NCBI GenBank assembly: GCA_937889595.1
Contig: CALAOR010000052.1
Span: 1 to 49,686, forward strand
DNA from: an uncultured bacterium
Lineage (GTDB): Bacteria; Oederibacteriota; PGYV01; Palsa-1178
Direction: 5' to 3'
Length of the DNA stretch: 49,686 nt
Part shown: positions 1-49,686 of the stretch, one piece after another
How positions within the stretch are numbered: position 1 is the stretch's first letter
Layout: each line of letters starts with the position of its first letter
Made by a program: the position numbers and the translations under genes
The notes under the pieces: generated by a model
The model's input: only the letters and a program-made list of their open reading frames with translations
Database searches by the model: none
What the model was told of the DNA's origin: nothing

Positions 1-242
1 TGGGAGTGGAGCACGTAAAAGACGTAAACCTGCCGGCCGCGTTCTTTTATTCCAGAGTGGTCGGCGGCAACGAAGCCGCCATAAAGTCGGCCATGAGCTC
101 GCTTAAGATCACGGATGAATACACATGGGACGAACAGTCGACCGTGGAAATACTGCTGAACGAAGATTTCCTGGAAAAGTCAATGCCCATAGCCGCGGCA
201 ATGTCAGGGGAGCCAGTAACCGCCACAGCCGGGGTCAAATAA
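1..242 (+). CDS. C-terminal end of an unidentified protein (truncated by window edge)
   Basis: An open frame runs from the window edge to TAA at 240-242, leaving about 79 residues. The first possible start inside the window (GTG at 6) has no room for a ribosome site, so the true start lies upstream. The sequence mixes hydrophobic and acidic residues, with no membrane segment and no motif I recognise. A GC-rich hairpin followed by a T run (270-303) lies just downstream and could end the transcript. Function unknown. Confidence 0.6.
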   Translation, partial: GVEHVKDVNLPAAFFYSRVVGGNEAAIKSAMSSLKITDEYTWDEQSTVEILLNEDFLEKSMPIAAAMSGEPVTATAGVK

Positions 243-264
243 GGGTTATGTCATGTTTGGTTCG

Positions 265-312
265 CGTAGGGGCGGACTTATGTGTCCGCCCGCCGCGGTT
301 TTTGTCTCAGTT
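265..312 (+). repeat. GGGCGGAC hairpin repeat, copy 1 (terminator-like)
   Basis: GGGCGGAC (270-277) pairs with GTCCGCCC (284-291) around a TTATGT loop. A GC-rich stretch and a T5 run (299-303) follow. The same arms and the same tail (CCGC, then TTTTGT, then TCAGTTGTTC) recur at 1625-1707, so this is a dispersed element as well as a possible terminator for the truncated first gene. The rest of the 243-454 gap holds a GAGTAGATAGAACAGTTGAG-like stretch (350-380) resembling the spacer repeats beside the tRNA genes near 38.7-38.9 kb. Confidence 0.55.
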
Positions 313-454
313 GTTCCATCCGGTGGTCTGTTCAGAGCGAAGTACACATGAGTAGATAGAACAGTTGAGCAGATAGATTAGCAAGCTCGGTAACCATTAT
401 AATAAAACAAACTGTCGTATTAAAACTCATTGCTATTGTTAATGTATTTTTAAG

Positions 455-482
455 TTGACATATGTACTAAATATAGTACAAT
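455..482 (+). promoter_or_regulatory. Promoter with overlapping palindromic operator for the MNT/HEPN pair
   Basis: TTGACA (455-460) and TACAAT (477-482) are 16 bases apart, a good sigma-70-type promoter 30 bases before the gene. A perfect palindrome, TGTACTA-AATA-TAGTACA (463-480), fills the spacer and overlaps the -10. That position suits repression by a DNA-binding protein, most simply the winged-helix domain of the gene that follows. The promoter and palindrome are seen directly; autoregulation is inferred. Confidence 0.7.
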
Positions 483-512
483 TGTATTATAAAACGAACA
501 AAGGAGACGGAT

Positions 513-1103
513 ATGCGCCTGAATGCAAATTTGACGGAAATATTTGATTCGCCGGTAAAGATTAAACTGCTCAAATATATCATTAAACCCGGGTTTATGA
601 TGACCGGAAGGGAAGTTTCGCGGATATGCGGGACTTCTGTTTCAAATACAATTAATATATTAAAGGAATTTGAGGATATTAATCTGGTAACAAGCAGGCG
701 CGCGGGAAAATCAGTCGTATGGACCGCCAGGCCGGAAAGTTATGCCTATTTTGTCGCAAACAGGTTATTTGGCGAACGGAATTTATTCAGTGCGGTTGAG
801 CATTTAAAACAAACTTTAAAAGGCTGGGCGCAATTAAATAAAAGATATGTCGACAGGGTGATTTTATTCGGGTCGGTTGCGGAGGGGAATGAAAAGTCGT
901 CAAGCGATATTGATCTGTTTGTGGAAATTAGAAGCAAAGAATTCAAGAAAGATATTGAAAAATTACTTGAACAGCTGTCTCTAAATTGCATAAAATCATA
1001 TGGCAATGTGTTAAGCCCTTATATTCTTACAAAAAAGGAATTTCAGGACATGAAAGGCGGGGAACTGTTCAAAAATATTGAAAAAGGGGGCAAAATATTA
1101 TGA
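513..1103 (+). CDS. Winged-helix plus MNT-type nucleotidyltransferase domain protein
   Basis: A 196-residue protein. Residues 1-75 look like a winged helix (segments resembling EVSRICGTSVSNTINILKEF and a basic wing). Residues 110-190 carry the minimal nucleotidyltransferase signature: G120-S121 followed by D132-x-D134 (SDIDLFV), the metal-binding aspartates of the DNA polymerase beta superfamily. Proteins of this kind often pair with HEPN proteins, and in studied MntA/HepT systems the nucleotidyltransferase AMPylates and neutralises the HEPN toxin. AAAGGAGAC precedes the ATG by about 7 bases. The stop overlaps the next start in ATGA. The winged helix suggests it also represses its own promoter through the palindrome at 463-480. 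Toxin-antitoxin activity is inferred. Confidence 0.8.
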   Translation: MRLNANLTEIFDSPVKIKLLKYIIKPGFMMTGREVSRICGTSVSNTINILKEFEDINLVTSRRAGKSVVWTARPESYAYFVANRLFGERNLFSAVEHLKQTLKGWAQLNKRYVDRVILFGSVAEGNEKSSSDIDLFVEIRSKEFKKDIEKLLEQLSLNCIKSYGNVLSPYILTKKEFQDMKGGELFKNIEKGGKIL

Positions 1104-1513
1104 CAAAAAATATTAAAACAAGAGAAGTTGAAAAAGGGTTGTTTAAAAATTATTTACAGAAAGCGGACGAAAATTCCAGGGGCGCGGTAAAATCGCTGGA
1201 AGAAAAGGCTTATAATGCCGCTGCTGTGAGCGCCGTGCATGCCGCGATATCCGGGGCCGATGCTTTCTGCGTGTTTGGGTTGGGGAAAAGATGCGCGTCT
1301 GAGAACCATAAGGATACGGCGGCTCTGATAATGGACGCCACAAATATGAAAAGCGAAAATGAAAAGATTATAAAGATTTTTGAATCAATCATAAGGATTA
1401 AAAATATGGCTGAGTATGAGGAGCGGCTTGTAAGGGGAAAAGAGGCGGAAAAGGAGGTACGTGAAGTTGTGGAGCTGCTAAATCTGATAAGGATGGTTAT
1501 GAAGGAAAAGTAA
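1100..1513 (+). CDS. HEPN-like helical protein, partner of the nucleotidyltransferase
   Basis: 137 residues, all-helical by appearance. The run LQKADENSRGAVKSLEEKAY followed by an AAAVSAVHAAISGADAF-like helix matches the HEPN family pattern of an amphipathic helix then an alanine-rich helix. The start overlaps the upstream stop (ATGA), so the two proteins are probably made together. HEPN ribonuclease toxins carry an R-x4-6-H motif near the C-terminus. Here the only R-x5-H (RCASENH, about residues 59-65) sits in the middle of the protein, and the C-terminal helices have no histidine. It may therefore be a non-toxic substrate-binding HEPN or a divergent toxin. Family assignment is fairly likely; activity uncertain. 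Confidence 0.65.
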   Translation: MTKNIKTREVEKGLFKNYLQKADENSRGAVKSLEEKAYNAAAVSAVHAAISGADAFCVFGLGKRCASENHKDTAALIMDATNMKSENEKIIKIFESIIRIKNMAEYEERLVRGKEAEKEVREVVELLNLIRMVMKEK

Positions 1514-1554
1514 GAAATGAATGTGAGACTTCGAACTTTTAGTTAGATTTTGTA

Positions 1555-1576
1555 GAGAGGGGGCTTGCCCCCTCTC
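1555..1576 (+). repeat. Perfect GC hairpin downstream of the HEPN gene
   Basis: GAGAGGGGG (1555-1563) and CCCCCTCTC (1568-1576) form a 9-bp stem with a CTTG tetraloop. There is no T tract after it, so it is a stable 3' structure or repeat rather than a typical intrinsic terminator. Confidence 0.5.
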
Positions 1577-1624
1577 ACTGCGGGATTTTTAGGCAATGAG
1601 GAGGGTTGAGGAGTGAGGTCTTAG

Positions 1625-1707
1625 CAGGGGCGGATTTATGCTTGCACGCTGAAGCATCAGCGAAAGCATGTGTCCGCCAGCCGCAGGCTTTTGTTTCAGT
1701 TGTTCTA
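1625..1707 (+). repeat. GGGCGGA hairpin repeat, copy 2 with an insert in the loop
   Basis: GGGGCGGA (1627-1634) pairs with TCCGCC (1673-1678), and the tail (CCGCAGG, CTTTTGTTTCAGTTGTTC) matches copy 1 at 265-312. The loop here is about 30 bases longer and contains its own stem, CGCTGA-AGCA-TCAGCG, so a small palindrome appears nested in the element. Confidence 0.5.
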
Positions 1708-1729
1708 TTTGACGGTAAGAAGCTGGCTT

Positions 1730-2260
1730 TCACCTTCCCCGGGATGATTGCTTTTTGTAATTAATATTATATTTTTTCCAAATTTTTTTATATTCCATAA
1801 ATTTATAACCGCACTTTGCGCAAACTGGTTCGGAAATATTCTTCACTTTTAAACATTTCGGGCAAACCACAGACACTTCATCGTAAGAACCGCTTTCTAT
1901 CTTACATAAACAACGTTTGCAAAATAACGAATCGCCTCTATTTTCGAAGCCGCAATATATGCAATTAACTTTTGTATGCATGCATATAATTTTCCACAAA
2001 AAAGCCAATATCGTCAGTGATATTAGACCAAAAATAAGTAAAATCACCATGGTAATAACTCCCGCAAATACTCCATACTTTTTGGCCATTTCAGGTAATA
2101 TGTATCTCGAATAGAATAAACTACTAAAAATAATATATGCTACAAATAATGCACTTGATGCTTTATTCATAAAGAATAAATTATTTGAATAATATTTTAT
2201 TTTTTCATTTTTTAAGGTTTTTTTATCTTTGTTCCTGCTTTTCGTGTAGTAATTTAGCAT
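1730..2260 (-). CDS. Small membrane protein with two C-terminal zinc ribbons
   Basis: 176 residues. Two hydrophobic segments near residues 35-50 and 65-92 suggest an N-terminal membrane anchor. The C-terminal half has four CxxC-type pairs: CIYC and CKRC, then CPKC and CAKC, the layout of two tandem zinc ribbons. The tail is lysine-rich. Base composition is clearly more AT-rich than the metabolic genes to the right, like the accessory genes at the far end of the window. A GAAGGTG stretch lies about 10 bases before the ATG. Possible roles include a membrane-tethered zinc-ribbon regulator. No specific family is recognised. Confidence 0.65.
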   Translation of the reverse strand: MLNYYTKSRNKDKKTLKNEKIKYYSNNLFFMNKASSALFVAYIIFSSLFYSRYILPEMAKKYGVFAGVITMVILLIFGLISLTILAFLWKIICMHTKVNCIYCGFENRGDSLFCKRCLCKIESGSYDEVSVVCPKCLKVKNISEPVCAKCGYKFMEYKKIWKKYNINYKKQSSRGR

Positions 2261-2329
2261 TAATTAGACACCTTCACATCTGAAATTATTTTACATTACC
2301 CCTGAAATTCTGTCAGGAGGTAATATATC

Positions 2330-2467
2330 ATGTCCCATTCCAAAAGACAATACTTTCCGCAAGACTGTCCGCAAGACATGGATGGCTAAAGCCCGGCGAT
2401 TGTGCCGAAAAATCAGGACGAGATGAAAAACAAACAGACTGAATATGGAAAACCGGAAGGCGTGTAA
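2330..2467 (+). pseudogene. Short reading frame with one internal TAA (small peptide or decayed gene)
   Basis: An AGGAGG (2315-2320) lies 9 bases before ATG at 2330. The frame encodes 19 residues (starting MSHSKRQYF) to a TAA at 2387-2389. The same frame then stays open for 25 more codons (SPAIVPKNQDEMKNKQTEYG and on) to TAA at 2465. Composition is protein-like across the stop. It may be a 45-codon gene with a nonsense change, or chance. The rest of the 2261-2570 gap shows nothing clear apart from the gpmI ribosome site. Confidence 0.25.
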
Positions 2468-2570
2468 AGCGGTGCGTTAAAATCCCGGACAGCATGGAAT
2501 TATTATTTACCATTCCCTCTATTTGTTGTAATATATCCCTGTTCGAAAAAAACATAACCGGAGGTTTCTT

Positions 2571-4121
2571 ATGGCAAAAAAGGTCATTTTGATAATCAGG
2601 GACGGATGGGGCATAGGCCCTGACACACCGTATAATGCCGTAAAAAAAGCAAAAAAACCAAACACAGACAATTATCTCAAAAAATACCCGAATTCCGTGC
2701 TTGAAGCCTCGGGCCTGTCAGTCGGCGTGCCTAAAGGATACCAGGGTTCGTCCGAGGTGGGCCATTTAAACATGGGCGCGGCTCGCATAGTAAAGCAGGA
2801 AGTTGTCCGTATTAATGAAGCCATAGAAGCCGGGACGGTTTTCGGCAACCCGAATATGAAACGCGCGTTTGAAGCGGCAAAAAAAAGCGGGACGCTCCAC
2901 ATAATGGGGCTCATACAGGACGAGGGCGTGCACGCCCACCAGGAACACATGTACGCTATTATAAAGGAAGCCGCGGCGCAGAAAATACCGAAAGTTTACG
3001 TCCACTTTTTCGCGGACGGCCGCGATACCTATCCTAAAAGCGCGCTTACATACCTTGATAAGCTTGAGGCAAAATTTGTGGAATACGGCATAGGGACCGT
3101 GGGCACTGTAATGGGAAGGTACTATGCCATGGACCGCGGAAAAAACTGGGACTTAACCGATAAAGCCTATAACTGCATGACAAAGTGCGAAGGCAAGAAA
3201 GCAGTATCGGCAAGGGAAGCCATAGAAGAAAGCTATCAAAATGACAAATTATCAAACGGCGACGAAATGACCGATGAATACATATTGCCCACGGTCATCG
3301 GGAATTTTCCCGGGATAAAAGACGGGGACGGCGTGATACACACCAACTACCGCCAGGACAGGGCCATACAGCTAACGAACGCTTTTGTGGATGAATCATA
3401 CCCGGGTAAGCGCGGGAAAAAACTGGACATAGCATACTGCGGGCTGACCAGGTATTATGACGCGTTCAAATACAACGTACTGCCGCCGCTTGATGAAGGC
3501 GGGGATATGGTAAACCTGGTCGGCGAGGAAGTTTCAAAAAAAGGGATGAAACAGTTGAGAATAACAGAGACGCAGAAATTCAAGCACGTGACCTCGTTTT
3601 TTAACGGCAAGATGCTGGAACCATACAAGGGGGAAGACAGGCTTGAACTCAAGGGCCGTTTTGATCCGGCTACCTTTGCGGAGCATCCCGAGATGGAAGC
3701 GTATCAGGTCAAAGACAGGGCCATAGAGGAAATAAAATCAGGCAAATATGATTTTATCACGCTGAATTTTGCGAACTGTGACATGGTGGGTCATACCGGG
3801 AATTTTGAAGCGACCGTAAAAGCCGTTGAAGTTGTTGATGAATGCACGGGAGCGGTTGTAAAGGCCGCCCTCGACGCGGGCTATGTTGCCCTGGTTACAG
3901 CCGACCACGGCAATGCCGAAGAAATGGCGGACCCGATAACAGGCACGGCAAGAACTGCGCATACAACATATCCGGTTGAGTTGATTTACATAGGCACGGA
4001 CGCGGATAAAGTAAAACTTAGGCCCCATGGAGTACTCGCTGACATAGGCGCGACAGTGCTTGATTTGCTTGGCATAACAAAACCAAAAGAAGCGACAGCG
4101 CAGAGTTTGATAATAAAATGA
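2571..4121 (+). CDS. gpmI: Cofactor-independent phosphoglycerate mutase
   Basis: 516 residues, the usual length for the iPGM family of the alkaline phosphatase superfamily, which interconverts 3- and 2-phosphoglycerate in glycolysis using two manganese ions. Visible motifs: N-terminal IIRDGWG with metal-binding D11, the SSEVGH motif with catalytic serine S61, HFFADGRDT, a second metal site around NFANCDMVGHTGNF, and TADHGNAEEM near the C-terminus. CCGGAGG precedes the ATG. A second, unrelated mutase (gpmA) lies 2.6 kb downstream, so the cell encodes both types. The gene converges on the GT87-like gene with a 24-base gap and no obvious shared terminator. Confidence 0.97.
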   Translation: MAKKVILIIRDGWGIGPDTPYNAVKKAKKPNTDNYLKKYPNSVLEASGLSVGVPKGYQGSSEVGHLNMGAARIVKQEVVRINEAIEAGTVFGNPNMKRAFEAAKKSGTLHIMGLIQDEGVHAHQEHMYAIIKEAAAQKIPKVYVHFFADGRDTYPKSALTYLDKLEAKFVEYGIGTVGTVMGRYYAMDRGKNWDLTDKAYNCMTKCEGKKAVSAREAIEESYQNDKLSNGDEMTDEYILPTVIGNFPGIKDGDGVIHTNYRQDRAIQLTNAFVDESYPGKRGKKLDIAYCGLTRYYDAFKYNVLPPLDEGGDMVNLVGEEVSKKGMKQLRITETQKFKHVTSFFNGKMLEPYKGEDRLELKGRFDPATFAEHPEMEAYQVKDRAIEEIKSGKYDFITLNFANCDMVGHTGNFEATVKAVEVVDECTGAVVKAALDAGYVALVTADHGNAEEMADPITGTARTAHTTYPVELIYIGTDADKVKLRPHGVLADIGATVLDLLGITKPKEATAQSLIIK

Positions 4122-4145
4122 TCTTATAAATGGTTTTGCGGGGGA

Positions 4146-5354
4146 TTAGCCTGCGTCGCCCGCTGCGGGTATCCGGCGTTTTTTGCCGCTGACAGCCATC
4201 CACGCATTAATTTTCATTAATATTATGGCTCCAAAGGCGATGAGAGACAGGGCTTCGGCGGAGTTGCTTAAGTTCCTTCCGATAATCCCGTCGGAGGTTA
4301 AAACCAGCAATGCGAATGCGGTCCATAGCAATACCTTCATCAGCGTCCCCATTGTTTTCTTATCAAGCATCTCATGAAACAAAACCAATGCCGGCAGAAA
4401 TATCATAACAAAATTGGCTTTTCTTGCGACCATGGGCAGCAGCAGGGACAATACAAAAATAACATTTATTTCATGAAGGTTTTTATCCTTTTTCCGCGCC
4501 ATATAAGCCATAAAAGCCAGGCTGAAAAGCGCGGCAGCATAGTAAATTATCTTGATCTTTTCAAAAGACAGGTTGATGAAATTCACAAAAGGCAGCTGCT
4601 GCGCGTGCGTCGGGTTTGCACCCAGAAAACGCATGAGCATGGCATATACGGACTGATTTGCCGTGTAGGAGTTCGGGTCAGTAGAGGCGTTAAACACAGA
4701 CTCCCGCAGGAAATAGTTTATCAAGGCGGGATATTTTTCCAGGTAAAAGATCCCCGGCAAAAGGTTGAGCACAAGCACTGCCGCGGCACAATATAGGACA
4801 TATTTGTAATCCCTTTTCATAAGGAAATAGACTATAAAAAGCGCGGGATAAAGTTTTATAGTGGAGGATAGCGCCAGTAAAACCGCCGATAATACAAGAT
4901 TGTCTTTTTCTTTATAATAAATAGCCAGCACGATCAGCGCCATTACAGGCACATTCACCTGGCCAAGCTTGAAATCATCGGCTATAAACCTCAGTGCCGT
5001 CACGAAACCCAGCGCAATGGCAGCCTTTGATATTTTTAAATCTTTAAATAATCCGGGAATAAGAACAAGCATATATAGGAACAGCGCCATCTTTATCACA
5101 TAAAAAACATATCCGGCCGCGAGCGGAGGTATGAGCGTGAATGGCACCATAATCATCGCAAAAAACGGCGGATAGTGGTTTATCATTCCGGAGATCGCAC
5201 CGGGCATGTAGATGTTCGGGCTTAGTGCCTTAAACTGCATGGCCACATCATAATAGGACTCAAAATCATTTCCTTTCGCGCATTTGAAACCCCACGCAAC
5301 AAGGATTATGAACACAACCGTAAGAATTATGTAATTTATATGCTCTTTTTTCAT
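4146..5354 (-). CDS. Polytopic membrane glycosyltransferase, GT87/DUF2029 type
   Basis: 402 residues with about ten hydrophobic segments. The first extracytoplasmic loop has NDFESYYDVA with an acidic residue pair where GT-C enzymes place the catalytic aspartate. Further along are HYPPFFAMI, a GQVN motif and STIKLYPALF, all typical of the GT87 (DUF2029) family that transfers mannose or similar sugars from polyprenyl-phosphate donors outside the cytoplasmic membrane. AAGGGG sits about 8 bases before the ATG on the minus strand. It stands alone between gpmI (convergent) and msrAB (divergent). Sugar and acceptor cannot be told from sequence. Confidence 0.8.
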   Translation of the reverse strand: MKKEHINYIILTVVFIILVAWGFKCAKGNDFESYYDVAMQFKALSPNIYMPGAISGMINHYPPFFAMIMVPFTLIPPLAAGYVFYVIKMALFLYMLVLIPGLFKDLKISKAAIALGFVTALRFIADDFKLGQVNVPVMALIVLAIYYKEKDNLVLSAVLLALSSTIKLYPALFIVYFLMKRDYKYVLYCAAAVLVLNLLPGIFYLEKYPALINYFLRESVFNASTDPNSYTANQSVYAMLMRFLGANPTHAQQLPFVNFINLSFEKIKIIYYAAALFSLAFMAYMARKKDKNLHEINVIFVLSLLLPMVARKANFVMIFLPALVLFHEMLDKKTMGTLMKVLLWTAFALLVLTSDGIIGRNLSNSAEALSLIAFGAIILMKINAWMAVSGKKRRIPAAGDAG

Positions 5355-5450
5355 TGATTCCCCTTTTTAATATTTTGGGTATTATAATCCAGCGGGGCTT
5401 AACTTGCAAGTTTTAATTTCCTTTTGTTAACATGCGTCATTTGTCCGGAC

Positions 5451-5479
5451 TTGATTTATCGGTATTAATATGTTATAAT
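5451..5479 (+). promoter_or_regulatory. Promoter for msrAB
   Basis: TTGATT (5451-5456) and TATAAT (5474-5479) are separated by 17 bases, about 32 bases before the ATG at 5512. This is a near-consensus sigma-70-type promoter in the divergent gap. Confidence 0.7.
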
Positions 5480-5511
5480 ATCACAAAATTAGTGATAAAT
5501 GAGGTTTGAAT

Positions 5512-6546
5512 ATGGAAAAAACAATTTTCAAAATGATATTAATAATATCGGCATGTTTTTTTGCGGCCAATGCAAAGGCGGGTGGAATTACAATGACCAA
5601 GACTGCAATATTCGCGGGCGGGTGTTTCTGGTGCATGGAAGGGCCTTTTGAAGCTGAAAAAGGCGTCATTGAAGTCAAGGCGGGCTATACGGGCGGGAAA
5701 ACAAAGAACCCTTCTTATGAAGACGTATCGTCAGGCATGACAGGGCACGTGGAAGCCATTCAGGTGGTTTATGACCCCGCAGTTGTTTCTTATGAAAGGC
5801 TGCTGGAGATTTTCTGGCGGCAGATAGACCCGACTGATTCCGGCGGGCAGTTTGCGGACAGGGGGACGCAGTATTATACCGGTATATTTTACGCAGACGA
5901 AGAGCAGAAAAAAGCCGCTGAAAGATCAAAAAAGGAAATGGGATCTTCGGGGATGTTTGACAAACCCATAGTTACACAGATCAGGAAGGCGGCGGATTTC
6001 TATGAGGCTGAGGCGTATCATCAGGATTATTACAAGAAAAATTCCTTTCAATATATGTTGTATAAAAAGGGTTCGGGCCGTGAGGAGTTCCTGAAGGAAA
6101 CCTGGGGAAAAACAAGGGAAAAAAGCCTGAGGAAAAAACTCACCCCGCTGCAGTATCAGGTAACCCAGGAAGAGGGTACGGAACCCGCCTTTCACAATGA
6201 ATATTGGGACAACCACAGGGAGGGCATTTATGTCGACATAGTGTCGGGCGAGGCGCTTTTTTTATCCACTGACAAATTTGATTCAGGCACGGGCTGGCCG
6301 TCGTTCACCAAACCGATCGCCAAAGACAGCGTGGTTGAACGCAAAGACTCAAGCCTGTTCATGGCGCGGATAGAAGTCAAAAGCAGGAACGCCAAATCAC
6401 ACCTGGGGCACGTGTTTAATGACGGCCCCAAACCCACAGGCCTGCGTTACTGTATGAATTCAGCGTCATTGAGGTTCATACCAAAGGAAGATATGGAAAA
6501 AGAAGGATATAAGGAGTATTTGACACTGTTTGAGAGGGATAATTAA
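5512..6546 (+). CDS. msrAB: Secreted bifunctional methionine sulfoxide reductase MsrA-MsrB
   Basis: 344 residues from ATG 5512, preferred over an upstream TTG (5506) because GAGGTTTGA leads into it. Residues 1-24 form a signal peptide (hydrophobic core, then ANAKA), placing the enzyme outside the cytoplasm. Domain 1 (about 30-190) is MsrA: GGCFWC with catalytic C38 and the motifs GYTGG, GHVEAI and EAYHQDYY. Domain 2 (about 210-330) is Msr[22 protein letters not shown] and [11 protein letters not shown] with the catalytic cysteine. The zinc CxxC pairs of many MsrB proteins are absent, as in other MsrAB fusions. It repairs both diastereomers of oxidised methionine. An AT-rich repeat starts at its stop codon. 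Confidence 0.95.
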
Positions 6547-6668
6547 AAATTTAAAATTAAAAATGAAAAATTATGGTCTATTGCCGCGCGCTGTGCGCTT
6601 GCAATATTATAATAGGTCGCAAAGCGACACATTAATTTTGAATTCTAAATTTTTAATTTTTAATTAAA
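6540..6668 (+). repeat. AT-rich inverted-repeat element A, copy 1 (starts at msrAB stop)
   Basis: The element begins with AATTAAAAATTTAAAATT at the msrAB stop codon and ends with the near inverse (TAAATTTTTAATTTTTAATT). Between are GCGCGC, CTTGCAATATTATAATA and GTCGCAAAGCGAC. The same sequence follows the gpmA stop at 7495-7681. It looks like a MITE-type or 3'-UTR repeat. Confidence 0.75.
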
Positions 6669-6699
6669 TGTCTGCCCCACCATCGGTATGCAAAATTTG

Positions 6700-6708
6700 T
6701 GTTATAAT
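6700..6708 (+). promoter_or_regulatory. Extended -10 promoter for gpmA
   Basis: TGT-TATAAT (6700-6708) is an extended -10 element 40 bases before the gpmA ATG. No convincing -35 is seen 17 bases upstream. Confidence 0.45.
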
Positions 6709-6747
6709 AAACCCGCATTAAATTATTGATATTAAGGAGGCTTTTTT

Positions 6748-7500
6748 ATGCACAAACTCATACTGCTCCGCCACGGCGAGTCAACCTGGAACAAAGAAAA
6801 CAGGTTCACAGGGTGGACTGACGTTGATCTGTCGGAAAAAGGCTATAGCGAGGCCCGCAAGGCCGGCGAATACCTGAAAAAAGAAAACATGCAGTTTGAT
6901 ATCGCCTTCACTTCGCGCCTAAGGCGCGCCATCATGACCTTGAATATTGTCCAGGATGTCATGGACCTTATGTGGGTCCCTGTCATACGTGCATGGGAAC
7001 TTAACGAGCGGCATTACGGAGCCCTGCAGGGGCTCAACAAATCAGAGATGGCCGTCAAATACGGGGAAGCGCAGGTCAAAATATGGCGCAGGAGCTACGA
7101 CGTAAGGCCGCCGGCGCTTGAATTGACCGATGAAAGGCACCCCAATAAGGAAGAAAAATACGCGGACCTGAAACCGGAACAGCTGCCATCCTGCGAATGC
7201 TTAAAGGACACGGTTGCAAGGACCATCCCTTATTACGAACAAAATATTGTTCCATATATGAAAGCGGGTAAGACTGTAATGATAGCCGCCCACGGAAATT
7301 CGCTCCGCGCGCTTGTAAAGTACCTGGACAACATCGCCGAAGACGTTATAACAGAACTGAACATCCCGACGGGACTGCCGCTTATATACGAACTGGATGA
7401 CAACTTAAAGGTGAATAAAAGTTATTACCTGGGCGACCCTGAAGAGGTGAAAAAAGCCATGGAAGCCGTGGCAAACCAGGGGAAAGCCGGGAATAATTAA
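6748..7500 (+). CDS. gpmA: 2,3-bisphosphoglycerate-dependent phosphoglycerate mutase
   Basis: 250 residues, typical for dPGM of the histidine phosphatase superfamily. [10 protein letters not shown] near the start holds the phosphorylated histidine H9. Other family marks are [13 protein letters not shown], the arginine pair in SRLRRA, the acid-base glutamate in WELNERHYG, and the second histidine in [10 protein letters not shown]. It catalyses the same step as GpmI but needs 2,3-bisphosphoglycerate. AAGGAGG lies 8 bases before the ATG. It is probably a single-gene unit with the extended -10 at 6700. A copy of the AT-rich repeat begins at its stop codon. Confidence 0.97.
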
Positions 7501-7681
7501 AAATTTAAAATTAAAAATGAAAAATTATGGTCTATTGCCGCGCGCTTTCATTCGACAAGCTCATGATTTATTTATGATAAGAAACATCCTGAGCCTGTCG
7601 AAGGATTGCGCTTGCAATATTATAATAAGTCGCAAAGCGACACATTAATTTTGAATTTTACATTTTGAATTTTTAATTGAA
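7495..7681 (+). repeat. AT-rich inverted-repeat element A, copy 2, with a nested TTCGACA hairpin
   Basis: Nearly identical to 6540-6668, again starting at a stop codon (gpmA). It carries about 60 extra bases (about 7549-7608) after GCCGCGCGCT. The insert has ends TTCGACAAGCTCA and TGAGCCTGTCGAA, which are inverse to each other with one mismatch, a palindromic repeat type common in many bacterial genomes. One mobile repeat therefore sits inside another. Confidence 0.75.
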
Positions 7682-7692
7682 AGGAGTTTTAA

Positions 7693-8448
7693 ATGCACCT
7701 GATTTCCTGGAACGTTAACGGCATACGCGCCGTGCACAACAAAGGCATGTTCCTGCCTTTGTTTGATTTAAAACCTGATATTCTCTGCGTTCAGGAGACA
7801 AAAGCGCAGGACGACGTGTTCCCCGGGGAACTGAAAGAAATTCCCGGATATAATTTTTACCTAAGCTCGGCCGAAAGGAAAGGCTACAGCGGAACGGCCA
7901 TGTGGGCGAAAGAAAAACCGGCCGACGTAACATACGGGTTTGGAAAAAAACAATTTGACGATGCAGGCAGGACGATCATTGCCGAATTTGACGGTTTTTA
8001 CCTGTACAATATCTATTTTCCAAACGGCGGGCGCGGGCCCCAGTGGGTTGACCATAAAATGGAGTTTTACGAAGCGTTCCTGAAACACGCGGAAAGGAAC
8101 AGGAAGAAAAAGGAAATAGTTATATGCGGCGACGTGAATACCGCGCATAAGGAAATTGACCTGGCGCGGCCGAAAGAAAACGCGAAGTCCACGGGATTTT
8201 TGCCCATAGAGCGGGCCTTTCTTGACAAACTTGTTTCAAAAGGTTACGTGGACACGTTCAGGGAAAAGAATAAAGAAGGCGGGAATTATACATGGTGGGA
8301 TTATAAAACGGGCGCGCGGGCCAGGAACACAGGCTGGCGCATCGATTATTTTTATGTAACCCCCGGTCTTGCAAAAAAAATAAAGTCTGCCGGCATCATG
8401 AAAGATACGCACGGCTCCGACCACTGCCCCGTGTGGATAAAAATTTAA
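7693..8448 (+). CDS. xth: Exodeoxyribonuclease III / AP endonuclease
   Basis: 251 residues, the usual ExoIII size. Motifs of the EEP nuclease fold appear in order: SWNVNGIRA with the metal-site asparagine, LCVQETKAQ with the metal-binding glutamate, YSGTAMW, ICGDVNTAHKEIDLARP with the catalytic Asp-Asn pair, WRIDYFYVTPG, and the terminal GSDHCPVW with the catalytic aspartate-histidine. It removes abasic sites and 3' blocks in base excision repair. AAGGAG is 6 bases before the ATG. The upstream repeat separates it from gpmA, and an intrinsic terminator follows its stop. Confidence 0.95.
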   Translation: MHLISWNVNGIRAVHNKGMFLPLFDLKPDILCVQETKAQDDVFPGELKEIPGYNFYLSSAERKGYSGTAMWAKEKPADVTYGFGKKQFDDAGRTIIAEFDGFYLYNIYFPNGGRGPQWVDHKMEFYEAFLKHAERNRKKKEIVICGDVNTAHKEIDLARPKENAKSTGFLPIERAFLDKLVSKGYVDTFREKNKEGGNYTWWDYKTGARARNTGWRIDYFYVTPGLAKKIKSAGIMKDTHGSDHCPVWIKI

Positions 8449-8467
8449 GGGCGGGTTTCGCCCTTTT
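8447..8467 (+). terminator. Intrinsic terminator after xth
   Basis: AAGGGCG (8447-8453) and CGCCCTT (8459-8465) form a stem with a GGTTT loop, ending in TTTT. The hairpin starts inside the xth stop codon. Confidence 0.75.
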
Positions 8468-8518
8468 GATCATATTTATAGGGATCAAGATCATGTTCCC
8501 CCGTATTGGCGGTAAGTT

Positions 8519-8674
8519 TTGTATGCCGCAGGGCGGGGCGGCATAATGCTTTCCAACGGGAACTCCGCTGCTTTTGGCTCGACAACCTACCAGACAGATT
8601 CTTACAAAGACGGAGCGCCCGCGTTACTGATCGAAGTTAACGCCGTCTTCGGCGGGGTTGAGATAAGAAAGTAA
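8519..8674 (+). pseudogene. C-terminal remnant resembling the LiaF-like C-terminal domain
   Basis: An open frame (possible starts TTG 8519 or ATG 8546) reads about 42-51 residues ending PALLIEVNAVFGGVEIRK and then TAA. The VFGGVEIR ending is characteristic of the beta-stranded C-terminal domain of LiaF-like and related cell-envelope response proteins. A TAA at 8513 blocks the upstream frame and no N-terminal part is present, so this is probably a decayed gene end. The remainder of 8675-8855 shows no gene I can support. Confidence 0.4.
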
Positions 8675-8855
8675 GCGCTAATGCATGGTTTGCAGATGCG
8701 GCATATAATGCCGCCACCCGTGGTTTTACGGCTGAAAATTGTGATGTTAAACGCAAAATATAGTTTCATAAAGCGTAATTGACTTTCAAACAATGAAAAT
8801 CCTTATTTTAAAGGTAAAAAAAGTATATTTGAAAAAATAGGTTCCAGAATTAAAC

Positions 8856-8890
8856 TTGACATTAAACCACTTTATTATGTATAATAAAGT
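8856..8890 (+). promoter_or_regulatory. Promoter with a 9+9 bp palindrome over the -10
   Basis: TTGACA (8856-8861) and TATAAT (8880-8885) are 18 bases apart. A perfect palindrome, ACTTTATTA-TGTA-TAATAAAGT (8869-8890), covers the end of the spacer and the whole -10. The layout is that of a repressor operator. It drives the small gene at 8940 and perhaps the M23/bactofilin genes after it. Confidence 0.75.
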
Positions 8891-8939
8891 TGATTTATAA
8901 AAGTTCTCAGAATACTTACGTGACCAAGGAGGCTCTTTA

Positions 8940-9254
8940 ATGGGAATGACTCAGGCAGAAGCAATTGCGGAAAGACTTAAAGGCGAATGCAAAAGACTTT
9001 ACGGCGGGGCGCTTATAAGGGTGGCACTAGATACGTATCCCAATGACGACGGAGCGGACCTTTATATTTACGCGCCGAGGAAATTTTCCGACATGCTATT
9101 ATCAAAACTGAAGATCGCGAGAGTTCAGTTTCTGAAGAATACCAAGGTTGACGGCGACAAGGTAAGGATTTTTATGGAGGACGTCGAGAATATGACCCCG
9201 GAGCTGAAAGCAAAATTAACGGCAGCTCAGGTGCCGCAGACACCGCAGAAGTAA
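8940..9254 (+). CDS. Small conserved-looking protein of unknown function
   Basis: 104 residues, soluble, no signal peptide. Mixed alpha/beta pattern: an N-terminal helix (AEAIAERLKGECKRLYG), strands such as ALIRVALDTY and ADLYIYAP, then a basic helix. A proline/glutamine tail closes it. AAGGAGG precedes the ATG by 8 bases, and a strong promoter with a palindromic operator lies 55 bases upstream. The M23 peptidase starts 91 bases after the stop on the same strand, so it may head that operon. I do not recognise a family. Confidence 0.75.
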   Translation: MGMTQAEAIAERLKGECKRLYGGALIRVALDTYPNDDGADLYIYAPRKFSDMLLSKLKIARVQFLKNTKVDGDKVRIFMEDVENMTPELKAKLTAAQVPQTPQK

Positions 9255-9345
9255 GGTTTTTAACAGACTAAAAATACCTTCTAAATTTGGCAATAGGGGC
9301 TAATTGTACCTATACGCGTTTGACGTTAAAATCTTTGGGAGAGAC

Positions 9346-10269
9346 ATGAAAAAACTGAAAAGAAAAAAGCACATTACGCTCATGGTTGTACCTGATGACA
9401 CCGGCAGGGTAATCAGCGTGAAGCTTGGGGCCAGGCTTTTACTCGGTCTTCTTCTGCTTTGGACTTCTTCTGTTTTTATTTCGGCTTTTATAATCACCCG
9501 GCACGCGGACTACAGGACGAGGATCGCGTATGACAGGTTTCTGCAGCAAAAACACAAAGAATTCGCCAAAGAAATGATCGAGTCAAGGGACACGGTAAAG
9601 CGCGTGACAGAGATCGACAAGCAGCTGCGCGACATGCTTTCCTTAAAAAGCAGGAATGCCATCATAAAATACACAGGGTTCGGCGGGCCCTCATACCTTG
9701 ACACCAAACTCCTGGAAAAAAGCGTGAAAAACGGCGATGAGGTAATAAGCAGAAAATCTTTTGAACTTGCCGTACAGTACGTGCAGGAACAGGCAAAAGA
9801 CTCGGAGAACTCATTTCAGGAGATCATAAGCTATATAACAGAACAGCGGGCAAGGCTTACGGCAGTGCCGACAGGCTGGCCTGTCAAGGGCTGGATCACG
9901 GCTTCTTTTGGACCCAGGATAGATCCTTTCACCGGCTCCCTTTCATACCACGCCGGGGTCGATATTGCAAACGACATGGGCACGCCGGTTAAGGCCACTG
10001 CTGACGGCATAGTAGTAACAGCTGATTTTGAACCGGGAGGATATGGGAACCTGGTTGTCATAAACCACGGTAACGGATACATGACCAAGTACGGGCATAT
10101 GATAAAGTATGTGGTATCTCCGGGCCAGCATATCAAAAAGGGGCAGGTCATGGGATATCTGGGAAACACGGGGCGTTCCACGGCCCCGCACCTGCATTAT
10201 GAAGTGAAATTAAACGGCGTTGCCGTAAACCCGGTAAAATATTTAAACAAGGAAATCGCGCTGAAATAA
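9346..10269 (+). CDS. Membrane-anchored M23 (LytM-type) peptidoglycan endopeptidase
   Basis: 307 residues from ATG 9346, chosen because GGGAGAG sits 5 bases before it; an upstream TTG at 9304 has no ribosome site. After a basic start comes one membrane segment (about residues 25-45), then a coiled-coil-like stretch (about 50-165), then the M23 domain. The zinc ligands and catalytic residues are visible as YHAGVDIAND (HxxxD), YGHMIKY and HLHYEV (HxH). Such enzymes cut peptide cross-links in murein and face the periplasm. The bactofilin gene follows 65 bases later. M23 peptidase plus bactofilin is a well-known cell-shape pair, as with Csd1/CcmA of Helicobacter. Confidence 0.93.
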   Translation: MKKLKRKKHITLMVVPDDTGRVISVKLGARLLLGLLLLWTSSVFISAFIITRHADYRTRIAYDRFLQQKHKEFAKEMIESRDTVKRVTEIDKQLRDMLSLKSRNAIIKYTGFGGPSYLDTKLLEKSVKNGDEVISRKSFELAVQYVQEQAKDSENSFQEIISYITEQRARLTAVPTGWPVKGWITASFGPRIDPFTGSLSYHAGVDIANDMGTPVKATADGIVVTADFEPGGYGNLVVINHGNGYMTKYGHMIKYVVSPGQHIKKGQVMGYLGNTGRSTAPHLHYEVKLNGVAVNPVKYLNKEIALK

Positions 10270-10334
10270 TCTTTCTTTTTATGAAGACCTTCCGCGTTTT
10301 TAAACAATCCGGCATAAGAATTTGAGGTGTTGTC

Positions 10335-10691
10335 ATGGCATTAGCGGGAATAGAAACTATAATAGGCAAAAGCTGCGAAGTAAAAGGCGGCATTACGGTT
10401 AAAGGCGGGATACGCGTTGACGGCAAAGTTGAAGGAAGCGTACTGTCCGAGGACACCGTCATCATAGGCGAGAACGCTGTTGTAAAAGGCGATATAACAG
10501 GCACCCATGTTGTGATAGGCGGAAAAGTGAACGGCGATGTGACCGCAAAAGTAAAACTTGAAATACTGCATACGGGCAAATTATACGGGGACATAAAGTC
10601 GCCAAAACTTGCCATGGCCGAAGGTGTGGTCTTTGAAGGCACCTGCGGGATGGAAAAAGACATGCAGGAAGCGCTGCCTTTAAAAAAATAA
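10335..10691 (+). CDS. Bactofilin
   Basis: 118 residues, the standard bactofilin size. The repeated beta-helix pattern is plain: GKSCEVKGGITVKGGIRVDG, then KVEGSVLSEDTVIIGENAVV, then KGDITGTHVVIGGKVNGDVT, with hydrophobic residues alternating around glycines. Bactofilins polymerise without nucleotide into filaments on the inner membrane and localise murein enzymes. The gene directly follows the M23 peptidase, which supports a joint role in cell shape. GAGGTG precedes the ATG. A copy of the AT-rich repeat element B starts at its stop codon. Confidence 0.93.
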   Translation: MALAGIETIIGKSCEVKGGITVKGGIRVDGKVEGSVLSEDTVIIGENAVVKGDITGTHVVIGGKVNGDVTAKVKLEILHTGKLYGDIKSPKLAMAEGVVFEGTCGMEKDMQEALPLKK

Positions 10692-10795
10692 TTACTAATT
10701 ACTAATGACCAATTGCTAATTATTGACGGCTAAAAATTTGTGTGCGTGCCGTTCATTTTTGATTAGTAATTTGTAATCGGTAATTAGTAATTTTT
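10689..10795 (+). repeat. ATTACTAATTACTAAT inverted-repeat element B, copy 1
   Basis: The element opens with ATTACTAATTACTAATGACC right at the bactofilin stop and closes with the inverse (GGTAATTAGTAATT) before the gltX ribosome site. About 50 bases of unrelated sequence lie between. A second copy follows the yicC stop at 18608-18731. Confidence 0.75.
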
Positions 10796-10832
10796 TTTAA
10801 CAGGGTTGTAAATAATAAAATGGAGAAAAAAC

Positions 10833-12278
10833 ATGGTAAGAGTACGCTTTGCGCCCAGCCCGACCGGATACCTGCACATAGGCGGGGCAAGGACGGCGCT
10901 TTTTAATTATTTATTTGCAAAGCATAATGACGGCAAATTTATTTTAAGGATTGAAGATACGGATAAAGAACGTTCAACAAAAGAATCCGAAACCGAGATA
11001 CTCGAGTCCTTAAAGTGGCTCGGGCTTGACTGGGACGAGGGGCCCGGCAAAAGCGCGGATGATTCGCTTTACTATCAGACAAGGCGGCTCCCGGTATACC
11101 ACAGGCATGCGGAAAAACTCCTTAGTGAAAACAAGGCGTATAAGTGTTTCTGCACAAAGGAAGAACTCGACGCTGAAAGAAAAAAAGCAGAAGCTCAAAA
11201 GCGCGCGTTTAAGTATGACGGCAGGTGCGGCCTGCTTACAAAGGAACAGGCTGCGCAAAAAGAAGCGGACGGCATGCCGTATGTTGTCAGGGTAAGGGTG
11301 GCACAAACGGGTGAAACCATTGTCAACGACATAGTAAGGGGGGAAGTTAAAGTACAAAATTCCACCCTGGACGACATTATAATCCTGCGCACCGACAAGA
11401 TGCCCATATATAATTTTGTCGTGGTTGTTGATGATGTTGAAATGGGCATAACGCACGTAATACGCGGCGAGGACCACCTGTCAAACACACCAAAGCAGAT
11501 CCACATTTACAAGGCCCTGGGTTTTCCCATACCGCAGTTCGCGCATATCCCGCTTATACTCGGCGCTGATAAGTCCAAACTTTCAAAGAGGCACGGGGAA
11601 ACAGCCGTACTCAGGTATAAAGAATCGGGATATTTGCCTGAAGCGCTTGTAAATTACCTTGCGCTGCTTGGCTGGTCACCCGACAACGAGGACACAATAT
11701 TTTCCATGGAACAGCTAATATCGAAATTTGCGCTCGAACGCGTCCATAAATCAGGCGCCATGTTTGACAATAAAAAGCTGACGTTCATCAACGGCGTCCA
11801 TATAAGGAACAAAAGCGCGGATGAACTTACAAAACTGTGTATACCATACCTGCTTAAAAGCGGCGTTATAACGGATGATGACGTAAAAAACAGGCATGAC
11901 TTTATCAAACACACTATTGTATTGCAGCAGGAAAAGCTGCAGGTATTATCCGAAATATCGGATCTGTCGGCTTATTTCTACAAGGACGATTATGACATGA
12001 ATGAGGACGCAAAAAAAGTATGGGAAAAGAACGCTGGGGAACGCGGCAAAGTTCTTGAGATCTTTGGGAAAATAATCAGCGAAACAGGCGTGGATAAAGC
12101 CAAACTTGAAGAACGGTTAAAAGTTGATATGGAAGCGGCCGGCATAAAACCGAAAGTTTTTATGCATGTAATAAGGGTTGTTTTATCAGGCACGACCATG
12201 GGTCCGGGGCTGTTTGACATAGCAGAAACGTTCGGCCTTGAAAAGTGCATGGCAAGGATAAAAAAATACGGCTGTTAA
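10833..12278 (+). CDS. gltX: Glutamyl-tRNA synthetase
   Basis: 481 residues, standard for class I GluRS. The HIGH signature is seen as SPTGYLHIGGARTALFNY (H15), and the KMSKS signature as KLSKRHGE near residue 250. RIEDTDKERS and VVDDVEMGITHVIRGEDH are further catalytic-domain marks. The C-terminal third is the helical anticodon-binding domain. No GatCAB genes are in the window, so whether it also charges tRNA-Gln cannot be said. TGGAG precedes the ATG. It stands between a repeat element and the nitroreductase gene on the same strand. Confidence 0.97.
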   Translation: MVRVRFAPSPTGYLHIGGARTALFNYLFAKHNDGKFILRIEDTDKERSTKESETEILESLKWLGLDWDEGPGKSADDSLYYQTRRLPVYHRHAEKLLSENKAYKCFCTKEELDAERKKAEAQKRAFKYDGRCGLLTKEQAAQKEADGMPYVVRVRVAQTGETIVNDIVRGEVKVQNSTLDDIIILRTDKMPIYNFVVVVDDVEMGITHVIRGEDHLSNTPKQIHIYKALGFPIPQFAHIPLILGADKSKLSKRHGETAVLRYKESGYLPEALVNYLALLGWSPDNEDTIFSMEQLISKFALERVHKSGAMFDNKKLTFINGVHIRNKSADELTKLCIPYLLKSGVITDDDVKNRHDFIKHTIVLQQEKLQVLSEISDLSAYFYKDDYDMNEDAKKVWEKNAGERGKVLEIFGKIISETGVDKAKLEERLKVDMEAAGIKPKVFMHVIRVVLSGTTMGPGLFDIAETFGLEKCMARIKKYGC

Positions 12279-12327
12279 ATACGCACAAAGTCTGTGACAG
12301 CATTACCTGATAAAGGAGTATAACTTA

Positions 12328-13149
12328 ATGTCCATTATAGAAACAATACACAAACGCCAGTCATGGAGGACGTTTTCACCAAAACCTGTGGAAACGGATA
12401 AAATCAGCCTGCTCCGTGATTTTATGTCATCAAACACCCAAAGCGTATTCGGCTCCGCCATACGCTGCACGCTTATTAATTTCGAAGAGGCTCCCATGCA
12501 GATCCTGAAAACCATGGGAACCTACAGCGTAATAAACGGCGCCAGGCTTTTTATGGCAGGCTGCGTTAAAAAGCAGGGAAAGTGTCTTGAAGATTACGGG
12601 TATGTCATGGAGAAAAACATATTAAAAGCAGTGGAACTCGGCCTTGCCACCTGCTGGCTTGGCGCGACTTTTGACAAAAACGGTTTTTCGGATAAACTAA
12701 AATGCGCGGACGATGAAATAGTTCCGGCAGTATCCCCCGTGGGCTACGCGGCAGACAAGAGGCGGCTTGCGGACAACCTCATGAGAAAAGTGGCGAATTC
12801 CGACACAAGGAAACATCTGTTTGAAATTTCATTTATCGGAGATTTTTACAATTCCCACGTTCCGGATAATAAATATAAAGCAGTCTTGGAATGCGTAAAG
12901 CTGGCGCCGTCCGCCACAAACCAGCAGCCGTGGAGGTTTTTGAAGGATCCGAAAATGGATGTTTTTCATCTTTACCTGGAACGCACCAAAGGATATACTT
13001 ATCCCGCAGGACAGAACATAGACATGGGAATAGCCATGGCGCACTTTGAACTTGCGGCCCATGAACTTAAACTGGAAGGTAAATGGACCGTGGAAAAACC
13101 GGACGTAGACGCCGGTGACAGGGAATATGTGGCGACGTGGAGGCCATAA
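12328..13149 (+). CDS. Nitroreductase-family protein (TM1586 type)
   Basis: 273 residues. N-terminal ETIHKRQSWRTFSPKPV matches the RRSxRxF start of nitroreductases. The protein holds two half-domains, with GLATCWLGATF in the middle and APSATNQQPWRF at about residues 190-203, the FMN-binding signature. This doubled, single-chain layout is that of the TM1586-like nitroreductase family. It probably binds FMN and reduces an unknown substrate with NAD(P)H. AAAGGAG precedes the ATG. Its stop codon lies inside a 17-bp palindrome, the first of a string of hairpins (13142-13344). Confidence 0.85.
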   Translation: MSIIETIHKRQSWRTFSPKPVETDKISLLRDFMSSNTQSVFGSAIRCTLINFEEAPMQILKTMGTYSVINGARLFMAGCVKKQGKCLEDYGYVMEKNILKAVELGLATCWLGATFDKNGFSDKLKCADDEIVPAVSPVGYAADKRRLADNLMRKVANSDTRKHLFEISFIGDFYNSHVPDNKYKAVLECVKLAPSATNQQPWRFLKDPKMDVFHLYLERTKGYTYPAGQNIDMGIAMAHFELAAHELKLEGKWTVEKPDVDAGDREYVATWRP

Positions 13150-13359
13150 AATTTAGCTCAAGCTAAATTTTATGGCCCTGTACCCGAGCAAAGCGAGTGG
13201 TACAGGGTAAATGGATGGAAACGGCCCGAATATTTATGATTATACTTAGATACTGCCGGAAAAGCCCCCAAGGGGCGGGCAGCATGATATGCTGCCCCTA
13301 CAAATGCAGGCAAATATTTGTAGGGGCCGAATATTATTCGGCCCACAACGATGGTTTTT
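13142..13359 (+). repeat. Array of five perfect hairpins between the nitroreductase gene and truB
   Basis: In order: GGCCATAAAATTTAGCT and its inverse with a 2-base loop (13142-13177); CCCTGTACC/GGTACAGGG (13176-13207); GGGCAGCAT/ATGCTGCCC (13277-13297); CCCCTACAAAT/ATTTGTAGGGG (13295-13326); GGGCCGAAT/ATTCGGCCC (13324-13344). Neighbouring hairpins share bases. The last arm and its tail (13333-13359) recur at 25028-25054. This fills the convergent gap. Confidence 0.8.
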
Positions 13360-13402
13360 AAGGGTTTTCGTACAGTATCACTTAAGGCTGTTTTTTTATA
13401 AC

Positions 13403-14248
13403 TTAAATCCCTCTTTTTACATAAACTTTCCCGTATTTTATCTGCCCAATTGCCGCCACTTCGTTTTCATAAAGGAGTTTGACTATCCCTGATTTAAAAG
13501 GAAGCGTATTATCGACAGGCATGCCATTCTTTATCCTGCCGTAGTTCACGTCGCTGAGCATTATGAAAGGCATATCATAAAGCGCGTCATTCATTGAAAT
13601 CAGGTTCCCTTCAAGCGTCTCCATTTCGCCTATCTTGTGGCCCTGCGCGAGGGTAAAAGGCCCGATCTTTGTGCGCGTCAAATCCGACAAAAACGCGCAG
13701 CTGCCTGCCTTCTCACCGAGATCCCGCGCGATGGAGCGCATATAAGTGCCTGAACCGCATGCGATCGTCAAATATACTTTGTTGCCGGAAATACCTGTAT
13801 ATTTTATGGAATGCACATTGACGGTCCTGGGTTCGGGGTTTACTTCTTTTCCGGCGCGCGCGAGTTCATAGAGTTTTTTTCCGTCTTTTTTTATGGCCGC
13901 GAACTTTGGAGGTATCTGGGTTATTTCCCCGGTAAATGACGGGAGCGCGGCAACAACCAGCTCCTCAAGATTTTGGGGTACGGGTTTCTCATTGACTGTC
14001 TCACCTTCGGCATCGTCGGTATTTGTAGCCCTGCCAAAAGTTATTTCTAGCTCGTATTCTTTGTCATCAGGCATGTATTCTGCAATCTTGGTGGCTTTAC
14101 CGATAAGCGTTAACAGCAGCCCCTTGGCAAGCGGGTCCAAAGTCCCGCTGTGTCCTATCTTTGCGATACTAAACTTGCGTTTTACCTGCTCTATGGCGCC
14201 GAACGAAGTCGGGCCCTGTTCCTTGTTTATCAATAAAATGCCGTCCAT
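13403..14248 (-). CDS. truB: tRNA pseudouridine-55 synthase
   Basis: 281 residues when started at MDGILLINKEQGPTS (14248), which matches the family start; the longer open frame upstream reads through a repeat. GHSGTLDPLAKG holds the catalytic aspartate. Other TruB marks are KKDGKKLYELAR, SGTYMRSIARDLG and a C-terminal PUA-like part. It makes pseudouridine at position 55 in the T loop of tRNAs. AAAGG lies about 14 bases before the ATG, rather far, with TATTATAATATT between. The usual rbfA/ribF neighbours are absent. Confidence 0.93.
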   Translation of the reverse strand: MDGILLINKEQGPTSFGAIEQVKRKFSIAKIGHSGTLDPLAKGLLLTLIGKATKIAEYMPDDKEYELEITFGRATNTDDAEGETVNEKPVPQNLEELVVAALPSFTGEITQIPPKFAAIKKDGKKLYELARAGKEVNPEPRTVNVHSIKYTGISGNKVYLTIACGSGTYMRSIARDLGEKAGSCAFLSDLTRTKIGPFTLAQGHKIGEMETLEGNLISMNDALYDMPFIMLSDVNYGRIKNGMPVDNTLPFKSGIVKLLYENEVAAIGQIKYGKVYVKRGI

Positions 14249-14262
14249 AATATTATAATACC

Positions 14263-14430
14263 TTTCCCCTCTCCGTTGACTAGAGAGGGATAGGGCGAGG
14301 GTGATGCGCCCTGTCCGTATAAAGTGCAATAAATATAAACGATTTCAGGCAATATTGCAACCGTTAATAAAATTATTGTCAAGGCAAAGTGATTATGTCC
14401 GCCGTTAATAAAATTATTATGGGAAAATTG
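14263..14430 (+). repeat. Intergenic repeats upstream of truB
   Basis: CCCCTCTCCG (14266-14275) and the following AGAGAGGGATAGGGCGAGGG resemble a widespread CCCTCTCC/GGAGAGGG-type repeat. A direct repeat of CCGTTAATAAAATTATT occurs twice (about 14361 and 14402) just before the next gene. No gene is seen here. Confidence 0.4.
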
Positions 14431-14482
14431 TCTGTTGAAAATGGCAGATTGCTGTTGTATGATAAAAAGAAAGAGGGTAAAA

Positions 14483-14971
14483 ATGAATAAAAATAAAATA
14501 AATCCGTCATACTCAATAAAAATCCTAGTTTCAATTATTGCCATTTTTATTTTTTCAGGCGCAACCATGAAAAATACACGGGAAAGTAACGGTAAAAATC
14601 CGGAGCAACACGCGCTTAATGGCCGGATTTACATATTAAATATCAAGCATTTTAACGGAAGGAAGACCTTTACGCCTGATATTAAAATGGCAATGTCGGC
14701 GGAACAAATTGCAATAAAGTACCTGAAAATGAAGGAACCAAAAATATTCAATTCCTATGGCATGTACTGCAAACAGGCTGTTGGATATGTGTCAAACGGC
14801 CATAAGACCATACGTGTAAACTATATATTTAATCCCGGTTCAAGATTTACCGAGAAAATGCTGCTTAACGATTATATAGTTATCGAAGACGGCGGGGATT
14901 CTGTTTTTCAAATGGAGATCGATATGAAAACAGGGAAGGTAATTTCATTCAGCGTGAACGGGCAGGCGTAA
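14483..14971 (+). CDS. Exported or membrane-anchored small protein of unknown function
   Basis: 162 residues from ATG 14483, which has GAGGG 5 bases upstream; an in-frame ATG at 14435 has none. Residues 8-28 form a hydrophobic signal or anchor (ILVSIIAIFIFSG). The rest is a mixed alpha/beta domain including SAEQIAIKYLKMKEPKIF and a C-terminal EIDMKTGKVISFSVNG, which resembles the PepSY-like pattern of secreted inhibitory domains, though weakly. More AT-rich than its neighbours. A hairpin follows the stop at 15020. Function unknown. Confidence 0.65.
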   Translation: MNKNKINPSYSIKILVSIIAIFIFSGATMKNTRESNGKNPEQHALNGRIYILNIKHFNGRKTFTPDIKMAMSAEQIAIKYLKMKEPKIFNSYGMYCKQAVGYVSNGHKTIRVNYIFNPGSRFTEKMLLNDYIVIEDGGDSVFQMEIDMKTGKVISFSVNGQA

Positions 14972-15019
14972 AATATAGGGCCTGAATACAATAAACTTTG
15001 CGGCATTTTGAAAAATCCC

Positions 15020-15058
15020 GCGGCTAAAGTTCGGAACGTTGCGGGTTATTTTAGCCGC
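15020..15058 (+). terminator. Stem-loop downstream of the 14483 gene
   Basis: GCGGCTAAA (15020-15028) pairs with TTTAGCCGC (15050-15058) around a 21-base loop, followed by TGATTTTTACC. A weak intrinsic terminator is the simplest reading. Confidence 0.45.
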
Positions 15059-15208
15059 TGATTTTTACCCTTTCAAGCCTTGTGCAAACCATGTTTTTAT
15101 GATATATTTAGCGTATTATCAGAGGTATGAAAAGCGGGAGGGATAACTATCTCATCCCGTTATTTTGTCTATATATGGCAGGATTATGCCCTTAAAGCGG
15201 AGGTTTGG

Positions 15209-16495
15209 ATGAAGATTTGCGTAGTTGGCACCGGATATGTCGGGCTTGTGACGGGTGTTTGCATGGCGGACCTCGGGAATGATGTCATATGCGTTGACAT
15301 AGATGAGAAAAAGATAGCAAACTTAAATAAAAATATTTTACCCATATATGAACCCGGGCTTGAAGAACTTGTAAAAAGGAACAAGGCGAGGCTGACCTTT
15401 ACCCTGGATTTAAAGGCCGCGGTAAAAAAATCAGAGATAATATTTATCGCGGTCGGGACGCCTCCGCGGGCCAACGGCGAAGCTGACCTGTCTTTTGTGA
15501 AGGAAGTCGCTAAACAGATAGGAAAGAGCTTAAACGGTTATAAAGTCATAGTGGATAAGTCGACTGTGCCTGTGGGCATGGGCGACCTTGTGGAGTCCAT
15601 TATAGAGGACAATTCAAATAACAAGTTCAAGTTTGATGTAGTCTCTTCCCCCGAGTTCTTAAAAGAAGGAAGCGCAATACAGGATTTTATGAACCCTGAC
15701 AGGATAGTCATAGGCGCAAAGAAAAAAGACGCGGCTGAAAAGGTGGCCCAGATATTCAAGCCGCTCGCTACCAAGGTAATAATAACGGATTTAAGAAGCG
15801 CGGAAATGATAAAGTACGCTTCCAATTCGTTCCTCGCCACAAAGATATCATTCATCAACGAGATAGCCAACATATGCGAAAAGGTCGGGGCTGACGTGGA
15901 AACCGTGGCAAACGGCATGGGCATTGACCGCAGGATAGGGAAGCTGTTCTTGAACGCGGGCGCGGGATTCGGCGGTTCGTGTTTCCCCAAAGACGTGTCC
16001 GCGCTGGTTAATATAGCGCGCAAGGAAGACTATGAACCGCTTATACTTAATGCCGTCATAGAAGTCAATAAGCTGCAGAGAAAACATGTCCTTGGCAAGA
16101 TAAAAAAAATACTCGGCACCATTGAGGGCAGGCAGATAGGCATACTCGGCATAGCTTTCAAGCCGAATACGGACGATATCAGGGAAGCGGTTGCGCTCGA
16201 TATAATTGCGGCACTCCTTGAAAAAGGATGCAGGATAAAAGCCTTTGACCCTGTGGCCATGCCTAACGCAAGGAAGGAAGTAAAAGGCGTTACTTTCGTA
16301 AAGGATTCATACTCCGCGGCAGAGAACGTGGAATGTCTCGTCATATTGACCGAGTGGAACGAGTTCAGGGAACTTGACATGAAAAAAATAAAGGGCCTTA
16401 TGAAGAACCCGGCAATAGTTGACGGCAGGAATATATATGATCCGGATAAGATGAAAAAGCTCGGGTTTGCTTATACGGGGATCGGCAGGAACTAA
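15209..16495 (+). CDS. ugd: UDP-glucose 6-dehydrogenase
   Basis: 428 residues, typical of the UDP-glucose/GDP-mannose dehydrogenase family. The Rossmann motif GTGYVGLVTG lies at residues 7-16, followed by VDIDEKKI. Catalytic C258 is in GAGFGGSCFPKD, with K204-type substrate residues in EMIKYASNSFLATKI. The C-terminal domain has GIAFKPNTDDIRE. It oxidises UDP-glucose to UDP-glucuronate for surface polysaccharides, consistent with the glycosyltransferases elsewhere in the window, though UDP-glucose specificity is by family resemblance only. GCGGAGG precedes the ATG. A possible promoter (TTGTGC, 17 bases, TATATT) ends at 15108. Confidence 0.93.
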   Translation: MKICVVGTGYVGLVTGVCMADLGNDVICVDIDEKKIANLNKNILPIYEPGLEELVKRNKARLTFTLDLKAAVKKSEIIFIAVGTPPRANGEADLSFVKEVAKQIGKSLNGYKVIVDKSTVPVGMGDLVESIIEDNSNNKFKFDVVSSPEFLKEGSAIQDFMNPDRIVIGAKKKDAAEKVAQIFKPLATKVIITDLRSAEMIKYASNSFLATKISFINEIANICEKVGADVETVANGMGIDRRIGKLFLNAGAGFGGSCFPKDVSALVNIARKEDYEPLILNAVIEVNKLQRKHVLGKIKKILGTIEGRQIGILGIAFKPNTDDIREAVALDIIAALLEKGCRIKAFDPVAMPNARKEVKGVTFVKDSYSAAENVECLVILTEWNEFRELDMKKIKGLMKNPAIVDGRNIYDPDKMKKLGFAYTGIGRN

Positions 16496-16499
16496 ATTC

Positions 16500-16548
16500 G
16501 GCCAACGGCCCAACGGCATTTCGGAATTCGGAATTCGGAATGAGGATT
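16500..16548 (+). repeat. TTCGGAATTCGGAAT-type repeat after ugd
   Basis: The ugd stop is followed by a GGCCAACGGCCCAACGG direct repeat and then TTCGGAATTCGGAATTCGG. This is another low-complexity element placed at a gene end. Confidence 0.5.
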
Positions 16549-16595
16549 GGAAAACCGGGGATTATAAAGAAAAACCAATTTGTGAGGTGAAAAGC

Positions 16596-16877
16596 ATGGC
16601 AAAGAATAAAAACAGGGAACAAAAGCAGCAGGCGCCCGCGCAAAATACGGGCGAAGAGTTTTCTTTCAAGGATTATTTTTACATAAATGTTTTTTTCTGG
16701 GCGTTCCTGCTTGTGGTGGCTATAATTGTGTTTTTTACGACCGGAGCCAAGATGGACCCCATAATGGAGAACGTTTTTAGTTTTATTTTCCTTGTTTTCG
16801 GGTGCGGGTTCACGGCTGTCTCGGTATTTGACGGCATATATGAAAAATTCAACAAGAGCTCAAAAGATGAAAAATAA
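16596..16877 (+). CDS. Small membrane protein with two predicted transmembrane helices
   Basis: 93 residues from ATG 16596 (GAGGTGAAAAGC upstream); reading further upstream would run into a repeat. A lysine/glutamine-rich start (about 25 residues) precedes two hydrophobic segments, near residues 32-50 (INVFFWAFLLVVAIIVFF) and 62-80 (FSFIFLVFGCGFTAVSVF), then a charged tail. The 3' end overlaps the next gene by 11 bases, so the two are probably translated together. No family recognised. Confidence 0.7.
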   Translation: MAKNKNREQKQQAPAQNTGEEFSFKDYFYINVFFWAFLLVVAIIVFFTTGAKMDPIMENVFSFIFLVFGCGFTAVSVFDGIYEKFNKSSKDEK

Positions 16878-17634
16878 GTTTTACCTTTATATGATCTTCG
16901 CGGTTCTTCTTGCCGCGCCTGTTCTGGCCGAAACACTGGCGCTTGACGACGAGGAAGACAGGTCGGCTCCTGTCCCGGCCGCTACAGCCGTTGTAAAGCC
17001 GGCGGCGACAGCGGGGGTAACGGCAATACAAACACCTTACCAGGTAAAAGCGCTCAAGGCTAAAAGTACGGTCACTGCCATACCCGCGGCAACCACGGTA
17101 AAGACCGCGGCAACAGCGGCGGACCAGCAGCCCCAGGTTGAGGAATTAAAATCAAAAGTTGACTATATTAAAAATTCGCTTGAAAGCGCGCTGTCGGCCA
17201 ATAATGACCTCGCGGCCAGCCTCCGTGAAATTCAGTCTGATATAAGACGGATCGAAGAACGTTCGCTCGAAATAAAAGGCATGGCGCAGGATATGGCGGA
17301 TTTAAAGGACAGGGTTAAGGTGCTGGAGGATAAATACACAAAGGACAAAGAAATCATGGATAAGGCTGTCGGGGAAATGGATAAAATGCAGGACAACTTA
17401 AAGGCAAGCGTCGACAAGGTCCAGGGCTGGAGCGATATTATGGGTGTTTTGCAAAAAGGCATAAGCAATAATGAGCTGGAAATAGCAAAAATGAAAAAGA
17501 CCATTAACGACCTGAAATTAAAGTACGGCGATGCTGATGAGAACGCATTTACATCCCTGCTAAAATGGCCGTACGCCGGATTTGCGGCGCTGCTGTTGTC
17601 CATAGTGGCGATAAGCGTGGCATTGGCGAGGTAA
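16867..17634 (+). CDS. Exported coiled-coil protein with C-terminal membrane anchor
   Basis: 255 residues from ATG 16867. A signal peptide (about 1-19, ending VLA) is followed by an alanine/threonine/valine-rich low-complexity stretch (about 30-85), a long coiled coil (about 88-225: VEELKSKVDYIKNSLESALS and on, with regular heptads) and a final hydrophobic helix FAALLLSIVAISVALAR. It appears to span the periplasm with its C-terminus in a membrane. Together with the overlapping upstream gene it may form an envelope complex. Function unknown. Confidence 0.75.
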   Translation: MKNKFYLYMIFAVLLAAPVLAETLALDDEEDRSAPVPAATAVVKPAATAGVTAIQTPYQVKALKAKSTVTAIPAATTVKTAATAADQQPQVEELKSKVDYIKNSLESALSANNDLAASLREIQSDIRRIEERSLEIKGMAQDMADLKDRVKVLEDKYTKDKEIMDKAVGEMDKMQDNLKASVDKVQGWSDIMGVLQKGISNNELEIAKMKKTINDLKLKYGDADENAFTSLLKWPYAGFAALLLSIVAISVALAR

Positions 17635-17748
17635 AGGCAGAAGGTAAAGGCAGATAACGTTACATTAATGTAAGAGGATATCTTGGCCGCATGAAGATTG
17701 CGGCACTGCGATAGTTTTAAATTATATACTTAAATTGAGGTGACTATC

Positions 17749-18609
17749 TTGCCTTACAGCATGACAGGTTGGGGGACGCACAGGATCCCGAAGTTTACAG
17801 CGAACTTGAAGGGATTAAATTCAAAATACAAGGAAGTGGTGCTTCATCTTCCTCAGGAATTTTTTGAGGCGGAGCCTTTTATTTATAAATTCTTAAATGA
17901 CAGCGTCACACGCGGGAGGGTTGACCTTTTTGTCAATCTCGACAAAAACAACCTGAAAAAACACGTGGTTGTGGACGAGGATTTATTCAAGGAAGCGCAC
18001 TCGTCCATGAAGAAACTCATGGCAAAGGTCAGGATCAAAGGCGAAATACCGGTTCAGACCGTCTTAAACAGCGTGGACGGTATAATAACCGTAAAGGATG
18101 CCGAGGCCAGGGATACTTATTCCTGGAAAAAAATCAAGCCGGTCATAGAGGCCGCTTTTAAGGATTTTATGAAGATGAAGGAAAAAGAAGCCGAGGGCCA
18201 TATAAAAGACATCGGGATCCGCCTGGCCTTAATTGAAAAAGAAGCGGCAAATATCGCCGTCATGCACGAAGAGTTCAAGGAAGAGTACATAAAGAAAACG
18301 CGCGAGAGGCTGGAAACAATACTTGCCAGGGAAAACAGGCAGGGTTTTTTAAATACAGAGGCTGTTGAAGTGCTGGACAAGTATAACATAACGGAAGAAT
18401 TGGTCAGGATATCGTCGCACGTAAAGCAGGCGCTGTCGATCATAAAAAATGACGCGGTCGGCAGAAAGCTTGATTTTCTGGCGCAGGAATTTTACAGGGA
18501 AGCCAACACGATCGGCTCCAAAATAAACAACGCGAAGATAGCGCACGCGGTCATAGTGATCAAGGAAAATACGGAGAAAATCAGGGAACAGGCGTTAAAT
18601 CTTGAATGA
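17749..18609 (+). CDS. yicC: YicC-family endoribonuclease
   Basis: 286 residues. TTG 17749 is preferred: GAGGTG lies 6 bases before it and gives the family start PYSMTGWG. GTG 17740 would overlap that ribosome site. The family pattern continues with LNSKYKEVVLHLP, RGRVDLFVNL and the C-terminal EFYREANTIGSKINNAKI. Members are RNases, and E. coli YicC acts on small RNAs. It heads the conserved run yicC-remA-gmk-rpoZ-coaBC. A copy of repeat element B starts at its stop codon. Confidence 0.9.
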   Translation: MPYSMTGWGTHRIPKFTANLKGLNSKYKEVVLHLPQEFFEAEPFIYKFLNDSVTRGRVDLFVNLDKNNLKKHVVVDEDLFKEAHSSMKKLMAKVRIKGEIPVQTVLNSVDGIITVKDAEARDTYSWKKIKPVIEAAFKDFMKMKEKEAEGHIKDIGIRLALIEKEAANIAVMHEEFKEEYIKKTRERLETILARENRQGFLNTEAVEVLDKYNITEELVRISSHVKQALSIIKNDAVGRKLDFLAQEFYREANTIGSKINNAKIAHAVIVIKENTEKIREQALNLE

Positions 18610-18731
18610 AATTACTAATTACTAATTACCAATGACTAATGACTAATTAAGGCTTTCGTTCAGTAATCAAAGCCTTTAAGCACTAAGGTTTAATTAGTAA
18701 TTAGTAATTAGTCATTGGTAATTAGTAATTA
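18608..18731 (+). repeat. ATTACTAATTACTAAT inverted-repeat element B, copy 2
   Basis: It opens with ATTACTAATTACTAATTACC after the yicC stop and closes with GGTAATTAGTAATT, the inverse. The centre holds GGCTTTCG...AAAGCC. It matches the copy at 10689-10795 at both ends but not in the middle. Confidence 0.75.
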
Positions 18732-18745
18732 AAACCAGGAGGTTT

Positions 18746-19030
18746 TTGTTGCTGTTGAACGTTGGCTTTGACAATGCTGTGGTTCAGGAACGTATAGTTG
18801 CCGTCGTGGACGTAAATTCCACCCCGGTAAAGAGGATGATAGAAGAAGCAAGAAAAGGCGGGTTTTTGATCGATGCCACGCACGGCAAGAAGATCAGGGC
18901 CGTGATAGTGACCGACTCAAATCACTGCGTGATATCCGCCATACAGGCTGAAACCTTAATTGTCAGGTTTGGCAGCAATGAAAAACTACAGGATAAAAAA
19001 CCAAAAGACAAGGAACCTGAAAAGAAATGA
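18746..19030 (+). CDS. remA: RemA/DUF370-family regulator
   Basis: 94 residues. LLLNVGFDNAVVQERIVAVV, followed by TPVKRMIEEARKGGFLIDAT and VIVTDSNHCVISAIQAETL, matches the RemA (DUF370) family, DNA-binding regulators first described for matrix genes in Bacillus. The start is one of two TTG codons. TTG 18746 fits family length but lies only 3 bases after AGGAGG, while TTG 18749 has 6 bases. A lysine-rich tail of about 12 residues extends past the usual end. The stop overlaps gmk (ATGA). Position between yicC and gmk is the common arrangement. Confidence 0.9.
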   Translation: MLLLNVGFDNAVVQERIVAVVDVNSTPVKRMIEEARKGGFLIDATHGKKIRAVIVTDSNHCVISAIQAETLIVRFGSNEKLQDKKPKDKEPEKK

Positions 19031-19620
19031 AAAACAAAGGCCTTATATTCGTGATATCAGCGCCTTCGGGCACCGGGAAAACCACGGTTATAAACCAGTT
19101 CCTTTTAAACCATAAAAAGGATTTTGTGGTTTCAGTTTCAGTGACAACCCGCCAGCCGAGAAAAGGCGAGATTGACGGCAAAGACTATTACTTTTTCACC
19201 AAGGATAAGTTTAAGGAATACGTAAAGACCGGCAAATTCCTCGAGTACGCGCCTGTGCTTGATAATTTTTACGGCACCTTAAAAGAAACGGTCAAAAAAA
19301 GCGTGAATGCCGGGAAAAATGTAATTATGGACATAGATGTTCAGGGAGCCATGAAGATAAAATTCAAGATCAGGGACTGCGTCACCATTTTTCTTCTTCC
19401 GCCTTCTTTTTCCGAACTGGCCCGAAGGCTGAAAAATCGTAGGACCGATACACCCGAGGCGGTTGTCAAAAGACTGGCGCTGGCAAAAAAAGAATTGAAA
19501 GAAAGGGTAAAATATGATTATATTATTGTTAACAAGGATTTGAACAAAGCCACGGAAAACCTTGAGGAATTATTCGAAAGCATATATAAGCTGGAGCGTT
19601 TTAAGCGCAACCGGCCATAA
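19027..19620 (+). CDS. gmk: Guanylate kinase
   Basis: 197 residues. P-loop SAPSGTGKTT at residues 11-20, followed by SVTTRQPRKGEIDGKDYYFF, EYAPVLDNFYGT, MDIDVQGAM and FLLPPSFSELARRL, all standard guanylate kinase marks. It phosphorylates GMP to GDP. The start overlaps the remA stop, implying coupled translation. A lysine/arginine-rich C-terminus is normal for the family. Confidence 0.96.
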   Translation: MKNKGLIFVISAPSGTGKTTVINQFLLNHKKDFVVSVSVTTRQPRKGEIDGKDYYFFTKDKFKEYVKTGKFLEYAPVLDNFYGTLKETVKKSVNAGKNVIMDIDVQGAMKIKFKIRDCVTIFLLPPSFSELARRLKNRRTDTPEAVVKRLALAKKELKERVKYDYIIVNKDLNKATENLEELFESIYKLERFKRNRP

Positions 19621-19701
19621 AAAGCAATACAGCTTACGCGGCAGCAAAAAAAAGCGGCGGAGCTAAATGCCCGATAAACAGGGCAAAAAGGAGAAGATTT
19701 C

Positions 19702-19929
19702 ATGAAAAAGTTTGACTTTACACACGAGGAACTCAAGAGCAAGGTTGGCAACAAGTATGCCGCGACTATAATCATAGCCAGCAGGGCAAAAGCCATCAGG
19801 GAAAATCCGGCCGATGTGGATGAAGCGGACAGGAAGAAAAAACCCACGGTTACGGCCGTTAAGGAGTTTTTGAACGATAAGATCAAGCATCCGGAATTTG
19901 ACATAGAAAAAATCAATATCGGCGACTAA
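19702..19929 (+). CDS. rpoZ: RNA polymerase omega subunit
   Basis: 75 residues. The N-terminal HEELKSKVGNKYAATIIIASRAKAI is the omega pattern (two helices ending in the conserved RAR/RAK segment), followed by KPTVTAVKEFLNDKI. It helps RNA polymerase assembly. AAAAGGAG precedes the ATG. Location between gmk and coaBC is the conserved order. Confidence 0.9.
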   Translation: MKKFDFTHEELKSKVGNKYAATIIIASRAKAIRENPADVDEADRKKKPTVTAVKEFLNDKIKHPEFDIEKINIGD

Positions 19930-19932
19930 GAT

Positions 19933-20562
19933 ATGGCCCGTATTGTCCTCGGAATTACAGGCGGGATCGCCGCTTACAAGGCGCCGGAGCTGGCGAGGCT
20001 TTTTACAAAGGCGGGTATAGATACTGCCTGTGTAATGACAAAAGAAGCCCGTGAATTTGTCACGCCCTTGACCCTGCGCACGCTGACCGGGAATCCCGTG
20101 TATGAAGAAATGTTTTTTGAATCGAAAAATCCGGACGCAAAAGTGGAACATATAGGTCTGGCGCAGAACTGCGACCTTATAGTTATCGCGCCGGCCACGG
20201 CTAATATCATAGGCAAGATAGCATGCGGCATAGCCGACGACCTCCTCACCACAACGGTCATGGCAACGGATAAAAAAGTATTGATCGCGCCCGCCATGAA
20301 CACCAAAATGTGGAATAATCCCATAGTCATGGAAAATGTGAAAAAACTTGAAAAACTCGGTTATATATTCATCGGTCCGAAAGAAGGCGAACTTGCCTGC
20401 GGAGACTATGGGGCCGGGCATATTGAGGATATTGACAGGATTTTTGACACGGCCGTATCTATGCTGAAAGTAAAAAAAAAAACAATTCCGCTTTCGCCGG
20501 GGCCTCGGCGTACAAGCCATCGGACGGGAAAACCAAAGTCCGGCATAAAACAACTGTCCTGA
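19933..20562 (+). CDS. coaC: Phosphopantothenoylcysteine decarboxylase part of CoaBC (frame breaks at A11 tract)
   Basis: Residues 1-175 are a complete CoaC flavoprotein domain: GITGGIAAYKAPELAR (FMN binding), EHIGLAQNCDLIVIAPATAN with the catalytic histidine, APAMNTKMW, and ELACGDYGAGH with the redox cysteine. At 20472-20482 there is a run of 11 A. After it this frame gives only an unrelated tail ending at TGA 20560-20562, while the CoaB domain continues in the -1 frame. The protein normally is one CoaBC polypeptide that makes 4'-phosphopantetheine for coenzyme A. Either an A was gained or lost in the tract (mutation or assembly error) or the ribosome or polymerase slips there. Confidence 0.85.
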   Translation: MARIVLGITGGIAAYKAPELARLFTKAGIDTACVMTKEAREFVTPLTLRTLTGNPVYEEMFFESKNPDAKVEHIGLAQNCDLIVIAPATANIIGKIACGIADDLLTTTVMATDKKVLIAPAMNTKMWNNPIVMENVKKLEKLGYIFIGPKEGELACGDYGAGHIEDIDRIFDTAVSMLKVKKKTIPLSPGPRRTSHRTGKPKSGIKQLS

Positions 20563-21182
20563 TAACATCGGGGGCCACCAGGGAATACATGGACGATGTA
20601 AGGTATATTTCAAACCCTTCTTCCGGCAAAACCGGATATCATCTTGCAAAAGCTGCCATGGCACACGGCGCCCATGTCATATTTATCACTGGGAAAAGCC
20701 CCTATTTGCCTTTTGGCGCGGAAATAATCAATGTTACGTCAGCTTCTGATATGATGAGGGAAGTCAAGAATAATTTTAAGCGCGCTGACATCATTGCAGG
20801 CGCCGCAGCTGTGGGTGACTTTACCCCTGGAAGAATCAAAGGAAAAATAAAAAGGGAAGGCAAAGAAGGAATAACGCTGGAACTTAAACCTACTGAAGAT
20901 ATTATGGCCTGGGCCGGAAAAAACAAGGGGAAAAAGACGATTGTCGGTTACTCGGCGGAGTCCGGCCGTGATCTGAGCGGTGCAAAAAGAAAAATAAAAT
21001 CCAAAAACCTTGATATGATCGTATACAATGACATAAGCAAAGAAGGCCTGGGATTTGATTCGGATGAGAATGAAATAACGATTATGGATAAAAAGGGCAG
21101 GACCGTCTTCAGCGGCAGGAACAGCAAGGAAAAACTGGCGGGTATAATAATGGATTTGATTTTCAAAAAGGCCGGAAAATGA
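20481..21182 (+). CDS. coaB: Phosphopantothenate-cysteine ligase part of CoaBC (no start of its own)
   Basis: From the end of the A tract the -1 frame reads a linker and then TVLITSGATREYMDDVRYIS, SSGKTGYHLAKAA, AAAVGDFTP and VGYSAESG, the full CoaB ligase domain. It ends at 21182, overlapping the next gene by 4 bases. The first ATG (20589) lies inside the nucleotide-binding GATRE region, so starting there would probably not give an active enzyme. Fusion to CoaC by a -1 shift on A AAA AAA, or one extra or missing base, is needed. Confidence 0.8.
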   Translation, partial: NNSAFAGASAYKPSDGKTKVRHKTTVLITSGATREYMDDVRYISNPSSGKTGYHLAKAAMAHGAHVIFITGKSPYLPFGAEIINVTSASDMMREVKNNFKRADIIAGAAAVGDFTPGRIKGKIKREGKEGITLELKPTEDIMAWAGKNKGKKTIVGYSAESGRDLSGAKRKIKSKNLDMIVYNDISKEGLGFDSDENEITIMDKKGRTVFSGRNSKEKLAGIIMDLIFKKAGK

Positions 21183-22852
21183 TAAAAAAAATAATTCCTT
21201 ATTGTGTCATGGCGATGCTTCTGCCTTTATATGTGTTTCCAGCGGCAAGGGACACGTCAAAACTTCCCGCGTATACTGATGAAGTTCTGGTCGTATATAA
21301 AACTGAGTTCACGCAGGCTGACACTGACGCCCTGTCCGCCAAGTACCAGATGAAGAAAACTGCCCGCAATGACATAATCAGGTTCCTCGAAACAAAGCAT
21401 AATATTTCGCAGACGAGGACATACCTCCCGAAGAGTTTTTTCACATGTTATAAGATACAGGGAATAGAAAATATGGAAAGCATTGTTGAATTGCTTAAAG
21501 CAGAGCCTGTTATAGAACAGGCCCAGCCTAATTACCTGTTTTACACCCAAACCGCTTCTTACACCCCTCTCACCCCTCTCGCTGCGCCTAATGACCACTG
21601 GTATAAAACGGCGCCTTCCCAATGGTATATAAATCAGGTCAGGGCTGATAAAGTATATACTGATCTGTATTCGTCCATAACGCCCCAAAAAAATGTCATA
21701 GTTGCCGTGGTGGATACAGGAGTGGGGACCGCGCCATACTGCTCTCATCAGGACCTTGTGGGGGTTACGGTAACAGGCACGGACATCCTGGACAATACCA
21801 AACAGCCTTATGACGATGACGGGCACGGTACGCACGTCGCCGGTATTATAGCCGCGAATACAAATAATTCCACGGGCATAGCAAGTGTTTCAGGGTTTTA
21901 TTACGGTGGGACAGCCGGAGTCAGGATAATGCCTGTAAAAGCACTGGACTCTACCGGGTCCGGCACTGACGCTGATATTTATACCGGTATAGTCTGGGCC
22001 GCTGATAACGGCGCGGACATCATCAACTTAAGCCTGGGCGGGGCAACCGCGGACAATATACTTAAAACCGCTGTTAATTACGCGTATGATAAGGGCTGCC
22101 TTATAATAGCCGCCGCAGGTAACTCCAACGGCCAGACTTTCTATCCGGCCGCGTATTCAAATGTCATGGCGGTCGCGGCGAGCGATATGATCCTTGATTG
22201 CAACGGGGCAACTCGTGACGTAATAGCGGATTTCTCCAACTGGGGTAAAATAGACATAACCGCGCCGGGCGTGAATATTTTAAGCATTTCAAACGGTTAT
22301 TCATCGTACTCAACAGAGGACGGAACATCTTTTTCCTCCCCAATCGTGGCGGGTGTTGCGGCCCTTATAAAAATGAAATATCCGGATTATGACAATGATA
22401 AGATAAAGACAGTCCTTGAACAGACCGCGGATGACGATTATTACGTATGTTCGGGGACTATAACCGGAATCCAGGGTTACGACAAGTATTTCGGGTGGGG
22501 AAGGGTAAACGCGTACAGGGCTCTAACTCTTGATGTGAATAACATGGGCACTCCCGAAATAAAAACATATAATTGGCCGAACCCGTTTTCACCCGACAGC
22601 GATGGTTATACAAATATAACATTTACCTTAAGCGCTCCGCAAAAAATAACGGTAAGCATATATGACGGCGGCGGCGAACTTGTATGGGAAAAAATATTGC
22701 AGGCGCAGGATGTGTCAGCTGTCAGCCAGAATGTAATAAGATGGGACGGCAGGAACAAGGACAACAAAAAGGCCGCAAACGGGGTATATTTCTATGTGGT
22801 TAAAACAGACAATGGAAAATACGGGAAGAACAAGATAGCAGTGCTTTATTAA
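21179..22852 (+). CDS. Secreted subtilisin-like serine protease (S8) with FlgD-like C-terminal domain
   Basis: 557 residues. Signal peptide at 1-22; an I9/fervidolysin-like propeptide about 30-125; S8 catalytic domain about 150-455 with triad D179 (VVDTG), H216 (GHGTHVAG) and S384 (GTSFSSP), and oxyanion N315 (AAAGN). Residues about 460-557 start with YNWPNPFSPD and end GVYFYVVKTDNGKYGKNKIAVLY-like, the Ig-like FlgD/sorting type of C-terminal domain. The start overlaps coaB (ATGA). The next gene is a PorV/PorQ-like barrel, which in type IX secretion handles proteins with comparable C-terminal domains; a link is inferred. Confidence 0.92.
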   Translation: MIKKIIPYCVMAMLLPLYVFPAARDTSKLPAYTDEVLVVYKTEFTQADTDALSAKYQMKKTARNDIIRFLETKHNISQTRTYLPKSFFTCYKIQGIENMESIVELLKAEPVIEQAQPNYLFYTQTASYTPLTPLAAPNDHWYKTAPSQWYINQVRADKVYTDLYSSITPQKNVIVAVVDTGVGTAPYCSHQDLVGVTVTGTDILDNTKQPYDDDGHGTHVAGIIAANTNNSTGIASVSGFYYGGTAGVRIMPVKALDSTGSGTDADIYTGIVWAADNGADIINLSLGGATADNILKTAVNYAYDKGCLIIAAAGNSNGQTFYPAAYSNVMAVAASDMILDCNGATRDVIADFSNWGKIDITAPGVNILSISNGYSSYSTEDGTSFSSPIVAGVAALIKMKYPDYDNDKIKTVLEQTADDDYYVCSGTITGIQGYDKYFGWGRVNAYRALTLDVNNMGTPEIKTYNWPNPFSPDSDGYTNITFTLSAPQKITVSIYDGGGELVWEKILQAQDVSAVSQNVIRWDGRNKDNKKAANGVYFYVVKTDNGKYGKNKIAVLY

Positions 22853-22865
22853 CAAAGGTGAATTA

Positions 22866-23900
22866 ATGAAAAAAACAATATTTACAGCCTTCATAGCCCT
22901 GATGATCCCGGCCGCGGTCCTTATTGCCGCCGGCGGCGATTCGTTCGCTTTTTTAAAATTAGGAGTTGGGACAAGGGCGACCGGCATGGGCTGCGCTTTC
23001 ACGTCCATAGCTGACGACGCCTCGGCCGCGTATTATAACCCGGCGGGCACGGTGAAATTAAAAGGGCTGGAACTCATGGCGGAAACCTACATTTTAAGTT
23101 TCGGCAGGAGCGTCAATTACATAGCGACAGCCAAGCCTTTCGTATTAAACGGAGCCACATATGCCGCGGGTTTTTCCTGGATAAACAACTCGTCGGGGTC
23201 CGATATAGAAACAAGGCTGACAAACTCGTCTGTCCCTGACTCGATTATATCCGATTCGTCGCAGGTCTTTCTTTTTAACGTCGCCACAAAATTAAACGAC
23301 AGGATTTCCATGGGTGGAAATTTCAGGTTTGTATTCGAAAACCTGGGGACAGCCAGGGGGACCGGCGTCGGATTTGACCTTGGCGTCCTGGTTAATATAA
23401 TAGAGAATTTAAACGCGGGAGTTTCAATTACAGGGATTTCCACGAACTTGACGTGGAACAGCAGCGCCCATACCGAGTCGCTCCCGCAGGTAATAACAGC
23501 GGGTCTTTCATACAAATATATGGACATATTCGGCGCTGCCGGGCTTTCAGCGCTTCCGTCCGTGGATTTTGTTTTTAATTCCTTCAGCGGAAATAAAGTC
23601 AGGGCCGGCACGGAGTTTTCATTTAATGATTTTTTCTTCCTGAGGGCCGGGTATAATAACGCGCTGAGTTTCGGCGCCGGGATCAGGCTTAAGCCCTCAC
23701 AGATATTCTCCGTAAAGCTGGATTATGCCTATACTGCCGACAACATAGAACCGGGCGCGTCCAACCACAGGATAGGAGCCGAGATAGAATATGTGTTCCC
23801 TGAAACCGGCGTGGAACATAAAAGCGCGGCGGATCTGAAACAGCCGCAAAGCGCGCAGGACAACCAGGGACAGGTAAAAAAGGAAGATTATGAGTGGTAA
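22866..23900 (+). CDS. PorV/PorQ-like outer-membrane beta-barrel protein (UPF0164 type)
   Basis: 344 residues with a signal peptide (about 1-21). The start of the mature part, SFAFLKLGVGTRATGMGCAF followed by TSIADDASAAYYNPAGT, is the hallmark of the PorV/PorQ and UPF0164 barrels related to FadL. Alternating strands fill the rest. The last 30 residues are a charged, glutamine-rich tail. It sits 13 bases after the subtilase gene and overlaps the glycosyltransferase gene by 11 bases, so the three are probably co-expressed. It implies an outer membrane in this organism. Confidence 0.87.
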   Translation: MKKTIFTAFIALMIPAAVLIAAGGDSFAFLKLGVGTRATGMGCAFTSIADDASAAYYNPAGTVKLKGLELMAETYILSFGRSVNYIATAKPFVLNGATYAAGFSWINNSSGSDIETRLTNSSVPDSIISDSSQVFLFNVATKLNDRISMGGNFRFVFENLGTARGTGVGFDLGVLVNIIENLNAGVSITGISTNLTWNSSAHTESLPQVITAGLSYKYMDIFGAAGLSALPSVDFVFNSFSGNKVRAGTEFSFNDFFFLRAGYNNALSFGAGIRLKPSQIFSVKLDYAYTADNIEPGASNHRIGAEIEYVFPETGVEHKSAADLKQPQSAQDNQGQVKKEDYEW

Positions 23901-25023
23901 AAAAAGGATACTTTTCCTGGAATATTTTCCCCTTATGGCCGGCGGCCAGGCCGTACTCCTGTCAATACTGGAAAATCTGAAAAACCTTTATGCAGTGGAA
24001 GTGCTGCTTTTCAACCACGGGCCTATCGAGGAAAAACTTAAATCCATGAATATAAAAACACACTTCATACAGGCGCCTCCGAAAGTCAAGTTCAGGTATT
24101 TTATTAAAACAATTGATTTCATGAAAAAGGTATTTTCCTTTTTGAAGGCCGGAGAATATTCACTGATATATTCAAGCGGGTATTTTGCAACAAAGTTGAT
24201 CGCACTGCCCGCATTTATGCTGAAAATTCCGGTAATCTGGCACAAACACCAGATAATTAACAGGCATTATTTTTCATACCTGTCTTCCCAGGTAAGGTTT
24301 TACTCCAAATTTGTATCAAAGATAATATGCGTATCCGACGCTTCAAAAAAGTCGCTTGTTAAGGCAGGTGTTGAAATTAATAAGCTTATTACGGTGCATA
24401 ACGGCATGAAGATACCCGATATGAACCGGGTACGTTATGGCGCTTTGACAAGGAAAAAATACGGGTTAAAAACCGCGTTTATAGCCGGGACACTGGGTTA
24501 TTTCAGGCGGAATAAGGGATTGGACCTGTTGATAGCGGCTGCGGAAAAAGTAAAGGGACAAAACTCAAATATAAAATTCCTGATCGCGGGCAAGGCTGAG
24601 CCGGCGGACTTAAAATATGAACAGGAACTGCGTTTAAGCGTAAAAGAAAAAGGGATGGAAAAGACGGTTATCTTCGCCGGGTTCCAGAAAAAATTTGATT
24701 TTCTTCCGGCGCTTGACATCTTTGTTCTGCCTTCGGATAACGAACCTTTTGCCCTGTCCGTGCTGGAATCCCTGGGTTCAGGGGTGCCTGTCATGGCATT
24801 TGATTCCGGCGGGACCCCTGAAGTTGTGAAAGACGGTTTTAACGGCTATATAGTAAAGGAAATGAACCCTGATGAATTAAGCAAAGCAATTCTTTCAGCG
24901 TATGAAAACCGCGCCAAACTGAAAAAAATGGGAAGAAATGCAGCGCTTAATATAAAAAAGGAATTTACAGTGGAAAAACAGATGAAAAAGATCAGGTCCG
25001 TCATAGATGCGTCTATAAGTTGA
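23890..25023 (+). CDS. Glycosyltransferase family 4 protein
   Basis: 377 residues, GT-B fold. N-terminal LFLEYFPLMAGGQAVLL carries the glycine-rich acceptor loop, and the C-terminal half has GTLGYFRRNKGLDLLI, FAGFQKKF and the E-x7-E donor motif in EPFALSVLESLGSGVPV, then GGTPEVV. It transfers an activated sugar to an unknown acceptor, likely cell-surface glycan. It is the last gene of the long run that begins at yicC. The repeat shared with 13333-13359 begins right after its stop. Confidence 0.88.
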   Translation: MSGKKRILFLEYFPLMAGGQAVLLSILENLKNLYAVEVLLFNHGPIEEKLKSMNIKTHFIQAPPKVKFRYFIKTIDFMKKVFSFLKAGEYSLIYSSGYFATKLIALPAFMLKIPVIWHKHQIINRHYFSYLSSQVRFYSKFVSKIICVSDASKKSLVKAGVEINKLITVHNGMKIPDMNRVRYGALTRKKYGLKTAFIAGTLGYFRRNKGLDLLIAAAEKVKGQNSNIKFLIAGKAEPADLKYEQELRLSVKEKGMEKTVIFAGFQKKFDFLPALDIFVLPSDNEPFALSVLESLGSGVPVMAFDSGGTPEVVKDGFNGYIVKEMNPDELSKAILSAYENRAKLKKMGRNAALNIKKEFTVEKQMKKIRSVIDASIS

Positions 25024-25065
25024 CAGGATTATTCGGCCCACAACGATGGTTTTTTGACAGTATCG
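25024..25065 (+). repeat. Dispersed ATTATTCGGCCCACAACG repeat, copy 2
   Basis: ATTATTCGGCCCACAACGAT followed by GGTTTTT (25028-25054) is identical over 27 bases to 13333-13359, and ACAGTATC follows in both after a short variable part. Here it lies directly after the glycosyltransferase stop, in the convergent gap. Confidence 0.7.
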
Positions 25066-25095
25066 TTTCCGTAAAAATGGCACAGGGGATAACTT

Positions 25096-26928
25096 TTACT
25101 TCAGCAGTTCCTTGTATATTTCTCCGGCAACAGGCGCGGCTACTATCATGCCTTTGCCTTCTCCGTCGCCCAAAACGGCAAGCGCGTATTCCGGCTTTTC
25201 AAAAGGCGCGAAAGAAATAAACCATGCGTTTAATGTCCCTTTTTTATCGCTGGAAGTCCCTGTCTTGCCTGCGATTGTGATGCCGCTTACCTGGGCTTTT
25301 TTGCCTATTCCTTCATTTACGGTCTTTACCATGAGCCCGCCGATCTTCTTTGCGGTGGCGGGAGTGATGGACCTTTTTGCCACCGATGGCACACCCTGGT
25401 ATATCACCTTGCCGTTTATGTTCCTGATCTCTTTGATTATGTAGGGATTCATCATTACGCCGTCATTGGCAATCGCGGCGGCCAGCATGGCGGCGTGAAG
25501 CGGGGTGATTGAGTATGTGTAAGCGCCGGGGCCGGGTATGCTCAATCCGCATGAATGAAGCGCGGTTTCATACCTGTTCTTGTCATTTTGGGGTGCAAAA
25601 CTTTCCTTGACCGGTATTGAAAACTGTTTTCCGAGTATCTTGTCATAAAAACCTATATCAAACTGCTGGCCAAACCCGAATTTTTGGTTGTATTCCGTAA
25701 GGGTGGGCGAGCCGACGGCAAACCCAAGGTAAGCGCAGCCTATGTTGCATGAAAGTTCCACGGTCTGTTCTATACTTTTTATTTTTCCGTGTTTCTGCGA
25801 ACACCAGAAAGGCAGCCCGTCAAACTGCGTCGAACCCGCGCATTTGACAGGGAACACATCCTTTTCGTTTATATTGTGCTCATATGCGGCCGCTACCGTG
25901 ATCACTTTGGCGATGGATCCAGGCTCATAAAGTTTGTCTATGGCGCGGTTTAAAAGCGGCTGGTTTGCGTTATCCACCACCTTCCACCAGTCTTTTTCAA
26001 TTGTGTTGGGGCGGTACGTGGGCTGGCTGTACATGGCCAGTATTTCGCCGGTTGAGGGTTTTAAAATAACAACCGCTCCTTTGTACCAGCCCATGGATTT
26101 TGCGGCCGCATTCTGCACACGGGTGTCTATGGTAAGGTATATTTTATTCCCAGGAATATAATCCGCAAGGTATTTTTCGATGCCTTCGGAGCGTTTGTGG
26201 CGTTCGCTGACAAAACCGGTTATGTGGGCTGTTTTCTGGTCCAGGATGTAAGTGCGCTGTGTTTCGGATTTGATCAGGTTATACCTTGCCAGGGGTTCGC
26301 CGTTTGTGTCAAAAAGATAGTACATGGCGCCCTTGTTCCTGTCTTCCTCGGCAAGTGAAAGGTTTTTCCTTGCTTTTGCCAGCTTCGGGCTGAGCGCAAG
26401 GGCCTTATTGTAATAACTTATCGCGTCGTCAAGGTTGCCTGCCGCGTGCATGCAGCAGCCTGTGCCGTAAAGCGCTTCAGGGTCATTGGCGTTTAATTTC
26501 AGCGCCTGGGAGTATTCAACGGCCGCGTTTTTATATAAACCCTCATCCAGGTACATGCCGCCGTAAAAAGTATGGTCTATGGTCCTATTGCGTTTCAACC
26601 CGGCGGCCAAAGCATCGGTATAGTATCTTTGCGCTTTTTCAAAATCATTCTGCCTGACAGCTATGAGTCCCAGGCCGTCCAGGGCCATGTAACCGTTTGG
26701 TCTGATATTTAAGGCGTGGTTAAAGTCGGACATGGCGTAAGTAAGCCTGCCTTTTTTGAAATTATCGACTCCGCCTGATATCGCTATGTTATAGCTTAAG
26801 TTTTCCCCTGAAAAACGGAAGATCACATAACCCAGGGCTAAAACCGCTATAACGGCAAGGACTACCTGCCACCTTTTTCTTTTGTAATAATGTTTTGAGG
26901 ATAAATGCCCAATCGGTGAAAGTCTCAT
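25096..26928 (-). CDS. Class B penicillin-binding protein with N-terminal TPR repeats
   Basis: 610 residues. A membrane anchor (about 20-37) is followed by four to five TPR-like units (about 44-200: NFKKGRLTYAMSDFNHALNI, NDFEKAQRYYTDALAAG, EGLYKNAAVEYSQALKLN, GNLDDAISYYNKALAL). A short linker has LFDTNGEPLARYN, like the start of PbpA/FtsI proteins. The transpeptidase domain (about 265-610) holds S338-x-x-K341 (EPGSIAK), S393-x-N395 (SCN) and K555-T-G-T. It cross-links peptidoglycan outside the membrane. The TPR region replaces most of the usual dimerisation domain, an unusual layout. AGGAGG precedes the ATG. Confidence 0.9.
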   Translation of the reverse strand: MRLSPIGHLSSKHYYKRKRWQVVLAVIAVLALGYVIFRFSGENLSYNIAISGGVDNFKKGRLTYAMSDFNHALNIRPNGYMALDGLGLIAVRQNDFEKAQRYYTDALAAGLKRNRTIDHTFYGGMYLDEGLYKNAAVEYSQALKLNANDPEALYGTGCCMHAAGNLDDAISYYNKALALSPKLAKARKNLSLAEEDRNKGAMYYLFDTNGEPLARYNLIKSETQRTYILDQKTAHITGFVSERHKRSEGIEKYLADYIPGNKIYLTIDTRVQNAAAKSMGWYKGAVVILKPSTGEILAMYSQPTYRPNTIEKDWWKVVDNANQPLLNRAIDKLYEPGSIAKVITVAAAYEHNINEKDVFPVKCAGSTQFDGLPFWCSQKHGKIKSIEQTVELSCNIGCAYLGFAVGSPTLTEYNQKFGFGQQFDIGFYDKILGKQFSIPVKESFAPQNDKNRYETALHSCGLSIPGPGAYTYSITPLHAAMLAAAIANDGVMMNPYIIKEIRNINGKVIYQGVPSVAKRSITPATAKKIGGLMVKTVNEGIGKKAQVSGITIAGKTGTSSDKKGTLNAWFISFAPFEKPEYALAVLGDGEGKGMIVAAPVAGEIYKELLK

Positions 26929-27024
26929 GTATGTGTTTCCTCCTGGAATTGTCCAATATGAAAAACAGGGTATATATTAGCACAAAACAGGGGGATTTTG
27001 AAATAAAAATTTGGTATGGCCGGT

Positions 27025-28158
27025 TTACCTGAACCTGACAAGCCTGCCTTTGCCGTTAAAATGTTTTACAAGCATTCTGGATTTCGGAGCTGTTGAGAGA
27101 TCCGCAAAAGGCTTAAACTGCGCGTTATTCAGCACAAAGCTTATCAGTTCTTCCTCGCAGGAAAATTCTTTCAGGACCATGTCGCTTGAGTGTCTGCATA
27201 TGGCGCGTATTCTGGGGAAATTATCGCTTTGAGGGTCATAAAGATACATGTCATATTTGGACATTTTATCCCTGGCACAGGCAAGGCGCCTGAAGGAATT
27301 GATCTCGCTGTCATCTGACGCGGTCGTCTTAAATTCCGGTGTAAAAATCTGGCTGCAAAAACGTCCCGCAAAATCGTATCTTATGATAAACATTAGTGCG
27401 TTTTTGATGTAATATTTTTCGCTTTCAATAACTTCACTGTCATAATAGGTTTTAATGTATCCGGCCGGATGGCTGCTGGAGAAGCTTCCCGTTTCCCTGA
27501 TTGTGCCGTTGGGATAATATCTGCAATAAGAGCCGTCTTTTCTGCCGGAAAGAAATTCGGCGGTGAACATGATTGAGCCGGTTTCATAATAGGTTTTTGA
27601 AGGCCCCTGGGCAAGCCCGTTTTTAAGTCTGACTGTCCTTCTTAAGCTGCCGTTTTTGTGGTAATTGTTATACGTGCCGTTTAACGCGCCGTCTTCAAGT
27701 ATGAAATCCATGTAACGGTTCCCGCTGGTCCTGTACCATATTACCTGGTAATCGGTTATGATGTTGTTGTCAAACTGTATTAGCGAGTACGCGCAATGTT
27801 TGTCCCCGCAATAATATTCGCAGCGGATCATGCCCGATACAGGGGCACCGTACTTATTAACTATGTTGCCAAACCTGTCGCGGATCCACACCGAAACCTG
27901 TGTGGTGCCGGAAGCTGCGGTCTTATAAAACCGGATATACCTGCCCTGCCATATGGATGTAATTTTTATTTCATCATCTTCAGGCCGGGCAATAAGCAGT
28001 TCGGGTTCTTCTTTTTTCATGGCGTTTTGCGGCGGGTAACCGTCATCCTTTGACACAGCTGTTTTATCCCTGTACTTTGCCGCGTATTCATGCCCCCCGA
28101 TGATAGCTATGTTAAGAAGAGCAAAAAAAATAAGCATAAACCAGGAATCCGACAACAC
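27025..28158 (-). CDS. Membrane protein with MORN-type repeats
   Basis: 377 residues from GTG 28158. One hydrophobic segment is near the N-terminus, followed by a periplasmic or cytoplasmic domain whose centre (about 150-250) has MORN/YwqK-like units: NGTYNNYHKNGSLRRTV, GPSKTYYETGSIMFTAEFLSG, DGSYCRYYPNGTIRETGSF. Such units often act as membrane or protein scaffolds. The frame stays open upstream of the GTG and encodes another hydrophobic segment (IKFSYLAVFLIFGLIGF) back to an ACG (28227), with AAAGGAGG exactly 6 bases before that ACG. The real start may thus be non-standard. It is 96 bases upstream of the TPR-PBP gene on the same strand. Confidence 0.75.
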   Translation of the reverse strand: MLSDSWFMLIFFALLNIAIIGGHEYAAKYRDKTAVSKDDGYPPQNAMKKEEPELLIARPEDDEIKITSIWQGRYIRFYKTAASGTTQVSVWIRDRFGNIVNKYGAPVSGMIRCEYYCGDKHCAYSLIQFDNNIITDYQVIWYRTSGNRYMDFILEDGALNGTYNNYHKNGSLRRTVRLKNGLAQGPSKTYYETGSIMFTAEFLSGRKDGSYCRYYPNGTIRETGSFSSSHPAGYIKTYYDSEVIESEKYYIKNALMFIIRYDFAGRFCSQIFTPEFKTTASDDSEINSFRRLACARDKMSKYDMYLYDPQSDNFPRIRAICRHSSDMVLKEFSCEEELISFVLNNAQFKPFADLSTAPKSRMLVKHFNGKGRLVRFR

Positions 28159-28542
28159 GGGAAAAGCGTTGAATCCTATGAGGCCGAAAATCAGAAAGAC
28201 CGCAAGATATGAAAATTTTATGTTCGTGACGCGCCTCCTTTGTATTTAAAAAAGAGCAGCCTTCTTATATAGAATATAATCAATTAAACCTCTTTTATCA
28301 AGTGCTGTAATGAGATGTGTTCTGTTTTAAGAGCTGCGGTTTCCAAAAAATGTGTTTAAATGTTTTAACATTGCCTGTTAAAGCCGGAAACGTACCCGGC
28401 AAAATAGCCGGGAGGCCAAGAAATCCTGTCATTGGGGAATAAAGCGCCGCAATACCTCATAAGACCGGGTCATGCCATGTTTATAGTCCTCATGAAATAA
28501 ATATACGGGCATTTACAAACGTATTGACCGGCCTTTCATTAA

Positions 28543-28570
28543 TTGACAATAATCCAATTACTGCTATAAT
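28543..28570 (+). promoter_or_regulatory. Promoter for the binding-protein/pilB run
   Basis: TTGACA (28543-28548) and TATAAT (28565-28570) are 16 bases apart, both full consensus. The 28242-28542 gap also has a CCCGGC-AAAATA-GCCGGG hairpin (28395-28412) but no gene or riboswitch I can support. Confidence 0.8.
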
Positions 28571-28614
28571 AACAAGGTTAATATAATATAGAGAGAGCTT
28601 TGGAGGTTTTAAGG

Positions 28615-29721
28615 TTGATCAGGCTTTATGCCGGTTTAATCAGCTTAATACTTGTTTTTTCACCGGTTGTTTGCGCCAGGGATATGTATTATGTAGGTTT
28701 TCTTGGGAACACAAACAACGCTGTATCAAATGCCATGTTCAATTCCATAAAGTTCGCTTCCGATGAATTCAACCTTACTAATACTGCCTACGCTGTCACG
28801 CCGGAATTTTTCGATGAAAACGACCCTTCTGTCCAGGACTTCATAAAGAACAAAGGAAATTTGCTTGGCGTCATAGGCGCCTTTGGACCGGCTGATAAAA
28901 ATGTGGTTGAGGCTGTCACGGACATACCGCTTATATCGGCTGACTCCGGAAATTCGTATTTTAATATTGAAGGAAGACAGAACCTTTTCAGGGTAGCGGC
29001 GTCGGATGAACAGCTTGCGGCCGATACCTGTAGGTTCCTGATATCGGTATCGCTTAAGGCAAAGCTCGCCATTGTTTATTCCACGGAAAGCGATGAATAC
29101 AGGAAAATGGCGCAGGCTTTTAAAAATACGGCCGACAGGAACAATACCTGGTCGCAGTACTTTAAGGAAGTCGAAGCCGACAGGAAGGATTTTACCGCGG
29201 TGCTTCAGCGGCTGCGGGACCTTAAGGTGCACAATATTTATTTTGCCGGGAACGCGGCGCAGGCGGCCATGCTGGCGAGGCAGTCTTCCGACCTGAACGT
29301 AGGCGCGGATTTCTCCTCCACGCATCTCATATGCTCGCCGGTTTTCATAAAAAGCGCAAAAGCAGGCGCCCAGGGCGCGGTATTCGCGTCCATTGCGCCT
29401 TCAAGCCTTTATGGTTTTAAAAAGTTCAGGCCTTATCTTAAAAAGTTCGAGTCCTACGGCGGGGACGACATACACATACCTTATGCCTTTGACGCAGCCG
29501 GGCTTTTATTGAACGCGCTTGCCGCGGGAAAGACCGATAAAAGCGCCATCGTGAAATCCTTAAGGGAAACGCAGTTTGACGGCGTGACCGGAGACATATC
29601 ATTTAAAGACAACGGCGTGAGATTAAATCCGCCGGTTTATTTTTATATAATCAGGAACAGGGAATTCCTTCAGCGGAACCTTATGGGCCCGGAAAAAGGC
29701 GCTTTTGAAAAAGCCAGGTAA
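28615..29721 (+). CDS. Periplasmic substrate-binding protein, LivJ-like type 1 fold
   Basis: 368 residues from TTG 28615, which has GGAGG 8 bases upstream (a second TTG at 28600 overlaps that site). Signal peptide about 1-20 (LISLILVFSPVVCA). The body follows branched-chain amino acid binding proteins: LLGVIGAFGPADKNVVEAVTDIPLISADSG, AIVYSTESDEYRKMAQAFKNTA, and the C-terminal PYAFDAAGLLLNALAAG with TQFDGVTGDISF. No ABC transporter genes are near; instead the next genes are pilus ATPases. It may feed a transporter encoded elsewhere or serve as a sensor domain. Confidence 0.85.
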   Translation: MIRLYAGLISLILVFSPVVCARDMYYVGFLGNTNNAVSNAMFNSIKFASDEFNLTNTAYAVTPEFFDENDPSVQDFIKNKGNLLGVIGAFGPADKNVVEAVTDIPLISADSGNSYFNIEGRQNLFRVAASDEQLAADTCRFLISVSLKAKLAIVYSTESDEYRKMAQAFKNTADRNNTWSQYFKEVEADRKDFTAVLQRLRDLKVHNIYFAGNAAQAAMLARQSSDLNVGADFSSTHLICSPVFIKSAKAGAQGAVFASIAPSSLYGFKKFRPYLKKFESYGGDDIHIPYAFDAAGLLLNALAAGKTDKSAIVKSLRETQFDGVTGDISFKDNGVRLNPPVYFYIIRNREFLQRNLMGPEKGAFEKAR

Positions 29722-29748
29722 AATATAAAAAACCTCAGGAGCATTTAA

Positions 29749-31473
29749 GTGGCAAAAAGGCTTGGAGACCTTCTTTTAGAAGAAGGCCTTGTCACACAGG
29801 AACAGATCATGCTGGCCATACAGTCCCAGCAAAAGAGCGGAGAACCGTTAGGCAGGATACTTGTAAAACTCGGTTCCATAACCGAGGATGCGCTTTTTTA
29901 CTTTCTTGCCATACAGTTCGGCGTGGAATATGTCGACCTGCGTGACAGGGAAATAAAAAAAGAAATGACCGACCTCATAAAAAAAGAAGTGGCCGAAAAG
30001 TTCAATGTAATTCCGCTGGAAATGACGGCAAAACATATTGTATTCGCGACATGCGAGCCTGACGAGCACCTGGCCACCAAGTTAAGGGAAAGCGCGGCAT
30101 TACCCATGGACAGGGAAATCAAGTTTGTCGTGGTGTCCGAAACGGCGTTAAAGAACACCCTGGCTTCGGCTTACGGAGAAGCGAAAACAATGGAGATGGA
30201 CGCGAATCTCCAGGCGATCTTTAAGGACGGGTCGGGCGAGGGCGGGGCCGAGTCAGCCGCGGCGGAAGCCGGCGGCGGCACAGACGGCGATAATGTGACA
30301 GAGGAATCCGCGCCGGTTATCAGGCTGGTCAACGCGATCATCAGCGAGGCTGTAAAGCTCAATGCCTCGGATATACACTTAAACCCTGTGCAAAAAGGGA
30401 TAGTCATACGTTACAGGCTCGACGGCACACTTCAGCGGCAAAAAGACCCTCCAAAAGCCTATAAGAACGCGATTGTTTCGCGTATAAAAGTCCTGTCCAG
30501 GATGGATATCATGGAAAGAAGGGCGGCCCAGGACGGGCGCATAAAAATAAAGGTTCAGAATAAAATAATAGACCTACGCGTATCAGTGATCCCGACAATA
30601 TACGGCGAGAATGTTGTAATGCGTATTTTGGACCAGGAAAACCTCATGCTTGACCTGACCAAACTCGGGTTTGAGCAAAGGGAACTTGATGTTTATAACC
30701 AGGCAATACAGCTTCCCTACGGGCTCATACTTCATACCGGCCCGACAGGTTCCGGAAAAACCACAACCCTGTATTCAGCCCTTGCGACCGTAAATGACGT
30801 CTCGAAAAACATAATAACCCTCGAGGACCCGGTTGAGTACAATCTTCCGGGTATTATCCAGATACAGATGAACTCGGACATCGGCATGACATTCGCGGTG
30901 GCCCTAAGGGCATGTTTAAGACAGGACCCGAACATAATGATGGTCGGAGAAATACGCGACGGTGAAACCGCGGATATTGCCATAAAGGCTGCTTTGACGG
31001 GCCATCTGCTGTTTTCAACCCTTCACACCAATGACTCGCCTTCCACTATCATGAGGCTCATAGACATGGGAGTGGATCATATATACGTTGGTTCGGCCGT
31101 AAAGCTCATTATTGCCCAGAGGCTTATGAAGAGGAACTGCAAGGATTGTACAAAACCGTACACGCCGACCGATGACGAACTACAGCGCGTGAGAATTGAC
31201 AGGAAAAATATAACAGGCTGGAACATATCAAAGGGCAGCGGCTGCCCGAAGTGCAATGGTTCGGGATATAAAGGCAGGATCGCCATATATGAAATAATGA
31301 CCATGACGCAGGCTTTATCGGACCTGATCTACGCGAAAGCGGACTTAAATGAACTGCGTGCGCAGGCGGAAGCCGACGGCATGAGGTCCCTGCGTAATGT
31401 CGCGCTTGAAAAGTGGAAGAACGGCATCACTTCCGTGGAAGAAATAATAAGCGCAACTTCAGAGGGGGATTAA
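29749..31473 (+). CDS. pilB: Type IV pilus/type II secretion ATPase PilB (copy 1)
   Basis: 574 residues, GTG start. The N-terminal MshEN/T2SSE_N domain (about 1-150) begins RLGDLLLEEGLVTQEQI. Then come the N2 domain with SDIHLNP and RYRLDGTL, Walker A GPTGSGKTT, the Asp box, Walker B MVGEIRDGETADIA, the His box LTGHLLFSTLHTND, and a tetracysteine zinc site CKDC...CPKC. It powers pilus extension or secretion from the cytoplasmic face. The next gene is a paralogue. No pilT, pilC or pilin gene is in the window. Confidence 0.95.
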   Translation: MAKRLGDLLLEEGLVTQEQIMLAIQSQQKSGEPLGRILVKLGSITEDALFYFLAIQFGVEYVDLRDREIKKEMTDLIKKEVAEKFNVIPLEMTAKHIVFATCEPDEHLATKLRESAALPMDREIKFVVVSETALKNTLASAYGEAKTMEMDANLQAIFKDGSGEGGAESAAAEAGGGTDGDNVTEESAPVIRLVNAIISEAVKLNASDIHLNPVQKGIVIRYRLDGTLQRQKDPPKAYKNAIVSRIKVLSRMDIMERRAAQDGRIKIKVQNKIIDLRVSVIPTIYGENVVMRILDQENLMLDLTKLGFEQRELDVYNQAIQLPYGLILHTGPTGSGKTTTLYSALATVNDVSKNIITLEDPVEYNLPGIIQIQMNSDIGMTFAVALRACLRQDPNIMMVGEIRDGETADIAIKAALTGHLLFSTLHTNDSPSTIMRLIDMGVDHIYVGSAVKLIIAQRLMKRNCKDCTKPYTPTDDELQRVRIDRKNITGWNISKGSGCPKCNGSGYKGRIAIYEIMTMTQALSDLIYAKADLNELRAQAEADGMRSLRNVALEKWKNGITSVEEIISATSEGD

Positions 31474-31475
31474 TA

Positions 31476-33290
31476 GTGTACGAAGCCAAAAAATTGGGGC
31501 GCATACTGCTCGAGGAAGGTATGATATCCGAAGAGCAGCTTGAAAAAGCCATAGAGGAACAGACAAAAACAAACAATTCGCTGGGCCTCGTGCTGGTAAG
31601 CAAGGGTTATATAACCGATGATGTACTTTACCACTTCCTTGCCATGCAGTTTGGCGTGCGTTTTGTCGACGTCTCCATAATAACGATCCCGGAAGATGTG
31701 ATCACCATAATAAGCGGCGACACGGCCCGCAAGTACAGGATACTGCCGATAGAAAAGAAGCCGGGAAAAATAGTCATGGCGTCCATCAACCCGCCGGATC
31801 CCACTGTGGCGACCAATTTAAAGTACGAGATAAAAGGCGGACAGGACAGCGATGTGAGTTATGTTATCACCACGGAAACCGCGCTTAATGAAACCATAGG
31901 TAAATATTATCCGCTTGCGAACAAGTTTGACGAGGCCATGAAAAGCATGGAAGGAGCAGAAAGCCTCGAGATAGAAATACTCGAGGAAAAACGGGCCAAG
32001 GAAGAGGAGGGCGATGAAGGCAAAACAGAAGGCGCGGACAGCCCGATCGTAAAATACGTCAACTTCATAATAGAAGATGCATACAGTAAAAGGGCATCGG
32101 ACATACACCTTAACCTATACGAGAAAAAGATAGTTTTAAGGTTCAGGATCGACGGCTCGCTTGTGGAAATGACGCCCCCGCCGCTTCAATATAAGAGGGC
32201 GCTTGTCTCAAGACTTAAACTGATAGCGGGGCTTAATATCATAGAAAAAAGGCTGCCGCAGGACGGCAGGATACATTATAAAATTTCCGGAACAAAATCA
32301 AAGAACCCCAATGTCCAGGATTCCGCGGACGACCAGGCCGAGGGAAAATTCATAGACCTGCGCGTGTCCACACTGCCGAGTATATGGGGGGAGAACATAG
32401 TAATGCGCCTGCTTTATTCCGATCCCGAGATGCTCGACCTGGACAAGCTTGGTTTCTCCGATGTCCAGATGGCGGCTATTGACAAAGGGCTTGAAGCCGC
32501 TTACGGCATGGTGCTGATAACCGGGCCCACGGGTTCCGGAAAATCCCTGACATTGTACGCGGCTATTTCCAAGATAAATAATCCGCATGACAATATAATG
32601 ACCGCAGAGGACCCTGTGGAATACAGGCTCCCGCACCTGATCCAGGTGCAGGTAAATTTGGCAGCGGACCTGACATTCCCGAACATACTCAGGGCTTTTT
32701 TAAGGCAGGACCCGGATATTATCCTTGTCGGGGAGATCCGCGACAATGATACCGCGTCAATATCGATCAAAGCCGCCCTGACGGGGCATCTCGTGCTTTC
32801 AACCCTGCATACTAATGACGCGCCGTCAACCATAACAAGGCTGGTTGATATGGGCACGGACCCTATATACGTGGGTTCCTCGGTTGTCACGGTTATATCC
32901 CAGAAACTTGTGAGAAAGGTATGTTATAATTGCGCGAAGCCTTTGAGGGAGTTTGATTATGTCAGGGCAAAAAAAGGCGGCATTCCGCGGGAAATGCTCG
33001 AAGGCGGAAAATTCATGGAAGGCGAAGGCTGCCAGGTATGCCATAGCACCGGATACAAGGGGCGTTGCGCGGCCTTTGAGGTCATGCCCATTAACGCGGA
33101 AATAAGGGACCTGATATTCAAGAAGGGCACCTTGAATGACCTGAAAAGGATGGTATGGAGGCAGGGGCTGGTCACTATCAGGGAGTCTGCCATTGAATTG
33201 ATGAAGAAAGGCATTACAACTCTGGACGAGGTACTGCATGAGACACTGCAGGATAAGCCTTTGGAAGAGTACTATGCTAAAAAACAATAG
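31476..33290 (+). CDS. pilB: Type IV pilus/type II secretion ATPase PilB (copy 2, divergent)
   Basis: 604 residues from GTG 31476, two bases after the stop of copy 1 with AGAGGGGG upstream. Same domain order as copy 1. Differences: Walker A ends GKSLT instead of GKTTT; an insert near residues 275-290 (KNPNVQDSADDQAEG) splits the segment before IDLRVST; and a charged linker EKRAKEEEGDEGKTEG precedes N2. The Walker B (VGEIRDNDTASI), His box and CYNC...CQVC zinc site are intact, so it should be an active ATPase. Two partly different hexamer subunits could form a mixed ring or serve two machines. Confidence 0.93.
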   Translation: MYEAKKLGRILLEEGMISEEQLEKAIEEQTKTNNSLGLVLVSKGYITDDVLYHFLAMQFGVRFVDVSIITIPEDVITIISGDTARKYRILPIEKKPGKIVMASINPPDPTVATNLKYEIKGGQDSDVSYVITTETALNETIGKYYPLANKFDEAMKSMEGAESLEIEILEEKRAKEEEGDEGKTEGADSPIVKYVNFIIEDAYSKRASDIHLNLYEKKIVLRFRIDGSLVEMTPPPLQYKRALVSRLKLIAGLNIIEKRLPQDGRIHYKISGTKSKNPNVQDSADDQAEGKFIDLRVSTLPSIWGENIVMRLLYSDPEMLDLDKLGFSDVQMAAIDKGLEAAYGMVLITGPTGSGKSLTLYAAISKINNPHDNIMTAEDPVEYRLPHLIQVQVNLAADLTFPNILRAFLRQDPDIILVGEIRDNDTASISIKAALTGHLVLSTLHTNDAPSTITRLVDMGTDPIYVGSSVVTVISQKLVRKVCYNCAKPLREFDYVRAKKGGIPREMLEGGKFMEGEGCQVCHSTGYKGRCAAFEVMPINAEIRDLIFKKGTLNDLKRMVWRQGLVTIRESAIELMKKGITTLDEVLHETLQDKPLEEYYAKKQ

Positions 33291-33300
33291 GAGATAAGTG

Positions 33301-34509
33301 ATGGCACAGGAAAGTGAAAATTTATTCAAGGAAGCAAAAAGTTTTTTCCAGGTTTTTGAGCCGAAAGGCGAGATAATAACGGGTGTGACCGTGCCGGGCA
33401 GCGTCCTGATCCTGGGCGAAGTTTTTGAACAAAATATGGGAAAGGTAATATCGGCCAACCTGAACAAGAACGCGTTCATACTGGCCCAGAAAAGAAAGGA
33501 AAGCGACAGGTCGCTGAACTTTTATTCGCAGCATTATGACGAGAAGATCAGGCTTTCTTTAAACGCGCCCGAACGCAGGGAAGAACACGGCTGGGCATAC
33601 GGCATGGCAAGCACCCTTTACATGCTTGAAGGCATGTCAAAAAAAGTAACGGGTATGAACATTTATATAGACAATAAGATACCGGATCTTTTTAACGCAA
33701 ATTCCGTGGAGGCGCTTGAGGCCGGGATCGCCGACATAGCCTCAAAATTCTCGGACTGGGATATGACGGGCGTGGAAATGGCGCAGGTTTGCGCGGACGG
33801 GGAAAAGAAATTCCTGAACATTGACAGCCATTTTGTAAAATACGTACCCATGCTGCTCGGCAAGAAAGGCTGCGTCACGTATTTTGACGTGGCAACAGGC
33901 GACAACAACACTATAAAAACGAATTTCGGGTCATTGACGTTCATGGTCATGAGCTCGGGGCTCAAAAAGAAACACATAGAGGAAAAAAGGAAGTCAATAT
34001 TCGCGGAAGTGAAAGCCGCGATAGAGACCATGAACAAGCTGGGCGCGAACATAAGTTCACTGGATACCCTGACACTCGAGAAATTTGACGTTTACAGGTC
34101 AAAACTGACACTGGAGCAGAAGAAGCGCTGCGCGTATTTCATATCGGAAAATGAAAGGGTGGCCATCGCGAAAAACGCCCTGACAAAGGGGAACCTTGCC
34201 GGGTTTATAGAAATCATCAATGAATCGCAGAAGAACATCAAGAACAGGCTTGAAATAGTGCAGGAAGAGAACGAGATCCTGGTGGACCTGATACTCGATA
34301 CCGACGGCGTGCGCGCGGTCAGGATGCTGAATATGGGAACCGACGGGACGGTACTTGTGGTTGTCGACAAGGATAAAAAGGCCCAGGCTGAAAGCAAAAT
34401 AAAAAAGACGTTTACCACAAGGACCGGTATAGACCTGGTAACGGAAGTATTCAATATTGACACACAACTGGAAGAATTCACCATTGACGTGTCTTCGTTC
34501 AAGAAATAA
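33301..34509 (+). CDS. Galactokinase-like GHMP-fold protein with degenerate catalytic motifs
   Basis: 402 residues from ATG 33301 (AGGAGATAAGTG upstream). The outline follows galactokinase: motif 1 as PGSVLILGE (32-40, family PGRVNLIGEH), a short stretch where GLSSSA should be, LFNANSVEALEAG (130-142), the FGKxGxA-like LLGKKGCVTYFDV where MDQ should precede, the YFISENERVAIAKNALTKGNL helix region, and a final MGTDGTVLVVVD instead of GAGFGGC. The nucleotide loop glycine and serines, the MDQ catalytic aspartate and the GAGFGG loop are all altered. Probably a binding or regulatory pseudo-kinase. It sits between pilB and mtaB, 10 bases from the former. Confidence 0.7.
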   Translation: MAQESENLFKEAKSFFQVFEPKGEIITGVTVPGSVLILGEVFEQNMGKVISANLNKNAFILAQKRKESDRSLNFYSQHYDEKIRLSLNAPERREEHGWAYGMASTLYMLEGMSKKVTGMNIYIDNKIPDLFNANSVEALEAGIADIASKFSDWDMTGVEMAQVCADGEKKFLNIDSHFVKYVPMLLGKKGCVTYFDVATGDNNTIKTNFGSLTFMVMSSGLKKKHIEEKRKSIFAEVKAAIETMNKLGANISSLDTLTLEKFDVYRSKLTLEQKKRCAYFISENERVAIAKNALTKGNLAGFIEIINESQKNIKNRLEIVQEENEILVDLILDTDGVRAVRMLNMGTDGTVLVVVDKDKKAQAESKIKKTFTTRTGIDLVTEVFNIDTQLEEFTIDVSSFKK

Positions 34510-35781
34510 ATGAAAATAAGTTTTTCCACGTACGGGTGCAAGGTCAACCGATATGAAACAGAACTTATCAGGCAGATGTTCCTGAAAACAGACGGGTTTA
34601 CCGAGGCTGCGGGTTACAGGGATGCGGATATCTGCCTGATCAATACGTGCACTGTGACCGCCAAGATCGATTCTGAAATTGCCAGGAAGATCAGGCAGGT
34701 TAAGGCAAATTCCGCGTGCAGGGTCATATTGACAGGCTGCCTTGTGCAAAGGAAGGACTCCCGGGAGCTGGTCAAACTTGCCGACTGGATAATCCCGAAC
34801 GAAAAAAAATTCATGTTGTCATCATATCCCGCGGAAATAATCAGCACGCCTTTGGCAGCCTATGAACCGATCCTGGAAGGCTTTTCAGGGCGCAATAAAG
34901 CGTTTGTAAAGGTCGAGGACGGCTGCGACAGATTCTGCGCATACTGCACAGTGCCTTTGGTCAGGGGCAGCCGCGTCAAAAGCAGGGATGAAGCCGAGAT
35001 ACTTGAGGAAATAAAAAAGCTTTCATCAGCGGGTTTTAAGGAAATAATACTTACAGGGGTCAACCTGGGACTTTTTGGAAAAGAAAAGAACAGCCCTGAC
35101 GCGTTTTATAATATCCTTAAGGAAGCCATAAAACTCCCGGGCAGAACGCGGCTGCGTTTAAGTTCGATCGGGCCCGTGGATCTAAGCGGACCGGTGATAG
35201 ACCTTGCGGCGGAGAATCCGGACAGGATATGCCCGCACTTTCATCTTTCCATGCAGAGCGGGGATGACAGGGTATTAAAAAGGATGAACAGGAATTATAA
35301 TACGGATATATACAGGGAAAAGGTAAATTATATTATAAGCAGGATGCCTTATGCCGGGATAAATACCGACGTCATAGCCGGATTCCCGGGCGAGACAACG
35401 CAGGAGTTTGAGAATACGGTTGCGTTCATAAAGGAGATTCCTTTTTCCAGGCTCCATGTTTTTCCGTACTCTGACAGGCCCGATACAAAAGCCTCTGCTA
35501 TGGCGGGAAAAATAGATGATAAAGTTAAAAAAGAACGCGTAAAGATACTGATGAATCTAGCCGGTGAAAAGGAAGCGGGGTTTGCCGGGAAAAACAAAGA
35601 CAGGATATTGTCCGCGCTTGTGGAGGAAGGCGGCAATGAAAACAGTCTTTTCGGTTATACCGAGAATTACATAAGGGTGGAACTGAAAAAAGACGGCAGG
35701 TCGAAAGCTCTTATAAATAATATAGCATTGGTCAGGATCACTGAAATAGGGAACAAGGAGATCCACGCTGAAATAGCGTGA
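34510..35781 (+). CDS. mtaB: tRNA t6A37 methylthiotransferase MtaB
   Basis: 423 residues. Three N-terminal cysteines (C10 in STYGCKVN, C47 in INTCTVT, C77 in TGCLVQ) bind one 4Fe-4S cluster, and C139, C143, C146 (DGCDRFCAYC) the radical SAM cluster. GFPGETTQEFENT and the terminal TRAM-like domain follow. The STYGCKVNRYET start matches MtaB rather than MiaB or RimO. It adds a methylthio group to t6A at position 37 of ANN-decoding tRNAs. The start directly abuts the stop of the galactokinase-like gene. Confidence 0.93.
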   Translation: MKISFSTYGCKVNRYETELIRQMFLKTDGFTEAAGYRDADICLINTCTVTAKIDSEIARKIRQVKANSACRVILTGCLVQRKDSRELVKLADWIIPNEKKFMLSSYPAEIISTPLAAYEPILEGFSGRNKAFVKVEDGCDRFCAYCTVPLVRGSRVKSRDEAEILEEIKKLSSAGFKEIILTGVNLGLFGKEKNSPDAFYNILKEAIKLPGRTRLRLSSIGPVDLSGPVIDLAAENPDRICPHFHLSMQSGDDRVLKRMNRNYNTDIYREKVNYIISRMPYAGINTDVIAGFPGETTQEFENTVAFIKEIPFSRLHVFPYSDRPDTKASAMAGKIDDKVKKERVKILMNLAGEKEAGFAGKNKDRILSALVEEGGNENSLFGYTENYIRVELKKDGRSKALINNIALVRITEIGNKEIHAEIA

Positions 35782-35797
35782 TAAAGGAAGGTGTTTT

Positions 35798-36142
35798 ATG
35801 CCTGATAATTGCCTTTTTTGCAGGATACTTAAAAAAGAAATACCTTCAAAAGCGGTCTATGAGGATGATTCAGTCTACGCTTTTGAGGACATAAACCCGC
35901 AGGCGCCGGTGCATGTGCTGATAATACCGAAGAAGCACATCGCCACATTAAATGATATAAAACAAAACGACCCTGTTCTTGCTGCGATATTCGAAGTTGC
36001 AAAAAAAATAGCAAAAGACAGGGGCGTGGCCGATTCAGGCTACAGGGCGGTTTTTAACGTGAACCGCGACGCAGGCATGGCCGTGGCCCACCTGCATCTG
36101 CATTTGCTGGGCGGCAGGGCAATGACGTGGCCGCCGGGGTGA
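35798..36142 (+). CDS. HIT-family nucleotide hydrolase (HinT-like)
   Basis: 114 residues. CLFC (C5, C8) starts the chain, PVHVLIIPKKHIATL is the central strand, and HLHLHLLGGR (H98, H100, H102) is the histidine triad with H100 as nucleophile. HinT-type enzymes hydrolyse AMP-lysine, AMP-NH2 and aminoacyl-adenylates. AAGGAAGG precedes the ATG, 16 bases after mtaB, so the two are likely co-transcribed. An AT-rich spacer resembling repeat element A follows (36150-36185). Confidence 0.93.
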   Translation: MPDNCLFCRILKKEIPSKAVYEDDSVYAFEDINPQAPVHVLIIPKKHIATLNDIKQNDPVLAAIFEVAKKIAKDRGVADSGYRAVFNVNRDAGMAVAHLHLHLLGGRAMTWPPG

Positions 36143-36206
36143 TGCGAAGCATCCCTTAATTTTTAACCCTAAATTCTAAATCCTTATATGTGGAAAGGTA
36201 AAAAAA

Positions 36207-37364
36207 ATGGAGAGAACGCCCCAATGCCCTGTTTTTGGAAACTGCGGCGGATGTTCAATGCAGGACAGGGATTACGCCGTACAGATAGAACTCAAGAAAA
36301 AAGAATTAATTGTGGATTTTTCGCTGCAAAAGGTCGGAATAAAAGATGACCTGAAGGTTTTTTTAAAGCATGAGTTCAATTACAGGAACAGGATGGATTT
36401 CCCGTTTTCCGCGGAGGGTTTGGGCCAGCGCAAAAAAGGGCACTTTGAAAAGATGGTCCATTTTAAAAAATGCCACATAGCAAATGCCGGGGTGCAGGCG
36501 GTTTTTGACGAAGTACAGGCATGGTTTGAGTCCCAAAAGGACAAGCTTGATGTTTTTGACGTTGTGAAAACCACAGGCACCATAAGGTATGCCACGATAA
36601 GAAGCTCGTTTTTTTCCGGTGAGTCTTCGGTGACTTTCATATTAAACCTGGACTCGCTTAAGATCGGGGAGCATAAGGAACTGATAGCCGGATTCGCTGC
36701 AGGATCAAAGGTTCAAAACGTGCTGATAGGTCTGGTCAAGCACAATACCGACCAGAGCGCCACGCCTGCCGTGGAAGTTGTAAAAGGCAGCGCGTACATA
36801 TCGGAAAGGCTCGGAGAGAAAGTCTTCAATTACCATACACAGGGATTTTTTCAGAGCAACTCGGCTGTGCTCATGGACATAATTTATTATATCAAGGATA
36901 AGGTTGGCGCGGAATATGACACTCTTATAGACCTGTATGGCGGGGTGGGCACGCTCGGCATATCGCTTATGGACGCGGCAAAGGAAATTTTCATAGTGGA
37001 CAATAACGGCCTGAATACGTCGGCCGGCGCCAGGAACATAGAGGCAAACAATTGTAAAAACGTGAAATTCTTCGAGGCAGACGCTGAAAAAAGTTCCGAG
37101 CTTGGCATTGACCTGGCGGGTAAGAGGTCGATTTTTGTGCTTGACCCGCCGAGGAACGGTATACAAAGGAAGGTTTTTAAATACATCAAAAACACGCTGC
37201 CGGAAAAGCTGATCTATGTGTCCTGCAATCCGCGGAGGATGGCTGAGGATATAAAGATACTGTCCGAGGATTATGAACTGAAGGATTTTGCCGCGTTCGA
37301 CATGTTCCCGCAGACAAGGCATATCGAGGCTGTAGGGGAAATGGTGAGGAAGAGTAAAGAATAA
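36207..37364 (+). CDS. RNA uracil-5 methyltransferase, TrmA/RlmCD family
   Basis: 385 residues. N-terminal cysteines C7, C13, C16 (CPVFGNCGGC) and the later KKCHIA form the 4Fe-4S site. YRNRMDFPF and QGFFQSN are substrate-binding parts; LIDLYGGVGTLGI binds S-adenosylmethionine; FVLDPPRNG and YVSCNPRRMAED hold the catalytic aspartate and cysteine nucleophile. It lacks an N-terminal TRAM domain, as in RlmC-like members. The target is probably an rRNA uridine, but TrmA-type tRNA activity cannot be excluded. No clear ribosome site other than GGAAAGG about 10 bases upstream. Confidence 0.9.
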   Translation: MERTPQCPVFGNCGGCSMQDRDYAVQIELKKKELIVDFSLQKVGIKDDLKVFLKHEFNYRNRMDFPFSAEGLGQRKKGHFEKMVHFKKCHIANAGVQAVFDEVQAWFESQKDKLDVFDVVKTTGTIRYATIRSSFFSGESSVTFILNLDSLKIGEHKELIAGFAAGSKVQNVLIGLVKHNTDQSATPAVEVVKGSAYISERLGEKVFNYHTQGFFQSNSAVLMDIIYYIKDKVGAEYDTLIDLYGGVGTLGISLMDAAKEIFIVDNNGLNTSAGARNIEANNCKNVKFFEADAEKSSELGIDLAGKRSIFVLDPPRNGIQRKVFKYIKNTLPEKLIYVSCNPRRMAEDIKILSEDYELKDFAAFDMFPQTRHIEAVGEMVRKSKE

Positions 37365-37372
37365 TAACATAG

Positions 37373-37432
37373 ACAAGAGACTGGAGTAAGGACACGAACG
37401 GCACCGTTTTCCTCCAGACGCCAGTCTCTTGT
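37373..37432 (+). repeat. 60-base structured element between the methyltransferase and UbiA genes
   Basis: ACAAGAGACTGG (37373-37384) and CCAGTCTCTTGT (37421-37432) form a perfect 12-bp stem. Inside, GGAG and CTCC can extend pairing around an ACGAACGGCACCGTT hairpin. No T run follows, and it ends about 26 bases before the next ATG, so a 5'-UTR structure is as likely as a terminator. Confidence 0.55.
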
Positions 37433-37458
37433 ATTGTAAACTCAATCGGGGTGTATGC

Positions 37459-38457
37459 ATGAACTTACTAAAAAAATGGAAGTACGTCTTGGAGATCGGC
37501 AACCTGCCCGACGGCGAGAAAATGGATTTTTTCAGCAAGTGGGTCATCATTACCCGCGCACAGGTGATTTCAATGACTATCACATCCGTGTTCATCGGCG
37601 CAATTCTTGCTTACACGGCCGGTCGTATAAACTGGTTTTACCTCGGGATAACGGTCATTGCCATGATTTTGGCGCATATGTCAAATAACCTCATCAATGA
37701 TTATTTTGATTTTAAGCAGGGTGTGGATACGCCGGACTACCACAGGACCCAGTACTCACCACATCCGATAATATCAGGTCTACTTACGGAAAAACAGCTT
37801 CTTCTTACTTTTGTGATATTAGGGATAATAGAGCTTGGCGCAGCGGTTTTTTTATGTACGCGCGTTGGCTGGCCAATTATGGCTTTTGCCGTATCGGGAT
37901 TTTTGTTAAGCGTATTTTATGTGGCGCCGCCTTTAAAACTTAAATACAGGGGTTTGGGAGAGATCGCGATATTTCTGATATGGGGCCCGCTCATAACTGT
38001 CGGGACCTATTATGTAATGGCGGGAAATATGCCATGGCAGGTATGGCTCGCTTCGATCCCATACGGGCTTGTTGTGACAAACGTGCTTTTAAGCAAACAC
38101 CTGGACAAGTTTGAAAAGGACAAAGCCAAAGGCGTAAAAACCCTGCCCGTGGTATTAGGCTGGAAGAACGCGATCCTTTTCACGAGGATCAATACCGCCA
38201 TGTTCTACGTGGCGCTGGTCCTTCTGGTGTTCTTTAAGGTGGTAACCCCGTTTACACTTATTGCTTTTTTATCCATAGGCAGGTTCAGGTATTTTATGGA
38301 TATATTGTCGTCAAAAAAGCCGGAAGAACCGCCAAAAGATTTCCCGAAAATATGGCCATTATGGTATGTGGTCTGGGCATTCTGGTTCAATAAAATGGCG
38401 GGCGGCCTGTTTATAACGGGTTTGATAATCGGTGCCCTGCCGTGGTTTAAGTTTTAA
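37459..38457 (+). CDS. UbiA-family prenyltransferase (MenA-like)
   Basis: 332 residues from ATG 37459, which gives the best N-terminus (MNLLKKWKYV) with GGGGTG upstream. About eight membrane helices. The first aspartate motif is NDYFDFKQGVD (residues 80-90) and the second KHLDKFEKDKAKG, the two metal-diphosphate sites of UbiA enzymes. They join a polyprenyl chain to an aromatic acceptor. Resemblance to MenA (dihydroxynaphthoate prenyltransferase) is seen in the tail with GRFRY, but no other quinone genes are here, so the substrate is open. Confidence 0.85.
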   Translation: MNLLKKWKYVLEIGNLPDGEKMDFFSKWVIITRAQVISMTITSVFIGAILAYTAGRINWFYLGITVIAMILAHMSNNLINDYFDFKQGVDTPDYHRTQYSPHPIISGLLTEKQLLLTFVILGIIELGAAVFLCTRVGWPIMAFAVSGFLLSVFYVAPPLKLKYRGLGEIAIFLIWGPLITVGTYYVMAGNMPWQVWLASIPYGLVVTNVLLSKHLDKFEKDKAKGVKTLPVVLGWKNAILFTRINTAMFYVALVLLVFFKVVTPFTLIAFLSIGRFRYFMDILSSKKPEEPPKDFPKIWPLWYVVWAFWFNKMAGGLFITGLIIGALPWFKF

Positions 38458-38543
38458 CTGGAGTAGGGGTTGCTGGAAAGTCCATATAAATAAGGGAAAA
38501 TAGATTGTTTTTAAAGTTGTCTTAATATAATCAGCGTTTTGTA

Positions 38544-38572
38544 TTGACGCAACTATCATATTTTGATATATT
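38544..38572 (+). promoter_or_regulatory. Promoter for the tRNA cluster
   Basis: TTGACG (38544-38549) and TATATT (38567-38572) are 17 bases apart, 64 bases before tRNA-Pro. The rest of 38458-38635 shows no gene. Confidence 0.6.
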
Positions 38573-38635
38573 TTTTAAGTCTTTTATTATAGAATTGATA
38601 AGGAAATAAGCGTTAGAATGATATTTTTATTGTTT

Positions 38636-38732
<97 letters not shown>

Positions 38733-38776
38733 AGAGAGTAGAAAGTTGAGCAGTAGATAGTAGAAGGACAAAACGT

Positions 38777-38852
38777 GCGCCTGTAGCTCAGTGGATCAGA
38801 GCATTGGCCTCCGAAGCCATGTGCGGGGGTTCAATTCCCTCCAGGCGCACCA
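38777..38852 (+). tRNA. tRNA-Arg (anticodon CCG)
   Basis: 76 bases with encoded CCA. Acceptor GCGCCTG/CAGGCGC; anticodon stem TTGGC/GCCAT, with one mismatch at the top pair, and loop CTCCGAA gives CCG; T arm GGGGG-TTCAATT-CCCTC. It reads CGG codons. Confidence 0.95.
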
Positions 38853-38878
38853 CGAATTTCCGCTGACGCAGAAATTCG
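38853..38878 (+). terminator. Hairpin after tRNA-Arg
   Basis: CGAATTTC and GAAATTCG enclose CGCTGACGCA directly after the CCA end. Same position as the hairpins after the other two tRNAs, with different arm sequence. Confidence 0.5.
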
Positions 38879-38915
38879 AGAGAGTAGAAAGTTGAGCAGT
38901 AGATAGTAGACAAAC

Positions 38916-38971
38916 ACAGAACATAGAACACAGAACATAGAACACAGAACATAGAACACAGAACATAGAAC
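38916..38971 (+). repeat. 14-bp tandem repeat, four copies
   Basis: ACAGAACATAGAAC occurs four times without interruption between tRNA-Arg and tRNA-His. Before it is a copy of the GAGAGAGTAGAAAGTTGAGC spacer (38877-38915) also seen at 38733-38765. Confidence 0.9.
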
Positions 38972-38985
38972 AATGAAAATACGGT

Positions 38986-39063
38986 GGTAGGTGTAGTTCA
39001 GTTGGTTAGAACGCCAGGATGTGGCCCTGGAGGTCGCGGGTTCGACTCCCGTCACTTACCCCA
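38986..39063 (+). tRNA. tRNA-His (anticodon GTG)
   Basis: G-1 at 38986, acceptor GTAGGTG/CACTTAC (one G-T pair), discriminator C and encoded CCA (39061-39063). Anticodon stem CCAGG/CCTGG with loop ATGTGGC gives GTG. The G-1/C73 pair is the histidine identity mark. Its last 65 bases are duplicated at 44273-44337. Confidence 0.97.
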
Positions 39064-39265
39064 AAATTTTGCTTGAGCAAAATTTTCGAGCAATCGAACA
39101 TCCGATATTTGAGCATTCGAAAATACGAGGCTCGATTGCGGTCGAATGCTCGACTGTTCGAATGCTCGACTGTTCGAATGCTCGACTGTTCGAATGCTCG
39201 ACTGTTCGAATGCTCGACTGTTCGAATGCTCGACTGTTCGAATGCTCGACTGTTCGAATGCTCGG
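38999..39265 (+). repeat. Left direct repeat bounding the accessory island (tRNA-His 3' part plus 16-bp tandem repeats)
   Basis: From base 38999 inside tRNA-His the sequence matches 44273 onward for 145 bases with one mismatch (39144/44418), and the match continues into the tandem repeats. The 16-bp unit CGAATGCTCGACTGTT occurs seven times (39143-39254) plus an 11-base partial copy ending CTCGG, against about 1.7 copies on the right. Confidence 0.95.
39063..39086 (+). terminator. Hairpin after tRNA-His
   Basis: AAAATTTTGC and GCAAAATTTT with a TTGA loop, starting at the last base of the CCA. A copy is carried with the partial tRNA at 44337-44360. Confidence 0.55.
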
Positions 39266-39304
39266 TATTTTATTTAGAATTATATATGGTTAGGGAGGCT
39301 TTCT

Positions 39305-40735
39305 ATGAAACGAATATCTATTTTTACAATAATTTTATTAATGGCAAATATTATATATTTACAAAAAGTATATTCCAACGGTGGGCCGCTAGATAATGTA
39401 TCTATAAAAGTTTTAGGACGGCATAATTTCAAAAATGTTGAAACTGTACAGCTTGTAAAAGAAGATCTGAATATAACAATTTTAGGTGAATTCATAAAAT
39501 ACGATGTCAACTATGAATTCCTAAATACTGGTGAAGAGATTAAGGTTGATTATGGTTTTCCAATTGAATTTACAAATGAATGGAGCCAAGATCAACACAA
39601 TCCAAATACAAAAGAAATAATCGCTTCATTTGTAATCAATGATAATGGCAATGATTTAAAATATTCAACATCTTTTGAAAAACTAACAACCGGCCGCGGT
39701 GAAGATGATTATCCCAGATGGAACGAGTGGTTTCGCACAAAAATTAATTTTCAGAAGAAAGAACAAAAAAAACTCCGAATTGTTTATACTATCAAAGCAA
39801 CCAATGACGACATGATATTTACAAAAAGTTTTATTCCTGAATATAGTTTAAGGACAACAACATATACTTTTAGTGGAGCCAAATATTGGGGTGACGGGAA
39901 AGCTGGAAGCGTAAACATCACAATTGATGGAAGTGCTTTAGAAAAAACAGGTGGAAAAATAGAATCCATTGAGCCAAAAGGATATGCAAATAAAGGGAAT
40001 ATTTTCACAAAAGAATATCAAGATATATCGATTGGGTCTATCCCCAAACTAATAATTACATATAATAATGAAAAGGGTGCGCTTACGGATTATATTAAAG
40101 ATTTTATGATTCCGATCAAAACAATAAAATCAATAAAGGCCTCTTCAACTTTAGAAGATCCTGCCTCTGGTAATAAGATGTATGATGTAAAAAACCTATT
40201 TGATGGATCATCAGACACTGCCTGGGTGACAAAAATTGGAGACTCTGGCAAAGGCGTAACCATAGAAGTTAAACTCGCTGATTCTAATATTATGGGAATT
40301 GGAATTCTTAACGGTTATCTAAAAAGTGAAAAAACCTTTGCGGAAAATGGGAAAATTACGAGCGTTTATGTAAGTGTGGGGAATGAAAATGGCGTCAGAC
40401 AAACTGATTTATCTGAAAGGAATTATAAAGATTTTAATCCAAACGCGCCGGCATCATTCATAGATTGGATCTTTAAACTTGGCGACGGGTATCAAGAAGC
40501 AAATAAAATTGTAATATTTATTGAAAGTGCCTCACCAGGGACTAAATACAAAGAAATGGCAATTTCTGAATTGTTTATAGTTGGGCGACCATTGGAAGCT
40601 GAAAAAGCAGATAAAGTCGATAAAAAGGATGGACAGAAAGACAACAAAAAAGATGAAATAAAAGACAATAAAAAAGATGATAAGGAAAAAAATGATAAAC
40701 AAAATACACCGTCTTCAGACCTTATGCGTGTATAG
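39305..40735 (+). CDS. Exported protein with a discoidin-like (NADase-type glycan-binding) domain
   Basis: 476 residues, ATG with GGGAGG upstream. Signal peptide about 1-24. The N-terminal half (25-260), with NITILGEFIKYDVNYEFLNT and many beta strands, resembles DUF4424-like secreted domains. Residues about 270-430 (IKASSTLEDP, YDVKNLFDGSSDTAWV, GIGILNGY, AISELFIVG) have the discoidin-like fold called the NADase-type glycan-binding domain. The last 45 residues are almost wholly lysine, aspartate and asparagine. Clearly more AT-rich than core genes. First gene inside the tRNA-His-bounded segment. Function unknown. Confidence 0.7.
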   Translation: MKRISIFTIILLMANIIYLQKVYSNGGPLDNVSIKVLGRHNFKNVETVQLVKEDLNITILGEFIKYDVNYEFLNTGEEIKVDYGFPIEFTNEWSQDQHNPNTKEIIASFVINDNGNDLKYSTSFEKLTTGRGEDDYPRWNEWFRTKINFQKKEQKKLRIVYTIKATNDDMIFTKSFIPEYSLRTTTYTFSGAKYWGDGKAGSVNITIDGSALEKTGGKIESIEPKGYANKGNIFTKEYQDISIGSIPKLIITYNNEKGALTDYIKDFMIPIKTIKSIKASSTLEDPASGNKMYDVKNLFDGSSDTAWVTKIGDSGKGVTIEVKLADSNIMGIGILNGYLKSEKTFAENGKITSVYVSVGNENGVRQTDLSERNYKDFNPNAPASFIDWIFKLGDGYQEANKIVIFIESASPGTKYKEMAISELFIVGRPLEAEKADKVDKKDGQKDNKKDEIKDNKKDDKEKNDKQNTPSSDLMRV

Positions 40736-40784
40736 AAATAATTAATACTGTTACAAAATTGGAGAGGTTGGACAGCCCAAGAGA

Positions 40785-41747
40785 ATGAAGATAAATAGAG
40801 TTCTTTGCTTATGTATTTTTTTATGTCTTGTTTTTAACTATTCGGTAATATATTCTCAAATAACGGGAATAAAAGTCTTAAAAAATAATATTATTTTGAA
40901 ATATAATTCTACAATATACGCGCTGGCGAAAGATCAAATTACTTTAAAAGTTGACGCCCCTGATTTTCAAAAAGTATCATGGTACACAATCTCTCCTATA
41001 CAAAAACAATACGAAATTTATAATTTAAAAAAAGGCAAACACGAACCGATTGACATTGAATATCAAATAAATGAAATTAAAAATTTTCGCGGAAAAGCTG
41101 AGCTTGTTTTAAATGCAGATCACAACGGATTACAATTGGGAACTGTTTTTTATACTGCTTTAAATGACAAGGAAATTGAGTGTTACAGAAATAAACCTAT
41201 TATATCGAAAGGATATCCAGAATTAAAATCAGGAATATCCGTGATTGAATTGGTCGTGCGTAAGGATGATACATATATTGGTTATCTCACCGAACTTTAC
41301 AATGTCCCTTTTGGTCTTATGCCTTTGAGAGTAAATGATAAACATCAGACTGATATGTGTGTTCTTACAGATTGTGCGGAATTTGCTATCTATGGGAAAA
41401 GACGTCAGGGGTTTAAGATTGGCTACTCAGGCCCAGCTAGAATAGAAAAATACCTAAATAAAACGCATAGCGGAGTATTAATCCCTATAATGGTGGACGG
41501 ACAGGTAGTTTATTGTAATAAAGAAACAAATATGCCTTTTTCGCTTTCAAAAAATGGAATCAAACCAGGTGATATAATTCATTTTGGGGATCAAGTTGCG
41601 GTATTTGTAGAAGATAGAGGAGTGAAGGGTATATTGGATCCGGATGATTTAATGTTTTATTCTTTTAATAAGCCACCACGAATTTTAGCAATAAAAGATT
41701 CAGAGTTTAAAAACAGGCCACTAAAAATTTATCAATGGAAATACTAA
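40785..41747 (+). CDS. Exported protein, possibly NlpC/P60-like
   Basis: 320 residues with a signal peptide (about 1-25). Strands fill the first half. From about residue 195, TDCAEFAIYGKRR looks like the catalytic cysteine segment of NlpC/P60 or related papain-like hydrolases (DCSxF), and GIKPGDIIHFGDQVAVFVED like their GDxxxF...HVxIxxG histidine segment, but a glutamine stands where the histidine is expected. It may be inactive or only distantly related. AT-rich. It follows the discoidin-domain gene by 49 bases, perhaps in one operon. Confidence 0.55.
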   Translation: MKINRVLCLCIFLCLVFNYSVIYSQITGIKVLKNNIILKYNSTIYALAKDQITLKVDAPDFQKVSWYTISPIQKQYEIYNLKKGKHEPIDIEYQINEIKNFRGKAELVLNADHNGLQLGTVFYTALNDKEIECYRNKPIISKGYPELKSGISVIELVVRKDDTYIGYLTELYNVPFGLMPLRVNDKHQTDMCVLTDCAEFAIYGKRRQGFKIGYSGPARIEKYLNKTHSGVLIPIMVDGQVVYCNKETNMPFSLSKNGIKPGDIIHFGDQVAVFVEDRGVKGILDPDDLMFYSFNKPPRILAIKDSEFKNRPLKIYQWKY

Positions 41748-41977
41748 TTTATTAAAGATATTTTTTGAAGTGAACTTCCTTTAACTTTTATCTTAATTTT
41801 TTATTCTTTCGGCTTCGCAGATTATACCTGTCTGCAATTGGCTCCTGACGGGCGCGAGGATAAAAGGGGATATGGGTGTGCACTCGTTTGGTCCTAACCT
41901 AATGTACAAACTCTGACTTGTCCTTTGCCTCTTGGAGTGATAAAATAGGGATAAATCAATGGATGAAAGGGGAACTA

Positions 41978-42841
41978 ATGAAGAGGATTTTTATAATCTT
42001 GTTATTATTTTTACCCATTGTATGCTATGCGGACATCAAAACGATTAGAAAATCTATTCATGGAATGGCAATGAACAAAAAGGTAGTGGACAGCCCGGAA
42101 ATAATACCTGTTTCCCCTCCCGGGATAATCAGTGGCGAAGAACGGGCGCGTGTTGTTAAATTTTTGAATTACATTTTTGAAAAAGTAACGGATAATGATC
42201 TGCAGTTAGATGAAACCGTTTGCTATTCCGGCAGAACATATAGAGGATTTTTTATTAAAGCAAACCTCTTAAAAAATTCACCGCCAGTGGAATTGTTTTT
42301 ATATTATAAGCAGGGTGGATGCCATGTCTGCCAACAATCAGGAATTGCGATCGTCAACAAAGATGATACCATAAACGATTTTGTTAATTTTTATGCAAGT
42401 TGGACTTTTTCAGATGTAAGTATAATTAAATATGATGATGAAGGGACCTGTATAATCATAGGCCAAAATGCGAGCAAAGAAGGCGGTAACAGCGGTCCTT
42501 ATTCCGAATGCGAGATATACAGGCTGAATCCAAGGAAAAAATTTGAAAAAATCTATTCAAAACTTCTAATGGAAGACAGCATATTTGGCAATGATGTTGA
42601 TATAGGCGTTACCTTTACTGCTTATGATAAATCAGGCTACAGGGATATTGTTATTAACGAATATCTAAAGCCTCATCCTGTTTCGACTGTCTTAAATAAC
42701 ATGACGGGCGTATTGTCCATGGGTTCGCCGGCAAGTATTGACCAAACCATCACAATATCAATGAAAATATATGAATATAAAGATAAATTAAACAGTATTA
42801 AATGGTTTTTTGAGAATTTATACAGGAAAAAGAAACAATAG
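41978..42841 (+). CDS. Exported protein of unknown function
   Basis: 287 residues from ATG 41978, with AAAGGGG upstream and a good signal peptide (KRIFIILLLFLPIVCYA). An in-frame start at 41918 has neither. A GGCHVCQQ motif (CxxC) lies near residue 113. Strand-rich middle part, helix at the end, positive tail. No family recognised. The 41748-41977 gap has no gene; it contains CTTTCGGCTTCGCAGATT, which faintly resembles sequence near 46200. A copy of the RAYT-remnant 3' end follows the stop. Confidence 0.6.
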   Translation: MKRIFIILLLFLPIVCYADIKTIRKSIHGMAMNKKVVDSPEIIPVSPPGIISGEERARVVKFLNYIFEKVTDNDLQLDETVCYSGRTYRGFFIKANLLKNSPPVELFLYYKQGGCHVCQQSGIAIVNKDDTINDFVNFYASWTFSDVSIIKYDDEGTCIIIGQNASKEGGNSGPYSECEIYRLNPRKKFEKIYSKLLMEDSIFGNDVDIGVTFTAYDKSGYRDIVINEYLKPHPVSTVLNNMTGVLSMGSPASIDQTITISMKIYEYKDKLNSIKWFFENLYRKKKQ

Positions 42842-42866
42842 AACTCCGGGTTCGTGGCATCGGCTG

Positions 42867-42897
42867 AAAAATTCTAAAGGCTCAATACGAGGTCTGA
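42867..42897 (+). mobile_element. 3' end fragment of the RAYT-remnant repeat, split by the IS110-type element
   Basis: AAAAATTCTAAAGGCTCAAT followed by ACGAGGTCTGA matches 46312-46343 and 48808-48838. Its expected continuation, CCACTGA(C/T)CC, is found at 44264-44273 on the other side of the insertion sequence, so the IS landed inside this repeat. Confidence 0.65.
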
Positions 42898-42992
42898 TAA
42901 TATGTTAAGTGTAAATAAATAGCGCACGGTAGTTCCACGCTTTTGGTAAAATGATTTTGTCGAGAAATCAAATATCAAAGGAGGAACTACAC

Positions 42993-44027
42993 ATGCACTA
43001 TGTAGGTGTTGATCTGCACAAAGAACAGTCATGGTTTTACGTTTCAGACAGCGAAGGCAAAAGAGTATTCAGTAAGAGTGTACCAAATTCCGAGGAAACT
43101 TTACATACGGTTTTTAAGGAAATACCGAAGCCGTTCCAATTGGCAGTTGAATCAACGTATAACTGGTACTTTTTTGTTGACATTGCAGAACTCTACGCGG
43201 ATAAGGCATTTTTGGCCAACTCCTACGAGCTGAAAGCGTTTGCAAAACGGAATAAAAAGACAGATAAGATAGATGCCAAACTGATATGCGACGTGCTACG
43301 GAAAGGATACTTGCCTTCTGTCAGAATTGCGCCTAAAAACATAAGGCAGGCCCGTGAATTGCTCAGATACAGAGTGTCGTTAGTAAGGGAAAGAACTTAC
43401 AACATTAACAAATTAAAAGCACTGCTTGATAAGCTGGGTAACATTTCTTCAGGTGATTTTACAACATATAAAAGACTTGATGCAATACGAACGACGGAAC
43501 TACCGGAGATATACGGTTCGGTTATTAATGGGTACATAAGCAGGATCAAGTTTTTAACAGAAAAGATAAGAAAAATGATTTCATATCTGGAGGAAGTTTT
43601 TGGCAATGACGAAGAAGTGCGAAATTTAATCACCGTACCTGGATTGAGTTATTTTAGTGCGGCTCTTGTAAAAAGCGAGATCATATACATATCAGATTTC
43701 ACGTGTTTTAACAGACTATGTTCTTATGCGGGATTGGCTCCCCGGGTAAGTCAGAGCGCAGGTAAAGACGTACACGGGCCGCTTAGCAAAAACCGCAGAA
43801 AAATGTTGCAATGGATCCTGCTGGAAGTAGTTCCACATTTTATAAAGGCAGATACCGAAAGAAAAGAAAAATACGAATGCCTTGCAAAACGGAAGAACCG
43901 GAATACGGCAAAAGTAATTATGGCAAGGGATCTATTAAGAATTATCTATTGTGTACTTAAAGAAAAAAGACCCTATTACGCAAATAACTTTCGGCCTGTG
44001 GCGGGTGTCGCGCTCAACGTGGTCTGA
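42993..44027 (+). CDS. IS110-family transposase (DEDD recombinase)
   Basis: 344 residues from ATG 42993, which has AAAGGAGG 7 bases upstream. The RuvC-like N-terminal domain shows D7 (GVDLHK), E53 (AVESTYNW), D91 and D94 (KTDKIDAKL). The C-terminal Tnp domain has LITVPGLSYFSAALV, FNRLCSYAGLAPRVSQSAG with the candidate nucleophile S253 or S255, and GPLSKNRRKMLQW. All key residues are present, so it may be active. Family enzymes are guided by a bridge RNA from the element's own noncoding end. Confidence 0.95.
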   Translation: MHYVGVDLHKEQSWFYVSDSEGKRVFSKSVPNSEETLHTVFKEIPKPFQLAVESTYNWYFFVDIAELYADKAFLANSYELKAFAKRNKKTDKIDAKLICDVLRKGYLPSVRIAPKNIRQARELLRYRVSLVRERTYNINKLKALLDKLGNISSGDFTTYKRLDAIRTTELPEIYGSVINGYISRIKFLTEKIRKMISYLEEVFGNDEEVRNLITVPGLSYFSAALVKSEIIYISDFTCFNRLCSYAGLAPRVSQSAGKDVHGPLSKNRRKMLQWILLEVVPHFIKADTERKEKYECLAKRKNRNTAKVIMARDLLRIIYCVLKEKRPYYANNFRPVAGVALNVV

Positions 44028-44247
44028 AGTGCCTTTTAGGCAGCTTCGTTAGGTCTGATTAGCGGACATCCGCCGCTCCAATATTATCATGCGTGAGGAT
44101 TGATTCTTCGACGCCGATGGGTGACTGAAGCCGGATTTTTCCGGAGCTTCTATTGATAAACCGTGAGCGGCTGAAAACACAAAAGATTATTATAGAGAAA
44201 AAAGCGTGGAATTTGTTTGACGTCAGAGGTATATTTACCGTTGACAA
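44028..44247 (+). ncRNA. Candidate bridge-RNA region of the IS110-type element
   Basis: Noncoding and structured: GCGGA-CA-TCCGC (about 44063-44074) and GAAGCCGGA-TTTT-TCCGGAGCTTC (44127-44150). In the IS1111 group the guide RNA is read from the 3' noncoding end; the position fits. No transcript start or target-matching loops were confirmed. Confidence 0.4.
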
Positions 44248-44272
44248 ACACTTACATGGGTGACCACTGATC

Positions 44273-44443
44273 CAGTTGGTTAGAACGCCAGGATGTGGCC
44301 CTGGAGGTCGCGGGTTCGACTCCCGTCACTTACCCCAAAATTTTGCTTGAGCAAAATTTTCGAGCAATCGAACATCCGATATTTGAGCATTCGAAAATAC
44401 GAGGCTCGATTGCGGTCAAATGCTCGACTGTTCGAATGCTCGG
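44273..44443 (+). repeat. Right direct repeat: partial tRNA-His (65 bases) with downstream sequence
   Basis: Starts at D-loop position CAGTTGGTTAG and includes the anticodon and T arms, CCA, the following hairpin and 1.7 units of the 16-bp repeat. The 5' acceptor strand is missing, so no functional tRNA is made. One further unit-like stretch (CAATGCTCGACTGTTCGAA) is at about 44490-44509. Confidence 0.95.
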
Positions 44444-44521
44444 AACTTTGTTTAGTTTTACGCATGTTTTAATCACAGTTGAATGTTCCAATGCTCGACT
44501 GTTCGAAATTTTTTGATTTTA

Positions 44522-44545
44522 TAATATAGAGGAGGGTCTATATTA
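44522..44545 (+). promoter_or_regulatory. Hairpin carrying the ribosome binding site in its loop
   Basis: TAATATAGA (44522-44530) and TCTATATTA (44537-44545) pair perfectly, leaving GGAGGG as a six-base loop. The stem ends one base before the ATG of the four-helix-bundle gene. The stem may tune or thermally control initiation. Confidence 0.55.
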
Positions 44546-44914
44546 ATGTCTGACTTCATGTTCGAAAATCTCGAAGTCTACCAAAAATCCGTTAATTTCG
44601 CCGACGAAGTTTCCGATATTATTGAAAAACTCGAAAGGGGTTACTATCACATCCGTGACCAGTTCGGCAGGGCGTCTTTATCCATATCCCTGAACATAGC
44701 CGAAGGCAACGGCAAATGGCACATAGCTGACAGGAAAAAATACTTCCTCACAGCCCGCGGCTCGGCATTCGAATGCGTGCCCCTGCTCGAAATATGTAAA
44801 CGAAGGAAAATAATTACTGAAGAACAGCATGATAGTTTAAAGCAAAAAATCAAAAGTATTTCGATGATGTTGTCAAAATTAATCAGCGGCACGGATAATA
44901 GAGAAAGCGATTGA
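44546..44914 (+). CDS. Four-helix-bundle protein (23S rRNA intervening-sequence type)
   Basis: 122 residues. FENLEVYQKSVNFADEVSDI, DQFGRASLSISLNIAEGNGK, KYFLTARGSAFECVPLLEIC are the standard pattern of the family first found in 23S rRNA intervening sequences and often encoded near repeats and mobile DNA in candidate phyla. Its role is unknown; variants are linked to diversity-generating elements. It begins right after the partial tRNA-His repeat, with the ribosome site in a hairpin loop. Confidence 0.9.
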   Translation: MSDFMFENLEVYQKSVNFADEVSDIIEKLERGYYHIRDQFGRASLSISLNIAEGNGKWHIADRKKYFLTARGSAFECVPLLEICKRRKIITEEQHDSLKQKIKSISMMLSKLISGTDNRESD

Positions 44915-44943
44915 TTCAACACTTTAACTTATATAATAGTGAC

Positions 44944-45018
44944 AAAGGACAGGAAAATGTCATGGAAAAGATATAAAGAAACAGGGGGTATGAAACCGTT
45001 TCATACACCCTGTCCTTT
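44944..45018 (+). repeat. Nested inverted repeats upstream of the 45061 gene
   Basis: Outer arms AAAGGACAGG (44944-44953) and CCTGTCCTTT (45009-45018). The inner near-perfect palindrome has 16-base arms with one mismatch (44981-44996 and 44998-45013; ACAGGGGGTATGAAAC and GTTTCATACACCCTGT) and almost no loop, a cruciform-like shape. Confidence 0.75.
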
Positions 45019-45060
45019 TACAAAAATTATGATATAATTACATTTGAAAAGGAGGCGGGA

Positions 45061-46149
45061 ATGAAAAAAACAATACAAATAATTACTATTTTACTTTATG
45101 TAATTTGTTTTTCATACAATTTATATGCGGTAATGTCAAAAGAAGAGTCTGAAAAATGGGAAAAAGAATTTCGTGATAAATATTGTTATGATATGACCAC
45201 TGACGAAAAATCAAAAATGTTGGACCAACAAAAGGGTATTACATATTGTGCAAAAGAACAAGGTTCTGCATATTTTGTATTTTATGAAATTCCAAATAGA
45301 CACGATCATGGCGCTCCACCCGGTGTTTGCGGGTTTAGAGTGGATATATTTGAAAAAAATAACAGGAATGAATATATAAAAAAGGGCAGATGGGAAGATT
45401 TAAACGGCGGCGATATTGATTATGATGTGATAATTTGTGCAAAGTATTGTGCTTTCAAAATTTGGACCGAAACAATAAAAGGCAGAGATTACAATAACTC
45501 AAAAGGGGGATGTTTTAGAGTAATAATAGATGATAAAGGGAAATTATTGGCGAAAGTTAAATATGATGGAAGCCGCGAATGGGTAAAATTAAATAATAAA
45601 TATTTATTGTGGGATCAATCAAGTGAGAGTGTGGCATTAAGAAATCCCGACATGAGCGCTGTATGGATTATCAATGAGAAAGCAAATGATTCTGGAGACA
45701 TATCGCCGGACTGCAAATATAGTTATCGGCGAATCGGGCCCGAAGGAAAAGAAATTGAAATATATGGTGTTGACGGAAAATACAGGAAAAAATTTATATT
45801 GCCTTTTTTTGATGATGTTGCTCATAAAAGTATTCCTGCAATAAATGACAAACAAGAAATTATTATACGATTAGACCATAATATATATACTGCTGATTTA
45901 AAAGGAAACACAAAACTTGTTGCAGTTTTGCCGTTTTATAAAGGATACTACATAGGAGAGGATAATTTTTTAAAAAGCAATAGTTTTGATTTTGATTATC
46001 AAAAAGATGGTATTTGTGATTTTGATTATAAGGCACATCCAGGAACCAAAAAAATGAAATATGATCCAATAATATTATTTGATGTGAATACTTATGAAAT
46101 CAAAGAGTCATTGGATAATAAAAAAACATGGAATAGTATTAAAAACTGA
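45061..46149 (+). CDS. Exported protein of unknown function
   Basis: 362 residues. AAAAGGAGG precedes the ATG by 5 bases. Signal peptide about 1-23 (IITILLYVICFSYNLYA). The mature part is rich in beta strands with repeated D/N-K turns, suggesting a propeller-like fold (VRIIDDKGKLLAKVKYDG, EIEIYGVDGKYRKKFILP, NIYTADLKGNTKLVAVLP). About eight cysteines are scattered in the first half. Very AT-rich, like 39305-42841. No family recognised. It stands alone behind the nested palindrome at 44944. Confidence 0.65.
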   Translation: MKKTIQIITILLYVICFSYNLYAVMSKEESEKWEKEFRDKYCYDMTTDEKSKMLDQQKGITYCAKEQGSAYFVFYEIPNRHDHGAPPGVCGFRVDIFEKNNRNEYIKKGRWEDLNGGDIDYDVIICAKYCAFKIWTETIKGRDYNNSKGGCFRVIIDDKGKLLAKVKYDGSREWVKLNNKYLLWDQSSESVALRNPDMSAVWIINEKANDSGDISPDCKYSYRRIGPEGKEIEIYGVDGKYRKKFILPFFDDVAHKSIPAINDKQEIIIRLDHNIYTADLKGNTKLVAVLPFYKGYYIGEDNFLKSNSFDFDYQKDGICDFDYKAHPGTKKMKYDPIILFDVNTYEIKESLDNKKTWNSIKN

Positions 46150-46231
46150 TTTAATTCTTAGAAGTTAACCGCCCCCTGACATTACTCTTGTCCTGTACTT
46201 TTTCCGGCTTCACGGATTGGACTGCACCCCA

Positions 46232-46350
46232 AGGACTGGACACAGGCAGCATCGGATACTCATAGCCGGCGCAGTATATCATGTGACATCCAGCTGTGGC
46301 GAAGCAGAAGTTAAAAATTCTACAGGCTCAATACGGAGTCTGACCACTGA
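46232..46350 (+). pseudogene. Decayed N-terminus of a REP-associated (Y1/RAYT) transposase, copy 1
   Basis: The frame from about 46238 reads GHRQHRILIAGAVYHVTSSC followed by GEAEVK, matching the RAYT start (R-I-x-IxGxxYHVTSRG). It then goes straight into the shared 3' sequence AAAAATTCTACAGGCTCAAT, ACGGAGTCTGACCACTGACCC. The rest of the transposase, including the catalytic tyrosine, is gone. The remaining bases between 46150 and 46395 show no gene. Confidence 0.6.
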
Positions 46351-46395
46351 CCCACGTCTGTTGTTAACGGATCCAAAATGTTGTCTAAAAACATC

Positions 46396-47622
46396 TCACT
46401 CGGCCGGTATGATAAAAATAAATTCCGCGCCGTGCCCTTCAGCGGTCGGCTGTGCCCATATCCTGCCGCCGTGCATGCCGATTATTTCCCTTGTTATCGG
46501 CAATCCGAGGCCTACGCCTTTGGGTTTTGAATACGTGTCTTTTTTTATCTGGAAAAATTTCTCAAAAACTTTTTCATGCATCCCTTCCGGAATGCCTATA
46601 CCTTCATCCTCCACAGTGACTTTATAATACCTGCATTGTTTCAATCCCTCCAGGGATACGTAAACCGGCGGGATAATCTCTTTAAAATCAATCAGACGGA
46701 CCTTTATCCATATATTCGCGCCCTTGGGGGAGAATTTTATGGAGTTGTTCAGCAGATTGATAATGACCTGGGATATCCTGTATGCATCCATATTTATCAT
46801 AACTTTTTCAGCGCCGAATTCCTTTATCAGGTTTATATTCCTCGATTGCGCTATAGGTGAGATATCGTTAACGGCCACGCTGATCGTATCAGTAAGGTCA
46901 CATATGGTCCTATTGATTGAAAAGGTGCCTGATTCCATCTTTGACATATCAAGCAGCTCATTGATCAGTTTCAGGAGCCTTTCCAGATTGTTGTTCACAA
47001 GCCCTATAAGTTCTGTCTGTTTGGGTGTCACAGGGCCGACAGCCCCATTTTCTATGAACTTGACAAAACCTATTATTGCCGTCAGAGGAGTTCTGAGCTC
47101 ATGGGATACCATTGAAAGAAAATTATTTTTTAATTTATCGATCTTGACGAGTTTTGTGTTGCTTTCTTCCAGGTCGTTCTTGTTGCTTGTAAGAATGGAG
47201 TTCAGGGCCATCAATTCATCATAGCCGATCTTCACTTCACCTTCAAACATTTTATAATCGCTCAGGTCTGCCGCGACGATCATATACCCGACGGTCTTTC
47301 CGGATTCATCCGTGCACACAGCGCCTGCTAATAGGGCCGGCAAATTGTCATCCGTCTCTGAGACCAGTTCGGTTTCTTTCCTTGGTGTAAATGGTTTAGT
47401 GCCGAGCGTGGTGAAGAGCTCCGCCAGAAAGGCCTGGTCCCGGAAAATCACGGCAACATCCTTCCCGTTTATTTTATCGGGCTCATAGCCAAGCAATCTG
47501 CTCACGGAAGGATTTATGCCCGTTATCTTTTTATCCGTATCCAGCGCAAAAAACATTTCGTTGGACAACTTTAAAAAAGTTTGCGCTATTATTCCTGCAT
47601 TTTGAACCATATGCTTGCCCAA
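46396..47622 (-). CDS. Orphan PAS-domain sensor histidine kinase
   Basis: 408 residues, soluble, from TTG 47622 (AAGGTGG upstream). PAS domain about 14-125 (LSNEMFFALDTDKKITGINP, SRLLGYEPDKINGKD). Coiled linker 130-160. HisKA with H174 (SMVSHELRTPL); HATPase with N box (NLLNNSIKFSP), G1 (DEGIGIP), F (FEKFFQ) and G2 (GVGLGLPI). It lacks a membrane segment and any receiver or response regulator nearby. It is divergent from the LacI-type ligand-binding protein at 47766, which could supply its signal. Confidence 0.92.
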   Translation of the reverse strand: MGKHMVQNAGIIAQTFLKLSNEMFFALDTDKKITGINPSVSRLLGYEPDKINGKDVAVIFRDQAFLAELFTTLGTKPFTPRKETELVSETDDNLPALLAGAVCTDESGKTVGYMIVAADLSDYKMFEGEVKIGYDELMALNSILTSNKNDLEESNTKLVKIDKLKNNFLSMVSHELRTPLTAIIGFVKFIENGAVGPVTPKQTELIGLVNNNLERLLKLINELLDMSKMESGTFSINRTICDLTDTISVAVNDISPIAQSRNINLIKEFGAEKVMINMDAYRISQVIINLLNNSIKFSPKGANIWIKVRLIDFKEIIPPVYVSLEGLKQCRYYKVTVEDEGIGIPEGMHEKVFEKFFQIKKDTYSKPKGVGLGLPITREIIGMHGGRIWAQPTAEGHGAEFIFIIPAE

Positions 47623-47691
47623 ATTCCCACCTTTATATACATATTATTTATGTGATTATAGCATTGTTTTTTTCATTTTAACAGCTTCATA

Positions 47692-47721
47692 TTGACAATC
47701 AATGATAATAAAGTATACTTT
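47692..47721 (+). promoter_or_regulatory. Promoter with AAAGTATACTTT palindrome
   Basis: TTGACA (47692-47697) and TATACT (47714-47719) are 16 bases apart. The perfect palindrome AAAGTATACTTT (47710-47721) covers the -10. It lies in the divergent gap of the kinase and LacI-like genes. Confidence 0.65.
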
Positions 47722-47765
47722 AACGGGTTGGACGATATTTCATTATCTAAAAGGCGGATGTCAAT

Positions 47766-48605
47766 ATGTCAAACGACAAAAAAGTGATTGCTATAGCAAG
47801 TTTTACTTTTGCCCATGGCGCGCAATTCAGATATTCCCGTTTAATTGAGAGCCATATCACAAACGAATACACCCTACACAGGGTCTCGGTTTACACCGGT
47901 GAATACAAAAAAGAAAGAGGCATTCTGGAAAACCTGCTGGAAACCATAAGGCCTTACGCCCTGATATGCATCTGTATAAAACCGGCCGCCGACATTCTCG
48001 ATCCCTACATAAAAGCCGGCATACCTGTGGTATTGATAGATGAAGAGATCCCGGGTTTCACATCCATTTCGACAGATAATGTCGAAGGCGGATATATTGC
48101 CGCTCAGTACCTCATTAAAACCGGCAGGAAGAATATCGGGATAGTTTCAGGAAGGCTGAATGTAGAAGGTTCATTTACCGCGGATAAAAGATTCGAAGGC
48201 TTTAAAAAAGCGCTCGGAGAAAACAATATGAGCTTTGATGAAAACAATTTTTTCACAGCCAGAACTTATTCCCATAACGACGGTGTAGAAGCAATGAAAA
48301 AAATCCCTTTGTTAACACCCCGCCTGGACGCTATTTTCTGCCCTGCAGGCGACATATGCGCCTCCGGTATATTATCCGGCGCGGCTGAAGCCAATATAAT
48401 AATACCCCGGGACCTTGCCCTTATTGGTTATGATGATAATGACCTGGCAAGGTGCACAAAACCGCCTCTCACGACTGTCATGCAGCCCATGGACGAAGCT
48501 ACTGTTAAGGCATTAGAATGCGTTACAAAGAATAGGGAAAAAAGCTTGAACGGCGGAGAAACAATAATACTGAAACCTCAGCTGATAGTACGCGAATCAG
48601 CTTAA
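47766..48605 (+). CDS. LacI/GalR-type ligand-binding protein without DNA-binding domain
   Basis: 279 residues covering only the periplasmic-binding-protein-like part of LacI regulators: IAIASFTFAHGAQFRYSRLI, IPVVLIDEEIPGFTSISTDNVEGGYIAAQYLI, GRKNIGIVSG, ICASGILSGAAE, DLALIGYDDNDLARCTKPPLTTVMQP and VRES at the end. The usual 60-residue helix-turn-helix and hinge are missing, and there is no signal peptide, so it is cytoplasmic. Such stand-alone domains exist in sensor proteins. Divergent neighbour: an orphan histidine kinase. Start fixed by AAAGGCGG upstream. Confidence 0.85.
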   Translation: MSNDKKVIAIASFTFAHGAQFRYSRLIESHITNEYTLHRVSVYTGEYKKERGILENLLETIRPYALICICIKPAADILDPYIKAGIPVVLIDEEIPGFTSISTDNVEGGYIAAQYLIKTGRKNIGIVSGRLNVEGSFTADKRFEGFKKALGENNMSFDENNFFTARTYSHNDGVEAMKKIPLLTPRLDAIFCPAGDICASGILSGAAEANIIIPRDLALIGYDDNDLARCTKPPLTTVMQPMDEATVKALECVTKNREKSLNGGETIILKPQLIVRESA

Positions 48606-48644
48606 ACGACCCGCACTCACATCCTTTATTGATAGTAAGCGGCC

Positions 48645-48838
48645 AGAACTCGTATTGAGCCCTTACGAGATTTTTTTGATGTGATAGATTTTGTTAAGCG
48701 AATTAGTCATATAACAATATTGGGGTAAAACGGATGGGCAGGCAGTTTCGTATACTCATAGCCGGCGAAGTACATCATATGACATCCAGATGTGGCGAAT
48801 CAGAAGTGAAAATTCTAAAGGCTCAAAACGAGGTATGA
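48645..48838 (+). pseudogene. RAYT transposase remnant, copy 2, with terminal inverted repeats
   Basis: ATG 48734 begins a 34-residue frame, MGRQFRILIAGEVHHMTSRC then GESEVKILKAQNEV and TGA at 48836. It matches the Y1/RAYT transposase N-terminus and the copy at 46232. The 3' end (48808-48835) is nearly the inverse of ACTCGTATTGAGCCCTTACG at 48646-48665, so this is a roughly 190-base element with inverted ends. The rest of 48606-48733 has no gene. Confidence 0.6.
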
Positions 48839-48841
48839 CCA

Positions 48842-49477
48842 ATGAAGCATAAAATTATAAGCGGGATCCAAATGAAAAATAAAGAAAATAAAACTGTCGA
48901 TTTATTGTTAGAAAAAGAATTGGTTTTATGGAGCGGCGCGCCAAAATCTGATTTGGCAACTTTTGGTTTTCGCGACATAAAATTCATTGCGGCTGGACTT
49001 TTTGGATTTGCAATAGCGTCAATTGTAATTTTACAAATATATCGCGCAAGAGGTTACACGGAGTTTAGAGTAGATGGTGTGATTTTATTTTGTTTAATGT
49101 TTTTTGTTTATTCCCTGTATCAAATATTTTTTATGTTTTGGGTTAACCTAATTGTAAAAAAAAACACGTTGTACTTTCTCTCAAATCAAAGGGTTGTAAT
49201 CATAAACAATATTACCCATAAATGTAAATATGAGTACTTAAAAAAAATAGAATCTGTTGACATTGTCAAGAGCGCAAAAAAAACTTTTTCATGTCATTTT
49301 GGACAATTAAATTATTGGGATAAAAAATTTCGTAATTCAGGGCTTGGTTTTTTGAGTGGCTTTTATGGTGAAAAAACATTATCTTTTTTTGACGTTAATG
49401 ATGGCGCAACACTAATGAAATTACTTAAAAAACTTACAATTAAACAGTTTACGTATGATGATTCAAATTATTACTAA
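48842..49477 (+). CDS. Membrane protein with bacterial PH-like domain
   Basis: 211 residues (start ATG 48842, or ATG 48872 eleven residues in). KELVLWSGAPK resembles the E-x-WxGxP start of bacterial PH-domain proteins. Two membrane helices follow (about 50-66 and 78-105), then the PH-like part with NTLYFLSNQRVVIINNITHK, EYLKKIESVDIVKS and FFDVNDGATLMKLL. AT-rich. It starts 3 bases after the RAYT remnant's stop, so that remnant supplies its upstream region; no clear ribosome site. Confidence 0.65.
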   Translation: MKHKIISGIQMKNKENKTVDLLLEKELVLWSGAPKSDLATFGFRDIKFIAAGLFGFAIASIVILQIYRARGYTEFRVDGVILFCLMFFVYSLYQIFFMFWVNLIVKKNTLYFLSNQRVVIINNITHKCKYEYLKKIESVDIVKSAKKTFSCHFGQLNYWDKKFRNSGLGFLSGFYGEKTLSFFDVNDGATLMKLLKKLTIKQFTYDDSNYY

Positions 49478-49510
49478 ATTTACTGAATGCGATAAAACAG
49501 GTATTAAAAA

Positions 49511-49686
49511 ATGACGAATAATAAAACATCTAATTTTTTGTCCAAGTATTTTTTTTTCCAGGATAGAAGTATCATCTTCGTAGCTTTTATGGCAATGATT
49601 TTGTATATGACTTTGTGTTCTAATGTTATTGCCCAATTTTTTTGCGATAGGGTCAGTAAAGAGCACATAGGAGTTGTGTACGAACC
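49511..49686 (+). CDS. N-terminal part of a membrane protein, cut by the window end
   Basis: From ATG 49511 the frame is open to the last base (58 residues). A charged start is followed by one hydrophobic segment, SIIFVAFMAMILYMTLCSNV. AT-rich and on the same strand as the PH-like gene, 33 bases after it. No family can be named from this much. Confidence 0.5.
   Translation, partial: MTNNKTSNFLSKYFFFQDRSIIFVAFMAMILYMTLCSNVIAQFFCDRVSKEHIGVVYE

Follow-up and report, generated by a model that had tools for sequence, protein, structure and literature searches.

A direct repeat at tRNA-His holds two copies of an element tied to tRNA 3' ends and linked to PF05635

Why should most of a tRNA gene, together with more than 100 nt of the DNA that follows it, recur about 5 kb downstream in the same orientation? 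The window considered here, a stretch of 49,686 nt from an uncultured bacterium of the Oederibacteriota, raises this question at tRNA-His. The window contains two copies of one tRNA-3'-end element, the second with a 5'-truncated tRNA. The best explanation of the repeat, given a probability of roughly 0.7, is that these copies belong to an apparently undescribed family of elements linked to PF05635 (23S_rRNA_IVP / S23p). Features of the locus are given in Table 1.

The tRNA-His repeat and the DNA around it

The preliminary description claimed a direct tRNA-His repeat of 170 nt with one mismatch, and this is what the sequence contains: the two copies are 99% identical, lie 5274 nt apart, and comprise 65 nt of the tRNA (nt 13-77) followed by 105 nt 3' of it, a match far beyond chance. 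Both copies are on the same contig, with different flanks and different lengths of the 16-bp array; the assembly, a draft MAG of 93 contigs, has a single intact tRNA-His. The 105 nt downstream of tRNA-His fold into a hairpin where the tRNA ends, followed by an extended, imperfect stem, which consists of short repeated words (TCGAATGCTCGACTGT-like) and their complement. Compared with shuffles, the RNA fold has z = -6.25 for copy 1 and z = -5.96 for copy 2, and values of about -6 to -7 are obtained for the tRNA-His, tRNA-Asn, and tRNA-Lys elements. The great length of the repeat is thus due to the inclusion of this hairpin/stem element, which recurs behind most tRNAs of the genome.

Table 1. Positions of tRNA genes, element copies, and neighboring genes in the window
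Feature	Position	Strand	Remarks
tRNA-Pro (TGG)	38636..38712	+	ARAGORN; first of three tRNAs
Gene-less element 3' of tRNA-Pro	38710..38764	+	Palindrome CCATTTTTGC-TTC-GCAAAAATGG including the tRNA's CCA, then words AGAGAGTAGAAAGTTGAGCAGTAGATAGTAGA
tRNA-Arg (CCG)	38777..38852	+	tRNA call
Gene-less element 3' of tRNA-Arg	38853..38982	+	Words shared with tRNA-Pro element (repeat D5), own hairpin, then 14-bp array
tRNA-His (GTG), intact	38987..39063	+	tRNA call
Repeat copy 1	38999..39168	+	tRNA-His nt 13-77, terminal hairpin (~39064-39085), word stem (from 39086)
16-bp word array TCGAATGCTCGACTGT of copy 1, expanded	39142..39264	+	
AT-rich exported-protein gene	39305..40735	+	F5/8-type C domain (PF25302)
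AT-rich exported-protein gene	40785..41747	+	Without Pfam family
AT-rich exported-protein gene	41966..42841	+	Without Pfam family; frame already open at 41918
REP-like repeat, left part	42862..42897	+	Split by IS; from comparison with other copies
IS110-family element	42898..44263	+	Transposase ORF 42951-44027; ends inferred by comparison with related copies
REP-like repeat, right remainder	44264..44272	+	Adjoins copy 2
Repeat copy 2	44273..44442	+	5'-truncated tRNA-His (nt 13-77), terminal hairpin (~44337-44360), word stem (~44361-44442)
PF05635 (23S_rRNA_IVP / S23p) four-helix-bundle gene	44546..44914	+	122 aa; tRNA-linked clade; E=4e-26
Additional AT-rich exported-protein gene	45061..46149	+	Outside repeat pair; 30.7% GC

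Of the 40 tRNAs of this genome, 23 have their own 3' end built into a strict hairpin; the same test gives 0 in shuffles, 0.2% at shifted sites, and 0/49 for the tRNAs of three genomes of other phyla. In G005, a genome of the same order, the strict hairpin is rarer (4/35 tRNAs). Words lie 3' of the hairpin behind most tRNAs of this genome, and gene-less copies are more numerous than complete units. Rfam searches at nine tRNA/tmRNA-linked loci returned no RNA family besides tRNA/tmRNA.

Three features of the locus were overlooked in the preliminary description. Just 5' of tRNA-His, both tRNA-Pro and tRNA-Arg are followed by hairpin-plus-word elements; the two hairpins differ and the words are common to both. 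Directly 3' of copy 2 is an intact PF05635 gene, whose product matches the family with 91.8 bits (Pfam cut-off 33.8) and, in a profile comparison, PDB 2GSC at 1e-15; copy 1 is gene-less. Third, the start of copy 2 coincides exactly with the end of a REP-like repeat interrupted by the IS110 element.

AT-rich genes for exported proteins and an IS had been placed between the copies, and the lack of an integrase had been pointed out. Both statements stand: the genes have 31-35% GC, the IS encodes an IS110-family transposase with the domains PF01548 and PF02371 (DEDD and Transposase_20), and there is no integrase or integrase remnant among the ORFs of 39-46 kb. The accessory DNA is not bounded by the two copies, as had also been proposed; AT-rich exported-protein genes reach 46.15 kb, the AT-rich DNA running on for 1.2 kb past the repeat, so that the copies do not form clean island borders. 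Copy 2 (49% GC) and the PF05635 gene (42% GC) form a unit inside this AT-rich zone. The four AT-rich exported proteins are absent from the other 44 genomes of the phylum, save for one weak match of 70 residues, confined to the F5/8-type domain, in G020. The IS110 element was rejected as the origin of the direct repeat: its ends, placed with the help of 69%-identical copies in the same genome, stop at the REP-like repeat and exclude the tRNA.

A PF05635 clade behind tRNA and tmRNA genes

PF05635 genes of the phylum and outgroups (71 in total) include 19 with a tRNA or tmRNA gene on the same strand no more than 800 nt upstream, where 0.5 would be expected, and none with such a gene on the opposite strand. 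The tRNA-linked proteins form one clade with support of 100/100, and 16 of its 18 members, the one at copy 2 of the window included, are adjacent to a tRNA or tmRNA; of the remaining two, one is on a contig that breaks off inside the hairpin and the other follows a tRNA-Glu remnant. Off the clade, 2 of 47 proteins on the tree are encoded near tRNAs.

In many bacterial phyla, similar elements directly follow tRNA/tmRNA genes. When public genomes were scanned with a profile of the clade, an independent set of 80 loci was obtained, from Planctomycetota, Omnitrophota, Elusimicrobia, FCPU426, Firestonebacteria, Glassbacteria, and others. At 56 of these loci the gene is 114-402 nt 3' of an intact tRNA or tmRNA on the same strand (about 1.3 expected), and at 0/80 is the placement on the opposite strand. 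Among the 56 linked loci, 46 have the terminal hairpin (0.2% in shuffles) and 34 have GCGGTC (1.75 expected). The outer pair of the hairpin tracks the last base of the tRNA, being A-T at A73, G-C at G73, and CCA-TGG where CCA is encoded; the bases that come next are mostly AGAG. In arm-swap controls, an element's own arms are complementary in 22/56 cases versus 9.7% with swapped arms in one test, and in 23/51 versus 12% in another; the contrast is only moderate because words are common to different elements. In six loci a second unit begins directly 3' of the PF05635 stop codon, which locates the right end of the unit, and these tandem units include 2-4 nt of the tRNA end.

An intact tRNA is missing at 24 loci, most of which are at contig edges or have 5'-truncated tRNA 3' ends like that of copy 2; several of the other truncated fragments begin in the anticodon or T loop. 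Truncated matches of 10-15 nt are weak when taken alone, as 36/559 control windows have a match of at least 22 bits that reaches the tRNA 3' end, some of these being true tRNAs. One locus, L316, has the layout of the window: an intact tRNA-Pro with hairpin is followed after 2 kb by a truncated one that likewise has a hairpin, together with a PF05635 gene.

A unit has four parts. The first is a hairpin that begins at the last bases of the tRNA, with its outer pair matching the tRNA end, and the second a near-constant AGAGC. The third is the stem in which short repeated words pair with complementary ones, its right arm usually opening with GCGGTC; in complete units, the fourth is the gene for a four-helix bundle of 115-125 aa, ending at or near the right edge of the unit. 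The unit is probably co-transcribed with the tRNA and may be removed during tRNA 3' maturation, by analogy to the removal of 23S rRNA IVSs by RNase III (PMC4990558). It would behave as a small selfish element that spreads while the tRNA stays intact. A tentative extension of this scheme across phyla is that selfish elements occupy tRNA/tmRNA 3' ends, that insertion writes an inverted copy of the tRNA terminus and so gives rise to the hairpin, which the word stem follows, and that the S23p-clade protein drives the spread, with gene-less copies riding along.

Origin of the second copy and of the 5-kb interval

In the window, copy 1 is the gene-less unit on the working tRNA-His and copy 2 the complete unit with a 5'-truncated tRNA, with about 5 kb of accessory DNA between them. 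The interval itself may have arisen by recombination of identical tRNA-His/element copies, in which a molecule bearing one such copy integrated through a single crossover; this route is favored, although with less than even confidence. Sequence comparison suggests that the tRNA and its element have moved laterally, because the tRNA-His of the window is identical at 76/77 positions (read from the alignment) to that of G005 and G013, which belong to another family and also bear the element, whereas G010, a congener of these two that shares their flanks, has a different tRNA-His without the element. The tRNA-His genes in members of the window's own family are more divergent than those of G005 and G013.

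Transposition of copy 2, in which a unit with a piece of 5'-truncated tRNA was copied into the end of the REP-like repeat within a pre-existing AT-rich region, is somewhat unlikely. The copy-2/PF05635 unit is host-like in GC within the AT-rich zone, truncated-tRNA units occur elsewhere (L316 in the same layout), and the 2-4 nt of tRNA end in tandem units also fit such an event. Transposases of the Y1/RAYT type, a class acting on hairpins, are encoded in 11/11 element-bearing genomes tested, so mobilization of the units in trans is possible; we know of no mobility enzyme in the PF05635 family itself. However, copy 1 is missing the PF05635 gene and is no complete donor, and islands can account for truncated tRNAs elsewhere, as at L310, where a 535-aa tyrosine-recombinase-like ORF lies next to a 3' fragment of tRNA-Pro and the attached element. 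An origin by reverse transcription was rejected, since this genome and six related genomes contain no reverse transcriptase (PF00078), which makes an RNA-copying route unlikely there. A viral origin of the element was likewise rejected after two scans of viral contigs gave no match.

Removal of a tRNA end together with the element by an island is suggested by the L310 arrangement, which is one of the points in favor of a tyrosine-integrase island in tRNA-His. Such an island would have supplied the 3' end that restored the tRNA and pushed the original one, along with element and PF05635 gene, to 44273; its integrase would have been lost afterwards. Like tRNA-targeted integrative islands, the locus has the 3' part of a tRNA in a direct repeat enclosing accessory genes; the AT-rich cargo is found in this genome only, apart from the weak match in G020, and truncated fragments elsewhere begin in the anticodon or T loop. 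This history is nevertheless an unlikely source of the repeat: the window has no integrase or remnant of one, the AT-rich DNA is not delimited but runs 1.2 kb past the repeat, and with identity extending 105 nt past the tRNA end the incoming attP would need the same hairpin element. Of the island footprint that the preliminary description saw here, the involvement of a tRNA-linked element is supported and the classical island is not. The alternative it gave, recombination between repeats or an undescribed element, pointed in the right direction. The hairpin/stem element also recurs behind tRNA/tmRNA genes in other phyla. Repeats flanking tRNAs, it follows as a caution, do not always mark island boundaries.

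It is also improbable that nothing here is mobile, the hairpin/word structures being host tRNA 3' trailers (termination or maturation signals) and the PF05635 proteins host factors. Their position behind most tRNAs of this genome, the excess of gene-less over complete copies, and the adaptation of the hairpin to the tRNA end would all suit a host function, and the gene-less copies could equally be domesticated; but the structures are patchy at the same tRNA among congeners (G010 without, G005 and G013 with), they form tandem units, truncated-tRNA copies lie away from intact tRNAs, and strict hairpins are rare in G005. A false join of two loci through the 170-bp repeat, conceivable in a draft assembly with a repeat close to short-read length, is very unlikely given the one-base difference and different array lengths of the copies, the continuity of both flanks on one contig, and the single intact tRNA-His.

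Relation to known systems

The two copies of the tRNA-3'-end element and their relatives resemble the 23S rRNA IVSs that encode S23p in Coxiella and Leptospira (PMC4990558) in the PF05635 protein, a probable place in a stable-RNA transcription unit, and a sporadic distribution that suggests horizontal spread. A stem of complementary ends may be a further parallel; the stems here are stable (fold z about -6). Unlike these IVSs, which interrupt helices of the 23S rRNA and are excised by RNase III, the tRNA-end elements stand behind tRNA/tmRNA 3' ends; they have an extra hairpin on the tRNA end and word-repeat stems, and the gene is found behind the stem rather than within it. By anatomy the tRNA-end elements are thus a variant of IVS/S23p elements, located outside the 23S rRNA that defines the latter. 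S23p is treated as a hypothetical protein in PMC4990558. The CPR rRNA insertions with 23S_rRNA_IVP ORFs (PMC11270868) are similar in having PF05635 ORFs in insertions of stable-RNA genes, but lie within 16S/23S genes; that paper does not mention tRNA (0 occurrences). Genes for 23S_rRNA_IVP have also been described in cas loci (PMC3936711).

No description of PF05635/TIGR02436/S23 elements at tRNAs was found in the literature that could be searched; an earlier description is possible. To our knowledge, the spread of S23p-encoding IVSs and the role of S23p are unsettled questions. The PF05635 clade at tRNA/tmRNA ends, with its terminus-copying hairpins, tandem units, gene-less copies, and an occupied/empty pair, provides a system in which both can be tested.

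Two other systems invite comparison. Avd of the DGRs is a four-helix bundle linked to a reverse transcriptase, an enzyme absent from this genome and its six relatives. REPIN/RAYT systems likewise consist of numerous palindromic copies, few of which bear a gene; they differ in that the gene is for a Y1 transposase, whereas in the tRNA-end elements it is PF05635 and the elements are tied to tRNA ends. The gene-bearing units examined carry PF05635 only, and the Y1 genes are present elsewhere in the genomes.

PF05635 genes in other settings

Word repeats, the short repeats that form a stem with their complement, also precede some PF05635 genes distant from tRNAs (loci L054, L060, L067, L077, and L271), where they lie immediately 3' of the stop codon of a protein gene or of a terminator; word-plus-PF05635 units may therefore target gene 3' ends generally. 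G052, a genome from another group, has 19 PF05635 matches on several contigs, many of them closely paired in inverted orientation at distances below 200 nt. At locus L310, a 44-nt 3' fragment of tRNA-Pro, starting in the anticodon loop, is found with the element and a PF05635 gene, and a 535-aa tyrosine-recombinase-like ORF adjoins them; L310 is probably an island end that carried off the element.

Interrupted tRNA copies and other repeats

At L128 and L129, the intact tRNA is followed by a second copy in which the 5' acceptor strand is altered to GCGTCAG and the D loop is split by ~80 nt. This insert is a small hairpin (ATGAGAGG...CATCTC) and is perhaps another tRNA-inserted element.

Repeats and interrupted tRNA copies in the window and its genome, G000
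Feature	Location	Remark
16-bp tandem array	window 39142-39264	inside or next to element
14-bp tandem array	window 38913-38982	inside or next to element
REP-like repeat, ~110 bp	window 46240-46340 and 48730-48840; G000 contigs C48, C79, C14, C20	
L128	G000:C89:122865-123414	tRNA-Gly + interrupted second copy
L129	G000:C48:55961-56443	tRNA-Lys + interrupted second copy

The 16-bp array is an expansion in copy 1, on the intact tRNA-His, only. The REP-like repeat, which has many occurrences, is similar to the start of a RAYT gene, and the end of one such repeat is the insertion point of the window's IS110-family element.
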